Position numbers and translations under genes: made by a program. A DNA stretch of 51,891 nucleotides, taken from Bacteroidota bacterium (lineage in GTDB: Bacteria; Bacteroidota; Ignavibacteria; Ignavibacteriales; Melioribacteraceae). The stretch covers positions 1 to 51,891 of the forward strand of contig JAJYXU010000131.1 of NCBI GenBank assembly GCA_021801605.1. The letters are read 5' to 3'. Shown piece after piece: positions 1-51,891 of the stretch (positions are counted from its first letter, which is position 1; each line of letters begins with the position of its first letter). Below the pieces are notes generated by a model that worked only from the letters and a program-made list of their open reading frames with translations, did not search any database and had not been told where the DNA came from.

Positions 1-2
1 GT

Positions 3-320
3 CAATCAATTCTCTCCGCATATTCCCAGCACACACTCGAAGAGATGGTTGAGCATCACGGCTTGAAAAAATATTTTACTCATGTTGTTGGTCTTGATAA
101 TATTTACGCGGCAAGTAAGCTTCATCTTGGCAAAGATTTGATGAAAAGATTAGGTAATGGTAAAGGAGAGACTCTTCTCTTAGGAGATACGGAACATGAT
201 TATGAAGTCGCTATGGAGATTGGCGCCGATTGCGTCTTAATTGCGAATGGACATCAGAGCAAAGATAAATTAGAAAAACTTGGCTGTGTTGTGTTTCCGA
301 ATTTGAATTCACTCCTTTGA
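3..320 (+). CDS. HAD-family hydrolase, C-terminal part (partial)
   Basis: Only the C-terminal ~105 residues are present; the reading frame is open to the left edge of the window. The segment carries a conserved lysine context (GKDLMKRL) followed by LLLGDTEHDYEVA, the GDxxxD motif IV of haloacid-dehalogenase hydrolases that binds the catalytic magnesium. A typical Rossmann end follows (GADCVLIANGHQS). The pattern fits phosphoglycolate-phosphatase-like cytoplasmic phosphatases, but the substrate cannot be read from this fragment. Its stop codon lies inside the last codons of the convergent M23 peptidase gene, so the two genes overlap tail to tail by 12 bp and no terminator fits between them. 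Confidence 0.85.
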   Translation, partial: QSILSAYSQHTLEEMVEHHGLKKYFTHVVGLDNIYAASKLHLGKDLMKRLGNGKGETLLLGDTEHDYEVAMEIGADCVLIANGHQSKDKLEKLGCVVFPNLNSLL

Positions 321-1133
321 AGGTAGAACTAAATTAAACAAACTCATCGGATCAATTCTTTTTTTATACCATTGAACTCCTAGATGCAAATGAGGACCTG
401 TTGCGCGTCCGGTTGAACCTGCCAGACCAATCACCTCGCCCTTTTTTATTTTCTGATTTTCCTTTGCAATAATTTTACTCATATGAAGATAGACGCTGGT
501 TAATCCCTGTCCGTGATCTAGAAGAATGAAATTGCCGTTGTAATAAAAATTATCTCCGGCGATGCGTACAATTCCATCACTGATTGCTCGTATTGAATCT
601 CCCACTTCGGCGGAAAAATCAAGACCGTTATGAATATTAGCCCGCTTGCCATTGAGGATTCTTTGACTGCCAAATACGCTTCTTATATCAACGCTATCAA
701 CCGGATAAACAAAGCCGGACATGTACAATGCGTTTTTTAATTTACCTACTTTTGCGCGTGCCGCTTTCATCAATTGATTCTCGCGTTTAATTCTTTTTGA
801 TTCTCTCTTCGGAGGCGATACATATTTTTTTGCTATAGTCAATCGCTGTTCTTCATACTCGCGCGGCTCAAGTGTGTATTCAAACGTTTCTATTTTTTTG
901 TTTTTAAAACGCACTTTTAATTTCGAGATGCCTTTCGAGTTACGGTCAAACCCGAAAACGAACGCGCCTGATTTATCAATCTGTATATTCACGCCGTTCA
1001 ATTGAACGCTTGTAATATTTTTCCCTACGCCAATAATAATTCCGCCCTGTTTTGCCTCTCCGTAAAATTGTATTTCTTGTGCTGTAATTGTCGTGAAGAA
1101 AAATAAAATAACAGAAATGAAAATTGTTTTCAT
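309..1133 (-). CDS. secreted M23-family metallopeptidase
   Basis: A 274-residue protein with an N-terminal signal peptide (residues 1-19, ending TITAQ), a beta-rich region to about 95, a basic linker and a C-terminal M23 (LytM-like) domain. Zinc ligands are visible: HNGLD (H168, D172) and GPHLHLG (H248, H250), with H217 in YLHMS. Family knowledge: these enzymes cut peptidoglycan cross-bridges, or act as activators, in the periplasm. With all ligands intact this one is probably active. The start has a good ribosome site (AGGAG, 9 nt upstream). The upstream TPR/barrel gene ends 41 bp before it on the same strand, so the two are probably co-transcribed. Confidence 0.92.
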   Translation of the reverse strand: MKTIFISVILFFFTTITAQEIQFYGEAKQGGIIIGVGKNITSVQLNGVNIQIDKSGAFVFGFDRNSKGISKLKVRFKNKKIETFEYTLEPREYEEQRLTIAKKYVSPPKRESKRIKRENQLMKAARAKVGKLKNALYMSGFVYPVDSVDIRSVFGSQRILNGKRANIHNGLDFSAEVGDSIRAISDGIVRIAGDNFYYNGNFILLDHGQGLTSVYLHMSKIIAKENQKIKKGEVIGLAGSTGRATGPHLHLGVQWYKKRIDPMSLFNLVLPSKE

Positions 1134-1174
1134 TAAAACGGCTCCTGCAAATATTTTGGAATAGTAAAACGCTG

Positions 1175-4090
1175 TTAAAGAATTGCCCAGTATGCCGAAA
1201 GTTGACCGGAAAAATAGCGGTAGCTTGAATTATCCCGCGATGCACTTCCAATGCTGATTTTTCCGGAAAGGATTAATTTTTTGATTGGAGTGTATTGTGC
1301 ATTTATATGACCTTCAAGAGCAATTAAAGTGCTTTGAGGAATCAAACCGATTTTTCCGCCTATAGAAATTTTCAACTTTTCACTTTTATCCAGATCGTTG
1401 TCTAACCAAATACTATGTGATTCAAAATTATGGGGGGAGTAATAGTAATTGGATTTATATTTATAATTGGAATAAGCATATTCATAACCGATCGCTATAT
1501 CCGGCCAAAAATATTTTCCAAGTCTAATGTTGAAATCATTTCCTGCATTGCCGTCATCAACACCTATATATTGAAAATAGCCGGATATTTTTAATCCGTC
1601 TCTATTTCTATAATAAGAATCAATCTTGTAGAGTGAAGCATAGTAACGTATATCTATCAGATAAGGAGAGTAGAGTATACTAACAGCGTCGGAATTCTGA
1701 TAAGTGAGACCCACTCTAATTGTGTCTATTTTTTCGAAAACGAAGAAGGCGTCATGATCATCTCTTGTAAATTTACCGAGCGAACCGCTGATTCCAATTC
1801 CAACCCCCATACTAATATTACTTCCCAATCTTAAAAGTACTAATCCTTTAAAAGTTGTAAAGAGTTGATTGCCGACAAAAGGAGTCCCGGCGTCATCCAT
1901 ACTGCTTAATGCATCTTGATTAAGACTGGACTGGCTTGCTTTTAGAGAACTTCGTACAAATGAAACTCCAAGTGTTAGAAAATTAGTAACACCAAGTTCG
2001 AGCCGCCCACCGGCGCTCAAAATTCTAAAACTAAGATTATCCGTGTAGTAAGAAAGTGACGGACCAAATCCGATACTGTTGGGAAAAGTTTCAAAAATGG
2101 CGACAATGCCTGTAACCGGAAGCCATCCCTTGCGCTGCTTTACTAAACTTACTTGCGCAGAGTCGAGTTTCCAATCAAGAAGATTATTATAAACAGTACG
2201 GGCAGAATCATTTTCTGCCATCTTTGCGTAAGAATCTCCAAGGTATAAATTCGCTTCAAAATCTGATGAATCTTGCTTTACCAAATCTTTGTATTCGCGA
2301 AGAGCACTGACTGAATCGCCAGTTGCAAAATAAAGTGCGGCTCGCTGCTTTTGCGCATCGTAATTCTCTCCGTATGAGAGCACTTTGTTATAAGTATCTA
2401 AAGCTTCCTGATATTTTTTTGCACTGAATAGAACGTCGCCATATTCTTTAAGAACTAAAGTGGAAGGTTCCGCTTTGGACATATAATCTTCATAGAATGG
2501 GAGGGCGGCATTGTAATCTTTGTCAATTACTTTTTGTCTTCCTTGTTCAAGAATTGCATAAAGTTTTTCTTCTTCGAACCTCATCTTCTGCCAATCAATA
2601 TTGGATTGCAGCTTAATAACATCTTCATTTGCCGGTTCAAGTGCTTTTGCCTTGTCCGCATATTCCTGCGCGGCAGGAAAATCTAGTTCTATAAGTTTGA
2701 TCGATCCCATTGAGATAAACGCCGGAACAGAATTTGGTCTTTCTTTCAAAACATTATCAAGATATTGTTTGGCAAGATCAATATCGCGGTTGATCCAGAC
2801 AGAAACCTGGGCGCGGAAAAGTTGATAATCGAGATTGTTGGGATAATCCACCAAAAGTTTGTCTGTGATATCAATTGCTTTATCAAATTCACGGTTCCAA
2901 GCAGAAATTCTTGCCCACCGGTATCTGAGCACCGGATCTTTTTCATCGGGATACTTTTCAAAATATTTATCAAGTATAACCTGGGCGCTGTCATATTCTT
3001 GTAAATTCTCGTGATACTCTGCAATTAACTTTAACGCTTCTTTATCGTCCGGACTTAATGCAAGGCGCGCTTTGGCGCTGTCTAATCTTTCCCGGTAAGT
3101 TGTAGTTCTAAGATTTATAACGTAATCGGATTTTTCTTTATAGCGAGGATCGTCTGCGTTGGTTGATCCGATTATCAACAACTGCTGATATGCTTCTTCA
3201 ATCCGGTTTGCTTTGATCAACTCATCAACCAGTTCGTAACGCGATTCAATATCACCCGGAGTTCGTTTTAAAATTCTATAAAGACGGTCAATGGGATATT
3301 CTTTTTCGAATGCGCGCGGACTTTCTTGAGTTAAATATGCTCTGTTGTTCACCATGTCTAAACCATCTTGTGCTTCTTTGAAAAACGGTTTGAATCCAAG
3401 TGAAGTTTCAAAAGCTTTTTTTGCAATAGCGTATTTACTAAGCCACATAGTAAAATAACCGTAGCGGCTCCACAAACGCCAATCTTCCGGATAGCGTTCA
3501 ACATATTTTTTTAGAATTCGTTCGCCTTTAACAATGCTTCCGGTATGTGTAAGAATTAGTGTGTAGCGAATAATTTCATCCGGAGATGCATTATCATCTC
3601 TTGCTAAATATTGATCATACCATTCTTCGGCTTTATCCCAAATCTCCATCCAAGCATATGATTTTCCAATTTCGAGGTAATTGAACGGCTTATTCGGATC
3701 AATTGCAATTTCGCGTAAATGACCTTCAATTTTTTTATTAAGTAACGGATACCAGATATCAATCAAACGCTGAAGATTCTTTTCATACTCGGCTCTTTTT
3801 GTTGCGCTTATAGTTTCGAGAGCAATCGCACGTCTGTAATCGAGACGGGCATTTTCGTATTGCTGGCGTTTCTCAAAACAAAGTCCGCGTAAATTATATC
3901 CGTCGGATTCCTGCGGATTGGCGGTAATATATTTATTAAGCTGATCAATAGCTTCGCCATATCTTCCTGCCTGCATGTGTGATAGCGCAGTTCTTTTCAG
4001 TTCACTAACATCAACTCTCTGCGCTTCCAAAAATTGCGGAAGAATGAAAAGAAAAAGTAAAAAGTAAAATTTAATTCGGGATAAAATCAT
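1175..4090 (-). CDS. TPR-repeat protein with C-terminal YaiO-like outer-membrane barrel
   Basis: About 971 residues from the chosen ATG at 4090. The frame stays open for 25 more codons, but a clear signal peptide (MILSRIKFYFLLFLFILPQ, ending EAQ) starts at 4090 behind a GAGG site, so the longer start is rejected. Residues ~25-650 are tetratricopeptide repeats (motifs such as GRYGEAIDQLNKYI, KYQEALDTYNKVL). The last ~290 residues alternate polar and aromatic positions and end in a barrel-closing strand (LSAYWAIL), as in YaiO-type outer-membrane barrels. Likely role: periplasmic TPR scaffold on a barrel, as in polysaccharide export or cell-surface assembly. The substrate is unknown. The M23 peptidase gene follows 41 bp downstream. 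Confidence 0.85.
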   Translation of the reverse strand: MILSRIKFYFLLFLFILPQFLEAQRVDVSELKRTALSHMQAGRYGEAIDQLNKYITANPQESDGYNLRGLCFEKRQQYENARLDYRRAIALETISATKRAEYEKNLQRLIDIWYPLLNKKIEGHLREIAIDPNKPFNYLEIGKSYAWMEIWDKAEEWYDQYLARDDNASPDEIIRYTLILTHTGSIVKGERILKKYVERYPEDWRLWSRYGYFTMWLSKYAIAKKAFETSLGFKPFFKEAQDGLDMVNNRAYLTQESPRAFEKEYPIDRLYRILKRTPGDIESRYELVDELIKANRIEEAYQQLLIIGSTNADDPRYKEKSDYVINLRTTTYRERLDSAKARLALSPDDKEALKLIAEYHENLQEYDSAQVILDKYFEKYPDEKDPVLRYRWARISAWNREFDKAIDITDKLLVDYPNNLDYQLFRAQVSVWINRDIDLAKQYLDNVLKERPNSVPAFISMGSIKLIELDFPAAQEYADKAKALEPANEDVIKLQSNIDWQKMRFEEEKLYAILEQGRQKVIDKDYNAALPFYEDYMSKAEPSTLVLKEYGDVLFSAKKYQEALDTYNKVLSYGENYDAQKQRAALYFATGDSVSALREYKDLVKQDSSDFEANLYLGDSYAKMAENDSARTVYNNLLDWKLDSAQVSLVKQRKGWLPVTGIVAIFETFPNSIGFGPSLSYYTDNLSFRILSAGGRLELGVTNFLTLGVSFVRSSLKASQSSLNQDALSSMDDAGTPFVGNQLFTTFKGLVLLRLGSNISMGVGIGISGSLGKFTRDDHDAFFVFEKIDTIRVGLTYQNSDAVSILYSPYLIDIRYYASLYKIDSYYRNRDGLKISGYFQYIGVDDGNAGNDFNIRLGKYFWPDIAIGYEYAYSNYKYKSNYYYSPHNFESHSIWLDNDLDKSEKLKISIGGKIGLIPQSTLIALEGHINAQYTPIKKLILSGKISIGSASRDNSSYRYFSGQLSAYWAIL

Positions 4091-4278
4091 AATCCTCGTT
4101 AAAATACTGTCTATAAACAACAACTGTAAGGAAATTGAATTAAGGCAACTCGCCGCCCTATTCACACGTTCAATTTATCAAAAATTATGCAAAAAGTAAT
4201 GAAGTAAAGAATATTTGAATTAAGGTTTGTTTTGAGGCAATTGCTAAAAAGAGGAGCCGGTCTTGGTGCGATAATATT

Positions 4279-4299
4279 AGACGGTTTTCAATTCCGTCT
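4279..4299 (-). terminator. possible weak hairpin terminator after the T9SS gene
   Basis: A 6-bp perfect stem (AGACGG / CCGTCT) with a 9-nt loop lies about 40 nt past the stop of the minus-strand T9SS protein. There is no good U-run, so this is only a candidate. The 174-bp gap it sits in (4166-4339) shows no other feature. Confidence 0.3.
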
Positions 4300-4339
4300 C
4301 ATATTAATTAAACGTGGTAAGTATACAAAAAGTAAATTC

Positions 4340-6181
4340 TTATTTCATCAGCAGCATTTTCTTCGATTGGATGAAATTATTTGCTGTGATTGTGCAGATG
4401 TAAATTCCGCTTGTTAATCTGCTTGCATCAAAAGTTACATTATGGTATCCGGCTGTTCTATTTCCATCTACAAGTGTTGCCACTTCTTTACCGAGCATAT
4501 CATAAACTTTTATTGTTACAAATCCATTCTCCGGCAGTTGATAATTAATTGTCGTTGTCGGGTTGAATGGGTTTGGGTAATTGCTAATTGAGTAATTTGC
4601 TGGCAACTCGTTTGAAAGAGTCGCAACTAATTTGTCTTCCAACATAGAATAATTTTCCATACCGAAAACTGCTTGAAAGTCCGGATCTGAATACGTGCCT
4701 TCAGTTGAATAATAAGCACGTACGTCATACCAGAGAAGATCGTTTGTATAACCATTTGTAGCAAGGTATGCATGATCGGTATAAGTTTGCACACCTCTGC
4801 CAACAGTAGTTAACAATACATCACTTCCCACAACGCCATTATGTTTTACTCTTCTCCAGATCTGGAATTGGTTTACAGCAGTATTCGGGTTATCAGTCCA
4901 CGTAACAACAATTGGCTGTCCAACCGGTGCACCGGCACTAACATATTCTCCGCTATTGGTTGGCTTGCCAATATAGTTAGCTGTTTAAGTTGTAGTTGCA
5001 TCTGGATAAAAAATTCTTGTAGAAGAAGTGTTACCGTCATTCCACCGGCTAAATGAATATTCAATACCGTTAGTAAGAGGTAACCCATAAGCTTCGGCAG
5101 TAATTGCATTTTGCTCAACAACTTGAAAAGAAGAAGTAGGGGAGTTGTATTGAGTTCCGTTAACGATTACTGTCCCTCCATTGCCTACACCAACAAAACT
5201 GTTTTGAAATATTATATTACACAATTTCTTCATATCCGCCACATAACTATAGTTTTTTTCTGAAGAAGAAAGAACTACGCTTGTGCTTACGTTTGAGGAA
5301 AAAGACCCTCTATATTCATTATTATATTCTTTATACCAGTTACTTTTATTACTAAGTCCCTCGGTATCATTCCAAACACGATTGTATCCGTCAACCATGG
5401 GTTGATTTGCTCCTTCAACAGCGCCCATGTAAAGTGTTTTGCGTGTCATATCCGAAATTGTAACCGGCGCAACAACTATTGGCGGGTTTGAATTATTAAC
5501 TTGGGCCCTGATCTTTCCACCGGGGAAATTATTTTTAACAACAACCGATATTTGTTCATCAACCAAAACGTTCCCCTTAAAACGGAAAATAAAATCACTT
5601 GCAGCCCAGGGGTTGCTTAAGTTCTGTGCTCTTATGCCCAGTGTTATTATAGCATTGCCGGCATTAACATAGCTTTTAAAATCGATAGAGGCAGTTTCGT
5701 TATACTTTTTAACAGCAATTGCACCGGCGCTCATTACAGCATTCCATTGTGTGGCTGCATCCGCTTGAGCAACGTTGTTATCTAATAAAACAACTTCATA
5801 GTAGTTGTTTGACCAGTTTGATGGAGAATAAATTCCGCCGTAACTTTCATACACATTATACAAGCTGACTTCAAGTATTGCAAGATCATTGTTATATGGG
5901 TTGGTAGCATTATCAGCTTTAGGGTCTTCGCCGGCTTCCCTTATTAAATTTATCACTCTTATTCCGCACGCTTCGCTTACTGTTCCTGATGGAGCTAAAT
6001 AAGTGCCGATGCTTGGACTAGCACTTGAATTTGTAAAAATAGAGCGGGATAAATTTGAATTGGTCTTTTCCAGCCAATATGTATCCCCGTTATGATACTG
6101 GTAATCTCTTGTCGATCTTATCTGTCCATAAATGCAAAATTGTACTGTTAAAAATAGTAGCGATAGAATTAGCTTTTTCAT
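4340..6181 (-). pseudogene. type IX-secreted protein interrupted by one in-frame stop
   Basis: The frame runs from a signal peptide (MKKLILSLLFLTVQFCIYGQ) behind AGGAG at 6181 to a classic T9SS sorting domain (NYPNPFNPTT, then a valine-rich strand and KKMLLMK end). It would give 613 codons, but one TAA at 4985-4987 stops it after residue 398. Both sides are in the same frame and the text reads on smoothly (PDATTT-stop-TANYIGKPTNSGEY). The stop therefore looks like a single-base change of a tyrosine codon rather than a gene boundary. The truncated product would be exported by Sec but would lack the tail for outer-membrane translocation. A sequencing error or stop readthrough are alternatives. 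The body contains beta-sandwich-like stretches with no family I can name. Confidence 0.85.
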
Positions 6182-6221
6182 TCTTTGCTCCTTATAAATT
6201 GTTGTAGAATTAAGTAATTTT

Positions 6222-6293
6222 AAAAAGAGATGTGCCCGTACATTTGGTTAACCAAATGTTGTTAAGCTCGCGGGCCTAAAAGGCGCATCTTTT
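6222..6293. repeat. nested palindrome upstream of the T9SS gene
   Basis: The region between the T9SS gene and the lipoprotein holds a perfect 18-bp palindrome, CATTTGGTTAACCAAATG (6241-6258). It is nested inside imperfect arms (AAAAAGAGATGTGCC at 6222 and GGCGCATCTTTTT ending 6293) with a GCCCG/CGGGC pair between them. It lies 41-112 nt 5' of the T9SS start, so it could be a leader structure, an operator or a small repeat. No function can be assigned. Confidence 0.5.
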
Positions 6294-6299
6294 TAAGCT

Positions 6300-6324
6300 G
6301 GCGGCAGTTTGGTAGACTGCCGCC
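6300..6324 (-). terminator. GC-rich hairpin, probable terminator of the 6347-7366 gene
   Basis: GGCGGCAGT and ACTGCCGCC form a perfect 9-bp stem with a 7-nt loop, 22 nt past the stop of the lipoprotein gene. The stem is strong but not followed by a T-run on the minus strand. It may instead be a dispersed palindrome or a factor-dependent end. Confidence 0.45.
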
Positions 6325-6346
6325 TGTTTCATGTACAATATTTCTC

Positions 6347-7366
6347 CTACTTTAGTTTTCCGTGATAAATAATGTTGTAGCCTGTTTTGTTATCGAATGC
6401 GTGCAGAAATACATCTTTCTCTAAAACCAGCGCAGTGGAACCATATTCTATATTGTTCGGAAATTTTAATATATACTTTAAATCAGTACCATTATAATGT
6501 AATAAACCGTCTTTCATTTGAATTAATAAATCATTTTTATTTTTGCCCCATACTTGCCCTTTAAAATTGGGATAATTTATTTCAAGAAAATCATCGAGGT
6601 TTCCGTCAAAATATCTAAAAATTCTATTGCCTTTACTTATATATAAATAACCATCTATATCATTCATTGTAAAATTTTCTCCTACATCTTGATATAAAAT
6701 AGTCTTTATGTTTTTTCCATCATATTCAAGAAGTCTTGTAGTATCCATAATTTCTTTATTATCTAAATAAGCCAAGAAATAGTATTTATTATTTTTTGAG
6801 CTATACCTTACCTTGTACAAATTACCATAGTTCTTCAATACAAGCTCTAACTGCCAACTAATGCCATTATTTTTATAAATTAGTCCATCCCTATTGTAGG
6901 GTATGGCCTTCCCTCCACCAGCATAGACCTCATTATCATTTTTACCAGCCATACTAAAAAAATCAATCTCTACACCTTCATATAAAAACTGTGGAGACGA
7001 TGTAAATGTATTATTCTTATAATTCCAGATGCGCCCTTCATGAGTGCTTATCCACAAACTGTTTTCCGATCCCCAAAGAGAAACAGTGTTCCCTACCGGC
7101 GTTCGTGTTTCTCTGTACCATTTGGTTCCGTCATAACGGTATATGTTTTCAAACACTGAGCCAACCAAACTCACCATCCAGACATCATTTACCGTTTTTC
7201 CCCATAATGAATTAAAGTAAACGTAGTATGCTTTTATTGTATCTGCCGTCCATGTATAATCTCTTCTGCCGGGTTGCGGTTCGGGTTCTGTTGGGTTGCT
7301 GTTGCATGAGTTAGCAATTATTATTAATACAACCACTGTAATTACTAATAATATTTTTTGTGTCAT
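6347..7366 (-). CDS. lipoprotein with WG-x-x-x-NDVW repeats (paralog 1)
   Basis: A 339-residue protein with a lipoprotein signal (hydrophobic 4-18, lipobox IANSC) and a linker rich in P and E (NPTEPEPQPGRRDYTW). The body has repeated motifs LWGKTVNDVWMV, LWGSENSLWIS and VWGKNKNDLLIQ, each followed by a YDGTKW/YNGTDLKY element. This pattern is common in bacterial beta-propeller-like surface proteins that lack a known activity. It is clearly related to the next gene upstream (7548-8597), with the same PQPGRRDYxWTxDT linker, so the pair arose by tandem duplication. Probably an outer-membrane or periplasmic lipoprotein. No Shine-Dalgarno sequence is seen before the ATG. The gap 7367-7547 holds only a weak GGGCT...AGCCC hairpin (7454-7486). 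Confidence 0.8.
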   Translation of the reverse strand: MTQKILLVITVVVLIIIANSCNSNPTEPEPQPGRRDYTWTADTIKAYYVYFNSLWGKTVNDVWMVSLVGSVFENIYRYDGTKWYRETRTPVGNTVSLWGSENSLWISTHEGRIWNYKNNTFTSSPQFLYEGVEIDFFSMAGKNDNEVYAGGGKAIPYNRDGLIYKNNGISWQLELVLKNYGNLYKVRYSSKNNKYYFLAYLDNKEIMDTTRLLEYDGKNIKTILYQDVGENFTMNDIDGYLYISKGNRIFRYFDGNLDDFLEINYPNFKGQVWGKNKNDLLIQMKDGLLHYNGTDLKYILKFPNNIEYGSTALVLEKDVFLHAFDNKTGYNIIYHGKLK

Positions 7367-7547
7367 GTTTTAACTCTGTTTGGTTTTCTGTTTTATTCTT
7401 GTGTAATAGCTAGCTCTCAAAAGGTGAGCAGCCTTAACTTATTATTTGCAACCGGGCTTGGAGAATGTGTCCGCACTTTCCAGCCCAACTTTAATACATG
7501 TTGCTTTTACTACAATTATTTTACTTATTCTTCGTTACTCTTTCCTC

Positions 7548-8597
7548 CTAATCGTTTAGTTTGCCATGCAAGATCATATTTCTACTACTGTTATTATCAT
7601 AAAAACCACAGAATATCTCTCTATCAAAAAAAGCAGGCTCTCCTCCTATAATTTTATTGGCGATGCTGTTATATTTAATAAGATACTGAATATCTGTTCC
7701 ATTGAAATGTGCTAACCCATCTCTCATACTAATAAATATATCTTTTGAATTTCTTCCAAAGAGGTAATACCAAAAATTTGGGAGATCAACTGAAAACTGT
7801 TTGACAAAGGATTCTCCTCTAAATAGATATATGTCTTTACCAATTAAGAAATATAATTCCTTATCAATAAGACTAAAATTTCCAAAAATAATTTTATCAG
7901 TGAAGTTCGAATAAATTTCTTTAAGCTGGTTTCCATTTAATTCATAAAATGCAATCGTATCGCTAACTGTAGTGCTAGTTCGAAGCGCAAAAATATAGAC
8001 TTTATTTTGTTTTTTTCTAATTGAGATAAATTGAGAATTAAAATTTACTTTTAGAATTTCTTGCCATGTATAGCCGTCATAGTGAAGAACAAAACCCCGC
8101 CATAAGTCCTTGCCATTAACTATATACGAAATTATTCCACAAGCATAAACATCGTTAGGTTGTGGTCCCCAAATGTTATATATACTAACATTATGAGAAC
8201 CTTCCACAATGTATCTGTAATTCTCGCTCCATCTTGTTCCGTCATAATGCCAAATTCTACCATTATTGTCTCCACCCATCCAAATGTTATTTGCACTAAA
8301 ACCAAAAAGTGTGTTTCCTGCACAAAGAATCGGTTCATTTTTATATGTAATCCATTTAGCCCCATCGTAATGTAAAAGACGATCTTTAGAATCTCCTCCT
8401 GCCCCAACTACCCACACGTCATTTGGGGATGAACCCCAGACTGCACCAATAAAATTCATTGGCATATTAAGTGTATCCACCGTCCACACATAATCTCTTC
8501 TGCCGGGCTGTGGTTCTGATTCAGTCGGACCATTATTGCAAGAGATAAGAATTGTCAAAAGATAAATTGTTGCTGCAAATTTTAGGTAGCGCTTCAA
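7548..8597 (-). CDS. lipoprotein with WG-x-x-x-NDVW repeats (paralog 2)
   Basis: A 349-residue paralog of the downstream gene. It has a signal peptide and lipobox (TILISC), the linker PQPGRRDYVWTVDT, then repeats AVWGSSPNDVWVVG, FGFSANNIWMG, IWGPQPNDVYACG and LFGRNSKDIFISM, each paired with LHYDGAKW-like elements. This spacing suggests a propeller or beta-solenoid fold. The start is TTG at 8597 with GGAGG four bases upstream. An ATG a few bases earlier is in another frame. Function unknown; cell-surface location is inferred from the lipobox. Two matching operator-like palindromes lie 68-143 bp upstream (8665-8740), so this pair of genes may be under specific control. Confidence 0.8.
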   Translation of the reverse strand: MKRYLKFAATIYLLTILISCNNGPTESEPQPGRRDYVWTVDTLNMPMNFIGAVWGSSPNDVWVVGAGGDSKDRLLHYDGAKWITYKNEPILCAGNTLFGFSANNIWMGGDNNGRIWHYDGTRWSENYRYIVEGSHNVSIYNIWGPQPNDVYACGIISYIVNGKDLWRGFVLHYDGYTWQEILKVNFNSQFISIRKKQNKVYIFALRTSTTVSDTIAFYELNGNQLKEIYSNFTDKIIFGNFSLIDKELYFLIGKDIYLFRGESFVKQFSVDLPNFWYYLFGRNSKDIFISMRDGLAHFNGTDIQYLIKYNSIANKIIGGEPAFFDREIFCGFYDNNSSRNMILHGKLND

Positions 8598-8664
8598 CTA
8601 TCCTCCGCATTTTTAACATTGAGAAAACATTTTTGCCAATTAAATATCAATAACTATTTTAAAT

Positions 8665-8740
8665 AAAACATTAGTACTTGTACTAATGTTTTTAAATATT
8701 TACGGTGTTTTTGGCAAAAAGGTTTAGTAGTTGTACTAAA
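8665..8740 (-). promoter_or_regulatory. paired operator-like palindromes (TTAGTAC-TT-GTACTAA)
   Basis: A perfect inverted repeat with 13-bp arms (AAAACATTAGTAC, TT, GTACTAATGTTTT; 8665-8692) is followed 30 bp away by a second copy of the core, TTTAGTAGTTGTACTAAA (8723-8740), differing by one base in one arm. Two matching dyads of this size in a promoter-length gap upstream of the lipoprotein gene look like tandem binding sites for a dimeric repressor. No regulator gene is adjacent, so the protein is unknown. The rest of the gap to 8883 shows nothing else. Confidence 0.55.
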
Positions 8741-8883
8741 GTCGAATAAATTTAAAGTGTCCGATTTAATTAGTGAGGAGATGTTTTTTATGTAGGAGAT
8801 GATTCCAGTTGTAAAAAAAAATATCCCGGCATGAAATGATAAAAGAAAAAATGAAACGCTCCAACGAACGTCTCAATACAAAA

Positions 8884-10383
8884 TTAAAATTGGAAATAGA
8901 TAAACGGCTGAATGTCCGCGGTCTTGAATTGTGCTACAATCCAAATTGCGATTACAAAAATCAATATCTTTACAGGTAACGGCATTGCAGTAATAATTTT
9001 TTGAAGCCATATTCCAAGTCTGGATGGTAAAAAGTGAAATAAGTAACCAATTACAATTAACCCAAGAATCAGCGGAAGTTTTTCGGCGAATTGTAAAAAA
9101 ACTTCTGCGTGGAAGAAATCAAAAATTTGAGAAAGCATATCTTTCGCAATCTGCAAATCGCTAAATCTGAAAAGCAGAAATGAAAACGCTATGAAGTGAA
9201 ATGTAATTACAATCTGGAAGAATCTTAAAAATCTTGTGTTGTTAATGCGTAAAAATTTATAAAGTTTTTCTTTCGGTTTCTTAAAGAACAACGAGATTGA
9301 CATCAGCACGCCATGAAACACGCCCCACAGAATAAAATTCCATCCGGCGCCGTGCCATAAACCGCAGACGAAAAATGTAACAATAAGAGCAATAACGTTT
9401 CCAAAAATTTTCAATCTGCGCGAAGATATCTGAATCGGTTTGAAAAGATAATCTTTAAGCCAATTCGAAAGAGAGATGTGCCATCGCCGCCAGAAATCCG
9501 CAATACTTGTTGCTTTGAACGGATAGTTAAAATTATCCATTAATTTAAAACCGAGAAGAAGCGCAATGCCTATTGCCATATCCGAGTAGCCGGAGAAATC
9601 GCAATAGATTTGAAGCACGTAAGCATAAATCGCCAGCAAATTTTCAACGCCGGTAAAGCGCAGCGGAAAATCAAAAATTCTATCTACAAAGTTGAGACTG
9701 ATATAATCTGCTATCACAACTTTCTTAATCAGACCAAGCATAATTAAAAATAGTGCGCGACCAATATCTTCCCTAGAAATAAATGGTTCATGGTCAATCT
9801 GTGGGAGAAAATCTGCCGCACGGTCGATTGGTCCAAGTAAAATATTCGGGAAGAAGAAAATGTATAAGCTGAAATCGCGCAAACTGTTTGTGGGTTTAAG
9901 TGTGTCGTAGTAGATATCAAACACATATGTGAGCGATTTGAATGTGTAAAATGAAATTCCTATCGGAAGAAAGATCGAAAGCGGATCGATATTATGTTTG
10001 CTTATATCAGCAATGATCTGCAGAATAAAATTTGTGTATTTGAAATAACCAAGCAGCCCGATATTAACTATCAACGCAACAATGAGAAATATTCTTTTCT
10101 TTGTAAAGTTCTCTGTGGTGGCAATCAACTTGCCCGCATAAAAATTAGCGACAGCGGAAACAACTAGAATTAAGAAATACAATCCTGCCGCTTTATAATA
10201 AAAGTAGAGCGAAAAAAATATCAGCAGAAATATTCTTGCCGCTTTGTTCTTTCCAAGCAGATTATAAAAGATTAAGAACCCTAAGAAGAGAATTAAAAAT
10301 AAACTTGTGCTGAAGATGAGCGGATCGTTCGGATCGTATTTTAAGAGAGAAAAGATTTTTTCAAGACTGATGGATGAAAACAT
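8884..10383 (-). CDS. MBOAT-family O-acyltransferase (AlgI/DltB-like)
   Basis: A 499-residue polytopic membrane protein. Hallmarks of the AlgI/DltB/PatA branch are all visible: PIGISFYTFKSLTYVFDIY (141-159), LGPIDRAADF (183-192), YCDFSGYSDMAIG (260-272), FWRRWHISLSNWLKDYLF (297-314) and GLWHGAGWNFILWG (341-354), with the presumed catalytic H344 and the conserved H302. Family role: moves an acyl group from a cytoplasmic donor through the membrane to an extracytoplasmic acceptor. Here the donor is probably the acyl-ACP made by the two genes immediately upstream on the same strand, and the acceptor partner one of the SGNH proteins. It is the last gene of the cassette, 133 bp after the ACP gene. 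No Shine-Dalgarno sequence is visible. Confidence 0.93.
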   Translation of the reverse strand: MFSSISLEKIFSLLKYDPNDPLIFSTSLFLILFLGFLIFYNLLGKNKAARIFLLIFFSLYFYYKAAGLYFLILVVSAVANFYAGKLIATTENFTKKRIFLIVALIVNIGLLGYFKYTNFILQIIADISKHNIDPLSIFLPIGISFYTFKSLTYVFDIYYDTLKPTNSLRDFSLYIFFFPNILLGPIDRAADFLPQIDHEPFISREDIGRALFLIMLGLIKKVVIADYISLNFVDRIFDFPLRFTGVENLLAIYAYVLQIYCDFSGYSDMAIGIALLLGFKLMDNFNYPFKATSIADFWRRWHISLSNWLKDYLFKPIQISSRRLKIFGNVIALIVTFFVCGLWHGAGWNFILWGVFHGVLMSISLFFKKPKEKLYKFLRINNTRFLRFFQIVITFHFIAFSFLLFRFSDLQIAKDMLSQIFDFFHAEVFLQFAEKLPLILGLIVIGYLFHFLPSRLGIWLQKIITAMPLPVKILIFVIAIWIVAQFKTADIQPFIYFQF

Positions 10384-10443
10384 AGGCAGTTGGTTTTGTT
10401 TGTGATGAAAAAATAATTCTAATAGAACACTGATCTTTATGAT

Positions 10444-10496
10444 GATTATGATTCGTTATGATTGATCATAGAAAATCATAAACGATCATAATAATC
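10444..10496. repeat. imperfect inverted repeat in the ACP-MBOAT gap
   Basis: GATTATGATTCGTTATGATT (10444-10463) and the complement of its mirror at 10474-10496 (AATCATAAACGATCATAATA and following) form an AT-rich hairpin with small gaps. It lies between the ACP and MBOAT genes of the cassette. It could attenuate or stabilise the transcript, or simply be an intergenic repeat. Confidence 0.4.
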
Positions 10497-10516
10497 TGCG
10501 TTCCATTACTTAAAAT

Positions 10517-10750
10517 CTACTTGCCGGTTTTTAGATCAACAAGTTTTTGAAGATCGCCGACATTTTTTAAGCGCAGTACCTCGTAACTCTTAAACTTTAC
10601 GTTAAAAGACTTCTCAACAGCTAAAATTATATTTATGTGATTCAGAGAATCCCAACCCGGAACTTCCGGCGCCATAGTTTCGTCCTGAAGATCGAAATCG
10701 TCAAGATTAAGTTCTGTTAGAATTACTTTTTTCAGTTCTTGTGAAATCAT
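10517..10750 (-). CDS. acyl carrier protein
   Basis: A 77-residue acidic helical protein with the phosphopantetheine site GWDSLNHI (S35). It has no sign of a fatty-acid-synthesis partner nearby. The ATG at 10750 overlaps the stop of the ligase gene (TAATG) and has GGAG seven bases upstream, so translation is coupled. A TTG four codons earlier is less likely. The tight coupling to a fatty-acyl-AMP-ligase-like gene and an MBOAT gene is the arrangement of DltA-DltC-DltB. This ACP is therefore probably a dedicated donor carrier for surface acylation rather than the housekeeping AcpP. Confidence 0.9.
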   Translation of the reverse strand: MISQELKKVILTELNLDDFDLQDETMAPEVPGWDSLNHINIILAVEKSFNVKFKSYEVLRLKNVGDLQKLVDLKTGK

Positions 10751-12510
10751 TATCTGCTCCAAACTTGTTTGTCTTCGCGACTTAGGATTCTTTCTTTATT
10801 TGCATTTCTGCTCGGTTTGCCGGCGGAACTTTTAATTAACCATCGTGGCGGCACAAGATAAACTTTGTGAATATTCACATCTATTGCCATTCCTGCTCTC
10901 AAAATATCCATGCGGATTTTATTTTTTCCAATTTCGGTTTCATCTTTTATTTCCGCTACGACCGCGATTTGTTCGGTTCCCATCTGTTCATCTTCTTCAC
11001 CGAAAGAAATTACACGCCCCGGAATTATTCCATCAACTTGATTGAGCGCATCTTCTATATCTTCAGGATAAATATTTTTACCGGCGACAATTATCAAATC
11101 TTTTTTTCTACCTATGATAAAAAATTCGTTTTGATATCTGAAACCCCAATCGCCGGTAAAGTACCAGCCGTTCTCAACAACCTCTGCTGTCTTTTCCGGA
11201 TAGTTGCGGTAACCATCGAACATAGAAACAGACTTAACTGCTACTTCTCCAACTATTCCATCTTCAACGTCTTTCCGGTTTTCATCAACAATTCGAGCGT
11301 CGCATCCATCAATAAGTTTGCCGCAAGAGACCGATACACGTTTAACGGAATTTTCATCGGCGAACTTCATTACACCGTGTGATAATTCATTTCTATCTAA
11401 AATTAATTCTTTAATTGGTTTTCCCGGGTCGGTTAGTGTAAGGCAAAGAGAAACTTCCGCCATTCCATATAATACTGTAAGAGCAAGCGGGTTGAATCTA
11501 TACTTCACAAACTTTTCGGTAAATTTTATGTGACTATCATGCCGCACTGGTTCTGCGCCGTTAATAACTAATCTTAAACTCTCAAGTGAGATATCGCTTA
11601 ATTCATCGTCGTGAATTTTTTCTGCCAAAACATTATATGCAAAATTTGGAAGACAAGTTAATGTTCCTTTCTCTTTTGTAATTGCTTCCAACAAAAGAAT
11701 AGGCGCAAGCACCCATTCAAAAGGATTGATTTGAATTGTTGTAATTCCATAAGCTAAAGGAATTTGAAAACACGCAATCAAACCAAAATCATGATAAAGA
11801 GGAAGCCAGCTTACAACTTTATCGCTGTCCGATAATTTTAACGCTTTACCAAGATTATGGGTATGATTTAAAACTGCCCGGTGAGATAATATTACAGGCT
11901 TTTGTAAACCGGTTGTGCCTGATGAATGTTGTAACAAAATTGGTTCGTCTTCTCTAACAGAAAGAGCAATTAGTTCTATCTCAGCATCTGACTTCGGATC
12001 AATATCGTTTTCAATATTCCAATCAAGAGGAAAGAAAACAGATTTGATTGTGCTGCCGGGTTTTTCAATTAAAGGATGAATAACGGGGTCAAGTTCACGT
12101 TCGGTTAAAATATAATCGAGACCGGAACGTTGAGCCATTCCTTCAATACCTTGACGGAACTTATCTGGATGTAAACGGGGATTAGGATAAGCAAGAACAG
12201 CGGGTAACGCACCCATGCGGGAAATTCCAAGATATAAAGGATAGAAAAATAGATTGTGGTGCATTACTATTGCGCAGACATCCCCTTTTTTGATTCCTGC
12301 TTCTCTAGCTTTAACAGAATATTTTTTTGCCGTCTCAATTAGATTTTTGTAAGTCCAACGCATTGGCTCTTCGCCTGCAACCCAGTGAACAATGGCTTCA
12401 CGATCAGGATTTTTTTCTGCATTTGCTTGCCATCTTTCCCAAAGAGTTTTTCCTTGACCAGCCGGATCCTTTGCTGAATCACCGGGAGAGTTATTTCCAA
12501 TATTGTTCAC
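10750..12510 (-). CDS. fatty-acyl-AMP-ligase-like adenylating enzyme
   Basis: A 586-residue member of the ANL (AMP-binding) superfamily. Core motifs: A3 HSSGTTGLQKPV (195-206), A5 YGMAEVSL (348-355), A7 FTGDWGF (451-457), A8 IIGRKKDLIIVAGKNIYPED (465-484), and the C-terminal catalytic lysine in SSAGKPSR (K565). WLPLYHDFGLI and LPNFAYNVLAEK match the FAAL branch more than DltA or acyl-CoA synthetases, so the expected reaction is fatty acid + ATP to acyl-AMP and then transfer to the coupled ACP. The start is GTG at 12510, with no obvious ribosome site, so the true start may be slightly downstream. It is tightly coupled to the ACP gene (TAATG). Substrate chain length cannot be told. Confidence 0.9.
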   Translation of the reverse strand: MNNIGNNSPGDSAKDPAGQGKTLWERWQANAEKNPDREAIVHWVAGEEPMRWTYKNLIETAKKYSVKAREAGIKKGDVCAIVMHHNLFFYPLYLGISRMGALPAVLAYPNPRLHPDKFRQGIEGMAQRSGLDYILTERELDPVIHPLIEKPGSTIKSVFFPLDWNIENDIDPKSDAEIELIALSVREDEPILLQHSSGTTGLQKPVILSHRAVLNHTHNLGKALKLSDSDKVVSWLPLYHDFGLIACFQIPLAYGITTIQINPFEWVLAPILLLEAITKEKGTLTCLPNFAYNVLAEKIHDDELSDISLESLRLVINGAEPVRHDSHIKFTEKFVKYRFNPLALTVLYGMAEVSLCLTLTDPGKPIKELILDRNELSHGVMKFADENSVKRVSVSCGKLIDGCDARIVDENRKDVEDGIVGEVAVKSVSMFDGYRNYPEKTAEVVENGWYFTGDWGFRYQNEFFIIGRKKDLIIVAGKNIYPEDIEDALNQVDGIIPGRVISFGEEDEQMGTEQIAVVAEIKDETEIGKNKIRMDILRAGMAIDVNIHKVYLVPPRWLIKSSAGKPSRNANKERILSREDKQVWSR

Positions 12511-12541
12511 GCCGACTCTTATTTATTCAAAACTTGATTAT

Positions 12542-13954
12542 CTACTTATATAGTTTTAATAATGCCCCGGTTAGTAAATCTGCAATCTTCTTTGCGCCCT
12601 GGTCGTTGAAATGGATAAAATCTTTAAATGCCAGAGGCGGATTTGCATTTACCCAATTAGGCATAGAGTTTTCTCCGCCCATTGCTTCAAATAAATTCCA
12701 GATAGCAACATCGGCAAGCTTTGCAATATTTTTCTGTGTTTCTAGAAGCCGTAAAATACCCGGATCGGTTACAAAGCTGGCTCCTTTCTTCATAGACCGA
12801 TCGTGAATAGAGATCATTAAGAAACTTGTTTTAGGAAAAACAGATTTTAAATGATTAATAACTTTTACCATTTCTTTTTCATACCGACTGTAATCTGTAT
12901 TACGCGATCCGGCAATGTTTAAACCGAATTCAAGAATGATTAATTTGTAATCGAGGTATTTAGAAAAATCTTTTAAAATACCTTCTTGAAGAGAACCAAT
13001 ATCAACGCCGGTATTTCCGCGCAGAGGAAAATTATCTACATACACGCCGGGTTCATTTTCTAAACTTACTCCATAAAAATAAGCTTGATCTGCCATTGGA
13101 AATTCTATTCGGATTGATTTTGCGCGAGATGCGGGTTTCAAAACCAATTCTTGAAGAGCGCTTCCTGTTTTAAGCGCTACTGTTTGTTTTACTCCGCCAT
13201 CGAACGAGTAACTAATAGTTGAGTTCTTTGCATTTGCATAATAGAGACGGACTAAACTAAAATCTTTTAAAGATTTTCTGAAGCGCGTCGTTTCATATTG
13301 AACCCATGCGTTGCCTTTTGGCACAAACGCTTCTCCGCTAATTCCAAGCGGAAGTCCTTTCGGATTGCTTGTGTAGAGTGCGGCAGATTCCCAATTATCC
13401 GAGAATGAATGTTTTGTGGTTTGCCTGAACATAATATCTTGAGAAGTAATTCCAAGCCAGCCAACGCCGTTACCGCCAAATTTATCCTGAAGGGTCCCGC
13501 GAATATCCGACGTAATTAAATCACCTTCAATTGCAGAATCGCCAAAATGTGCAATGCGGACATTTTTTAATTTTGCTTTTTTAACTGCATCGAAGAAGTA
13601 ACTTAATTGTTTTATGTTTCCCGTGATGGGAGTATTTTTATCCTGAAGTGTTAATTCATAGGGATCTCCGGATTTATCAAATGCCGAATCAAAAAATGAA
13701 AACACAGAAGAAAAAATATTTGTGAAATCAAGAGATGCTTCATTAACACATGGAGTTATTGTTTTTAAACCACTAACCGGTTGCAGTCCGCTTGCCGGTT
13801 CAACTTTTATATCAGAAAAAATGTCAACGTTTTTCAGCTTAAAATTTATTGCTGGAATCTCGTATTCAATTTTCGCAAAAGAAATCGCATATAAAATGAT
13901 GATTGTAAGTGCGACAATTATTAACGGTTCTCCTAATTTGTTTTCGTTATCCAT
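12542..13954 (-). CDS. membrane-anchored SGNH/GDSL protein, cassette partner
   Basis: A 470-residue protein with one N-terminal membrane anchor (residues 10-27), a low-complexity periplasmic linker and an SGNH domain from ~130. Catalytic blocks: HFGDSAIEGD (S140), LEFGLNIAG (block III) and DFIHFNDQG (D445, H448). Between blocks I and III lies a ~130-residue beta-rich insertion (AWVQYETTRF ... FDGGVKQTV), as seen in the peptidoglycan O-acetylesterase Ape1/PatB type, where a carbohydrate-binding module splits the hydrolase fold. Likely role: accepts an acyl group from the MBOAT protein and attaches it to an envelope glycan, or trims it. It is followed after 31 bp by the ligase gene on the same strand. 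Confidence 0.88.
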   Translation of the reverse strand: MDNENKLGEPLIIVALTIIILYAISFAKIEYEIPAINFKLKNVDIFSDIKVEPASGLQPVSGLKTITPCVNEASLDFTNIFSSVFSFFDSAFDKSGDPYELTLQDKNTPITGNIKQLSYFFDAVKKAKLKNVRIAHFGDSAIEGDLITSDIRGTLQDKFGGNGVGWLGITSQDIMFRQTTKHSFSDNWESAALYTSNPKGLPLGISGEAFVPKGNAWVQYETTRFRKSLKDFSLVRLYYANAKNSTISYSFDGGVKQTVALKTGSALQELVLKPASRAKSIRIEFPMADQAYFYGVSLENEPGVYVDNFPLRGNTGVDIGSLQEGILKDFSKYLDYKLIILEFGLNIAGSRNTDYSRYEKEMVKVINHLKSVFPKTSFLMISIHDRSMKKGASFVTDPGILRLLETQKNIAKLADVAIWNLFEAMGGENSMPNWVNANPPLAFKDFIHFNDQGAKKIADLLTGALLKLYK

Positions 13955-13983
13955 GCTTTGCCCTTCTTAGATTTTTTTGTTCG

Positions 13984-14086
13984 GAAGTTGTCCAAATAGT
14001 AAATTTTCTCTGTGTCTTTGCGCCTCTGTGGTTTATTTTTTATTCATTTTCAAATCTTTTACCACAGAGACTTTTTTGACAACTTC
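13984..14086. repeat. nested inverted repeat between the two SGNH genes
   Basis: Two perfect 9-bp dyads are nested: GAAGTTGTC (13984-13992) with GACAACTTC (14078-14086), and CTCTGTGGT (14024-14032) with ACCACAGAG (14061-14069). This makes a ~100-bp fold-back. The CTCTGTGGT word recurs in related form inside the element at 14957-15108. It most likely belongs to a dispersed intergenic repeat family. Confidence 0.5.
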
Positions 14087-14096
14087 AATGAAAATA

Positions 14097-14825
14097 TTAC
14101 AATTTATATTTCGCTAAAACTTTTTCAACTTCTCTTGCCCAGAGCTTATACGCATCCGCTTTAAAATGAATTCCATCCCAGCTTAATTCGGGACGCAAAA
14201 ATCCATCCTTACCGGCGGTCAACGCGTTAAGATCAATGTAATCAATATTATTCTTCTTCACGTAATCAGAAAGAAGTTTGTTCAACTTATCCACTTCGCG
14301 GTTTCTTCCAAAATTTCCTTCCGGAGTTCCGCCCCAATCTTTTGCATAAGTTTTTGCCGAGTAAGTTGTTGATTGAATCACGGGAATAATATTTCTAGAC
14401 CTCAGTCCTGATACAATGCGAACGTAAACGGCAAAGATTTCATCAACTGGAGTCCAATTATAAATATCATTTAATCCTCCCATAATAAAAACAATTTTCG
14501 GATTCAGTTTGTAGATAGAACTTATTCTTGATTCATAACCATAAATAACATCGCTCGTAATTCCGCGTTCAACAACATTAGAACGACCCAATAATTCATT
14601 CCAAGCTGCACCGTGAGTTAAAGAATTTCCGAGCATAACAATATCTGCCTGACGGGTTTTATATATATCGAACATGGATTGCTGAAAAGGGTAGTTGGGA
14701 TTAGTGCGGTAACGAAGCGTATCCTTTGCCGGCAATTTAGTTTGAGAAAATAATTCGGCGGCGAATAAAATGAGACAAAAACATGCCAGCGTTAATAATG
14801 TATTTCTTGAAAGAATATTCTTCAC
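14097..14825 (-). CDS. secreted SGNH/GDSL hydrolase
   Basis: About 242 residues from a GTG at 14825 that begins a clean signal peptide (KNILSRNTLLTLACFCLILF, ending ELFSQ). The frame also permits a TTG at 14891, which would add 22 residues before the signal peptide. SGNH blocks: IVMLGNSLTHG (block I with N in place of D next to the serine), GGLNDIYNW (block III) and WDGIHFKADAY (D and H of block V). This resembles the PAF-acetylhydrolase-like esterase group, which remove or transfer acetyl or acyl groups on glycans. It lies upstream of the SGNH-ligase-ACP-MBOAT genes on the same strand, with a 142-bp gap that contains a fold-back, so membership in the operon is probable but not certain. Confidence 0.85.
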   Translation of the reverse strand: MKNILSRNTLLTLACFCLILFAAELFSQTKLPAKDTLRYRTNPNYPFQQSMFDIYKTRQADIVMLGNSLTHGAAWNELLGRSNVVERGITSDVIYGYESRISSIYKLNPKIVFIMGGLNDIYNWTPVDEIFAVYVRIVSGLRSRNIIPVIQSTTYSAKTYAKDWGGTPEGNFGRNREVDKLNKLLSDYVKKNNIDYIDLNALTAGKDGFLRPELSWDGIHFKADAYKLWAREVEKVLAKYKL

Positions 14826-14956
14826 TAAATGGCTTTCGAAAATTTTTATGTTTACTTGAATATAAGATAATTCATATCGGCAAAAAATCAAAAATATGTC
14901 ATCTTTTTACGAAGCGTTCCAATCTATATATACATCCGGTAGAATAAGTTATTAAG

Positions 14957-15108
14957 TCACCTTATGCAAGAATTGAAGAAAAGATATTTTCTCCGTGGTT
15001 CTCTGTGCCTGCTCAGTGTTTCTCTCTGTTATTTGTTGGTCTTTATTACACAGAGTGCCACCGAGAAGTCGCAGAGTTACACTGAGATAAAACTTTTGCG
15101 TAAGGTGA
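14957..15108. mobile_element. MITE-like fold-back element with TCACCTTATGCAA ends
   Basis: The ends are 13-bp inverted repeats: TCACCTTATGCAA (14957-14969) and TTGCGTAAGGTGA (15096-15108), one mismatch apart, with similarity continuing a few bases outward. Inside is a second inverted pair (14991-15007 and 15049-15065, 17 positions, 3 mismatches; words CTCTGTG and CACAGAG). The same 13-bp ends recur at 26044-26111. No coding capacity, so any movement would depend on a transposase elsewhere. Its right end nearly touches the stop of the coiled-coil gene. It fills most of the 14826-15112 gap. Confidence 0.65.
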
Positions 15109-15112
15109 ATTA

Positions 15113-16774
15113 TTAATTCTTATTCTTCCCTTCATCGTGATTCATCTTTTTTTCATTTTCTAAGATGCGGAATTTGAGATTTTTCTCCATAGCAATAAGC
15201 TCGGAAATCTTTGCAGTATATTCTTCTTTCTTAATCTCTGTATTTGCTGTTTCGGTTTTGAGCAGACGCAATTCATTTCTCTGGTTAGCAATTTGCTCTT
15301 TCAGCTCTTCTAATTCGCGAGCGGCTTGGGCTGTCTCTAAAACCAATTTCTGCTTGTTGTCGTTTAATCTGGAATAGTTATCGCTGATTTGAATGAAGAG
15401 CTGTCTAATATCTTTCTCGAATGATTCTTTTTTTATTTCCAGGGAAGCGGTCTCCGACTTCATCTGCTGAATAAAAAGTTTTTGTCTGGTTGCCTCGTCT
15501 TTCAAAGTAAGAACTAAATTACTCAGTTCGCCGGATTCTTGTTTTAGATTTGAAATCAACTGTTCTGTTGCAGCCCGTTCTTTCTGAAGTACTTTTGTTA
15601 AACCGCCGTATTCTGCAACTTGAGTCGTTTTCTCGAGAAGAATTTTTTCTTTGTGAGATAGTTCCTTCTCTTTTTCTAAAATCTCCTGACGCAGTGAACT
15701 GAGTTTATTCTTGGATGAATTAAGTTCATCAGTAAATTTTAAAAGAACCTGTGAAAAGTTGTTCTCAACTTTTAGATGTGATTCTTCTATCTCAAATTTA
15801 CGTTTCTCAAGCTCTTCAATTGCTTTCTGTTTTTGATTTACCGATTCGGTCAAAGTCTCTTCATCATTACCTAATTGAAGCAGCTTATCTTGCAGTTCAT
15901 TTTTAACAATCTCAAATTTTCTGATTTCGTCGGATAGTTCGTTTCGTTTATTGGTTAGTTCTTTTACTTCCGAATCAAGTTTTGATATTGTTTCTTTTGT
16001 AAAATTATATCTGGATTCAAACTCGTCAAATTCTTTTTGTCTCTCTCGCAGCAGTTCGCCTATAGAATCGCGTTTGTTTATTAATTCACTATAAAATTTT
16101 TCTTTTTCGGAAAGACGACCGATAATTGCCGATAACGAAGACTCCAGATTGAATTTAATCTCTTCGGCAAGAGAAATTTTTTCGTCCAGCGCTTTTATTG
16201 AATCTGTTTTTTTATTCTCTTCTAACTTAAGCTGATTAATTCTTTCGGTGAGTTCAGATGTATCTAAACCGGCGGCGGTCTGATCTAAAACGACGCGCAA
16301 TTTCTCTTCTTCGTTATGCAAATTGGCAATGCTGTTCTGAAGAGAGCTTTCTTCGGTTACAAGTTTTTCAATAGAGGAATGGAGATCACCCAAATCTTTA
16401 TTGAGCTTCTCAATCTCTATCTGTTTTTCAGAGATAACCTTCTCAACATTCTGCTGAGATTCGGTTTCAATTTCCTTAACTGAAGATTCAAGAGAGAATC
16501 TTTTTTCTGTAAGAGACTTAATTGTTTCCGTTAGTTCGTTAAGTTCTTCTGTTTTAGAAGTGAAGTCAAATACTACCGATTTCAGATCGTTTTTATATCT
16601 TTCAGTTTCGTTAGTAATTTTGTTGAACTCTTTTCTTGCTTCGTTAAGTTTATTCTCGAGTTCAACAAGATTTTGATGTTTTTGGAGGACCTGATGCAGA
16701 GTGTTTTTTAATTCATCGTTCTCTTCTACGAGTTTTTCAATTTCACTTTTTGCCTTCGATGAAAAAAGACTCAT
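15113..16774 (-). CDS. long coiled-coil protein of unknown function
   Basis: A 553-residue protein, almost entirely heptad-patterned and rich in E, K, L, S and N (for example ELTNKRNELSDEIRKFE), from residue ~8 to the end. No signal peptide, membrane segment, Walker motif or hinge is visible, so it is not an SMC ATPase despite the SMC-like texture. It begins MSLFSSKAKSEIEKL and ends in basic residues (HDEGKNKN). The start has AGGAG 11 nt upstream. Possible roles are a cytoplasmic scaffold or filament, or a partner of cell-shape or motility complexes. There is no direct evidence for any. It appears to be a single-gene unit between RfbA and a fold-back element. Confidence 0.8.
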   Translation of the reverse strand: MSLFSSKAKSEIEKLVEENDELKNTLHQVLQKHQNLVELENKLNEARKEFNKITNETERYKNDLKSVVFDFTSKTEELNELTETIKSLTEKRFSLESSVKEIETESQQNVEKVISEKQIEIEKLNKDLGDLHSSIEKLVTEESSLQNSIANLHNEEEKLRVVLDQTAAGLDTSELTERINQLKLEENKKTDSIKALDEKISLAEEIKFNLESSLSAIIGRLSEKEKFYSELINKRDSIGELLRERQKEFDEFESRYNFTKETISKLDSEVKELTNKRNELSDEIRKFEIVKNELQDKLLQLGNDEETLTESVNQKQKAIEELEKRKFEIEESHLKVENNFSQVLLKFTDELNSSKNKLSSLRQEILEKEKELSHKEKILLEKTTQVAEYGGLTKVLQKERAATEQLISNLKQESGELSNLVLTLKDEATRQKLFIQQMKSETASLEIKKESFEKDIRQLFIQISDNYSRLNDNKQKLVLETAQAARELEELKEQIANQRNELRLLKTETANTEIKKEEYTAKISELIAMEKNLKFRILENEKKMNHDEGKNKN

Positions 16775-16898
16775 TCTTTAGTTGCTCCTTAGTTGGCTGG
16801 TATATATTGCTTAAGACAAAGATAATAAACTTTAATAAATGTAGCCGTGTTTTTTCTTAAAAGCGCCGGAAAAGAACAATTGAACAAAAGAGGAAGTC

Positions 16899-17762
16899 CT
16901 ATTCATCGGCAATACGTTCAAGGTATTTTTTGTAAAGAGAATTCGGAATATTGTCTAAGAGCTTTCCAAATTGATCTTTGTCTATAAATCCTTTTTGATA
17001 TGCTATCTCTTCTATGCACGCAACTTTCAATCCCTGGCGGTCTTCAATAATGCCAAAAAAGTTTGATGCTTTAAGAAGTGCTTCCGGTGTTCCGGTATCA
17101 AGCCATGCTACACCGCGCCCAATCTTTTCAACCATTAACTCTCCACGCTCAAGATATTTTCTGTTAACATCAGTTATCTCAAGCTCGCCTCGTTGAGATG
17201 GTTTTAACTTTTTTGAAATCTCAATCACTTTGTTATCGTAAACGTAAAGACCGGGTACCGCAAAGTTAGATTTAGGCGCATCCGGTTTTTCTTCTATGCT
17301 GATTGCTTTGCCATTCTTTGCAAACTCAATAATACCGTAACGTTCCGGATCTGTAACTTGATATGCAAATATTGTTGCGCCAGATCTATTCTGTTCAACT
17401 GCGCGGTAGAAGAAATCCAACGTGCCGTAAAAAATATTATCGCCTAGAATTAGTGTAATAGAATCATCGCCTATAAATTTTTCGCCGAGTATAAATGATT
17501 GAGCAATTCCATTCGGCGCCGGTTGAACTACATACTCAATTTTCATTCCGATGTGCGATCCGTCTTCAAAAAGTTTTTTGTAGAGGGGAATTGTTTCATC
17601 GTTTGAAATGATAAGAATCTCTCTAATTCCCGCAAGCATTAATATAGAAAAAGGATAATAGATTAGCGGTTTATCATAGATCGTTACAAGCTGCTTGCTG
17701 TAAACTTTTGTCATGGGATACATTCTTGTGCCGGAGCCGCCCGCTAAAATTATTCCTTTCAT
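16899..17762 (-). CDS. rfbA: glucose-1-phosphate thymidylyltransferase
   Basis: 287 residues from the ATG at 17762. The protein opens with the nucleotidyltransferase signature MKGIILAGGSGTRMYPMTK, then KPLIYYPFSILMLAGIREIL, QPAPNGIAQSFILGE, ILGDNIFYG and EKPDAPKSNFAVPGLYVYD, all features of RmlA/RfbA. It makes dTDP-glucose from glucose-1-phosphate and dTTP, the first step to dTDP-rhamnose and related deoxysugars of surface polysaccharides. No other rml gene is nearby. A TTG at 17789 would add nine residues before the conserved start and is rejected. The gene follows a secreted-protein gene by 23 bp, suggesting co-transcription. Confidence 0.95.
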   Translation of the reverse strand: MKGIILAGGSGTRMYPMTKVYSKQLVTIYDKPLIYYPFSILMLAGIREILIISNDETIPLYKKLFEDGSHIGMKIEYVVQPAPNGIAQSFILGEKFIGDDSITLILGDNIFYGTLDFFYRAVEQNRSGATIFAYQVTDPERYGIIEFAKNGKAISIEEKPDAPKSNFAVPGLYVYDNKVIEISKKLKPSQRGELEITDVNRKYLERGELMVEKIGRGVAWLDTGTPEALLKASNFFGIIEDRQGLKVACIEEIAYQKGFIDKDQFGKLLDNIPNSLYKKYLERIADE

Positions 17763-17785
17763 AAAAAATTCCGTTTGTTTTTGGA

Positions 17786-18544
17786 TCAATTTGTGACTGA
17801 AATATAAGCCGTTTTAATTAATAATTCCTTTTCATCATACAGGTAGATTTTATAATCTCCCGGCTTGGTAAACCTGTACTGGAAATATGTATCGTTCCAT
17901 TCGCCGTCTAACTGATACTTTTTAGAATCAATGAATTCGTCGTAATCCGGACTATATTTTGTCTTACGCCATGTATTGATAAGAATTTTTTCCGCGTCTA
18001 GCGGTTGATTGTTGGTTAGATAAATGTAAATCGTTCCGCCTTCAGTGCCGAGAGAAATACTCTGTTTAATGTTAACAGGCTTGCCAGATTGAATTCTGCC
18101 ACAAAGAGTGACTTCAACAGTTGTGTATTTTTGAGTTAAGATAGGTTCTAATTGTTTTGTCTCCTTAGGAGTGCCAATAAAAACCGTTAAGGAAGAAAAA
18201 CGGTTTTTATTTTCATCGGCAAAATAGATTTCAAACTTTCCCTCTTTAGCAAATTTGTAGAAATGCGCAATCCAATTCTCTTTTTCAGGGTTAAAAATTT
18301 TATTTAATTGATTCTCTCCTTCGGTGCCAATTATTCTATCTATGAGAAGATAGATTGTTCTTCCGGAAATTTTTTTATTCTCACCTGAAAATAAAATGCA
18401 TACCGATTGATTGAGAGTGAGATTTGATGAATAGATAAGATCAATCGGCTCGCCGTGGTTTGTGTACGCTTTGCAAAGTGTTATTCGCTGAGCTGGAATT
18501 ACAGCCGCGCATAAAGATACGATAATGAAGAAAATCTTTTTCAA
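17786..18544 (-). CDS. secreted protein of unknown function with two similar halves
   Basis: 252 residues with an N-terminal signal peptide (KKIFFIIVSLCAAVIPAQ). The mature part appears to contain two related beta-sandwich-like modules: one from RITLCKAYTNHGEPIDLIY, the second from VEVTLCGRIQSGKPVNIKQ. Each begins with a xTLC...GxPx pattern and ends in a K-F-x-I-Y-x-A/Y-D-E strand (EGKFEIYFADENK, PGDYKIYLYDEKE). The cysteines may pair. I do not recognise a named family. The start is TTG without a clear ribosome site. Its end lies 23 bp before rfbA on the same strand. Confidence 0.75.
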   Translation of the reverse strand: MKKIFFIIVSLCAAVIPAQRITLCKAYTNHGEPIDLIYSSNLTLNQSVCILFSGENKKISGRTIYLLIDRIIGTEGENQLNKIFNPEKENWIAHFYKFAKEGKFEIYFADENKNRFSSLTVFIGTPKETKQLEPILTQKYTTVEVTLCGRIQSGKPVNIKQSISLGTEGGTIYIYLTNNQPLDAEKILINTWRKTKYSPDYDEFIDSKKYQLDGEWNDTYFQYRFTKPGDYKIYLYDEKELLIKTAYISVTN

Positions 18545-18628
18545 AAATTATTCTGTAATTATTTCTTCATATAATTAATAAATCAAAACCCAAAATCCAA
18601 CAGATATCAAAAACGAATAGAATGTCTG

Positions 18629-19102
18629 TTATAATTTTGAGTGAAACGAAAATTTTATCAGCCGCGGTTTTACAAGCCGTCCGAAATCTTTAAACGACAT
18701 CTGCAAAAGCTCTACATGGCTGCACGCGTTGAAGGCAATCTCTTCGTCTTTAGCTAAAATCTCTTCAACATAAACATCCATTCCGTAAAGATTACCGAAT
18801 GGTGGCATAGCGCCGACATCGCACTCTGGAAATTTATCCTTGAACTCAACTTCATTTGCAAGACGGACAATCTTTCCGCCGAGAGCTTCTTTCAATAGAT
18901 CAAAATCAATTTTATAAGAAGCCGGAAGAACGCACATTGCCATCTTCCCATCAACTTTAATGAGGACAGTTTTTGCCAATTCTTTTCCTTTGATGTGTGC
19001 GGAAGCGGCAATCTCTTGTGCTGTATATGCCACGGAGTGTTTAACGGTTACATACCTAACTTTGTTTTGATCCAGGAACTCTCTTAACATTGTGGTAGGC
19101 AT
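18629..19102 (-). CDS. YbaK/ProX-type aminoacyl-tRNA deacylase domain protein
   Basis: 157 residues forming one YbaK-like domain ([20 protein letters not shown], then [17 protein letters not shown], and [18 protein letters not shown]). The family hydrolyses mischarged tRNAs in trans; the conserved lysine is in the KGKELAKT stretch and the G-x-PPFG loop is present. The target amino acid (Cys, Ala or other) cannot be told from sequence. A strong AGGAGG site lies just before the ATG. Cytoplasmic, single gene. Confidence 0.9.
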
Positions 19103-19143
19103 AAATCCTCCTATTAATATTTGAGAAGATCAAAAAGAATAAG

Positions 19144-19564
19144 TTATTGCTTTGTAAATTCCAGTATAATCGGAAGTTTAATTCCTCCCTCCTCTACTTG
19201 CACAGTTAAAGATAATTTATTACCGGCTAAGATATAAGGTATAACCTCAATTTTGCCATCACTACTTTTTGCTGAAATCTCTTTATCGGTAGAGCTCCAG
19301 GTTCCGGTTTCAGTTACGGTACCACTTGGATCTGTTTGAGTCATTTGGTATGTCTTGTCACTCCTTAAATAAGTGTTATCTGAACACCTGCCTCAGCGGG
19401 AGTTTGCACAATGGTTTGCCCCTGGCGGGTTACAGTAAGTTTTGTTAATACCCATGTGCCGACCAATTGATCTTCCGGAGAAACAAGGTTATCCTCTTTG
19501 CAACTATTAACAACCAAAATGCAAATTGAAATCAACAATAAGAGAAGTTTTTTTTAGCAGCCAT
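19144..19564 (-). pseudogene. lipocalin-like lipoprotein broken by two frameshifts
   Basis: A strong AAGGAGG site precedes ATG at 19564. The first frame ends after ten residues, but skipping one base in the run of eight A (19548-19555 on the + strand as T) gives a lipoprotein signal: LLLLLISICILVVNSCKEDN, followed by LVGTWVLTKLTVTRQG. That frame stops at TTTAA (19365-19370). Restoring one T joins ITLI to LRSDKTYQMTQTDPSGTVTE and the rest to the stop at 19144. The joined text matches the lipocalin-like pattern (LVGTW ... ITLxxxSDxTY ... TETGTW). Two single-base losses explain everything, so this is a decayed gene or a consensus error in homopolymers. Confidence 0.75.
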
Positions 19565-19803
19565 AATTCCTCCTTGCATATTTTTAATTGAAAAATCTGT
19601 AAAAGAGTTTTCACATGCCCAAGAGAGAATAAAAGAGAAGAGGTTTTTGCCTCTCTGAAATGTAACAACTCTAAATCTGTTATTCAATAAAATTGATTTA
19701 CCAAATATTAGGCGTTGCGTTGGCTTAATAAAATCGAGCATAACCAAACTTTTATGTTCATTTGATTTTATATATCTTAACACCCAAATTTATGATTAGC
19801 GCA

Positions 19804-20723
19804 ATGAGTTTATTTATAGGAATTGACGGTGGCGGGTCTAAAACCAAATGTGTTTTGGCAGATGATAAACTGAATATTTTATCTCAAGCGGATGGGGGTC
19901 CTTCAAATCCATTAACAGTTGGAATTGAACAATCTGCTAATCTATTCACAAATTTAATAAAGAAAGTATCGCTAAATTTTAATCTGAATGGGATTGATTC
20001 GGCTATTATTGGTCTTGCTGGTGCCGGAAGAAAAAGAGAATCAGACGGAGTAAGAAATGCAATAATTGAATTACTCAGCCGCGAAAAATTTATTCTGAAA
20101 AATTTAGAAATTATAAGCGATGCTGAAATTGCTATTGAAGGCGCTTTTTCCGGAAAACCCGGCGCAATATTAATAGCTGGAACCGGTTCCATAATTTTTG
20201 GAAAAGACAAAATAGGAAAACTTATACGTGCTGGTGGCAACGGAAAAATTTTAGGCGATGAAGGAAGCGGTTACTCGATTGGTAGAAAAGGTTTGTCGGC
20301 TGTTGCGAAACAATTTGACGGACGCGGAAGACAGACTCTTCTTACAGAAATTCTTGATAGTGAGTATGGAATAAAAAGCCGGGATGAATTGATCGAAAAA
20401 GTATATAACGAAAAATTTGATGTTGCAACCGTAGCAAAGAATGTAATTGCCGCCGCTGAAATGCACGATAAAGTTTGCATGAAAATTCTGAATGAAGAAA
20501 TCAAAGAACTTATTGTTCATGTCAAATCATTAAAAAAAATCTTGTAGAGAAAAAGATAAAACTCTGTCTTAGCAGAGGACTCCTTTCATCAAAAAATTAT
20601 TACTTAAAAGAACTAAAGAAAAAAATTGAAAAGACATTCGATGATGTTAAACTAACTAAAGCAGATTACTCGCCCGAAATTGGCGCGGCTCTTCTGGCAA
20701 TTAAAAAATCAGCCACTCCATAA
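19804..20723 (+). pseudogene. BadF/N-acetylglucosamine-kinase-like ATPase, frameshifted near C-terminus
   Basis: The ASKHA ATPase fold is clear: SLFIGIDGGGSKTKCVLADD (phosphate 1), IIGLAGAGR, ILIAGTGSIIFG (phosphate 2) and GGNGKILGDEGSGYSIGRKG. This group phosphorylates N-acetylglucosamine or N-acetylmuramic acid. The frame ends early (TAG at 20545-20547) just after a run of eight A (20532-20539). One additional A continues into 58 family-like residues (IKLCLSRGLLSSKNYYLKEL ... YSPEIGAALLAIK) ending at 20723. ATG at 19804 is preferred, as it puts FIGIDGGG at the usual place; ATG 19792 is possible. The gene ends 15 bp before the AmpG-like transporter, fitting a muropeptide-recycling pair. Slippage on the A-run could restore some full-length protein. 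Confidence 0.8.
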
Positions 20724-20738
20724 TTACCAAGAAATAAT

Positions 20739-22538
20739 ATGATCATAAAAAAATCACTCGAGAGTTCAGATACAAAAAAACAAAATCCGTGGTTCTGGAT
20801 TCCAACTCTATATTTTGCAGAGGGTCTTCCAAATGTAGTTGTAATTACTGTTTCGGTAGTAATGTATATACGACTTGGAGTTTCTAATTCAGATATTGCA
20901 CTCTACACCAGCTGGCTCTATTTACCCTGGGTGATTAAACCGCTATGGAGCCCCATCATTGATATCTTTAGAACAAAACGATTCTGGATTACTACGACGC
21001 AGTTGCTAATTGGAGCTGGAATGGCAGGTGTTGCTTTTACTATTCCAATGCCGGACTTTTTTCAATTCACGCTTGCATTCTTCTGGCTCATCGCATTCAG
21101 TTCTGCAACACATGATATTTCTGCAGACGGCTTCTACATGCTCGGTCTAACTGAAAGTCAGCAGTCATTTTTTATCGGAATACGTGGTACATTCTACCGT
21201 CTTGCTATGATGGCTGGACAGGGATTGCTCATAATACTTGCAGGATATCTCGAAGGAACAATGGGAGTGCATCCGGCAGAATTTAAAGTGGTTTCTAATC
21301 CAAATAAATTTTTTCAAGAGACAATACAAGTTGATTCTGTAAAAGCTAAACCAATGGAAGGAAGTTTGAGGGTAATTGCATCTCCTTCTTATGTAGAAAT
21401 CAGTACACGTTCCAAAACCCGGGAAGAAGTTGCATCATATATAAACTTTGCCCGCAATTTTAATTTTATGAATGGAGCTTCAACAGAAAAATTCGCCATG
21501 CCAGATACAACTATAAGTCAAGATCTTGTTGGTAATGTTGGCATTGTAAAATTTATTCTTTCAAAACCGCCGGATAAAGGGAGTGAATATATTGTTGATG
21601 TTAACCGTATTGACGGAGAGGTGGGAATTAGAGTAGTTGAAGGAAAGACGTTAAAGTTTACTTCGATGAATTGGAATAAACCTGCGTTCGCCGTAATTCA
21701 GCTTGATCCTACAATCGCAAAAAAATCTGAAGCCAATTTCAAAGTACAAATTGACAAAGTTCCGCTTGCATGGGTATTTACTTTTTCAATTATGGCGGGA
21801 TTGTTCTTTCTATTCTTTGTTTATCATAAATTTATCTTACCTCGACCCATCGCCGACAAACCTGTTGGAAACAACCGGCAGAGTTCACCTTTTAAAGAAT
21901 TTTTCAGAACATTTTTCAGATTTTTCGAGAAGAAAAAAGTGCTAATCATAATTGGTTTTCTATTGTTGTACCGTTTAGGAGAGGCACAGCTTGTTAAAAT
22001 GGCTTTGCCGTTCATGCTTAATCCGAGAGAAGTTGGAGGGCTTGGTTTAACTACTTCCGATGTAGGATTTATATATGGAACAGTAGGAATAATAGCTCTC
22101 ATACTTGGCGGAATTCTTGGAGGATTTGCAGTCGCTAAAAAAGGGCTGAAATACTGGATCTGGCCTATGCTGCTTGCAATAAATCTTCCCGATCTGCTTT
22201 ACGTTTATATGGCATATGCACAGCCAACTGTAATTTGGATTATTTATGCTTGCGTTGCCGTTGAACAATTTGGTTATGGTTTTGGATTCACGGCATACAT
22301 GATGTATATGATTTACATATCGAATGGTGATTACAAAACATCGCACTACGCAATTGCGACCGGCTTTATGGCTCTGGGTATGATAGTGCCAGGAATGTTT
22401 AGCGGAATGATTCAAGAAGCAATTGGATACAAATTCTTTTTCATCTGGGTGGTACTTGCCACAATTCCGTCTTTCATAATTGTAAAATATATTCCCCTCG
22501 AATACCAATTTGGGAAAAAGAAAATAAATGAATCGTAA
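20739..22538 (+). CDS. AmpG-like MFS transporter with a large inserted domain
   Basis: 599 residues, with MFS helices in two halves (20-175 and 345-590). The N-terminal block WIPTLYFAEGLPNVVVITVS, SWLYLPWVIKPLWSPIID and FSSATHDISADGFYM match the AmpG muropeptide-permease branch. Between the halves, residues ~180-345 form a soluble, beta-rich insert (SLRVIASPSYVEISTRSKTR ... DVNRIDGEVGIRVV), absent from classical AmpG and probably facing the periplasm or cytoplasm as a lid. Likely substrate: anhydro-muropeptides or sugars. It follows a sugar-kinase-like gene by 15 bp and precedes an ABC exporter pair by 73 bp. Confidence 0.85.
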   Translation: MIIKKSLESSDTKKQNPWFWIPTLYFAEGLPNVVVITVSVVMYIRLGVSNSDIALYTSWLYLPWVIKPLWSPIIDIFRTKRFWITTTQLLIGAGMAGVAFTIPMPDFFQFTLAFFWLIAFSSATHDISADGFYMLGLTESQQSFFIGIRGTFYRLAMMAGQGLLIILAGYLEGTMGVHPAEFKVVSNPNKFFQETIQVDSVKAKPMEGSLRVIASPSYVEISTRSKTREEVASYINFARNFNFMNGASTEKFAMPDTTISQDLVGNVGIVKFILSKPPDKGSEYIVDVNRIDGEVGIRVVEGKTLKFTSMNWNKPAFAVIQLDPTIAKKSEANFKVQIDKVPLAWVFTFSIMAGLFFLFFVYHKFILPRPIADKPVGNNRQSSPFKEFFRTFFRFFEKKKVLIIIGFLLLYRLGEAQLVKMALPFMLNPREVGGLGLTTSDVGFIYGTVGIIALILGGILGGFAVAKKGLKYWIWPMLLAINLPDLLYVYMAYAQPTVIWIIYACVAVEQFGYGFGFTAYMMYMIYISNGDYKTSHYAIATGFMALGMIVPGMFSGMIQEAIGYKFFFIWVVLATIPSFIIVKYIPLEYQFGKKKINES

Positions 22539-22611
22539 TTTTTTGAACGGAGGAGAAATGTAACCATTGTTCTTATCCCTTCGTCTTAATTCTCAAACAA
22601 ATGGAGGTTTG

Positions 22612-23535
22612 TTGAATTCCGAGCAAGTAATTGAAGTTCGCGGGCTAACAAAAAAATTCGGAAATCTAATAGCGGTTAACAATCTTGATCTTAATGTTTA
22701 CCGCGGCGATGTATTCGGATTTCTGGGTCCTAACGGTGCGGGCAAAAGCACGACAATTAGAATGCTACTTTCGCTTATCAAGCCTACGAGCGGTGAGATG
22801 AAAATTTTTGGTAGGTCGATTTCTAAAGATAGAAAAGAGATCTTTTCTAAGATTGGAGCCATTGTTGAAAAGCCGGATTTTTATCTCTATCTCTCCGCAT
22901 ACAAGAATCTGGAAATTCTTGGAAAACTTTCAGGCACGGATATATCCACGAAAAAACTGATGAGCATGCTTGAACTGGTTGGTCTTGACAAACGGTACAA
23001 AAGCAAAGTGAAAACTTTTTCTCATGGTATGAAACAACGGCTTGGTATTGCGCAAGCGCTTCTTCACGATCCGGAACTGATCATTCTTGACGAACCAACC
23101 ACCGGTCTTGACCCGCAAGGAATGAAAGAGATTCGGGATTTGATAATCTATCTCAGCAGAGAAAAGGGAAAAACAATTTTTCTATCGTCGCATATTCTTC
23201 ATGAAGTTGAGCTGATTTCTACAAGAATGATAATCATCAACAGAGGAACAACTCAAGTTGAGGGAACTGTTGATGAGCTTCTTAAGACAGATAAAATTAA
23301 AGTGACATTTGAAATAGATAAAATAGAAGATGCGCTTCGGCTTGTAAATGAATCCTCGTGGCAGAATAATTTTAAATCTACATCCAAAAATGAGATAAAT
23401 TTTGAACTCACAAAAAATGAAATTGCCGAACTCAATAAATATCTGATAGAGAAAGGATTTTCCGTAAGTGCAATTATTCCTGTTCGCTCTCTCGAAGATT
23501 TCTTCTTGAAGATAACAGATGGGGGCGCAAAATGA
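22612..23535 (+). CDS. ABC transporter ATP-binding protein
   Basis: About 308 residues from TTG 22612, chosen because GGAGG lies four bases upstream; an earlier TTG at 22567 lacks a ribosome site. Walker A GPNGAGKST, signature SHGMKQRLGIAQ, Walker B LIILDEPTTGLDP and the H-switch SSHILHEVE are intact. The ~85-residue C-terminal extension (KVTFEIDKIEDALRLV ...) is typical of ABC-2 (drug, lipid or Nat-type) ATPases. Its stop overlaps the permease ATG (ATGA), so the two subunits are translationally coupled. Cargo unknown. Confidence 0.93.
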   Translation: MNSEQVIEVRGLTKKFGNLIAVNNLDLNVYRGDVFGFLGPNGAGKSTTIRMLLSLIKPTSGEMKIFGRSISKDRKEIFSKIGAIVEKPDFYLYLSAYKNLEILGKLSGTDISTKKLMSMLELVGLDKRYKSKVKTFSHGMKQRLGIAQALLHDPELIILDEPTTGLDPQGMKEIRDLIIYLSREKGKTIFLSSHILHEVELISTRMIIINRGTTQVEGTVDELLKTDKIKVTFEIDKIEDALRLVNESSWQNNFKSTSKNEINFELTKNEIAELNKYLIEKGFSVSAIIPVRSLEDFFLKITDGGAK

Positions 23536-24368
23536 TAACACTGGTTTTAATTGAACTGCAAAAAATGTTTAAGAAGTGGAGAACCTATATCGGGATTATT
23601 GCAATAGGTCTTCTTACAATTATTGTACAACTGGTTCTTTACTTTACCGGCAAAAATTTTGTTGATGCTCAAATGCGGGGTATGGAACAATCATTTGTAA
23701 TTGTCGGGAATTTATTGAACGGATATTTTATAGCACGGTTGATTCTTACTTTGCTGATTATCCATATTCCATTCTTAGTTGTGCTTGTCGGCGGCGATCT
23801 TCTTGCCGGCGAAGCAACTGCAGGAACGTACAGAATGATTTTAACGAGACCGGTTTCCCGGTTACAAGTTATCACATCAAAATTTATTGCCGGAATGCTC
23901 TATGTAATTATTTTATTGGCATGGCTGGCTTTTCTGAGTCTGGGAGTCAGTTTAATAGTTTTTGGTTCCGGTCCGCTTTTATCTATTGGGAGCGGAATTG
24001 TAATCTTTGCAGAGAATGATATACTATGGCGGTTTCTTGGTGCTTATGCTTTTGCTGCACTTAGCATGACAACAGTAATGTTTATTTCCATTGTCTTCTC
24101 TTCGCTTGTAGAGAACGCAATCGGTCCAATTGTTTCAACGATGGCTATTATTATCATCTTTCTTATTGTCTCTGCTATCCCGGTTGATTTTCTGCAAAAC
24201 ATAAAACCGTATTTATTTACAACACATATGAGTCAATGGAATAATTTCTTCAACGATGAAGTTAATTATAAAGAAATTTATAATTCATCATGGATTCTTC
24301 TAGTACATATTGTTGGTTTGTACGCAATTACAACTTATATCTTTATAAAAAAAGACATTCTAAGTTAA
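23532..24368 (+). CDS. ABC-2 type permease
   Basis: 278 residues with six hydrophobic segments (about 18-40, 60-85, 108-135, 140-160, 175-205 and 250-272) and the ABC-2 feature DLLAGEATAGTYRMILTRPV, the E-loop/coupling region with the RPVSR motif found in Nat/CcmB-like permeases. It partners the ATPase whose gene it overlaps by four bases. Function in export of an unknown substrate across the inner membrane is inferred from the family. Confidence 0.92.
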   Translation: MITLVLIELQKMFKKWRTYIGIIAIGLLTIIVQLVLYFTGKNFVDAQMRGMEQSFVIVGNLLNGYFIARLILTLLIIHIPFLVVLVGGDLLAGEATAGTYRMILTRPVSRLQVITSKFIAGMLYVIILLAWLAFLSLGVSLIVFGSGPLLSIGSGIVIFAENDILWRFLGAYAFAALSMTTVMFISIVFSSLVENAIGPIVSTMAIIIIFLIVSAIPVDFLQNIKPYLFTTHMSQWNNFFNDEVNYKEIYNSSWILLVHIVGLYAITTYIFIKKDILS

Positions 24369-24377
24369 GAGGCAAAA

Positions 24378-25115
24378 ATGAAAAGGATTTTGATAACATT
24401 TTTTTTGATTACTGCGGCTGTTTCCTCTGCTCAAACAAAAGATCCGAATAAATTGCTTGATGCAGTACGTCAAAAATTTAACAAGGTAAATGATTATAAA
24501 GTTGACGCATCCGTTAAACTCGATATGAGTTTTATCAAAGTACCAGATATGACGGCAAAAGTTTATTTCAAAAAACCCGATAAAATAAAAGTTGAAGCAG
24601 AAGGATTTGCAATGCTGCCAAAACAAGGATTAAAATTCTCTCCCGCAGAATTACTTAAGGGTGATTTTACAACGTTGTATGTTCGCTCCGAGACAATTAA
24701 TAACCGTAAACTCGATGTAGTAAAAGCTATTCCAAACAGTGATTCCTCGGATGTAGTCCTTTCAACATTATGGATTGACGCTGCCGAATCTGTAATTCGC
24801 AAGTTTGAGACTACAAGCAAGAAGGGCGGTACGACACAGATAGAATTAAACTATGATAGCTTTGAATTCGGGCTACCATCCCGAATTAAAATATCGTTTA
24901 GTATTGGCGACCTTAAATTACCGGTAAACCCTTCTAACCAACCGAATGAAAATGGTGATGTTGATAAAAAAGAGAAAAGAAGAAAGGGATTACCGGCGGG
25001 AGCTTCGCTTAAAGGAAGTGTCACTATGACTTATAAAAATTACCAAATCAACAAAGGAATTCCGGATAGTTTTTTTGTTGAAAAGGAAAAAGAGAAGAAA
25101 GCGAAAATTAATTGA
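24378..25115 (+). CDS. LolA-like outer-membrane lipoprotein-sorting protein
   Basis: 245 residues with a signal peptide (ITFFLITAAVSSAQ). The mature part has the open beta-barrel pattern of LolA/LolB-type carriers: LLDAVRQKFNKVNDYKVDAS, VYFKKPDKIKVEAEGFAMLP, then alternating strands (TQIELNYDSFEFGLPSRIKI). A lysine-rich C-terminal tail (EKEKEKKAKIN) is unusual. It sits nine bases after the ABC permease gene, so it may work with that exporter by shuttling a lipid or lipoprotein through the periplasm. GAGG precedes the ATG, and a strong hairpin follows the stop. Confidence 0.85.
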   Translation: MKRILITFFLITAAVSSAQTKDPNKLLDAVRQKFNKVNDYKVDASVKLDMSFIKVPDMTAKVYFKKPDKIKVEAEGFAMLPKQGLKFSPAELLKGDFTTLYVRSETINNRKLDVVKAIPNSDSSDVVLSTLWIDAAESVIRKFETTSKKGGTTQIELNYDSFEFGLPSRIKISFSIGDLKLPVNPSNQPNENGDVDKKEKRRKGLPAGASLKGSVTMTYKNYQINKGIPDSFFVEKEKEKKAKIN

Positions 25116-25122
25116 ACTTCTT

Positions 25123-25147
25123 AGGAGACGGATCAGCAATCCGTCTC
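25123..25147 (+). terminator. hairpin terminator of the AmpG-ABC-LolA operon
   Basis: A perfect 10-bp GC-rich stem (GGAGACGGAT / ATCCGTCTCC) with a 5-nt loop starts 8 bp after the stop of the LolA-like gene. There is no long T-run, but the stem is strong and well placed. It ends the transcription unit that starts upstream of 20739. Confidence 0.65.
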
Positions 25148-25317
25148 CGCAAATTTGTGTTATTTAATTTCACTTGTTAATCATTCTTCAATTGGTTACG
25201 TTCCTTTCGGAAAAATAAAACACAAACTGGGAAACCATATCGAAAACTGACAAACCGTTTTTAAGATTTCGTCCTCTAATCAGAAATCTTTCATCTACTA
25301 AACCAACGGAGTGTCAA

Positions 25318-25908
25318 ATGAAACTGAAAATCATTTTAATTATCGCTTTCTTCTATTGTTTTACCCCAACCATTTTTTCTCAAAGTAACTTTTCTTTTTC
25401 CGCAAGTATGGGTATTATCCAATCTTACGGTACAGCAGAAGGTGTTGAGATCGGCATCAAGAGAGCTATTAATGATAATCTTAGATTTCAATTAATCGCA
25501 GGTTATTATTATTGGGGAAAGAAACAAGATTTAAATGCAATCGTTAATTACCCGAGCAATTATGCCTCTCATGTTATCCGAGAAATGGGTTTACTAATTC
25601 CTCTTCGAGCTGGTTTTAACTTCAAGTTCGGTAATTCTGACTCTCATCCATATTTATCCGTTGAATGGGCGGCTAATTATGTAACGAATGATTATTACAG
25701 CCCTGTTACTGCAGCTGATGTAGTCCCCTCATTTGAAATATCCTACAAAAAATCAACAAAGAACACAGTCTTCGTTTCTCTTGGATTTAGTATGGGTTAC
25801 TCTTTTAGCTTATCTGATGATTTTAATATTGTCTCGGGTGTTAACTGGCAATCAGGGGATTTTGCGCAATACGTAGGTTTTGTAAGCGGGATTGAATACA
25901 AACTTTGA
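25318..25908 (+). CDS. secreted outer-membrane beta-barrel-like protein
   Basis: 196 residues with a signal peptide (KLKIILIIAFFYCFTPTIFS) and amphipathic beta strands to the end (FSFSASMGIIQSYGT, YLSVEWAANYV, TVFVSLGFSMGYSFSL, VGFVSGIEYKL). It ends with an aromatic/leucine terminal strand, as in small outer-membrane barrels of Bacteroidota. Specific family and role are not recognised. GGAG precedes the ATG. The gap to the next gene is filled by two fold-back elements. Confidence 0.7.
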   Translation: MKLKIILIIAFFYCFTPTIFSQSNFSFSASMGIIQSYGTAEGVEIGIKRAINDNLRFQLIAGYYYWGKKQDLNAIVNYPSNYASHVIREMGLLIPLRAGFNFKFGNSDSHPYLSVEWAANYVTNDYYSPVTAADVVPSFEISYKKSTKNTVFVSLGFSMGYSFSLSDDFNIVSGVNWQSGDFAQYVGFVSGIEYKL

Positions 25909-25927
25909 GTTAAGAATTAAAGTATGA

Positions 25928-26027
25928 AGAGACTGTCTCAAAAGTAATTTTTACCGATAAAAAGTTATGTTTTTAAAACGAAATCAAATCCAACTATATT
26001 AATTTTGATGCTTATGAGACAGCCTCT
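25928..26027. mobile_element. MITE-like element with GCTGTCTCA ends
   Basis: A 100-bp stretch bounded by inverted repeats AGAGACTGTCTCAAAAG (25928-25944) and CTTATGAGACAGCCTCT (26011-26027); the complement of the second differs at two of 17 positions. It has no coding capacity. A third copy of one end lies at 33750-33766. It is one of two small elements in the 416-bp gap 25909-26324. Confidence 0.55.
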
Positions 26028-26043
26028 ATCATTAATTACCACT

Positions 26044-26111
26044 TCACCTTACGCAAAATATGAAAGATGAATAACCACGACTTTTAAGTCAATCAATATT
26101 GCGTAAGGTGA
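26044..26111. mobile_element. short fold-back element with TCACCTTACGCAA ends
   Basis: TCACCTTACGCAA (26044-26056) and TTGCGTAAGGTGA (26099-26111) are a perfect 13-bp inverted repeat around a 42-bp AT-rich core. These are the same ends as the element at 14957-15108, with a different, shorter interior. It is 16 bp from the GCTGTCTCA element. The remainder of the gap (26112-26324) shows nothing recognisable and presumably holds the sucC promoter. Confidence 0.65.
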
Positions 26112-26324
26112 CTTACCAAATAATAAAGCAATAATTCTCGTCTGCTAATTATTTTATTGCAAGTTGAATTAAGAATATTTTTTCGACTCTCAAAAATTCA
26201 CTAATGTTACAATTTTAATGATGGCGGATCTATTTTCATCGTTTTGATTCTTACTTCGAAATGAATTAATTTTTCATCGCGTTAATAAACAATTGCTCAA
26301 AAGACATTAATTAATAGGGAAATC

Positions 26325-27551
26325 ATGAAAATACACGAGTATCAAGCTAAAGAGACATTAAAGAAATTTGGTGTACCGGTTCAGGATGGCATTGCTATTA
26401 AAGCTTTATCGGAATTCGACGGCGCTATAACACAGCTTCAAGCGCGCGGAATTAATCAATATGTGGTTAAATCACAGATTCACGCTGGAGGCAGAGGCAA
26501 GGGGAAACTCTATAATCCTAATAACAGAGAAGAGTTGATTCAAGAAGGCGGCGTAAAATTTACAACATCGGCTGAAAAAGCAAAAGATTATGCTTCTAAA
26601 ATGCTTGGCAATTTGTTGATAACACATCAAACCGGCACTGAGGGTAAAATTGTAAAAACACTTTTTATTGCTGAAGGACTCGATTACAAAAAGGAATTGT
26701 ATTTAGGAATTCTTCTAGATCGCAGTGTTTCAAAAAATGTGATTATGGCATCAACCGAAGGCGGAGTTGAAATTGAAAAAGTAGCCGAAGAAACTCCTGA
26801 AAAAATTATTAAGGAATGGATTGAACCGTCAGTTGGTTTTCAATCATATCAAGCGCGCAAAATTGCTTTTGGTCTTGGGCTCAAAGGTGCTGCTTTAAAA
26901 AGTTTTGTTCCTTTTATGATGAAACTCTATAAAGCATACGAAGAAACGGATGCATCCATGCTTGAAATTAATCCGCTCATCATTACAAACGATGATAAAA
27001 TAATTGCGCTCGATGCAAAAATGAATTTTGACGATAACGCTCTTTATCGTCATCAGGAAATCTCCGCCTATCGAGATCTTGATGAAGAAGATGCTCTTGA
27101 AATCGAAGCTTCAAAATTCAATCTCAACTACATTAAACTTGATGGCAATGTTGGTTGTATGGTAAACGGTGCGGGGTTGGCAATGGCAACAATGGATATC
27201 ATCAAACTTGCCGGTGGAGAACCAGCAAATTTTTTGGATGTAGGCGGCAGTGCTAATAAAGAAACGGTTGCAAACGGATTCAAAATTATTTTATCCGATC
27301 CAAATGTAAAAGCAATTTTGATAAATATTTTCGGCGGTATTGTTAGATGCGACCGCGTTGCACAAGGTGTTATTGATGCCGTCAAAGAGGTTTCTGTTAC
27401 AGTTCCAGTGGTTGTTCGCCTCGAGGGAACTAACGCTATTGAAGCAAAAGAACTTTTAGAAAATTCGGGCTTGAATTTTGAAGTTGCTTCAACTCTACAT
27501 GACGCAGCAAAAAAAATTACATCTGTGCTTTCTATGGAAACTGTGAACTAA
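26325..27551 (+). CDS. sucC: succinate-CoA ligase (ADP-forming) subunit beta
   Basis: 408 residues with the full ATP-grasp subunit: MKIHEYQAKETLKKFGVPV, YVVKSQIHAGGRGKGKL, MLEINPLII, then the CoA-ligase-like domain GCMVNGAGLAMATMDIIKLA, PANFLDVGG and AILINIFGGIVRCDRVAQG. It is slightly longer than the usual 385-400. Reaction: succinyl-CoA + ADP + Pi to succinate + CoA + ATP, in the TCA cycle. sucD is not adjacent, which is unusual, because sucCD are normally together. A strong bidirectional hairpin follows the stop. Cytoplasmic. Confidence 0.96.
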   Translation: MKIHEYQAKETLKKFGVPVQDGIAIKALSEFDGAITQLQARGINQYVVKSQIHAGGRGKGKLYNPNNREELIQEGGVKFTTSAEKAKDYASKMLGNLLITHQTGTEGKIVKTLFIAEGLDYKKELYLGILLDRSVSKNVIMASTEGGVEIEKVAEETPEKIIKEWIEPSVGFQSYQARKIAFGLGLKGAALKSFVPFMMKLYKAYEETDASMLEINPLIITNDDKIIALDAKMNFDDNALYRHQEISAYRDLDEEDALEIEASKFNLNYIKLDGNVGCMVNGAGLAMATMDIIKLAGGEPANFLDVGGSANKETVANGFKIILSDPNVKAILINIFGGIVRCDRVAQGVIDAVKEVSVTVPVVVRLEGTNAIEAKELLENSGLNFEVASTLHDAAKKITSVLSMETVN

Positions 27552-27584
27552 ATATTTGTAGTTAAGTATAAAATGAATTATAAT

Positions 27585-27612
27585 AAACCCGATTTCTAAA
27601 TAAATCGGGTTT
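27585..27612 (+). terminator. sucC terminator hairpin
   Basis: AAACCCGATTT (27585-27595) and AAATCGGGTTT (27602-27612) form a perfect 11-bp stem with a 6-nt loop, 34 nt past the sucC stop. The A and T bases flanking the GC core let it work in either direction. It is the clearest intrinsic terminator in the window. Confidence 0.8.
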
Positions 27613-27626
27613 ATGGTTAAGCAAAG

Positions 27627-27998
27627 ATGATAGAGATAAAAATAACAATTGATTCAGCTTTAACACTTCTTCTCGAAAGAATGAACCTTGAGCTTAAGAT
27701 TCGCCAGCGAGATATGATGGTTCCCAAAGGATTACGGATTGAGAACTTGCCGTATAAACAACTCTTGCCAATAGTCGAAGCTTCTATTTTTGATACTGTG
27801 TTTCTCTTACCGGTTGAATTAGTTGCGCAAGAAACAAACCTAATTAATATTATTACCGGTACAGTGAGAGCATTATCGCGCATACTGCACCAGGAAGAGT
27901 TTAAATTTTTTTCTTCTCAGCAGGCTTTTAGATTGATACAGCCGATAATAAATCATTTGCAGTTACATATAGAGAATAAAAATTTCCAAAATAATTGA
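27627..27998 (+). CDS. small helical protein of unknown function
   Basis: A 123-residue reading frame starting 15 bp after the sucC terminator. It has no signal peptide or membrane segment and is mainly helical (LTLLLERMNLELKIRQRD, LPYKQLLPIVEASIFD, LINIITGTVRALSRIL). Codon use resembles its neighbours. I recognise no family and no conserved motif. No clear Shine-Dalgarno sequence; the frame could be chance, but length and helix pattern favour a real gene. The gap 27999-28186 shows nothing else. Confidence 0.55.
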   Translation: MIEIKITIDSALTLLLERMNLELKIRQRDMMVPKGLRIENLPYKQLLPIVEASIFDTVFLLPVELVAQETNLINIITGTVRALSRILHQEEFKFFSSQQAFRLIQPIINHLQLHIENKNFQNN

Positions 27999-28186
27999 GC
28001 GTATCAATCTCAAAAACTCACATCTTATTTATATGCATTTAATAACTATGCTCATCGATCGATAATAAATATCAGAATTAGTCTTATAGTGGATTGTAGA
28101 ATTGAAGACTGTTTTATCACATAGCAAATAAGAATTAATAAAATGGGGAAATCTATTTTTTGAAATGCGATTCATAAGAGCTTAAC

Positions 28187-31100
28187 ATGACTGTTCAACA
28201 AATACCTAAGCGTGTTCCATTAACACTATTTTCAATTTTCTTCACTATATCTGTCATCCTAGTCTTTGCCGGTTTGTTCTTATATAATATTCAGAAAGCA
28301 GAAATAAAATCTAGTATCTACTCTAGTTTAGAATCTATATCAAAGTTTAAAACAGATCAGATTATAGCCTGGCGAAATTACAGACTGAGTGATGCAAACG
28401 AGATTCAGGGCAACCAATCTTTTATTCATGATATTAAAACATGGTACAGTAATAAAAACGATTTTGTAACTAAAGATAGAATTTTCAAATGGATTGAAAC
28501 ATTAAGCCGCGATAGTAATTATTATAGCATCTTCTTGCTGGACAATAAAGCAAATATTCAACTATCGTGGAATGGTAAAGAAAAGCTTGGTCAAAATGCA
28601 TTAAAATCTTTCAGGGAAACAGTCGCAAGCAAAAAAGTATTTATTTCCGATCTTCACCGGGCAGAGACCTATTCCCAAATTCACATGGATTTAATGATTC
28701 CTCTTATATATAAAATAGTGGGAAAAGAGGAAGTGATTGGTTTAATGATGATTCGCATTGATCCTTCTAAATTTCTTTATCCATTAATTCAGTCATGGCT
28801 ATCACCAAGTAAAACAGCTGAAAGTTTGCTTATTCGACGCGAAGGAAATAATGCTCTGTTTCTAAATGAACTACGGTATAAAAAAAATACTGCTCTTCTA
28901 TTTAAAGTAAACCTAAACGATACTTTGCTTTCTGTTACCAAAGCTGCTCACGGTTACCAAGGGATTTTCGAGGGGAGAGATTATAGAGGCATTAATGTGC
29001 TTTCTAATATTATACAAATACCTGCAACAAATTGGTCTATGGTTACCAAAGTTGATACTGATGAAATCTATACTCCTTTATTTGAAAGGTCCCGTTTAAT
29101 TGCGCTTTTTATTCTGGTTCTCATTCTCTTAACAGCAATAAGCGTTTATCTTCTCTGGAAGAATCAGCAGGCGAAATATTATAAAGCGCAGTATAAGTTA
29201 GAACTTGAAAAGAAAGTATTGGAAAAACATTACTCTTACCTGATGAAAAATGCCAACGATATAATTCTACTTCTCAATGAAGGCGGAAATATTATCGAAG
29301 CGAATGATAGAGCTCTCTCTGCTTACGGTTATAGTAGAGATGAATTATTGGAACTCAACGTGTATGATATTCGATCCGAAGAAACCGGAGAATTAGTTAC
29401 ACGGGAAATGGAAGAAGTGACGAATAGGGGCGGACTAATATTTGAAACAGTCCATCGTAAAAAAAACGGATCGTTATTTCCAGTTGAAGTAAGTGCACGT
29501 ACTCTCGAAATTGAAAATTCAATTTTTTATCAAAGCATTATACGTGATATTACCGAGAGAAAAGATGCGGAACAAAAGTTAGAGCGACTCAACAGAATGT
29601 ATTCTCTGCTAAGCCAGATTAATCAGGAAATTGTTAGAGAAAAAGAGCAGGAAAAATTATTTGACCTAATATGTTCTATTGCAATTGACTACGGCAAATT
29701 TGAACTGGCATGGTTCGGATTGCTGAATAATGAAAAAAACGAGATAAGAATTGTAGCTTTATCTGCAAACAGAAAAGAACCTTCCTCAAGCCGATTTATT
29801 TCTTTTAATGATGACGAATCAAATCCAAACATTTATAAAAACGCTATTAACTCGGGAACTATAACGGTTTTTAACGATATCTCTGCAGAGAATAATTTTA
29901 TCGGTCAGTTTGTAACTGAAGATAACTCTAATTTACAGTCTTTGGTTATTGTTCCAATTCATTTTGAAAAAAAAATCGTTGGCGCCTTTGCCGTTTATTC
30001 CTCCTTAACAAACTATTTCGATTCAGAGCAAATTAGACTGTTTGAAGAAGTTGGAATGGACATTTCATTTGCTTTGGAAAATATGAAATCCGAAAGAACT
30101 CTTAGAGAGAGTGAATACTGGCTCAAGAAATCTCAAGGTGTTGCTCAACTGGGTTCCTATGCGCTTGATTTTAAAACCGGATTCTGGACGAGCTCGGAAA
30201 TACTAGATAATATATTTGGCATTGATGAAAACTATGAAAAAAGTATTAACGGCTGGAACCAGCTTGTACACCTGGAACAGAGAGAGGAGATACTTAAATA
30301 TTTGGACTACATAATTAAGAACAAGCAAAATTTTAATAAAGATTACAGAATAATCAGAATAAATGACCAATGTGAGAGATGGGTCTTGGGAATTGGCGAA
30401 TTTGAATATGATAAAAATGGTGAACCTTTAACAATGTTTGGAACCATACAAGATATTACGGAAAAAAAGAAGGCAACCATTGAACTCACAAAAGCAAAGG
30501 AGAAAGCAGAAAACTCAGAAAGAATTAAAACAGAATTTCTTGCTCAAATGTCGCACGAAATTAGAACTCCCATGAACATAATTCTCAACTTTATCAATTT
30601 CTTAAAAGAGGAATTCGAGACAAAATTAAGTCACGAAGTTTATGCGTCTTTTAACAATATCGAGTCGGCTTCAAAAAGAATAATAAGAACTATAGACCTA
30701 ATTCTTAACATGTCGGAAATTCAGACAAAAACAGTTAAGATTTCTCCAAGGTTATTCGATATTGATAAATCTATTTTGACGGTTCTCTACAAAGAACATA
30801 AATATTATGCGGAGAGTAAAAAATTATCTTTTGTTTATAATGTAGAAACAAGTAATACACAAATGGTTGCAGACGATTACTGTGTTACACAAATTTTTGC
30901 AAATCTAATTGATAATGCTTTCAAATATACTAGCCATGGTAAAATAGAAATCACAGTTAAACGAAATCAAAATGAAAAATTGTTTGTTGAAGTAAAAGAT
31001 ACGGGAATTGGAATAGCTAAAGAATTTATCCCCGAACTCTTTTCTGCATTCTTACAAGAAGACCAAGGACATTCGCGCAAATATGAAGGCAATGGATTAG

Positions 31101-31201
31101 GATTAGCTCTTGTGAAAAATTATTGCGAAATGAATAACGCTAATGTAGAAGTTGAGAGCACTAAAGGAGTGGGTTCAACTTTTAGAGTTACCTTCGATTG
31201 A
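28187..31201 (+). CDS. membrane sensor histidine kinase (dCache-like, PAS-GAF-PAS)
   Basis: 1004 residues. N-terminal membrane helix (~15-35), extracytoplasmic Cache-like sensor (~36-300) and second helix (~303-323) are followed by PAS (~345-465, ending ITERKDAEQKL), GAF (~480-630), PAS (~640-760, ending ITEKKKA), then HisKA with QMSHEIRTPMN (H790) and HATPase: IFANLIDNAFKYT (N box), VKDTGIGIA (G1) and GNGLGLALVKNYCEMNN (G2). All catalytic boxes are intact. The sensor segment (WLSPSKTAESLLIRREGNNA) and kinase core closely resemble the larger kinase at 36019-41634, so the two are paralogs. No receiver gene is adjacent here. Confidence 0.93.
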   Translation: MTVQQIPKRVPLTLFSIFFTISVILVFAGLFLYNIQKAEIKSSIYSSLESISKFKTDQIIAWRNYRLSDANEIQGNQSFIHDIKTWYSNKNDFVTKDRIFKWIETLSRDSNYYSIFLLDNKANIQLSWNGKEKLGQNALKSFRETVASKKVFISDLHRAETYSQIHMDLMIPLIYKIVGKEEVIGLMMIRIDPSKFLYPLIQSWLSPSKTAESLLIRREGNNALFLNELRYKKNTALLFKVNLNDTLLSVTKAAHGYQGIFEGRDYRGINVLSNIIQIPATNWSMVTKVDTDEIYTPLFERSRLIALFILVLILLTAISVYLLWKNQQAKYYKAQYKLELEKKVLEKHYSYLMKNANDIILLLNEGGNIIEANDRALSAYGYSRDELLELNVYDIRSEETGELVTREMEEVTNRGGLIFETVHRKKNGSLFPVEVSARTLEIENSIFYQSIIRDITERKDAEQKLERLNRMYSLLSQINQEIVREKEQEKLFDLICSIAIDYGKFELAWFGLLNNEKNEIRIVALSANRKEPSSSRFISFNDDESNPNIYKNAINSGTITVFNDISAENNFIGQFVTEDNSNLQSLVIVPIHFEKKIVGAFAVYSSLTNYFDSEQIRLFEEVGMDISFALENMKSERTLRESEYWLKKSQGVAQLGSYALDFKTGFWTSSEILDNIFGIDENYEKSINGWNQLVHLEQREEILKYLDYIIKNKQNFNKDYRIIRINDQCERWVLGIGEFEYDKNGEPLTMFGTIQDITEKKKATIELTKAKEKAENSERIKTEFLAQMSHEIRTPMNIILNFINFLKEEFETKLSHEVYASFNNIESASKRIIRTIDLILNMSEIQTKTVKISPRLFDIDKSILTVLYKEHKYYAESKKLSFVYNVETSNTQMVADDYCVTQIFANLIDNAFKYTSHGKIEITVKRNQNEKLFVEVKDTGIGIAKEFIPELFSAFLQEDQGHSRKYEGNGLGLALVKNYCEMNNANVEVESTKGVGSTFRVTFD

Positions 31202-31393
31202 CTTTTCCACCTACTTAAAATTACTATCTGCAGCCAGCCACCGGAAATTTTCAAGTTATTGTTAAAAAAAGAGCATCTGTCAAAATAGAATTTGGGCTGC
31301 TTTAAAATCACATCCGAAATATCCAAACTAATTTCAACTTGATTTTCACTTTTGTTAGCTATACATTTTCTACAGAATTAACAGGGAGTATTA

Positions 31394-32818
31394 ATGAGTT
31401 TTTCTGAGGATTATCTCAATGACAATTATGAATCAGAATTTGATGACGAAGAAATAAAATTAAAAATAAATACTTGCAGAAAACATATAGACAATGGCTA
31501 TACTTTTGTACATTTAGATTTTATAGAAGATGTAATTCAACTTTGTCTTGAATATGACTATGTTGAAGACGGTTTATATTTAGCCGAGGCGCTATTAAAC
31601 GCTGTTCCATACAATTCCGAAGCTTGGCAATACAAAGGAATACTTCTCAATAATATGTTCAATTTTGAGCAAGCCAACAGTTGTTTTGAAAAAGCTCTCT
31701 CTTTGAATCCTAACGATGTTGAAACCTTCATCAATAAATCAATTGCGGAAGATAATTTGGGAATGTTCGAAGATGCGGTTAGATCGTTAACTAGAGCTTT
31801 AGAAATTGAACCAAATAACGAGGAAACTCTTTTCAATCTTGGAATCCTATTTGAGAAGAAAGAAAAGTATGAAGAAGCTATCGGCTATTTTGACAGATCA
31901 ATTGCAGCCGATCCGGAATACATTGAAGCATGGTATGAATTGGGGTATTGTTACGAGAACATGAATCAATTAGACAAAGCTCTTTCTGCTTACGATAAAT
32001 ATTTAGAATTGGACCCTAACAGTTTTACCGGCTGGTATAATAAAGGAATTGTTCTGGTTCGTCTTGAACAATTTGAAAAAGCAATTAACTGTTTTGAACT
32101 TTCGATTGCATTGAAGGATGACTTTTCAAGTTCATGGTTTAACTGCGGCTATTCTTACGCACGTGTTGGAAGAGTTAATGATGCGCTGAAATCGTACAAG
32201 AGAGCTAACGAGCTTGATCCGTTTGATGAAACAATTTTATTTAATATGGGGCAGACTTATGAAGAACTAGGTTCGTTTCATCAAGCTATCCGATATTATT
32301 CCGAATCAATTAAGCTTGATGCCGAATATTATGAAGCTTTTCTTGCGCGCGGTTACTGTTATGATTCTGTAGGGAAATATCAACTAGCACTAAAGGATTT
32401 TAACAAAGCAATTTCTTTAACAAGCAGTCCCGAAGACGCATGGTTTGCAATTGCAGATTTGGAATATTCGCTGGGTAATTTGCAAGAATCGATAAACAAC
32501 TATTTGAAAGCAGTAGAACATAACAATAATAATTTTGACGCATGGTCTAAACTTGCAGAGACTTACATTGAGATAGGAATGTGGCTTGAAAGCTTAAAAG
32601 CATTTGACGAATGCATTAGAATTGAGCCGAAGGATGCAAATTCATTTTACGGTAAAGCAAAAATAAATTTTCTGCTGGGTCGTACACAGGAAGCAATCGA
32701 GTGTTTAAAATCCGCATTCGAGCTCGACCCGAATATGAGGAATGAATTCACAAAAGATTATCCGGATGTTAAAACATCAAAACTGTTCACAAAATTACTA
32801 GATGAAAATAAATCATAA
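31394..32818 (+). CDS. tetratricopeptide-repeat protein
   Basis: 474 residues made almost entirely of TPR units, with the canonical W/L-G-Y-A-F-A-P pattern (WQYKGILLNNMFNFEQANS, FNLGILFEKKEKYEEAIG, WFNCGYSYARVGRVNDAL), about twelve repeats. There is no signal peptide, so a cytoplasmic protein-binding scaffold is expected; the N-terminus is acidic. GGGAG precedes the ATG. aroE starts three bases after its stop, so the genes form an operon, although no functional link is known. Partner unknown. The 192-bp gap before it shows nothing. Confidence 0.9.
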   Translation: MSFSEDYLNDNYESEFDDEEIKLKINTCRKHIDNGYTFVHLDFIEDVIQLCLEYDYVEDGLYLAEALLNAVPYNSEAWQYKGILLNNMFNFEQANSCFEKALSLNPNDVETFINKSIAEDNLGMFEDAVRSLTRALEIEPNNEETLFNLGILFEKKEKYEEAIGYFDRSIAADPEYIEAWYELGYCYENMNQLDKALSAYDKYLELDPNSFTGWYNKGIVLVRLEQFEKAINCFELSIALKDDFSSSWFNCGYSYARVGRVNDALKSYKRANELDPFDETILFNMGQTYEELGSFHQAIRYYSESIKLDAEYYEAFLARGYCYDSVGKYQLALKDFNKAISLTSSPEDAWFAIADLEYSLGNLQESINNYLKAVEHNNNNFDAWSKLAETYIEIGMWLESLKAFDECIRIEPKDANSFYGKAKINFLLGRTQEAIECLKSAFELDPNMRNEFTKDYPDVKTSKLFTKLLDENKS

Positions 32819-32821
32819 CTT

Positions 32822-33703
32822 ATGATACAATCTCAAAACAAGTTTAACCATAACACAAAAATTGTTGGTGTAATTGGGCACCCTATTAAGCATTCGTTTT
32901 CACCGCTGATGCATAACATTGCTTTCGAAATTTCCGGATTGAATTTTATATACCTTCCATTCGATATTCCTTCAAATTCTTTGAAGGACGCAATGAAAGG
33001 TATGGTAGCTCTCGGAATAAAAGGTTTTAATGTTACGATTCCGCTAAAAGAAAAAATTCTTCCGCTGCTAAAAGATGTTTCCGAAGAGGCAAATATTATC
33101 GGAGCGGTAAATACAGTTGTTAACGATGACGGAATTCTACGCGGTTACAATACGGATGTTGCCGGTGTGGTGGAGTCATTGAATCCTTTCAAAGATGAAA
33201 TAGCCGGCGCAAAAATTTCTGTTATTGGTACCGGCGGCGGCGCACGCAGTGTTATTTACGCTTTGATTAGAACATTTAAGGTCGGACAAGTTAATATCAT
33301 TAATCGTACAGAGCAGACGGCAGAATCTCTGAAAGAATATTTTTCCGTAAAAATGATTCATAACGATTTTAAGGCGCACGCGCTTGTTCCGCCGGATTTG
33401 GTAGAAACTTTCCGGAATTCAAAACTTATTATCAATACTACGCCGATGGGAATGTTTCCGGAAATTGATGATTCTGCTACAACAATCAAAGATTCATTTA
33501 TGAAGGGGCAGATTGTTTTTGATGTTGTTTATAATCCGGTAAAAACAAAATTACTTAGACTTGCGGAATCGCAAGGCGCTACAATTATTACTGGATTAAA
33601 AATGTTTGTAGAGCAGGGCGCCAAGGCGTATGAATTATGGACAGGCGAGCAGATGGAAAAAGAAAAAGTTTACCGCGCAATTGAATCGTATTTGGTGAGT
33701 TGA
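32822..33703 (+). CDS. aroE: shikimate dehydrogenase
   Basis: 293 residues with the AroE hallmarks: VIGHPIKHSFSPLMHNIAF (shikimate-binding serines), GFNVTIPLKEKI (catalytic K76), GAVNTVV, GYNTDVAGVV (catalytic Asp) and the NADP-binding loop VIGTGGGARSVIYAL, then INTTPMGM and FDVVYNP. It reduces 3-dehydroshikimate to shikimate in chorismate synthesis. It follows the TPR gene by three bases. A fragmentary mobile-element region follows. Confidence 0.95.
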   Translation: MIQSQNKFNHNTKIVGVIGHPIKHSFSPLMHNIAFEISGLNFIYLPFDIPSNSLKDAMKGMVALGIKGFNVTIPLKEKILPLLKDVSEEANIIGAVNTVVNDDGILRGYNTDVAGVVESLNPFKDEIAGAKISVIGTGGGARSVIYALIRTFKVGQVNIINRTEQTAESLKEYFSVKMIHNDFKAHALVPPDLVETFRNSKLIINTTPMGMFPEIDDSATTIKDSFMKGQIVFDVVYNPVKTKLLRLAESQGATIITGLKMFVEQGAKAYELWTGEQMEKEKVYRAIESYLVS

Positions 33704-33749
33704 AAATAATTTCTCATAAAGTATTTGAGTGGGAATTGTAAAGTGCAAT

Positions 33750-33766
33750 GGGGCTGTCTCAGAAGT
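33750..33766. repeat. single GCTGTCTCA element end
   Basis: GGGGCTGTCTCAGAAGT resembles both ends of the element at 25928-26027 (core GCTGTCTCA-AAG). No partner arm is seen, and the transposase fragment begins ~45 bp away, so this is a solo end left by insertion or deletion in the 492-bp gap 33704-34195. Confidence 0.45.
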
Positions 33767-33811
33767 GTCATTCTCAAGTATTATCCTTAATAAGTCTTCG
33801 TTTGCATAACA

Positions 33812-34012
33812 ATATCCCGCCTGCCAACTAAATTTCCCTCTAACAAATTTCTTTTCATTAATCCATTTTGAGGAATATGCTTTTATATCCTGCATCAAAT
33901 CAGATATTGATTGCTGAGGCTTCATTCCGAAAAGAATATGTAAATGATCAGAAATTCCATTAACAGCTAATGGTTTGTGATTGTTGTTTCTTGAGACCTC
34001 TGAAAAATAGAA
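33812..34012 (-). pseudogene. truncated Y1 (REP-associated, IS200-like) transposase
   Basis: About 67 codons read as the middle of a Y1/HUH transposase: FYFSEVSRNNNHKPLAVNG, then SDHLHILFGMKPQQSISD (HUH metal motif H-L-H), LMQDIKAYSSKWINEKKF and GKFSWQAGY. The N-terminal region and the part after GY, which would contain the catalytic tyrosine, are missing. The fragment cannot be active. It ends near a solo GCTGTCTCA element end on one side and GCGGATT-type repeats on the other. RAYT-type proteins are known to be associated with palindromic intergenic repeats, and such repeats are common in this window. Confidence 0.75.
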
Positions 34013-34040
34013 TTGTACAGGACTGCAACATTTTTAATAG

Positions 34041-34120
34041 CACACAGATGACGCGGATTTGGCAGATTTTCGCGGATTAAATCTGCGTTAATCCGTTTAA
34101 TCAGTGTTATCAGCGTTCTA
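34041..34120. repeat. GCGGATT/ATCTGCG direct and inverted words
   Basis: Short repeated words (ACGCGGATT, TCGCGGATTAAATCTGCG, TTAATCCG, AATCAGTGTTATCAGCGTTC) make a compact, partly palindromic stretch. A further copy of the word CAGATTACGCGGATT lies near 51000. It looks like a degenerate dispersed repeat with no coding signal. Confidence 0.4.
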
Positions 34121-34195
34121 TTTTTTAGTCGGTTAGTAGTGATAGAGAAAAGTAAAACCGTACAATAAATATTCCTTTAAGGATAGTATGATGAC

Positions 34196-35389
34196 CTAAT
34201 TCAATTTACTAAGTGCTTCTTTAATTCTCTCAACTCCTTCTTCCAAATTTTTCATCGAAGTTGAATAAGACAATCGCAAATAACCTTCAGATCCAAAAGC
34301 GCTGCCGGGAACTGAAGCAACTTTAGCTTCGTAAAGAAAGTACATCGCAAGATCGAACGAATGTTCTATCTTAAATAAGTGAGTTGATTTATGAAAGTAT
34401 TTAGAAAAATTTGGGAAAAGATAGAACGCCCCTTCCGGTTTGTAACAACTTACTTCTTTAATTGAAGTGAGAGCATTGTGTAAAAAATTTCTTCTTTGTT
34501 CATATTCACTTCTCATCATTTCAACATAATCTTGAGGACCGGTTAATGCTTCTAAAGATGCGGCTTGAGAAATTGATGAGGCGTTTGATGTGCTATGGCT
34601 TTGAATTTTATTCATTGCCTTTATAATTTCTTCCGGTCCGGCAGCATAGCCCATTCTCCACCCCGTCATAGCATAAGATTTCGAAAATCCGTTAATGGTA
34701 ACTGTTCTTCTTTTTATTTTACCACTTAACGATGCAAAACAAATGAATTCGAAATTATCATAAATAATTTTTTCGTAAATCTCATCGCTGATAACATAAA
34801 TATTATTTTGATCTACTATCTCTGCAATCGCTTCCAACTCTTTTCGTGTATAACATGCACCTGTTGGATTTGACGGATTACAAAGTATCAAAATTTTTGT
34901 TTTGGCAGTTATAACATTTTGTAGTTGTACCGGAGTTATTTTGAAACCGCTTTCCTCTGTTGTAGGAATAATTACCGACTGTCCGTGCGCGAGAGCAACC
35001 ATCTCCGGGTAAGAAACATAATAGGGTGAGGAAAAAACTACTTCGTCGTTATCATGAACAAGAGACTGAACCGCATTGTAGATAGATTGTTTTGCGCCTG
35101 TTGAAACAATTATATCGCCCGGAGGATAATCTAAACCGTTTTCTTTTTTCAATTTATTTGAGATAGCCGTGCGAAGTTCGATGGTGCCTTGATTAAAAGT
35201 GTAGTGTGTTTGGTTTTCATCTATGGCGCGTTTAGCCGCTTCTTTTACATTTAACGGAGTAGGAAAATCCGGCTCGCCAACAGAAAGATCAATAACATTT
35301 TCGCCGCGCAACTTCATCTCTTTTGCCTCGGAGGCTATTTTCATTGTTGGTGAAACACCAATTTTATTTATACGTCTCGAAATGGGCAT
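34196..35389 (-). CDS. class I PLP-dependent aminotransferase (aspartate-type)
   Basis: 397 residues, fold-type I. Features: INKIGVSPTMKIASEAKEMK, LSVGEPDFPTPLNVKEA, GAKQSIYNAVQSL, ILCNPSNPTGACYTRKELEA, VISDEIYEKIIYD, the PLP-lysine loop INGFSKSYAMTGWRMGY and FAS...LRLSYSTSM (C-terminal arginine binding the carboxylate). Typical of bacterial aspartate aminotransferases of the I-beta/gamma type. It resembles the second aminotransferase (43940-45157). A likely role is transamination between aspartate and 2-oxoglutarate. Weak AAGGTG ribosome site. Confidence 0.92.
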   Translation of the reverse strand: MPISRRINKIGVSPTMKIASEAKEMKLRGENVIDLSVGEPDFPTPLNVKEAAKRAIDENQTHYTFNQGTIELRTAISNKLKKENGLDYPPGDIIVSTGAKQSIYNAVQSLVHDNDEVVFSSPYYVSYPEMVALAHGQSVIIPTTEESGFKITPVQLQNVITAKTKILILCNPSNPTGACYTRKELEAIAEIVDQNNIYVISDEIYEKIIYDNFEFICFASLSGKIKRRTVTINGFSKSYAMTGWRMGYAAGPEEIIKAMNKIQSHSTSNASSISQAASLEALTGPQDYVEMMRSEYEQRRNFLHNALTSIKEVSCYKPEGAFYLFPNFSKYFHKSTHLFKIEHSFDLAMYFLYEAKVASVPGSAFGSEGYLRLSYSTSMKNLEEGVERIKEALSKLN

Positions 35390-35613
35390 CTAACACCTTA
35401 ATTTTTTTTTTAGTTGTACGATAATAGAAGCAATACAGCATTTAATTCTAAATAGAAACCTTGCGAATATAGTATTTGAAAAGTAGAATGGAAAGAAATT
35501 GAATTAAGGGTGGTTCTAAAGACTTCAATATTCTCTGCGTTAAATTTTTACAAAAGATAGTTTTTAGAACCAGCCTTAACCGTTTGTGTGAATTAAGTAA
35601 TAAACCTTTGAAC

Positions 35614-35815
35614 CTGCCTGCTCGCCTCGCTGAAGAGCGTGTTGCAGAACTTGTCATTCTGAATGAATCCGGCATTAGCCGGAGAAATGAAGAATCTCTA
35701 TGCTAATAATCGCACTAATTCTAAATTTAAGTGTGAGATTCTTCGCTCGTAGACTCGCTCAGAATGACATATTCGAGTTGTGCAACAGACTCTGAAGCTT
35801 CGGCGAAGCAGGCAG
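35614..35815. repeat. 200-bp composite fold-back repeat
   Basis: Arms mirror each other over most of the length: CTGCCTGCTCGCCTCGCTGA (35614 on) with AAGCTTCGGCGAAGCAGGCA (ending near 35815); AGAGCGTGTTGCAGAACTTG and TCATTCTGA against TCAGAATGAC and TGTGCAACAGACTCT; GAAGAATCTC (35689-35698) with GAGATTCTTC (35735-35744). It also holds a small TCCGGC/GCCGGA stem (35668-35683). No coding signal. It lies in the 629-bp gap 35390-36018. The rest of that gap is AT-rich with no other feature and probably contains the kinase promoter. Confidence 0.6.
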
Positions 35816-36018
35816 TGGAACACCATGGTTGAACTGCTTATTATTCCAGTTACATTTTGAATTTAATTTAGGTATGTTATTGCCAGATAAGTAAACAAAA
35901 GAAGATTTTATGATACCTGGTTTCGCCCAATACTTCTCACAAATATTCTACACCCAAATAAATATATATTTTATTCCTTTATCAATATTCTCTTAAAAGT
36001 GAACAGGGGTTCTAGAGT

Positions 36019-39000
36019 ATGAAAAACTATGACAAAAAAGAAAAACGTATTGTAAATATATTTACCCAGGTTTGCGGATTATTCACTGCTTTTGTTGGGT
36101 TCTTAGCCATACTTGGTTGGATTTTAAGAATTCCTATTTTAACAAGTTTTAGTTCCGGTCTTATACCAATGGCGCCAAGCACAGCGCTTCTGTTCATATC
36201 GTTTGGAGTTGCAGTCTTACTTCGCGCACAATTTCCTAAAAGCAGTTGGTATTACAATACAGGAATTATTATCGGTTCTATAAGCACATTGATTGCTCTT
36301 CTCTTGTTTTTCCTTTCTTCTTTAGGAATACATCTCGCAGTTGAACACCTCGGTTTTAAGATAGAGGGATCAATCACCGGAGCGCCGTTTGGGTATATTT
36401 CACCTTTGACTGCACTCTGTTTTGTGCTTGCCGGTTTTTCATTTCTAATAACGCTATCATCATCGGAACGACAAAAGAAAATAATCGCGGCTCTTTCTTT
36501 GGCTTCATTAGTTATTCTGACTTCAATCATTCTTCTATTAGCTCATCTTTTTGGAACACCGCTTCTATACGGTACTCAATTTATTCCCCCTGCTCTTTCA
36601 ACTTCATTTGCTTTCTTTTTTCTTGGAACTGCACTATTAGCATTTATAAGTCCTAAGGTATGGCGATATAAAAGTGAACATGATGCCGCTTCTATAAGAT
36701 CATCCATAATCCTCATTTTGGTTTTTGTAGTTCTGGCAGCTGGAATAATTTCAGCGGGGTACTTTTATTATATACACAATGAAAAAGAATACAGATCGGA
36801 AATAGAGCGCAGGCTTTCTTCTGTTGCTGATTTGAAGATGAGCGAACTGGTTCGCATCCGAAAGGAATGGCATGATGATGCTTCCTTCTTTTACAAAAAC
36901 ACTGTTTTTTCTACTCTTGTTGATCGCTATTTTAATAACCCAAAAGATATTGAAGCACATCGGTATCTTCGAACCTGGCTGAGCCATTTCAAGATTGTAA
37001 ATGAATATAATAAGTTGGGTCTGCTTGATGCTAAAGGTGTTGAACGATTTGCTCTACCCGATTTGCCCGGACCACATTCATCAGTTTTTGAAGATAAAGT
37101 TTCTGAAGCAATAAAATCTGGTAAGATCACAATTGCTGATTTTTACAGAAATGAATACGATCAACATATCTATCTGAATCTATTCGTACCTATTACCGAT
37201 CCTAAAAATAACAGCCGTATAAATGGAGTCCTATCATTGCAGATAGATCCGGAATCATTTCTATATCCTTATATCAATAGCTGGCCTACACCAAGTAAAA
37301 CATCAGAGACTATTCTCGTTAGGAGAGAAGGTAATGACGTTATGTATCTGAATGAACTCAGATTTAAAAAGAACACAGCCCTAACATTGGCTGTCTCTCT
37401 TAAGAATAAAAACGTTCCTGCAGTTAGAGCAGTACTGGGAGAACAAGGTATTGTAGAAGGTTTAGACTATATAGGCGTACCTGTTCTTGCGGATATACAC
37501 GTAATACCAAATTCACCCTGGTTTATAGTAACAAAAACAGATATGGCTGAAGTATATGCACCCTTAGGAGAAAGACTTTGGATGATAATTTTTTTAATTA
37601 CTGCTCTTCTCTTTGGTACCGGTACAAGTGTAGCTGTAGTTTGGCGGCATCAGCGTGCGCGCTTCTATCGCGAGAGACTTCAAGCAGATGAGAAACTAAG
37701 GGAAAGTCATGAATTATTAGAAAGGGTTTTCAATAACACGCATATCATGATGGCTTACCTTGATATTGAATTCAACTTTATCCGGGTTAACCAAGCGTAC
37801 GCCGAAGCTGATGGACACACACCGGATTTTTTTCCCGGGAAGAATCATTTTGAACTCTATCCTTATGCTGAGAATAAAACTCTCTTCCGCAAGGTTGTGG
37901 AAACCGGTCAATCTCATATAGCTTTTGCTAAACCTTTTGAATATGCAGAGCATCCGGAGCGTGGAGTTTCGTATTGGGATTGGAGTCTCCAACCCGTAAA
38001 GGCGAATGATGGTTCTGTAACTGCTCTGATTTTTAGTCTTATCAACGTTACCGAACGTATGCAAGCACAAGAACGGATACAAAAACTGAATCGAGTCTAT
38101 GCTGTGCTTAGTAACATTAACCAGGTAATTGTTCGGATTCATGATATCAATCAATTATTCAATGAAATTTGCCGGATTGCAATTGAAGACGGTAAATTCC
38201 GAATGGCATGGATTGGTATGGTAAATACTGATTCAAAGAAAGTTGAAGTAGTTTCATCCGCCGGATTCACAAGTGGCTATTTGGCTAAGATTAATATTGA
38301 TTTGAATGATGAGAAACGAAGCCAGGGTCCAACCGGGAGAACTATTATTTCCGGGAGTCATTCTATTTCAAATGACATTGAACATGATGAAAGCATGATT
38401 CCATGGCGTGATGGTGCAAAAAGACACGGTTATAAATCGTCGGCATCATTCCCTATAAAAGTATTCGGAAAGGTGCGCGGCGTGTTCAATATGTATTCAA
38501 GCGAAGTCGGTTTCTTTGATGAAGATGAAATTAAATTGCTCGATGAATTAGTAATGGATATCTCATTTGCGCTCGAATTTATAGAGCGCGAAGCCCAGCG
38601 CAAAGAAGCAGAGGAATTTCTTTTGAAGTTTAGAATGGGAATTGAGCGGTCCGGCGATGCAGTTTTCTTAACTGATCCGGATGGAACAATTACTTATGTC
38701 AATCCTGCTTTCGAAAAAATGTTCGGGTATACAAAGGAAGAAGCAATTGGTAAAACACCGCGTATTTTGAAATCCGGCACTTTAGATCAAGAGTATTATA
38801 GAAATTTTTGGGATAATCTTCTTACTCAGAAACCCGTAACCCATGAAATAGTTAATAAAACAAAAGACGGACGACTGTTAAGTATTGAAGCGTCAATCAA
38901 TCCGATAATTAACAAGCAAAACGAAATTATTGGGTTCCTTGCCATTGAGCGTGATATAACGGAGCGCAAACGTGCAGAAGAAGCGCTGCGCAAAAGCGAA

Positions 39001-41634
39001 GAACAACTTGAATTGTTCTTTACTCAATCTCTTGCCGGTTTTTTCTTTATGATGCTCGATGGACCAATCAGTTGGGACAAGGCAGAGGATAAAGAAAAGA
39101 CGCTCGATTATATGATTACCCACCAACGAATCACAAAAGTAAACGATGCGATGCTTACACAGTACAGGGCAACACGGGAACAATTCATCGGTCTAACACT
39201 GGCAGATTTTTTTGCCCACAATATTGAACAGGGCAGGCGAGTCTTACGGCAATTATTCGACACTGGTCATTTGCATGTCGAGACAAACGAACGACGGTTC
39301 GATGGAACGCAAATGTGGTTGGAAGGGGATTATATATGTTTATATGACGCCAACAGATGTATTACCGGTCAATTTGGTGTACAAAAAGATATAACCGAAC
39401 GTAAGCTGGCAGAAGAAGCATTGCGGGAAAACGAGGAGCACTTGCGAACAATCATAGAGACCGAGCCGGAATGTGTAAAGATCGTTGACCGTGATGGGCA
39501 ACTTCTGGAGATGAACGCAGTAGGGCTTGCTATGCTTGAAGCAGAATCGCTAAGCGAAGTGCAGCAGCACACACTTTTCAACTTTATTCTTCCCGAATAC
39601 CGCGCTCCTTTTGGCGACCTGCATAAACGCGTGATGAGCGGAGAAAACGGTATTCTGGAGTTCGAAGTCATGGGGCTCAGGGGTACGCGGCGATGGCTCG
39701 AAACTCACGCTGCACCAATGCATGATGCAACCGGCGAAGTTACGAAGTTGTTGGGTGTTACCCGAGACATTACCGAACGCAAACGTGCGGAAGAAATATT
39801 ACGTGAAAGCGAAGAACGTTTTCGGAACCTTGTAGAAAACATAAATGAAGTCTTTTATATTGCAGATGGGCAAGGTAAGATTTTTTATTGTAGTCCAAAC
39901 ATTACAACAGCAACCGGTTATTCACTTCAAGAAATTATCGGTAAATCATTTCTACGTTTAGTTGCTCCTATTGACCGCCGAATAGTATTAGATAATTATC
40001 TCGAACAAACTACAAAAGGTGAATCCGATACAGCGTTGGTGTTTAGAGTTCGTTGTAAAGATGGAAAAATTATTTGGGTAGAGCAAATTACCCATATAGT
40101 TTATGATACATCCGGAAACGTTGTTGAATATAGGAATGTCGCTCATGATATCACCGAGCGCAAACGTGCAGAAGAAGAAATTTGGATGTTAGCTAATGCT
40201 CTCAAAAGTGTTAATGAATGTGTGAGTATAACTGATCTGGAAGATAAACTTATGTTCGTCAACGAATCTTTTAAGAAGACTTATGGTTTTTCAGAAGAAG
40301 AACTTATCGGAAAGAATATGCTCATCGTTCGTTCACCAAATAATCCTCCCGAAATTGTACGCGAAATTCTTCCTGCTACAATACGTGGAGGATGGAATGG
40401 TGAATTGTGGAATAAAAGAAAAGACGGAAGTGAATTCCCTATTTATCTTTCTACAACAGTTATTAATGATAAAAATGGCAAACCTTTAGGACTAATTGGA
40501 GTTGCAAAAGACATTACCGAGCGCAAGCGTGCTGAACAAGAAATTATTTCTCAAAAAAACAGATTTGTACAACTGTTTGAGAACTCACCGATTGCAATTG
40601 CATTGTTAGACGATCAAGATAAAATTATTCTTATCAACGAATCATTCTCAGCGTTGTTCGGTTATTTTCTTGAAGAAATTAGAGGGCAGTCTCTTAACGA
40701 CTTAATAGTTCCACCCGAATTGAAAGAGGAAGCTAAGAGCTATTCAGATCAAACACGTGAAGGCAATCAGATAAATAAAGAAAGCTACCGTAAGAAAAAG
40801 GATGGCACACTTGTTTATGTTCAAATCGTTGGCGTACCTGTAAACATAAATGACAAGACGGTTGGTATTTATGGAATGTACGTGGATCTGACTCAGCGAA
40901 AAGAAGCCGAAGATAAAATGAAATCAGCTAAAGAGTTAGCAGTGCAATCTGATAAACTGAAATCAGAATTCCTTGCTCAAATGTCGCACGAAATTAGGAC
41001 TCCTATAAATATAATGACTGGGAATGTAGATTACCTTAAAGATTTATTTAGTGAAAAAATAGATGCAGAAGCTAACGACTGTTTTGTTGGTATTGATATA
41101 GCTTCAAAAAGAATAATAAGGACAATTGACTTAATTCTTAATGTAGCAGAATTACAAACCAGCAGTTATAAACCGCAATTTGTAAAAGTTGACCTCGATT
41201 CAGTGATACTTAATAAATTGTATAAAGAACATCAGCTTTTAGCCAAACAGATAGGATTAGAACTTATATATACTTGTAAAGAAAAAGACACAAAATTAAT
41301 AGCCGATGAATACAGCATAACACAAATCTTTGCCAACTTGATAGATAATGCAATCAAGTACACAAAAAAAGGTAAAGTAGAAATTCTTTTAGATAAAAAT
41401 AGTAGCGGCAATATTATGGTTGAAATAAAAGATACGGGGATAGGAATGAGTAAAGAATTTCTCCTAAGAATGTTTGAGCCATTCCTTCAAGAAGACCGAG
41501 GGTTTACGAGAAGTTATGACGGCAGCGGACTTGGGTTAGCTCTTGTAAAGAACTACTGCGATATAAACAATGCAGTTATAGAAGTTGAAAGCGAGAAAGG
41601 GGTTGGAACTACGTTTAGAGTAATTTTTGAGTAG
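36019..41634 (+). CDS. giant multi-PAS sensor histidine kinase
   Basis: 1871 residues. Six hydrophobic N-terminal helices (~15-215), another (~230-252), an extracytoplasmic Cache-like domain (~255-518, WPTPSKTSETILVRREGND) and a further helix (~520-545) precede PAS (560-680), GAF (690-850) and six more PAS domains ending near 985, 1125, 1250, 1378, 1500 and 1622. HisKA (QMSHEIRTPIN, H1657) and HATPase (IFANLIDNAIKYT, VEIKDTGIGM, GSGLGLALVKNYCDINN) follow and appear intact. PAS linkers repeat ITERKRAEE. Counted GC is 30/60 at 39481-39540 and 36/60 at 39661-39720, against 18/60 at 40261-40320, suggesting acquired PAS modules. A receiver gene follows after 75 bp. Confidence 0.93.
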   Translation: MKNYDKKEKRIVNIFTQVCGLFTAFVGFLAILGWILRIPILTSFSSGLIPMAPSTALLFISFGVAVLLRAQFPKSSWYYNTGIIIGSISTLIALLLFFLSSLGIHLAVEHLGFKIEGSITGAPFGYISPLTALCFVLAGFSFLITLSSSERQKKIIAALSLASLVILTSIILLLAHLFGTPLLYGTQFIPPALSTSFAFFFLGTALLAFISPKVWRYKSEHDAASIRSSIILILVFVVLAAGIISAGYFYYIHNEKEYRSEIERRLSSVADLKMSELVRIRKEWHDDASFFYKNTVFSTLVDRYFNNPKDIEAHRYLRTWLSHFKIVNEYNKLGLLDAKGVERFALPDLPGPHSSVFEDKVSEAIKSGKITIADFYRNEYDQHIYLNLFVPITDPKNNSRINGVLSLQIDPESFLYPYINSWPTPSKTSETILVRREGNDVMYLNELRFKKNTALTLAVSLKNKNVPAVRAVLGEQGIVEGLDYIGVPVLADIHVIPNSPWFIVTKTDMAEVYAPLGERLWMIIFLITALLFGTGTSVAVVWRHQRARFYRERLQADEKLRESHELLERVFNNTHIMMAYLDIEFNFIRVNQAYAEADGHTPDFFPGKNHFELYPYAENKTLFRKVVETGQSHIAFAKPFEYAEHPERGVSYWDWSLQPVKANDGSVTALIFSLINVTERMQAQERIQKLNRVYAVLSNINQVIVRIHDINQLFNEICRIAIEDGKFRMAWIGMVNTDSKKVEVVSSAGFTSGYLAKINIDLNDEKRSQGPTGRTIISGSHSISNDIEHDESMIPWRDGAKRHGYKSSASFPIKVFGKVRGVFNMYSSEVGFFDEDEIKLLDELVMDISFALEFIEREAQRKEAEEFLLKFRMGIERSGDAVFLTDPDGTITYVNPAFEKMFGYTKEEAIGKTPRILKSGTLDQEYYRNFWDNLLTQKPVTHEIVNKTKDGRLLSIEASINPIINKQNEIIGFLAIERDITERKRAEEALRKSEEQLELFFTQSLAGFFFMMLDGPISWDKAEDKEKTLDYMITHQRITKVNDAMLTQYRATREQFIGLTLADFFAHNIEQGRRVLRQLFDTGHLHVETNERRFDGTQMWLEGDYICLYDANRCITGQFGVQKDITERKLAEEALRENEEHLRTIIETEPECVKIVDRDGQLLEMNAVGLAMLEAESLSEVQQHTLFNFILPEYRAPFGDLHKRVMSGENGILEFEVMGLRGTRRWLETHAAPMHDATGEVTKLLGVTRDITERKRAEEILRESEERFRNLVENINEVFYIADGQGKIFYCSPNITTATGYSLQEIIGKSFLRLVAPIDRRIVLDNYLEQTTKGESDTALVFRVRCKDGKIIWVEQITHIVYDTSGNVVEYRNVAHDITERKRAEEEIWMLANALKSVNECVSITDLEDKLMFVNESFKKTYGFSEEELIGKNMLIVRSPNNPPEIVREILPATIRGGWNGELWNKRKDGSEFPIYLSTTVINDKNGKPLGLIGVAKDITERKRAEQEIISQKNRFVQLFENSPIAIALLDDQDKIILINESFSALFGYFLEEIRGQSLNDLIVPPELKEEAKSYSDQTREGNQINKESYRKKKDGTLVYVQIVGVPVNINDKTVGIYGMYVDLTQRKEAEDKMKSAKELAVQSDKLKSEFLAQMSHEIRTPINIMTGNVDYLKDLFSEKIDAEANDCFVGIDIASKRIIRTIDLILNVAELQTSSYKPQFVKVDLDSVILNKLYKEHQLLAKQIGLELIYTCKEKDTKLIADEYSITQIFANLIDNAIKYTKKGKVEILLDKNSSGNIMVEIKDTGIGMSKEFLLRMFEPFLQEDRGFTRSYDGSGLGLALVKNYCDINNAVIEVESEKGVGTTFRVIFE

Positions 41635-41709
41635 GCAGTCAGCAGTTCACAGTTTGCAGTCCACTGAAGACTGAAGACTGGCTTACAGACAAATATTTAG
41701 GAGATCCAC

Positions 41710-42081
41710 ATGAAAAAAATGTTAGTTGTAGAGGATGATATTCTATCTCAAAAAGTAATGGGAAGAATATTTAAAAGTGATTTTGAAATGGATTTTTGTG
41801 AATCGGCTGAAGAATTTTATGAAAAATACAGCAACAATAATTACGACATAATAATAATGGATATAGCAATAAAGGGCAGTAAACATGGTTTGGACTTAAT
41901 AAAAGAGATCAAGACATTACCCTTATATACAAACACACCCATAATATGTTTAACCGCACATGTACAAACTAAGATGAGGAAAACCGCAATCGAATCCGGC
42001 GCAGATCTTTTTATTACTAAACCGGTTTCTAATAATGTGCTTAAAGAAGTAGTGGCTTCTTTAATTAAGCTAGACTCGTGA
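41710..42081 (+). CDS. stand-alone response-regulator receiver protein
   Basis: 123 residues, a single CheY-like receiver: MLVVEDDILSQKV (acid pocket D9, D10), IIIMDIAIKG (phosphoacceptor D51), ICLTAH (T82) and FITKPVSNN (K104). There is no output domain. AGGAG lies eight bases before the ATG. It sits 75 bp downstream of the giant kinase on the same strand, so it is very likely its phosphate acceptor, passing the signal to another protein or acting as a sink. The intervening sequence 41635-41709 holds short repeated words (GCAGTCAGCAGTT, GAAGACTGAAGACTG). Confidence 0.92.
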   Translation: MKKMLVVEDDILSQKVMGRIFKSDFEMDFCESAEEFYEKYSNNNYDIIIMDIAIKGSKHGLDLIKEIKTLPLYTNTPIICLTAHVQTKMRKTAIESGADLFITKPVSNNVLKEVVASLIKLDS

Positions 42082-42153
42082 GTGGCTTGTCTCAACTCTG
42101 TCGTTCAATGACTGCCATTATAAAGTTATTAGTTCTTACAAATATTTTATATT

Positions 42154-42278
42154 GAACTCCTAACGGAGTTCGGTCTGTTGGGGGTTGTTCATTTCTACCA
42201 AGATATAACTCCTAACGGAGTTAGAAAATTATTTTCACAAGGTTTAAATAGCTCCAGAGGAGCTAAATATTGGTAGAA
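42154..42278. repeat. three-hairpin array with closing inverted repeat
   Basis: Three short perfect stems occur in a row: GAACTCC-TAAC-GGAGTTC (42154-42171), TAACTCC-TAAC-GGAGTTA (42206-42223) and TAGCTCC-AGA-GGAGCTA (42249-42265). The last two are enclosed by TTCTACCAA (42193-42201) pairing with TTGGTAGAA (42270-42278). The related stem sequences suggest one repeated unit or a structured RNA with a closing helix, rather than chance. It lies just past the 3' end of pckA. Confidence 0.55.
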
Positions 42279-42284
42279 TTTAAT

Positions 42285-43943
42285 TTATTTTGTCTGTGAA
42301 AGCCGCTTTGGTCCGGCATCTATTACATCTTGCGAGCATCCTTTCTCAAACAATTTAAAGTTCTCAACAAATCGGGCAGCAAGCGCGTCATACTTTTTCC
42401 AATATTCGTCTTTATTACCCCACGAATTTTCCGGATACAAAACATCTTCCGGAACATCGGGGCAAGTCATAGGCACTTCATAATCGAACAATTTGTCTTT
42501 ACGATATTTCACATTTTCAAGCTTACCTTCGAGTGCGGCATTTAAAAGGTTTCTTGTGTGACGAATGCTTATACGTTTACCAACTCCGAATCTTCCACCA
42601 ACCCAGCCGGTATTAACAAGCCAGACATTTGCACCGTGCTTAAGCATTCTTTGCTTTAACATCTCGGCGTATTCAAAAGGATGACGAACCATAAAAGGTC
42701 CGCCGAAACATGCAGAAAAAGTTATCTGCGGTTCAATGCCTAAACCAATCTCCGTTCCGGCGATTTTAGAAGTATATCCGCTAATAAAATGATACTGTGC
42801 TTGTTCTGCATTTAATTTTGCAATTGGCGGCATAACACCGGATGCATCGCAAGTTAAGAAGATAATATTTTTAGGATGTGTGCGAACGTAACCATCTTTA
42901 ATTACATTCGGAATGAAATCAATTGGGTATGACGCACGAGTATTTTCCGTAATTGAATCATCGTCCAGATCAATCATGCGCGAAGTAGGATCAAAGACAA
43001 CATTTTCCAGGATTGTTCCGAAGCGGCGCGTGGTTTCGTAAATCTGCGGTTCATGTTCTGCAGAAAGACGAATCACTTTTGCGTAACATCCCGCTTCAAA
43101 GTTGAACACGCCTTGAGTACTCCAGCCATGTTCATCATCGCCAATGAGTTTTCTTTTGGGATCTGCAGATAAAGTTGTTTTACCGGTTCCGCTTAAGCCG
43201 AAGAATAATGCAACATCACCTTTATCGCCGACATTTGCAGAACAGTGCATTGGAAGAACATCTTGATATGTAAGCAGAAAATTCAAAACAGTAAAAACAG
43301 ATTTCTTTATCTCGCCTGCATAAAGTGTATTTGCAATTATAGCAGTTCTTTGATCGAAGTTTAGAATGATGCCTGTATCCGAGCGAGTACCGTCTGCAAT
43401 CGGATCAAGTTTAAATCCCGGAATGGCAATTATCGTAAAGTCGGGGACAAAATTTTTCAATTCGTCCTTATTGTTTGTTGTTAAGAACATATTGCGGGCA
43501 AAGAGACTATGCCATGCTTTTTCTGTAATAATACGAACGGGCAATTTATAATCCGGATCGGCGCCCGCATAACAATCCTGAACAAACAACTCTTCTCCCT
43601 GCGCCCATGCTTGAAATCTTCCTATCAATTGAGACCACATTGAATGCGCATAAGGACGGTTGTAAGTTCCCCACCAAATATCTTTCATAGTAGATTCTTC
43701 ACGAACAATAAATTTATCCGATGCAGCACGCGCTGTATGTTTACCTGTGTTTACAATCAAAGCTCCATCTTTTGCAAGCTTGCCTTCATTTCTAAAAATA
43801 ATTTCTTCATAAAGAGCTTCATGTGGAAGATTCCAATAAACGCGGTCAAGATTTGTAATACCTTGATTCTTTAATCGGAAATCCGATGCAAGCTCAAGCG
43901 CTTGTTTAATTGCCGGTGTGTTGAATTCTAAATATTTACTCAT
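42285..43943 (-). CDS. pckA: phosphoenolpyruvate carboxykinase (ATP)
   Basis: 552 residues from the ATG at 43943, which overlaps the stop of the aminotransferase gene (ATGA). PCK motifs: NTGKHTARAASDKF, CYAGADPDYKLPVRII, MHCSANVGDKGDVALFFGLS, P-loop GLSGTGKTTLSADPKR, IGDDEHGW and IARLxxxx-type substrate loops with YTSKIAGTEIG. It is the ATP-dependent family (no GTP-type signature). Reaction: oxaloacetate + ATP to PEP + CO2 + ADP. A three-hairpin array follows the stop. Cytoplasmic. Confidence 0.96.
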   Translation of the reverse strand: MSKYLEFNTPAIKQALELASDFRLKNQGITNLDRVYWNLPHEALYEEIIFRNEGKLAKDGALIVNTGKHTARAASDKFIVREESTMKDIWWGTYNRPYAHSMWSQLIGRFQAWAQGEELFVQDCYAGADPDYKLPVRIITEKAWHSLFARNMFLTTNNKDELKNFVPDFTIIAIPGFKLDPIADGTRSDTGIILNFDQRTAIIANTLYAGEIKKSVFTVLNFLLTYQDVLPMHCSANVGDKGDVALFFGLSGTGKTTLSADPKRKLIGDDEHGWSTQGVFNFEAGCYAKVIRLSAEHEPQIYETTRRFGTILENVVFDPTSRMIDLDDDSITENTRASYPIDFIPNVIKDGYVRTHPKNIIFLTCDASGVMPPIAKLNAEQAQYHFISGYTSKIAGTEIGLGIEPQITFSACFGGPFMVRHPFEYAEMLKQRMLKHGANVWLVNTGWVGGRFGVGKRISIRHTRNLLNAALEGKLENVKYRKDKLFDYEVPMTCPDVPEDVLYPENSWGNKDEYWKKYDALAARFVENFKLFEKGCSQDVIDAGPKRLSQTK

Positions 43944-45157
43944 GACCAATCCCTCACTAATTTACGGTCGCCAATGTAAAGTTCGTTTGGCGCATTCGGA
44001 TCGAGCGCCCACTTCATTCTTTCTATTCCATCTGTTATATCTTTGATCGTTCCGCAATAACTAATTCGTAAAAATCCATCCAGACCAAATTCTTTGCCGG
44101 GAACTGTTAGAACCATCACTTTATCAATTAAGAATTGAGAAAGTTTTTGTGAATCTTTTTCGTATGCGGAAAAATCTGCAAAGCAATAAAAAGTTCCATC
44201 CGGCACATGAACTTTTACTCCGCTGAATGAACGCAGCAGATCAATTAAAACGTTGCGGTTATTCTCAAGTGTTACACGTAAACTTTCAACTCCAGATTGA
44301 ATTCCATTAAGTGCGCCAGCGGCAGCTTTTTGAAGTAGAACTGATGGACCCGATGTTTGATGACCTTGAATGTTAGACATTGCCGCAATTAATTTTTTAT
44401 TTCCAACCGCCCAGCCGATTCTAAAACCCGTCATAGCATATTGTTTTGATACGCCGTTAACAATTAGAAGTTTTGATTCTTCAACAGATTTTTTTGTGTA
44501 GTCATATGCGCTAAATGGCTTCTTTCCGTCGAAGATAAGACGATGATAAATATCATCCATAATTAAATAAATTCCTTTCTTCTCGCAGAAATCAACGATA
44601 TCCGCAATGAATTCTTCCGAATACATTGCGCCGGTAGGATTATTTGGACTGTTTATAATAATTGCGCGCGTATAAGAACCGACCCGCATTTCAATATCTT
44701 TTAGCCGTGGATAAAATGTTCCGTCTTCCGGTAACGCGGCTACGCCAATAGCTCCGCAAAGTTTTGCCATATCGGGATAACTAACCCAATATGGTGCCGG
44801 ATAAATTACTTCTTCCTGCGGATTTAGAATTGCTTGCAGAGCGACCATAAGCGATTGTTTAGCTCCGCCGGAGGCAATTACATTTTCCGGATTTACTTTT
44901 CGATGATAAAATTCTTCCGTGTAACGAATGATTGATTTTTTTAATTCGGGAGTTCCATCTGCAGGGGCATAACGTATCTCGCCCGAGTTGAGAGAATTTA
45001 CCGCGGCAAGCAATGCATCCATAGGTGCTCTGCTTTTGGGCTCTCCGCCGCCAAGATGAATTACCGGATCTCCTTTTTCTCTAAGGATTGCCGCTTTTTC
45101 ATTTAATGCTAATGTGGGGGATGCTTTGATTGATCTTGCAATTTGACTCAGACTCAT
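43940..45157 (-). CDS. class I PLP-dependent aminotransferase, coupled to pckA
   Basis: 405 residues with the fold-type I features: HLGGGEPKSRAPMDALLA, GGAKQSLMVALQAIL, IIINSPNNPTGAMYSEEFIA, LIMDDIYHRLIF, the PLP-lysine loop VNGVSKQYAMTGFRIGW and LDGFLRISYCGTI. Related to the gene at 34196-35389. Overlapping its stop with the pckA start (ATGA) suggests coordinated production of oxaloacetate from an amino acid such as aspartate and its conversion to PEP. That is an inference from context. Confidence 0.92.
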   Translation of the reverse strand: MSLSQIARSIKASPTLALNEKAAILREKGDPVIHLGGGEPKSRAPMDALLAAVNSLNSGEIRYAPADGTPELKKSIIRYTEEFYHRKVNPENVIASGGAKQSLMVALQAILNPQEEVIYPAPYWVSYPDMAKLCGAIGVAALPEDGTFYPRLKDIEMRVGSYTRAIIINSPNNPTGAMYSEEFIADIVDFCEKKGIYLIMDDIYHRLIFDGKKPFSAYDYTKKSVEESKLLIVNGVSKQYAMTGFRIGWAVGNKKLIAAMSNIQGHQTSGPSVLLQKAAAGALNGIQSGVESLRVTLENNRNVLIDLLRSFSGVKVHVPDGTFYCFADFSAYEKDSQKLSQFLIDKVMVLTVPGKEFGLDGFLRISYCGTIKDITDGIERMKWALDPNAPNELYIGDRKLVRDWS

Positions 45158-45325
45158 ATTAGAACCTTGAATAGATTATTCAAATAGAATGTTTGTATAC
45201 GAAACTTATTGGCTATTGATTAGATTAGCAAGTGGATTTTCTATTGCTGCCGCAATTTGTTCAAAGGGATTATTAAATGTGAATAAGAAAATATTCATTA
45301 GTCTTCATTACATATTGAATAACAC

Positions 45326-45398
45326 AAGCCGTATGACGGGAGACTGTCACGTACGGTTCTCTGAGGGGTTGAAGGGTGAAACTCCCTTCGACCTACTC
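45326..45398 (+). mobile_element. group II intron 3' remnant (domains V and VI)
   Basis: A domain V fold reads clearly: AGCCGTA (catalytic AGC triad) pairs with TACGGTT, then TGACGG - GAGA (GNRA tetraloop) - CTGTCA, with the CG bulge before TACGG. Domain VI follows from GAGGGGTTGAAGGG to CCCTTCGACCTACTC, with a candidate bulged A in CCTAC. The upstream domains and the reverse-transcriptase/maturase gene are absent from the preceding ~170 bp. It is an orphan 3' end, not an active intron. The frame across it (45189-45515) is the usual chance translation of this RNA. Rest of the gap 45158-45552: repeat words described separately. Confidence 0.8.
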
Positions 45399-45420
45399 GG
45401 CGTGAAAAAAAAGAAACAAA

Positions 45421-45516
45421 TTTCACGCAAAGACCGCAAAGATAACATGACTACGGCAGGCAGGCGCGAAGGTCGCAAAGAAATGATAACTGAAAAACTT
45501 TCGTGCGTAATGTGAA
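45421..45516. repeat. degenerate copy of the TCACCTTACGCAA element
   Basis: The right part, GTGCGTAATGTGAATTAC (45503-45520), matches the right end of the 14957-15108 element with two or three changes, and TTTCACGCAA (45421-45430) resembles its left end with four bases missing. Inside are words CGCAAAGACCGCAAAG and GGTCGCAAAG. It is the most decayed of three related elements. Confidence 0.4.
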
Positions 45517-45552
45517 TTACTAAGATTTTAGAATAAATGTATTGGAGAAAAA

Positions 45553-46806
45553 ATGAACGCAAACACAAAATTTGGTTTCATTTTCGTTTCAAGTTCTATT
45601 ACTCAAACACCGATCGAAGAGATGGTCGGAGAACTAATCCCTTCGCTTCACTCACTCGGCGGAGAACAATTTACGGATGAAATGATAGGTGCTTCATTGC
45701 CGGTTTGTTATTTGATTGTTACCGGCGGAACAGAAGAAAAAGTTTTGAGTCTCCAACATAAAAAAGAAAAAATTGCAAAAAATGAACCGGTGATATTACT
45801 CGCTCATCCCGGGAACAATTCTCTTCCGGCAGCGCTGGAAATATTAGCGCGGCTCAATCAAGACGGCGAAAAAGGAAAGATCATTTATCTTGATGATAAT
45901 ACAAATAAAGGTTGGCAAGACGAATTAGAAAAAATTGTAAAACATCACATTGTTTTTAATCAACTGAATAATACAAAAATAGGACTAATCGGCGAACCGT
46001 CCGATTGGCTTGTGGCGAGCACTCCGGAATTATCTACGATTAAAAATGTATGGGGTCCTAACGTAATTAAAATTGATTTGGAAGAACTCAAATCTTTTAT
46101 TGATGAAGTTAAGGAAGAGCAGATAAGTGACGATCTTCATTCCTTAACGGTCAGAGCAACAGAAATAAAGGAACCATCAAAAAAAGAGATGAAAAGCGTT
46201 GTAAAAGTTTACGCAGCACTGAAACAATTAATAAAAAAATATGAACTTACTGCAATCTCCGTGCGCTGCTTTGATTTAGTTACAGATATAAAAACCACAG
46301 GATGTGTTGCATTGTCGAAATTAAATGATGAAGGAATAGTTGCCGGATGTAAAGGCGATCTTGTATCAACTCTTGGAATGTTATGGGCTAATTTTTTAAC
46401 AGATCAAATTGTGTGGATGGCGAATTCCGCGCAATTAGATGAAGCAAATAATTCAATTTGGCTTGCTCACTGTACGGTTCCAATGAGTATGGTTGAAAAT
46501 TATAAATTGCGCTCACATTTCGAGTCGGAACTCAGTGTTGGTATTCAAGGAGAATTATCGAAAGGTAAAGTAACAATTTTGAGATTAGGCGGAAAAAATT
46601 TAGAAAAAATCTGGATCTCAAACGGAGAAATTATCGAATCGGGTTCATCAGAAAATCTTTGCAGAACACAAGTGAAGGTGAAACTTCACGGGTCGGCAAA
46701 GGCGTCTGATTTACTAACTTCACCGCTCGGGAATCATGTTCTGTTGATGAGAGGCAGTTATGCAAAAGAATTGATGGAGTGGTGGGAAACGTTTATTGAG
46801 AAATGA
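45553..46806 (+). CDS. L-fucose/L-arabinose isomerase-like protein
   Basis: 417 residues resembling the FucI/AraI C-terminal superfamily: an N-terminal Rossmann part (VILLAHPGNNSLPAALEIL, KIGLIGEPSDWLVAST), VRCFDLVTDIKTTGCVALSK, GCKGDLVSTLGMLWANFLTD (metal-site Glu or Asp equivalents in D), WLAHCTVPMSMV and a final GNHVLLMRGSYAKELMEWW. Family role: aldose-ketose isomerisation of 6-deoxyhexoses or pentoses. The substrate cannot be told and no fucose or rhamnose catabolic genes are next to it. GGAG before the ATG. Cytoplasmic. Confidence 0.8.
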   Translation: MNANTKFGFIFVSSSITQTPIEEMVGELIPSLHSLGGEQFTDEMIGASLPVCYLIVTGGTEEKVLSLQHKKEKIAKNEPVILLAHPGNNSLPAALEILARLNQDGEKGKIIYLDDNTNKGWQDELEKIVKHHIVFNQLNNTKIGLIGEPSDWLVASTPELSTIKNVWGPNVIKIDLEELKSFIDEVKEEQISDDLHSLTVRATEIKEPSKKEMKSVVKVYAALKQLIKKYELTAISVRCFDLVTDIKTTGCVALSKLNDEGIVAGCKGDLVSTLGMLWANFLTDQIVWMANSAQLDEANNSIWLAHCTVPMSMVENYKLRSHFESELSVGIQGELSKGKVTILRLGGKNLEKIWISNGEIIESGSSENLCRTQVKVKLHGSAKASDLLTSPLGNHVLLMRGSYAKELMEWWETFIEK

Positions 46807-46979
46807 ATATAGTTAGATAATGTACAGGGGACTTCTAGTTGAATGATGAAACCCTCATCACAAACTTATTATACTTTTTGCATGATTTAACGAGAATTAT
46901 TTGCCCGAATAATATTCTCAAAGAACCTAAACTATTGTGTAATTTTTTACGATAATCATAGTAACAATGGAAACGATTT

Positions 46980-47381
46980 ATGAGAAGACTATTAATTATT
47001 ATGACTGGGATTATCTTTGCTATTTTTTTTAGCGCGTGTTCAACCGTATTAAACACAACCACACAAGAGATAGGGTTAAAAACAACTCCGCCCAACGCCA
47101 AAGTAACTGTTGACGGCAAAAAATTCGGAATGTCTCCGCAACAAGTTAATGTTGACCGTGGCGTGAATCATGTAATTAAATTTGAATTGGAAGGATACGA
47201 AACGTATGAGACTCAACTAACGCGAAAAATTTCTTTTTGGTTTTGGGGAAATATACTCAACGGATTTATTCCAGGAATGCTTGTAGATATGTTTACGGGA
47301 TCAATGTATAATTTGTTGCCGGAAAAAATTGAAGTTGAATTGATACCGGCAAAGATAGTAACGCCGACTAAGAAGAGATAA
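46980..47381 (+). CDS. PEGA-domain lipoprotein
   Basis: 133 residues with a lipoprotein signal (LLIIMTGIIFAIFFSACST) and a PEGA domain: LKTTPPNAKVTVDGKKFGMS, PQQVNVDRGVNHVIKFELEG, YETYETQL. PEGA units are S-layer- or surface-associated beta folds. A hydrophobic stretch after the domain (FWFWGNILNGFIPGMLVDMF) could be a membrane or glycine-zipper-like segment. Function unknown. It converges with the PfkB gene, whose end is 4 bp away. Confidence 0.82.
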   Translation: MRRLLIIMTGIIFAIFFSACSTVLNTTTQEIGLKTTPPNAKVTVDGKKFGMSPQQVNVDRGVNHVIKFELEGYETYETQLTRKISFWFWGNILNGFIPGMLVDMFTGSMYNLLPEKIEVELIPAKIVTPTKKR

Positions 47382-47385
47382 AAAT

Positions 47386-48285
47386 TCAATTGCCCTTAAG
47401 CGCACTTTTATATTTATCATAAAAAGAATCATCCTCTGGAAGAGCACCTTCGACAGTACATATTTCACATGCAAATTTGTTGGCTATCTTATTGATCTTT
47501 TCAATTTTCCAACCATTTAAATAACCAAGACAAAGTATTGCAGAATACGCATCTCCTGCACCTAAAGTATCAACAATTTTCTTTACCGAAGGTTTCGTTT
47601 TGTTTGAACCGTCTCTTGAAAACAAATACGCACCTTCCGACCCAAGAGTAATACATAATAAATCCAAATTGTATTCATCAATCAATCTTTTCGCAGCATC
47701 TTTAATTTTATATTGTCTTTTAAACAATAGATCGGTAATGATTTTGAGTTCATTTTGATTTGTTTTGATTACGTTGGATTTGTTGAAAGCAGTTGAAATC
47801 ATTTGTTCGTTAAAAAAAGTATGACGAAGGTTGAGATCGCTGAAGTATTTTATCTTTTCATTAAGAAGATGCTCAATAGTACTTCTTGTAGTAAAACTTC
47901 TTTGGGATAATGTTCCGAAATAAAGTAAGTCGGTTTTTTTTGCAACTAACTTTTTAATTTCATCTGTCAATTCTATATAATCCCAAGCGCTTTCCGGTGA
48001 AATTGTAAATTGAGGAACTTTGTTTTCAAGAAGTCGCAGATTCACTTTCCCGGTAGGATAATGCGGATCAATTGAAATATTCTTGCAGTCAAATTTCTTA
48101 GATTTTAAGAACTTGAGTATTTCCCTGCCGTTTTTATCGTCACCAACTCTCGAAACAAAATTCCCTTGCCCATTTAATTTCCAAATGTGATATATGAAGT
48201 TAAACGGGGCGCCGCCCAGTTTTTTATATTCGGGATAAACGTCGTATAGTATTTCACCAATTGAAGTGACTCTGAATTTTCCCAT
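47386..48285 (-). CDS. PfkB-family carbohydrate kinase
   Basis: 299 residues. PfkB signature 1 region GGAPFNFIYHIWKLNGQGNF, and signature 2 VDTLGAGDAYSAILCLGYLN with the catalytic Asp and anion-hole GAGD, plus ATP-site LDLLCITLGSEGAYLF. The N-terminus IGEILYDVYPEYKKLGG fits fructokinase or ribokinase-type enzymes that phosphorylate fructose or another sugar. AGGA precedes the ATG. No sugar-specific neighbour is present, so the substrate stays open. Confidence 0.9.
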   Translation of the reverse strand: MGKFRVTSIGEILYDVYPEYKKLGGAPFNFIYHIWKLNGQGNFVSRVGDDKNGREILKFLKSKKFDCKNISIDPHYPTGKVNLRLLENKVPQFTISPESAWDYIELTDEIKKLVAKKTDLLYFGTLSQRSFTTRSTIEHLLNEKIKYFSDLNLRHTFFNEQMISTAFNKSNVIKTNQNELKIITDLLFKRQYKIKDAAKRLIDEYNLDLLCITLGSEGAYLFSRDGSNKTKPSVKKIVDTLGAGDAYSAILCLGYLNGWKIEKINKIANKFACEICTVEGALPEDDSFYDKYKSALKGN

Positions 48286-48325
48286 TTTTTCCTTTCAATA
48301 ATATTTGATAAATCTTGAGATTATC

Positions 48326-48812
48326 TTACCAAATTAGATTACAAAAAGTCAAATTCCAGATTGTGAATGCAAACGCCGTGTTTACAATCGCCAGCCAGAA
48401 GAGAAAAAGAATATTTGTAAAACTTATTGAAGGCAATCCTTGAGAAGTAATTCCGATAACCAGCATTACAATTGAACCGACGCCCATACTGATTAATGTA
48501 ACTGTGACCGGATCAAATTTGCCTGTCCGGTTTATGCCCCGACCTAAAATTGAAGATGCCGCATTGGCAAAAACTCCAATTAAGATCGCCGCAATTCCCA
48601 GCACTCTGCCGGGTGGTAAATTCACGGGATAAAAATAAACTAGAATTCCAACAATGAACAAAAAAGTACCGGACCATTGAAGAATAGTCGGTTTCTCTGA
48701 TAAAAGAAAAATTCCCATTACGGCAACAATTATTGGCGTGAAGTTAACCAAAGAAAAGTGACCAGAAGAGCAAGAAAAATTGCCGCCGTTCTTGAAATCG
48801 TTTTTGAAAAAA
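48326..48812 (-). pseudogene. EamA/DMT transporter, degraded by internal deletion
   Basis: The reading frame from TTG 48751 gives only part of an EamA protein: LVNFTPIIVAVMGIFLLSEK, the whole second repeat start (VLGIAAILIGVFANAASSIL), ending abruptly in TIWNLTFCNLIW with the last helices lost. Immediately upstream, in another frame, is the typical EamA N-terminus SRTAAIFLALLVTFLWLTS. The two pieces meet at TGGTTAACTTC, which both would contain (TFLWLTS versus LVNFT). This suggests a deletion between short direct repeats that removed about 70 codons and shifted the frame. Not functional. Confidence 0.7.
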
Positions 48813-48844
48813 TTTAGACCTCGATTTTTTATCTTGCTTGAAAA

Positions 48845-49207
48845 TCATTTTCCAATAAATAGTTTTATTGAATACGCAAGTAGAAATACGGCAAAGATTT
48901 TTTTTAAAACGCTTTCCGGAAGAGTTAAAGCATAGAGCGAAGATAAATAACTTCCAATAACAAAAGTTATAACCATAATGCCGGCAGCTTTCAAATTGAT
49001 ATGACCGGCTTTGTAATAATTCATAACAGCAAGGATGCCGATTGGCAGTAACAATAAACCGAGCGAAGTTCCCTGAGCGTCTTTTTGAGTGTAGCCGAGA
49101 AATCCAACAAGCATAGGAATGATAATTATTCCGCCACCGATTCCCAGAACCCCGCTGACCAATCCCCCCGCAAGACCAATTAACAATAGAATAAGTGTTT
49201 CGTTCAT
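48845..49207 (-). CDS. TauE/SafE-family membrane protein, short form
   Basis: About 120 residues from ATG 49207, with four membrane segments. The signature GLAGGLVSGVLGIGGGIIII is the TauE/SafE glycine motif, then MLVGFLGYTQKDAQGTSLGL. Members export sulfite, sulfonates or related anions; this half-size type is common and may work as a dimer. An earlier start (49264) would add 19 residues without support. It begins upstream of the degraded EamA gene. Confidence 0.82.
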   Translation of the reverse strand: MNETLILLLIGLAGGLVSGVLGIGGGIIIIPMLVGFLGYTQKDAQGTSLGLLLLPIGILAVMNYYKAGHINLKAAGIMVITFVIGSYLSSLYALTLPESVLKKIFAVFLLAYSIKLFIGK

Positions 49208-49316
49208 ATAGCAAGCTCTCAGTTTAATTGAAATTATTTTTGTTATTATAATAAATTTACACAATGGATAAAAATCTTAGAAAGATTAAAATTCAAATCC
49301 GGGTTAAAAGCATAAA

Positions 49317-50957
49317 TCACTTTGACGTGTTCATTAAAATCCATCCGCCTGGATCAACAATAAATTCATTGCCATGCGGTAAATCGAACTCACCTTTACC
49401 GTCTTTCATTTCGACGCGCAAAATTTTTCCCGCGAATTTTACTTCAACAGGAAGTGTGAATGGAAGATTGTTTTCCGTCTCCCAGTTCAATTCAACCTTA
49501 TTCTGCCCTTGAATAACATTTAATTTAGGCAAAGAAGCGTGTCTTAAATATACTTCAAAGAACCAATCCAATTTTTTACCGGAAATTTTTTCAGCGATCT
49601 CCAGTAATTCATCTGTTGTAGCAAGCCGGCATTGTCTGCCGTCTCTAATTTTTTCCATTTCTTCAGTTGGATAAGCCCATCGTCTCAGAACTTTAAAAAA
49701 TATTTCATCGCCAAGATAATATCGAAGAGTATGAACAATCCATGCGCCTTTATAATAGATATCATTGCTGTAACTTTCTCCGGATGTTTTTTCTCCGCGA
49801 GGTGCCATAGGCGTTTTATTGGAAAAGTGTTTAATACTTTTCATATAACGGAAGTATTCATCTTTTCCAAAAACTTTTTCCAGATAGAGCGGCTGCATAT
49901 AAGTTCCAAGTCCTTCGTGAATCCAGAAATCGCTCCAATCTTTACAAGTTGCAAGATTTCCCCACCACTCATGCGAAAATTCATGATGATGAAGCCAATC
50001 GAATGCAAATTGCGGATGATTTTTCCAGCCGTATCCGTATGCGATAGCGGTTTGCTGTTCCATGCCGAGATGCGGAGCTTCAACAACTGCATATTTATCT
50101 GCACGAAATGGATATGGTCCTATAAGTTCTTCCATTACTCTCATATGAGTTAAAAATTGGGGTGCGTGCTCTTTTGCTTTATCATAACTTTCCGGAAGAA
50201 CCCAAACGGTGAATGGAAATTTTTCTCCGGTTACGCTTGTGTAATCATAATCAATACGCTTATATGGACCGAGATAAAATATTACTCCATAATTATTAAT
50301 TGGAGTTGAGACAAACCAGTTCCATGTTTTTGTGCCGTTGCTGTTGTCCGATGAAGAGATAAATTTTCCATTGCTTACCAGAACTAAATCGGCGGGTGCG
50401 GTAAAATGAAGGGAGACAGAATCCGGCTCATCCGAAGGGTGATCTTTACATGGCAACCAAATATCAGCGCCGCCTCCTTGACAAGTTAGGGTTACCCAAT
50501 CTTTTCCATCTTTTGTTTTGGCAAGAATAATTCCATCATCCCACGGCGGTTTTTTTGCAACACGTGGTATTCCGGCATAAGTAATTTTTGTTGTGAATGT
50601 TTCGCCCTGTTTTATTGTATTAGAAAAATTGATCCAGACTTTGTTGCTATCGTGTGAGTACTTCAAATCAATTTCTTTCTTGTCTTTTGTTATTGATTGA
50701 ACCGCGTCTATTTGATATCTGCCGTCAAGATCAACTAAAATTTTATTAAAATCATTTACAGCTACAGCGCGCATAATTACACTGCCGCCAATCGCTTTTT
50801 CGTTCAAGTCAATTGTCAGATTGATATCGTAGAATTTGACATCATAACATGCTTGAAACGGAGAAAGATTACCACCGGAATCTTGTGAGCCGAATTGAGC
50901 AGAGAGATTGATTGTAAAAAGAAAATAAAAGGAAAAATATTTTGAAAATTTTTTCAT
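49317..50957 (-). CDS. secreted M1-family aminopeptidase
   Basis: 546 residues with a signal peptide (KYFSFYFLFTINLSAQ). It has the gluzincin features: GMEQ substrate motif (298-301, normally GAMEN), zinc site HEFSHEWWGN (H325, E326, H329) and the third ligand E348 in HEGLGTYM. It lacks the long C-terminal alpha domain of PepN, as in short bacterial M1 proteins. Role: removes N-terminal residues from peptides in the periplasm or outside. All ligands are present, so it should be active. No ribosome site is visible. Confidence 0.93.
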   Translation of the reverse strand: MKKFSKYFSFYFLFTINLSAQFGSQDSGGNLSPFQACYDVKFYDINLTIDLNEKAIGGSVIMRAVAVNDFNKILVDLDGRYQIDAVQSITKDKKEIDLKYSHDSNKVWINFSNTIKQGETFTTKITYAGIPRVAKKPPWDDGIILAKTKDGKDWVTLTCQGGGADIWLPCKDHPSDEPDSVSLHFTAPADLVLVSNGKFISSSDNSNGTKTWNWFVSTPINNYGVIFYLGPYKRIDYDYTSVTGEKFPFTVWVLPESYDKAKEHAPQFLTHMRVMEELIGPYPFRADKYAVVEAPHLGMEQQTAIAYGYGWKNHPQFAFDWLHHHEFSHEWWGNLATCKDWSDFWIHEGLGTYMQPLYLEKVFGKDEYFRYMKSIKHFSNKTPMAPRGEKTSGESYSNDIYYKGAWIVHTLRYYLGDEIFFKVLRRWAYPTEEMEKIRDGRQCRLATTDELLEIAEKISGKKLDWFFEVYLRHASLPKLNVIQGQNKVELNWETENNLPFTLPVEVKFAGKILRVEMKDGKGEFDLPHGNEFIVDPGGWILMNTSK

Positions 50958-51060
50958 GGAAATTCTATTTAACGAAAATTTCTTTTTTAAAGATAGAATA
51001 CAGATTACGCGGATTCAATTGAAAGCCGTGAATATTTTATCACTCTAAATTGATTTTAAT

Positions 51061-51891
51061 TTACACTTGACCGGTCCAGCCGTCGTCATTTTGTATAAAT
51101 GCGTTTCTAAGTGTAATGTAAGTATCTTCAGGCAGTTTTCCTTTGTTTATAATCTCAATATTTCTTTTAAGATGTTTTATGTCGGTAGTTCCAACTATGC
51201 AAGAGACAATACCTTCAGTGAATGCTGTAAAACGTAACGCTGCTTCATACCAATCCATTCCGATATCAACGTTCATTTTTTTCCAGCGTAGCCAATATTC
51301 TTCGGCATAACATCCTCGCGGCTGCTCGCCAAATCGCCACGGCGCATTGGCTATAGGACGTTTTGCAATTACTCCAATTTGTTTTTGTATAGTAGCCGGA
51401 AAAATATTTTCGATATTCCTTTGATCACAAATATTGAAAGATGTTTGTATGGAATGAAATAAGTCCGATTCTACTGCAAATTTCAACTCATTATTCTCAC
51501 CAGAATAAGCAGCATATTTTACTTTACCAGATTTAATTGTTTTGTGAAGAGCTTCAATTGCTTCGCCACGTTGTAGAATTTCAAGAGGACATGAATGGAG
51601 GTGAACAAGATCGATGTAATCGGTGCGCAACAGACGAAGTGCTTCATCAACTCCGGCAACAATACATTCATAAGACCAATCTTCTAATCCTTCAATTCCA
51701 TAACCAACCTTTGTTGATAGAATAAATTCATTCCTGCGATATGAGATAAATTTTCCAATTCTATCTTCAGAAGCATTGTAACCGCGCGCAGTATCAATTA
51801 AATTAATTCCGTTGTCCAGAGCAAGATTTAAAATCTTATCCACATTGGTCTCTTCAATTGCCAAATCGCCAATTTCGCCGGCGCCAAAACC
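51061..51891 (-). CDS. aldo/keto reductase (partial, N-terminus outside window)
   Basis: 277 residues of an AKR barrel; the frame stays open to the window edge, reading GFGAGEIGD before the first in-window candidate start at 51864. AKR features: LIDTARGYNASEDRIGKFI (catalytic D and Y), LSTKVGYG (catalytic K), DLVHLHSC (H) and a C-terminal GTTDIKHLKRNIEI nucleotide-binding end. These enzymes reduce aldehydes or sugars with NADPH. Substrate unknown. Probably preceded by its own start within ~10 codons of the edge. Confidence 0.9.
   Translation of the reverse strand, partial: GFGAGEIGDLAIEETNVDKILNLALDNGINLIDTARGYNASEDRIGKFISYRRNEFILSTKVGYGIEGLEDWSYECIVAGVDEALRLLRTDYIDLVHLHSCPLEILQRGEAIEALHKTIKSGKVKYAAYSGENNELKFAVESDLFHSIQTSFNICDQRNIENIFPATIQKQIGVIAKRPIANAPWRFGEQPRGCYAEEYWLRWKKMNVDIGMDWYEAALRFTAFTEGIVSCIVGTTDIKHLKRNIEIINKGKLPEDTYITLRNAFIQNDDGWTGQV

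Follow-up and report, generated by a model that had tools for sequence, protein, structure and literature searches.

A fatty acyl-AMP ligase and an acyl carrier protein within an Ape/Pat-type gene cluster of an uncultured Ignavibacteria bacterium: a putative acyl-ACP-fed route of envelope glycan O-acylation

Introduction

The locus described here raises the question of which donor feeds an MBOAT/SGNH acylation system whose genes flank a fatty acyl-AMP ligase (FAAL) and an acyl carrier protein (ACP). Envelope acylation by MBOAT and SGNH proteins is described as fed either by acyl-CoA (Pat, Alg) or by a D-alanyl carrier (Dlt), and the pathways other than Dlt are said, in the available part of the source, to work without a carrier (PMC12148441). 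In the same way, bacterial FAALs are described as always accompanied by PKS or PKS/NRPS hybrid genes (PMC8460268; like the other papers cited here, available as excerpts, to which the statements drawn from them are limited). The cassette, from an uncultured Ignavibacteria bacterium, departs from both published rules. It lies in a stretch of 51,891 nucleotides (GCA_021801605.1, contig JAJYXU010000131.1, positions 1-51,891; hereafter the window). Our best reading is that a FAAL-ACP donor module was inserted into an ape1b-pat O-acylation cluster. We consider it likely, in the absence of any biochemistry, that the locus arose from such a cluster and encodes a machine for the O-acylation of envelope glycans, whose donor was switched from acyl-CoA to acyl-ACP.

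Organization of the cassette

All five genes of the initial annotation are present between 8884 and 14825 and in the order given there, SGNH1, SGNH2, FAAL, ACP and MBOAT; they lie on the minus strand (Table 1). The coupling of FAAL and ACP that it had proposed is visible in the overlap of stop and start codons (TAATG). The ACP scores 18.3 bits against Pfam PP-binding, below the cut-off of 20.8. Its predicted attachment serine is conserved in 36/36 ACPs of relatives, and the genome holds one AcpS-family gene. Upstream, the gene of a coiled-coil protein is found at most of those loci of the genus whose flank is long enough and in some members of the family; RmlA likewise lies upstream in the genus and in part of its family. 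The annotated neighbours in the window, which do not include the ORFs from 25318 onward, contain no PKS/NRPS gene.

Table 1. Features of the cassette and its upstream neighbours (positions in the window)
Feature	Position	Strand	Basis
MBOAT acyltransferase, PatA/AlgI-type with fused acyl-shuttle motif, 499 aa	8884..10383	-	Pfam MBOAT, E 5e-25
C-terminal FIYFQF of MBOAT, residues 494-499	8887..8904	-	sequence and pattern match to FxYxxF
Predicted catalytic His344 of MBOAT WHG	9352..9354	-	aligned with DltB His336
Predicted carrier-docking stretch of MBOAT, residues 315-325	9409..9441	-	alignment with DltB
ACP, 77 aa from ATG	10517..10750	-	NCBIfam ACP subfamily, E 3e-7, below cut-off
Predicted ACP attachment site Ser35 in GWDSL	10646-10648	-	sequence
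FAAL, 586 aa from GTG	10750..12510	-	AMP-binding, E 6e-52
SGNH2, membrane-anchored Ape1-family protein with inserted beta domain (predicted), 470 aa	12542..13954	-	structure and profile
SGNH1, probably exported GDSL/SGNH protein, 242 aa from GTG	14097..14825	-	Pfam Lipase_GDSL_2, E 4e-19
Long coiled-coil protein, conserved upstream neighbour	15113..16774	-	association only
RmlA, glucose-1-phosphate thymidylyltransferase, conserved upstream neighbour	16899..17789	-	NCBIfam TIGR01207, above cut-off; association only

The ligase belongs to the FAALs

The closest PDB sequence matches of the ligase are the FAALs 3kxw and 3pbk. When its predicted fold (pLDDT 89) is compared with solved structures, FAALs occupy rows 1-29 among the best 50 matches, FadD32 and FadD23 being counted as FAALs and row 7 being titled just "a mycobacterial protein", and the ligase groups with FAALs in the tree. 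Residues W235, F242 and F290 align with W224, M231 and F279, which block CoA in the E. coli FAAL (PMC8460268); the position of F242 is M in most cassette FAALs. In the alignment with the same enzyme, no gap falls in the region of the FAAL-specific helix, and the FAAL insertion region shows a single two-residue gap. Judged by sequence, predicted fold and CoA-blocking residues, the enzyme is a fatty acyl-AMP ligase, whose acyl-AMP formation and loading of the ACP are inferred. A ligase of DltA type is rejected on sequence and fold, which are both nearest to FAALs, the substrate itself being inferred, and no DltA occurs among the best 25 of 107 NCBIfam matches. The initial annotation had read the enzyme as a fatty-acyl and not a D-alanyl ligase, and would have been refuted by a placement in an unrelated branch; the enzyme falls in the FAAL branch instead.

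JamA/JamB-type pairs, composed of a FAAL and a stand-alone ACP, resemble the pair studied here in fold, in CoA-blocking residues and in the dedicated adjacent ACP, but they feed PKS/NRPS lines whereas the neighbours here are MBOAT and SGNH proteins (PMC11837247). This context is also unlike the PKS or PKS/NRPS one described for FAALs in general, which characterizes known members and is not a catalytic criterion.

The MBOAT and SGNH2 lie on the Pat/Ape side

The MBOAT carries FWRRWH (residue 297), WHG and FxYxxF. The first conforms to the F-W-R/N-R-W-H motif of AlgI-type MBOATs (PMC1199599), the histidine of the second corresponds in alignment to His336, named as an active-site residue of DltB (PMC11035591), and the third is described as an acyl-shuttle motif (PMC12148441), in which Tyr496 is the predicted acyl carrier. 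A pattern scan of positions 8000-15500 on both strands found no separate DltX with FxYxxF; the pattern occurs there only at the MBOAT C-terminus and in an antisense 48-codon frame inside the FAAL gene. The strict shuttle motif is found in 27 of 30 cassettes of relatives. Two observations count against the best explanation: the cassette MBOAT of one locus (L065) lacks WHG and has an altered C-terminus, and the MBOATs of the Anaerolineae main clade are devoid of a C-terminal FxYxxF. No convincing DltX-like ORF was detected in the 14 Anaerolineae-type loci scanned.

The Pfam GDSL match of SGNH2 is weak (2.6e-4, below cut-off), its SGNH identity being backed by structure and profile. In the SGNH nomenclature, its blocks are GDS (residues 138-140) and DxxH (residues 445-448), an assignment backed by conserved alignment columns. 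Its model (pLDDT 69, built from 7 sequences) matches Ape1 4k3u with a VIA-align Z of 35.2, and the profile match to 4k3u reaches an E of 5e-24; PatB is a moderate structural match (Z 14.2). On this model of modest confidence PatB is not favoured as the closest match, Ape1 being far ahead; a relationship with PatB is not excluded. DltD is not among the best 50 fold matches, an absence that is uninformative. With its predicted N-terminal helix (residues 8-26) and, in the model, a beta-domain insertion that follows the GDS block, SGNH2 is, as far as model and profile can tell, a membrane-anchored protein of the Ape1 family (peptidoglycan O-acetylesterases), which agrees with its earlier description as a membrane-anchored SGNH protein with an inserted beta domain. 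By analogy with this esterase family, it may remove acyl groups instead of adding them, which counts against the best explanation. SGNH1, first described as secreted, is probably exported, its hydrophobic N-terminal export signal having been judged by eye alone. The nearest solved structures by sequence are 6njc (sialate O-acetylesterase / lysophospholipase L1) and 7pzg.

The closest known counterparts are the OAP clusters (pat with ape1b or ape1c; Weadge et al. 2005, PMC1199599), which, like the cassette, encode an AlgI-type MBOAT with the above motif and, upstream of it, a membrane-anchored SGNH protein of the Ape1 family. The beta-rich segment inserted after the GDS motif of Ape1a/b is shared by SGNH2. 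Unlike these clusters, the cassette has a FAAL and an ACP between ape1 and pat, and the donor-helix residues of its MBOAT are changed. PatA and PatB of Neisseria and Campylobacter also combine an MBOAT with fused FxYxxF and a separate SGNH protein, but PatA uses acetyl-CoA and, in the available part of the source, is without ligase or carrier (PMC12148441).

The Dlt pathway consists of DltA, DltB, DltC, DltD and DltX and follows a scheme of ligase, carrier, MBOAT and SGNH protein. The cassette shares this logic, the use of the carrier by the MBOAT being inferred, and its MBOAT has a predicted catalytic histidine aligned with that of DltB and, at the aligned place, a stretch predicted to dock the carrier. 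It differs in that the ligase is a FAAL and not a D-alanyl ligase, that the MBOAT carries a fused shuttle peptide and that SGNH2 is Ape1-like by structure. The label "Dlt-like" given initially holds for the working principle and fails for the protein families, since MBOAT and SGNH2 are on the Pat/Ape side.

Predicted carrier-docking positions and evolution of the MBOAT

Residues K315, Q318, I319, R322 and K325 of the MBOAT align with residues of DltB that contact DltC (PMC11035591). At these five positions, the mean overlap between carrier-linked and carrier-less MBOATs is 0.029 (33 vs 21 rows) and, in a larger set, 0.043 (41 vs 26 rows), while over all MBOAT positions it is about 0.62. When the same five-position spacing is slid along the MBOAT, a value as low occurs at the predicted docking site alone (1/489) in both sets. 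The smaller set was hand-chosen, with one MBOAT per locus and without L081, which is partly carrier-like; the larger comprises every row of at least 400 aa from the listed loci of that clade, including L081 and leaving out L195 (a fragment), the second MBOAT of L056 and named duplicates. These changes argue against acetyl-CoA as the donor of the MBOAT, donor use being inferred. They also suggest that the cytoplasmic helix could reveal the donor of uncharacterised MBOATs, a prediction that rests on aligned residues.

Trees were compared for 36 loci, a selection from those where both genes are complete that does not include L189-L200, L075, L046 and some others. The carrier-type MBOATs form a single clade (support 100/100), whereas the SGNH2 tree rejects the carrier-type grouping (p-AU 0.0006). 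Another MBOAT tree omitted the 14 Anaerolineae-type loci, L146 and L096.

The GG motif is also missing in six carrier-less MBOATs (L081, L187, L188, L189 twice and L094), which counts against the best explanation; most of them lie near the carrier clade, and L081 has R at 322. An independent-pairs test of this motif gave 3 to 0, which is not significant (median p 0.25). L103, L106 and L110 were dropped as duplicates of fetched relatives, as was L104 in the GG-motif test, from whose tree counts L111_1186 and L135_5527 were excluded.

Distribution in the order and in outgroups

Among 57 genomes of the order, including that of the window, 36 of 39 FAAL rows have an MBOAT row no more than 5 kb away, by which a chance neighbourhood is ruled out. 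The exceptions are a FAAL located elsewhere in the genome, away from the MBOAT (G055), one at the start of a 5.4-kb contig, whose upstream neighbour is out of view (G052), and a gene split by a contig end (G010). Of the rows of the window's FAAL clade, 14 were fetched by FAAL alone (2 of them cut by a contig end), and among these 12/12 uncut rows have an ACP and an MBOAT nearby. The cassette is syntenic in relatives, as the initial annotation required. It should be emphasized that the ignavibacterial rows L042-L080 of the FAAL tree were fetched via the MBOAT, which biases the counts of links for them; counts free of this bias come from the 57-genome survey and the FAAL-led scan. Two other sets of genomes that were used overlap, 12 positive genomes belonging to both.

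A clade of relatives (5 loci, 6 copies) and L185 keep SGNH2, ACP and MBOAT without an adjoining FAAL. In the six genomes with such loci, a FAAL is found elsewhere in two and none in four at E 1e-60. This suggests either some different means of loading the ACP or the absence of the FAAL gene from those assemblies, and these loci count against the best explanation. Outside the order, an MBOAT is present at all 14 fetched SGNH2 loci, with FAAL and ACP undetected. These outgroup clusters show the ape1b-pat layout, the SGNH2-MBOAT neighbourhood being found in Bacteroidota outgroups.

Proposed route and alternatives

An acyl-AMP to acyl-ACP to MBOAT to SGNH route gains indirect support, without biochemistry, from the CoA-blocking residues of the FAAL, the docking changes of the MBOAT and the co-inheritance of FAAL and ACP with one MBOAT clade. 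The FAAL would convert a free carboxylic acid into acyl-AMP and pass it to the phosphopantetheine of its dedicated ACP, refusing CoA. The acyl-ACP would dock on the MBOAT at its cytoplasmic helix (residues 315-325), and its acyl group would cross the MBOAT with the help of His344 to reach Tyr496 of the fused FIYFQF. Periplasmic SGNH2, anchored beside the MBOAT, would accept it on its GDS serine and hand it on to a glycan, for which peptidoglycan or a periplasmic polymer associated with it is the most likely candidate, while SGNH1 may edit or remove acyl groups, or help transfer. For FAAL loading and MBOAT transfer, support comes from conserved features of the sequences, from fold and from evolution and not from biochemistry; transfer by SGNH2, editing by SGNH1, chain length and acceptor are all inferred.

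The acyl group is not necessarily a long fatty acid. The FAAL-fold ligase may activate a small acid (short-chain, hydroxy or branched), giving a short peptidoglycan ester close to O-acetylation, to which we give slightly less than an even chance. This fits the descent of MBOAT and SGNH2 from O-acetylation-type clusters, the O-acetylesterase family of SGNH2, and the fact that carrier-fed and carrier-less loci have SGNH2 in common without a matching split, as if similar acyl groups were accepted; some FAALs are also listed with C4-C8 substrates, part of them hypothetical (PMC11837247). It sits less well with the long acyl adenylates named in the structure titles of top fold matches (7r7f, stearoyl; 7r7g, palmitoyl; 5ey8, C20), and bypassing CoA would hardly be necessary for acetyl. 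As for the acceptor, the upstream RmlA and coiled-coil genes could point to another surface polymer, such as a rhamnose-containing O-antigen or an exopolysaccharide, instead of peptidoglycan. We regard this as rather unlikely: RmlA serves sugar-nucleotide synthesis in general, SGNH2 resembles Ape1, and the layout of the outgroups is that of peptidoglycan O-acetylation clusters (PMC1199599).

Two other explanations would abandon the route itself. The FAAL and ACP could belong to a separate pathway, for a lipid or a polyketide, and merely adjoin an ordinary Pat/Ape cluster that depends on acetyl-CoA, as the rule linking FAALs to PKS genes (PMC8460268) and the existence of FAAL-less Pat/Ape-like clusters would allow. 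This is improbable given that FAAL-ACP pairs adjoin different MBOATs in several phyla, that carrier-linked MBOATs form their own clade with changed docking positions, and that PKS/NRPS genes are absent among the annotated neighbours up to 25318. Still less credible is a true Dlt system, whose ligase would activate D-alanine or another amino acid and whose MBOAT would be DltB. The parts list is identical and, in sequence, the PDB entry that the MBOAT matches best is indeed DltB (E 2e-31), but the MBOAT reaches 200 bits against the DltB equivalog TIGR04091, for a cut-off of 375, and has a fused shuttle motif that DltB lacks in the available part of PMC12148441; the FAAL identity of the ligase and the missing DltA match, noted above, tell against it too.

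Similar gene sets in other phyla

On the preferred reading of an acyl-ACP-fed O-acylation machine, the cassette unites the fused-shuttle Pat type, a carrier and a type of ligase known in connection with lipopeptides and with lipids of mycobacteria, and suggests a function for FAALs outside PKS/NRPS clusters. Should the acyl group be a fatty acid, lipid would be attached directly to the cell wall or to a different glycan of the periplasm. Comparable sets of genes in further phyla suggest that a form of cell-surface modification has gone unrecognised. A bolder proposal, which we hold only tentatively and as a whole, is that a mobile FAAL-ACP module has entered different MBOAT/SGNH systems of at least six phyla, an undescribed and widespread class in which peptidoglycan or other glycans of the periplasm would be esterified with medium or long fatty acids and the MBOAT helix would act as a donor code (PLGG for acyl-CoA; P-[LI]-Q-I or a similar string, followed by R, for acyl-ACP).

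In other phyla, FAAL-ACP-MBOAT neighbourhoods occur in different arrangements, and the related FAALs adjoin other MBOATs. In Anaerolineae, two SGNH-like proteins complete the layout, but both were scored by Pfam in L133 only, below cut-off. The partner proteins of L105, L109, L113, L135 and L147 had no Pfam SGNH call and gave partial matches only in a motif scan, so that the SGNH part remains unconfirmed at those loci. A link with an MBOAT was found for 14/16 judged rows of the main clade of Anaerolineae FAALs and 15/24 of the wider clade, compared with 0/18 judged rows in a distant FAAL clade; the nine judged Anaerolineae FAALs without an MBOAT found nearby count against the best explanation. 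The ACP stands beside the FAAL in 14/14 Anaerolineae loci examined.

Organization of the cassette and proposed route

The five genes that the initial annotation had recognized, their order on one strand and the coupling of the ligase and ACP genes are all present on the minus strand.

Features of the window
Feature	Position	Strand	Remark
SGNH1	14825-14097	minus	first in transcription order
SGNH2	13954-12542	minus	second
AMP-forming ligase (FAAL)	12510-10750	minus	third
ACP	10750-10517	minus	fourth; TAATG common to ligase and ACP
MBOAT	10383-8884	minus	fifth
Lipoprotein-like gene	6347-7366		starts EPQPGRRDY
Lipoprotein-like gene	7548-8597		starts EPQPGRRDY
553-aa coiled-coil protein and RmlA	15113-17789		upstream of cassette

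The genome (3.24 Mb in 189 contigs) has a single AcpS-family match, and the cassette MBOAT is its sole Pfam MBOAT match. The parts of the cassette, their order and family, their conservation and co-inheritance and a change at the carrier-docking site were observed. The likeliest route would lead from a free acid to acyl-AMP, then to acyl-ACP, to Tyr496 of the MBOAT, to the SGNH2 serine and finally to a glycan. All these chemical steps, the chain length, the acceptor and the role of SGNH2 in transfer or removal are only inferred.

Such a cassette was not seen in the titles and abstract openings searched, several lists being partial. No literature was found that pairs "fatty acyl-AMP ligase" with "MBOAT" or joins any three of fatty acyl-AMP ligase, MBOAT, SGNH and acyl carrier protein, in a search that left out most subscription journals and preprints and thus cannot prove novelty.

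The ligase

The ligase is a FAAL. Sequence searches of the PDB rank LpFAAL (3kxw) and EcFAAL (3pbk) highest. In a fold search of the PDB with its predicted structure (pLDDT 89), FAALs fill ranks 1-29 of the 50 best matches listed, and NRPS adenylation domains and CoA ligases come further down; this count takes in FadD32 and FadD23, and the title at rank 7 says only "a mycobacterial protein". DltA was not seen among the best 25 of 107 NCBIfam matches. The proposal of a fatty-acyl rather than a D-alanyl ligase is thus supported by both sequence and predicted fold, and the FAAL tree groups the enzyme with MBOAT-neighbouring FAALs. According to PMC8460268, W224, M231 and F279 of EcFAAL block CoA; they align with W235, F242 and F290 of the window ligase, and the FAAL-specific helix region aligns without a gap. 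Among the 28 rows compared, Phe replaces Met at the second site in the window, L103 and L104, the other cassette FAALs having Met.

SGNH2

SGNH2 is an Ape1-family protein. Its model, of moderate quality (pLDDT 69, built from 7 sequences), starts with an N-terminal helix, followed by a disordered linker and then the SGNH fold, with the beta domain that had been predicted in the anchored SGNH inserted after the GDS block. VIA-align superimposes 337 residues on Ape1 (4k3u; Z 35.2, rmsd 2.9, 21% identity); Campylobacter Ape1 follows with Z 32, then the next match falls to 17.4, PatB reaching 14.2. A profile search of PDB sequences retrieved 4k3u at 5e-24, with the Campylobacter chains between 4e-6 and 6e-6. 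Nine SGNH2 relatives first missed by a simple pattern all retain the catalytic Ser and DxxH. According to PMC1199599, Ape1 is a proposed peptidoglycan O-acetylesterase, and ape1b lies upstream of pat in OAP clusters (peptidoglycan O-acetylation). Since no SGNH1 was found near SGNH2 in some loci (e.g., L073, L074, L079 and L080), the evidence favours SGNH2 as the putative transfer partner, although it may instead remove acyl groups.

The MBOAT and its predicted carrier-docking positions

The MBOAT is a PatA/AlgI-type enzyme that bears a fused shuttle; its motifs are FWRRWH at 297, WHG at 343 and, at the very C-terminus, FIYFQF. The window cassette combines a fused shuttle motif with a carrier protein; a pattern scan of window positions 8000-15500 found no separate DltX candidate. 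Among 30 MBOATs from relatives' loci holding FAAL, ACP and MBOAT, 27 have the strict FxYxxF; the other three (L065, L070, L073) retain the Tyr within variable surroundings, and that of L065 lacks WHG.

Comparison of 33 carrier-linked with 21 carrier-less MBOATs, using a cut fixed before the DltB contacts were known, revealed 12 separating positions. According to PMC11035591, DltB contacts DltC through M302, V305, I306, M309, K312 and R317, M302 to K312 lying on, or at the tip of, a cytoplasmic helix. The first five align with K315, Q318, I319, R322 and K325 of the window protein; R317 falls in a gap. Carrier-linked and carrier-less rows share no residue at four of these five positions, and the fifth has an overlap of 0.14 (mean 0.62). 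With 41 and 26 rows, including the partly carrier-like L081, the overlaps are 0.00, 0.02, 0.04, 0.04 and 0.12. In both comparisons, sliding the contact spacing along the protein gave an equally low overlap nowhere else (1/489), as did none of 100,000 random five-column sets. It should be emphasized that these tests ignore relatedness and that all carrier-linked rows used form one clade.

At this stretch, carrier-less MBOATs mostly have PLGG. Over 108 MBOATs, GG is missing in 66 of 67 linked rows, the exception being a second MBOAT of the cassette locus L056; 35 of 41 unlinked rows have it. The helix change may nevertheless have arisen before or without the carrier, because the carrier clade's sister group belongs to the six unlinked rows that lack GG; a phylogenetic pair test of GG versus linkage gave 3 to 0, which is not significant. 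Outside the carrier clade, the Lindowbacteria MBOAT L108 almost matches the window protein at the contact positions, with KQIRR versus KQIRK; other FAAL-linked MBOATs from other phyla lack GG and differ at the remaining positions.

Synteny within the order

The expected synteny holds in relatives: an MBOAT lies within 5 kb of 36 of the 39 FAAL match rows from 57 genomes of the order, 34 of which have a match at E 1e-60. The exceptions are G055:C19, which is located elsewhere, G052:C99, which opens a short contig, and a G010 fragment at a contig end. In a phylum-wide draw, a FAAL of this type (E 1e-80) occurs in 14 of 247 genomes, all from this order.

Among 60 loci (L007, L042-L100), FAAL, ACP and MBOAT occur together in 30, SGNH2-ACP-MBOAT without FAAL in 5 (6 copies), SGNH2-MBOAT without FAAL or ACP in 6 (L081 included) and SGNH2 without MBOAT in 3; MBOAT stands without any other cassette gene on the short contig L064 and in 15 further loci. 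The ACP serine is retained in 36/36. Four of the 30 full loci (L045, L056, L065, L070) hold two FAAL genes for one ACP and one cassette MBOAT each, possibly reflecting two acyl substrates.

The FAAL-less SGNH2-ACP-MBOAT loci are L075, L077, L079, L080, L100 and L185. Two genomes with such loci, G052 (L184) and G055 (L183), have a FAAL in another place. Four others with ACP (G046, G049, G054, G056) have none at E 1e-60, which implies that the carrier can persist without the cassette ligase; this is unexplained. A divergent SGNH2-MBOAT locus, L081 (G043) with its matching place in G050, has two larger frames similar to SGNH2, of 545 and 734 codons; its MBOAT partially resembles the carrier type and has neither a FAAL nor an ACP of the cassette type beside it. 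L202 and L204 have a tandem MBOAT pair behind a single SGNH1-SGNH2 pair, without FAAL or ACP.

Origin and co-inheritance

Two overlapping genome draws yielded SGNH2 relatives, which were present in 17 of 119 genomes at class level and in 23 of 118 at phylum level. Among the 20 regions fetched, 14 (L187-L200) represent every such match outside the order; in all 14, an MBOAT adjoins SGNH2 or sits one SGNH2-like gene off (that of L195 runs off the contig), and profiles detected no FAAL or ACP. In the MBOAT tree, a 42-row clade (support 98) unites all carrier-linked Ignavibacterial MBOATs but L105. It is nested, through branches with supports between 82 and 98, in a 68-row clade (100) whose MBOATs have Ape1-type neighbours, and it contains the ACP-only loci as a single clade (98). 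L105 and the FAAL-linked MBOATs of other phyla fall elsewhere, although the L105 and L108 FAALs group with Ignavibacterial ones. FAAL-ACP thus seems to have become associated with different MBOAT lineages on more than one occasion.

MBOAT and SGNH2 trees were compared for 36 loci that have both. The 26 loci of carrier type form one clade for the MBOAT (100/100), but constraining them to a single clade for SGNH2 carries a penalty of 72 log units (p-AU 0.0006). The MBOAT follows the donor module, whereas the SGNH tracks lineage more closely; this pattern would be expected of an MBOAT that reads the donor and an SGNH that reads the acceptor.

FAAL-MBOAT loci in other phyla

Bacterial FAALs are said in PMC8460268 always to accompany PKS or PKS/NRPS hybrid genes. 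A contig scan with the FAAL alignment provided 80 loci, the best of at least 575 confirmed stretches. A 47-row clade (SH-aLRT 100) gathers FAALs of Ignavibacteria, Lindowbacteria, Elusimicrobia, Verrucomicrobia and Nannocystis; an MBOAT is nearby in 45, contig ends cutting the other two. Many of these rows had been retrieved by way of their MBOAT; 14 came from the FAAL alone, and MBOAT and ACP are nearby in all 12 of those with enough flank. A further 27 FAALs form a more distant clade, in which none of the 18 judged rows has an MBOAT and 9 are cut by contig ends.

Parallel clusters exist in Anaerolineae (L123, L126, L128, L133, L134, L141 and similar), with the MBOAT first, then two proteins that in L133 both match GDSL weakly, then ACP and FAAL. 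Several include a small lipoprotein-like protein, and the ACP motif is IDSF. The C-terminal FxYxxF is missing from their MBOATs, and no ORF was convincingly DltX-like, leaving the shuttle unidentified. An MBOAT accompanies 14 of 16 judged FAAL rows in the main Anaerolineae clade; in the wider clade, 15 rows have one, 9 do not and 7 are undecided. FAAL and MBOAT are also both present in Acidobacteria (L146), Aminicenantes (L147) and another Anaerolineae locus (L154).

Flanking genes

The two neighbouring lipoprotein-like genes of the window are mutually similar; Pfam gave no convincing match and their function is unknown. The coiled-coil and RmlA pair lies upstream of the cassette in most loci of the genus having enough flank.
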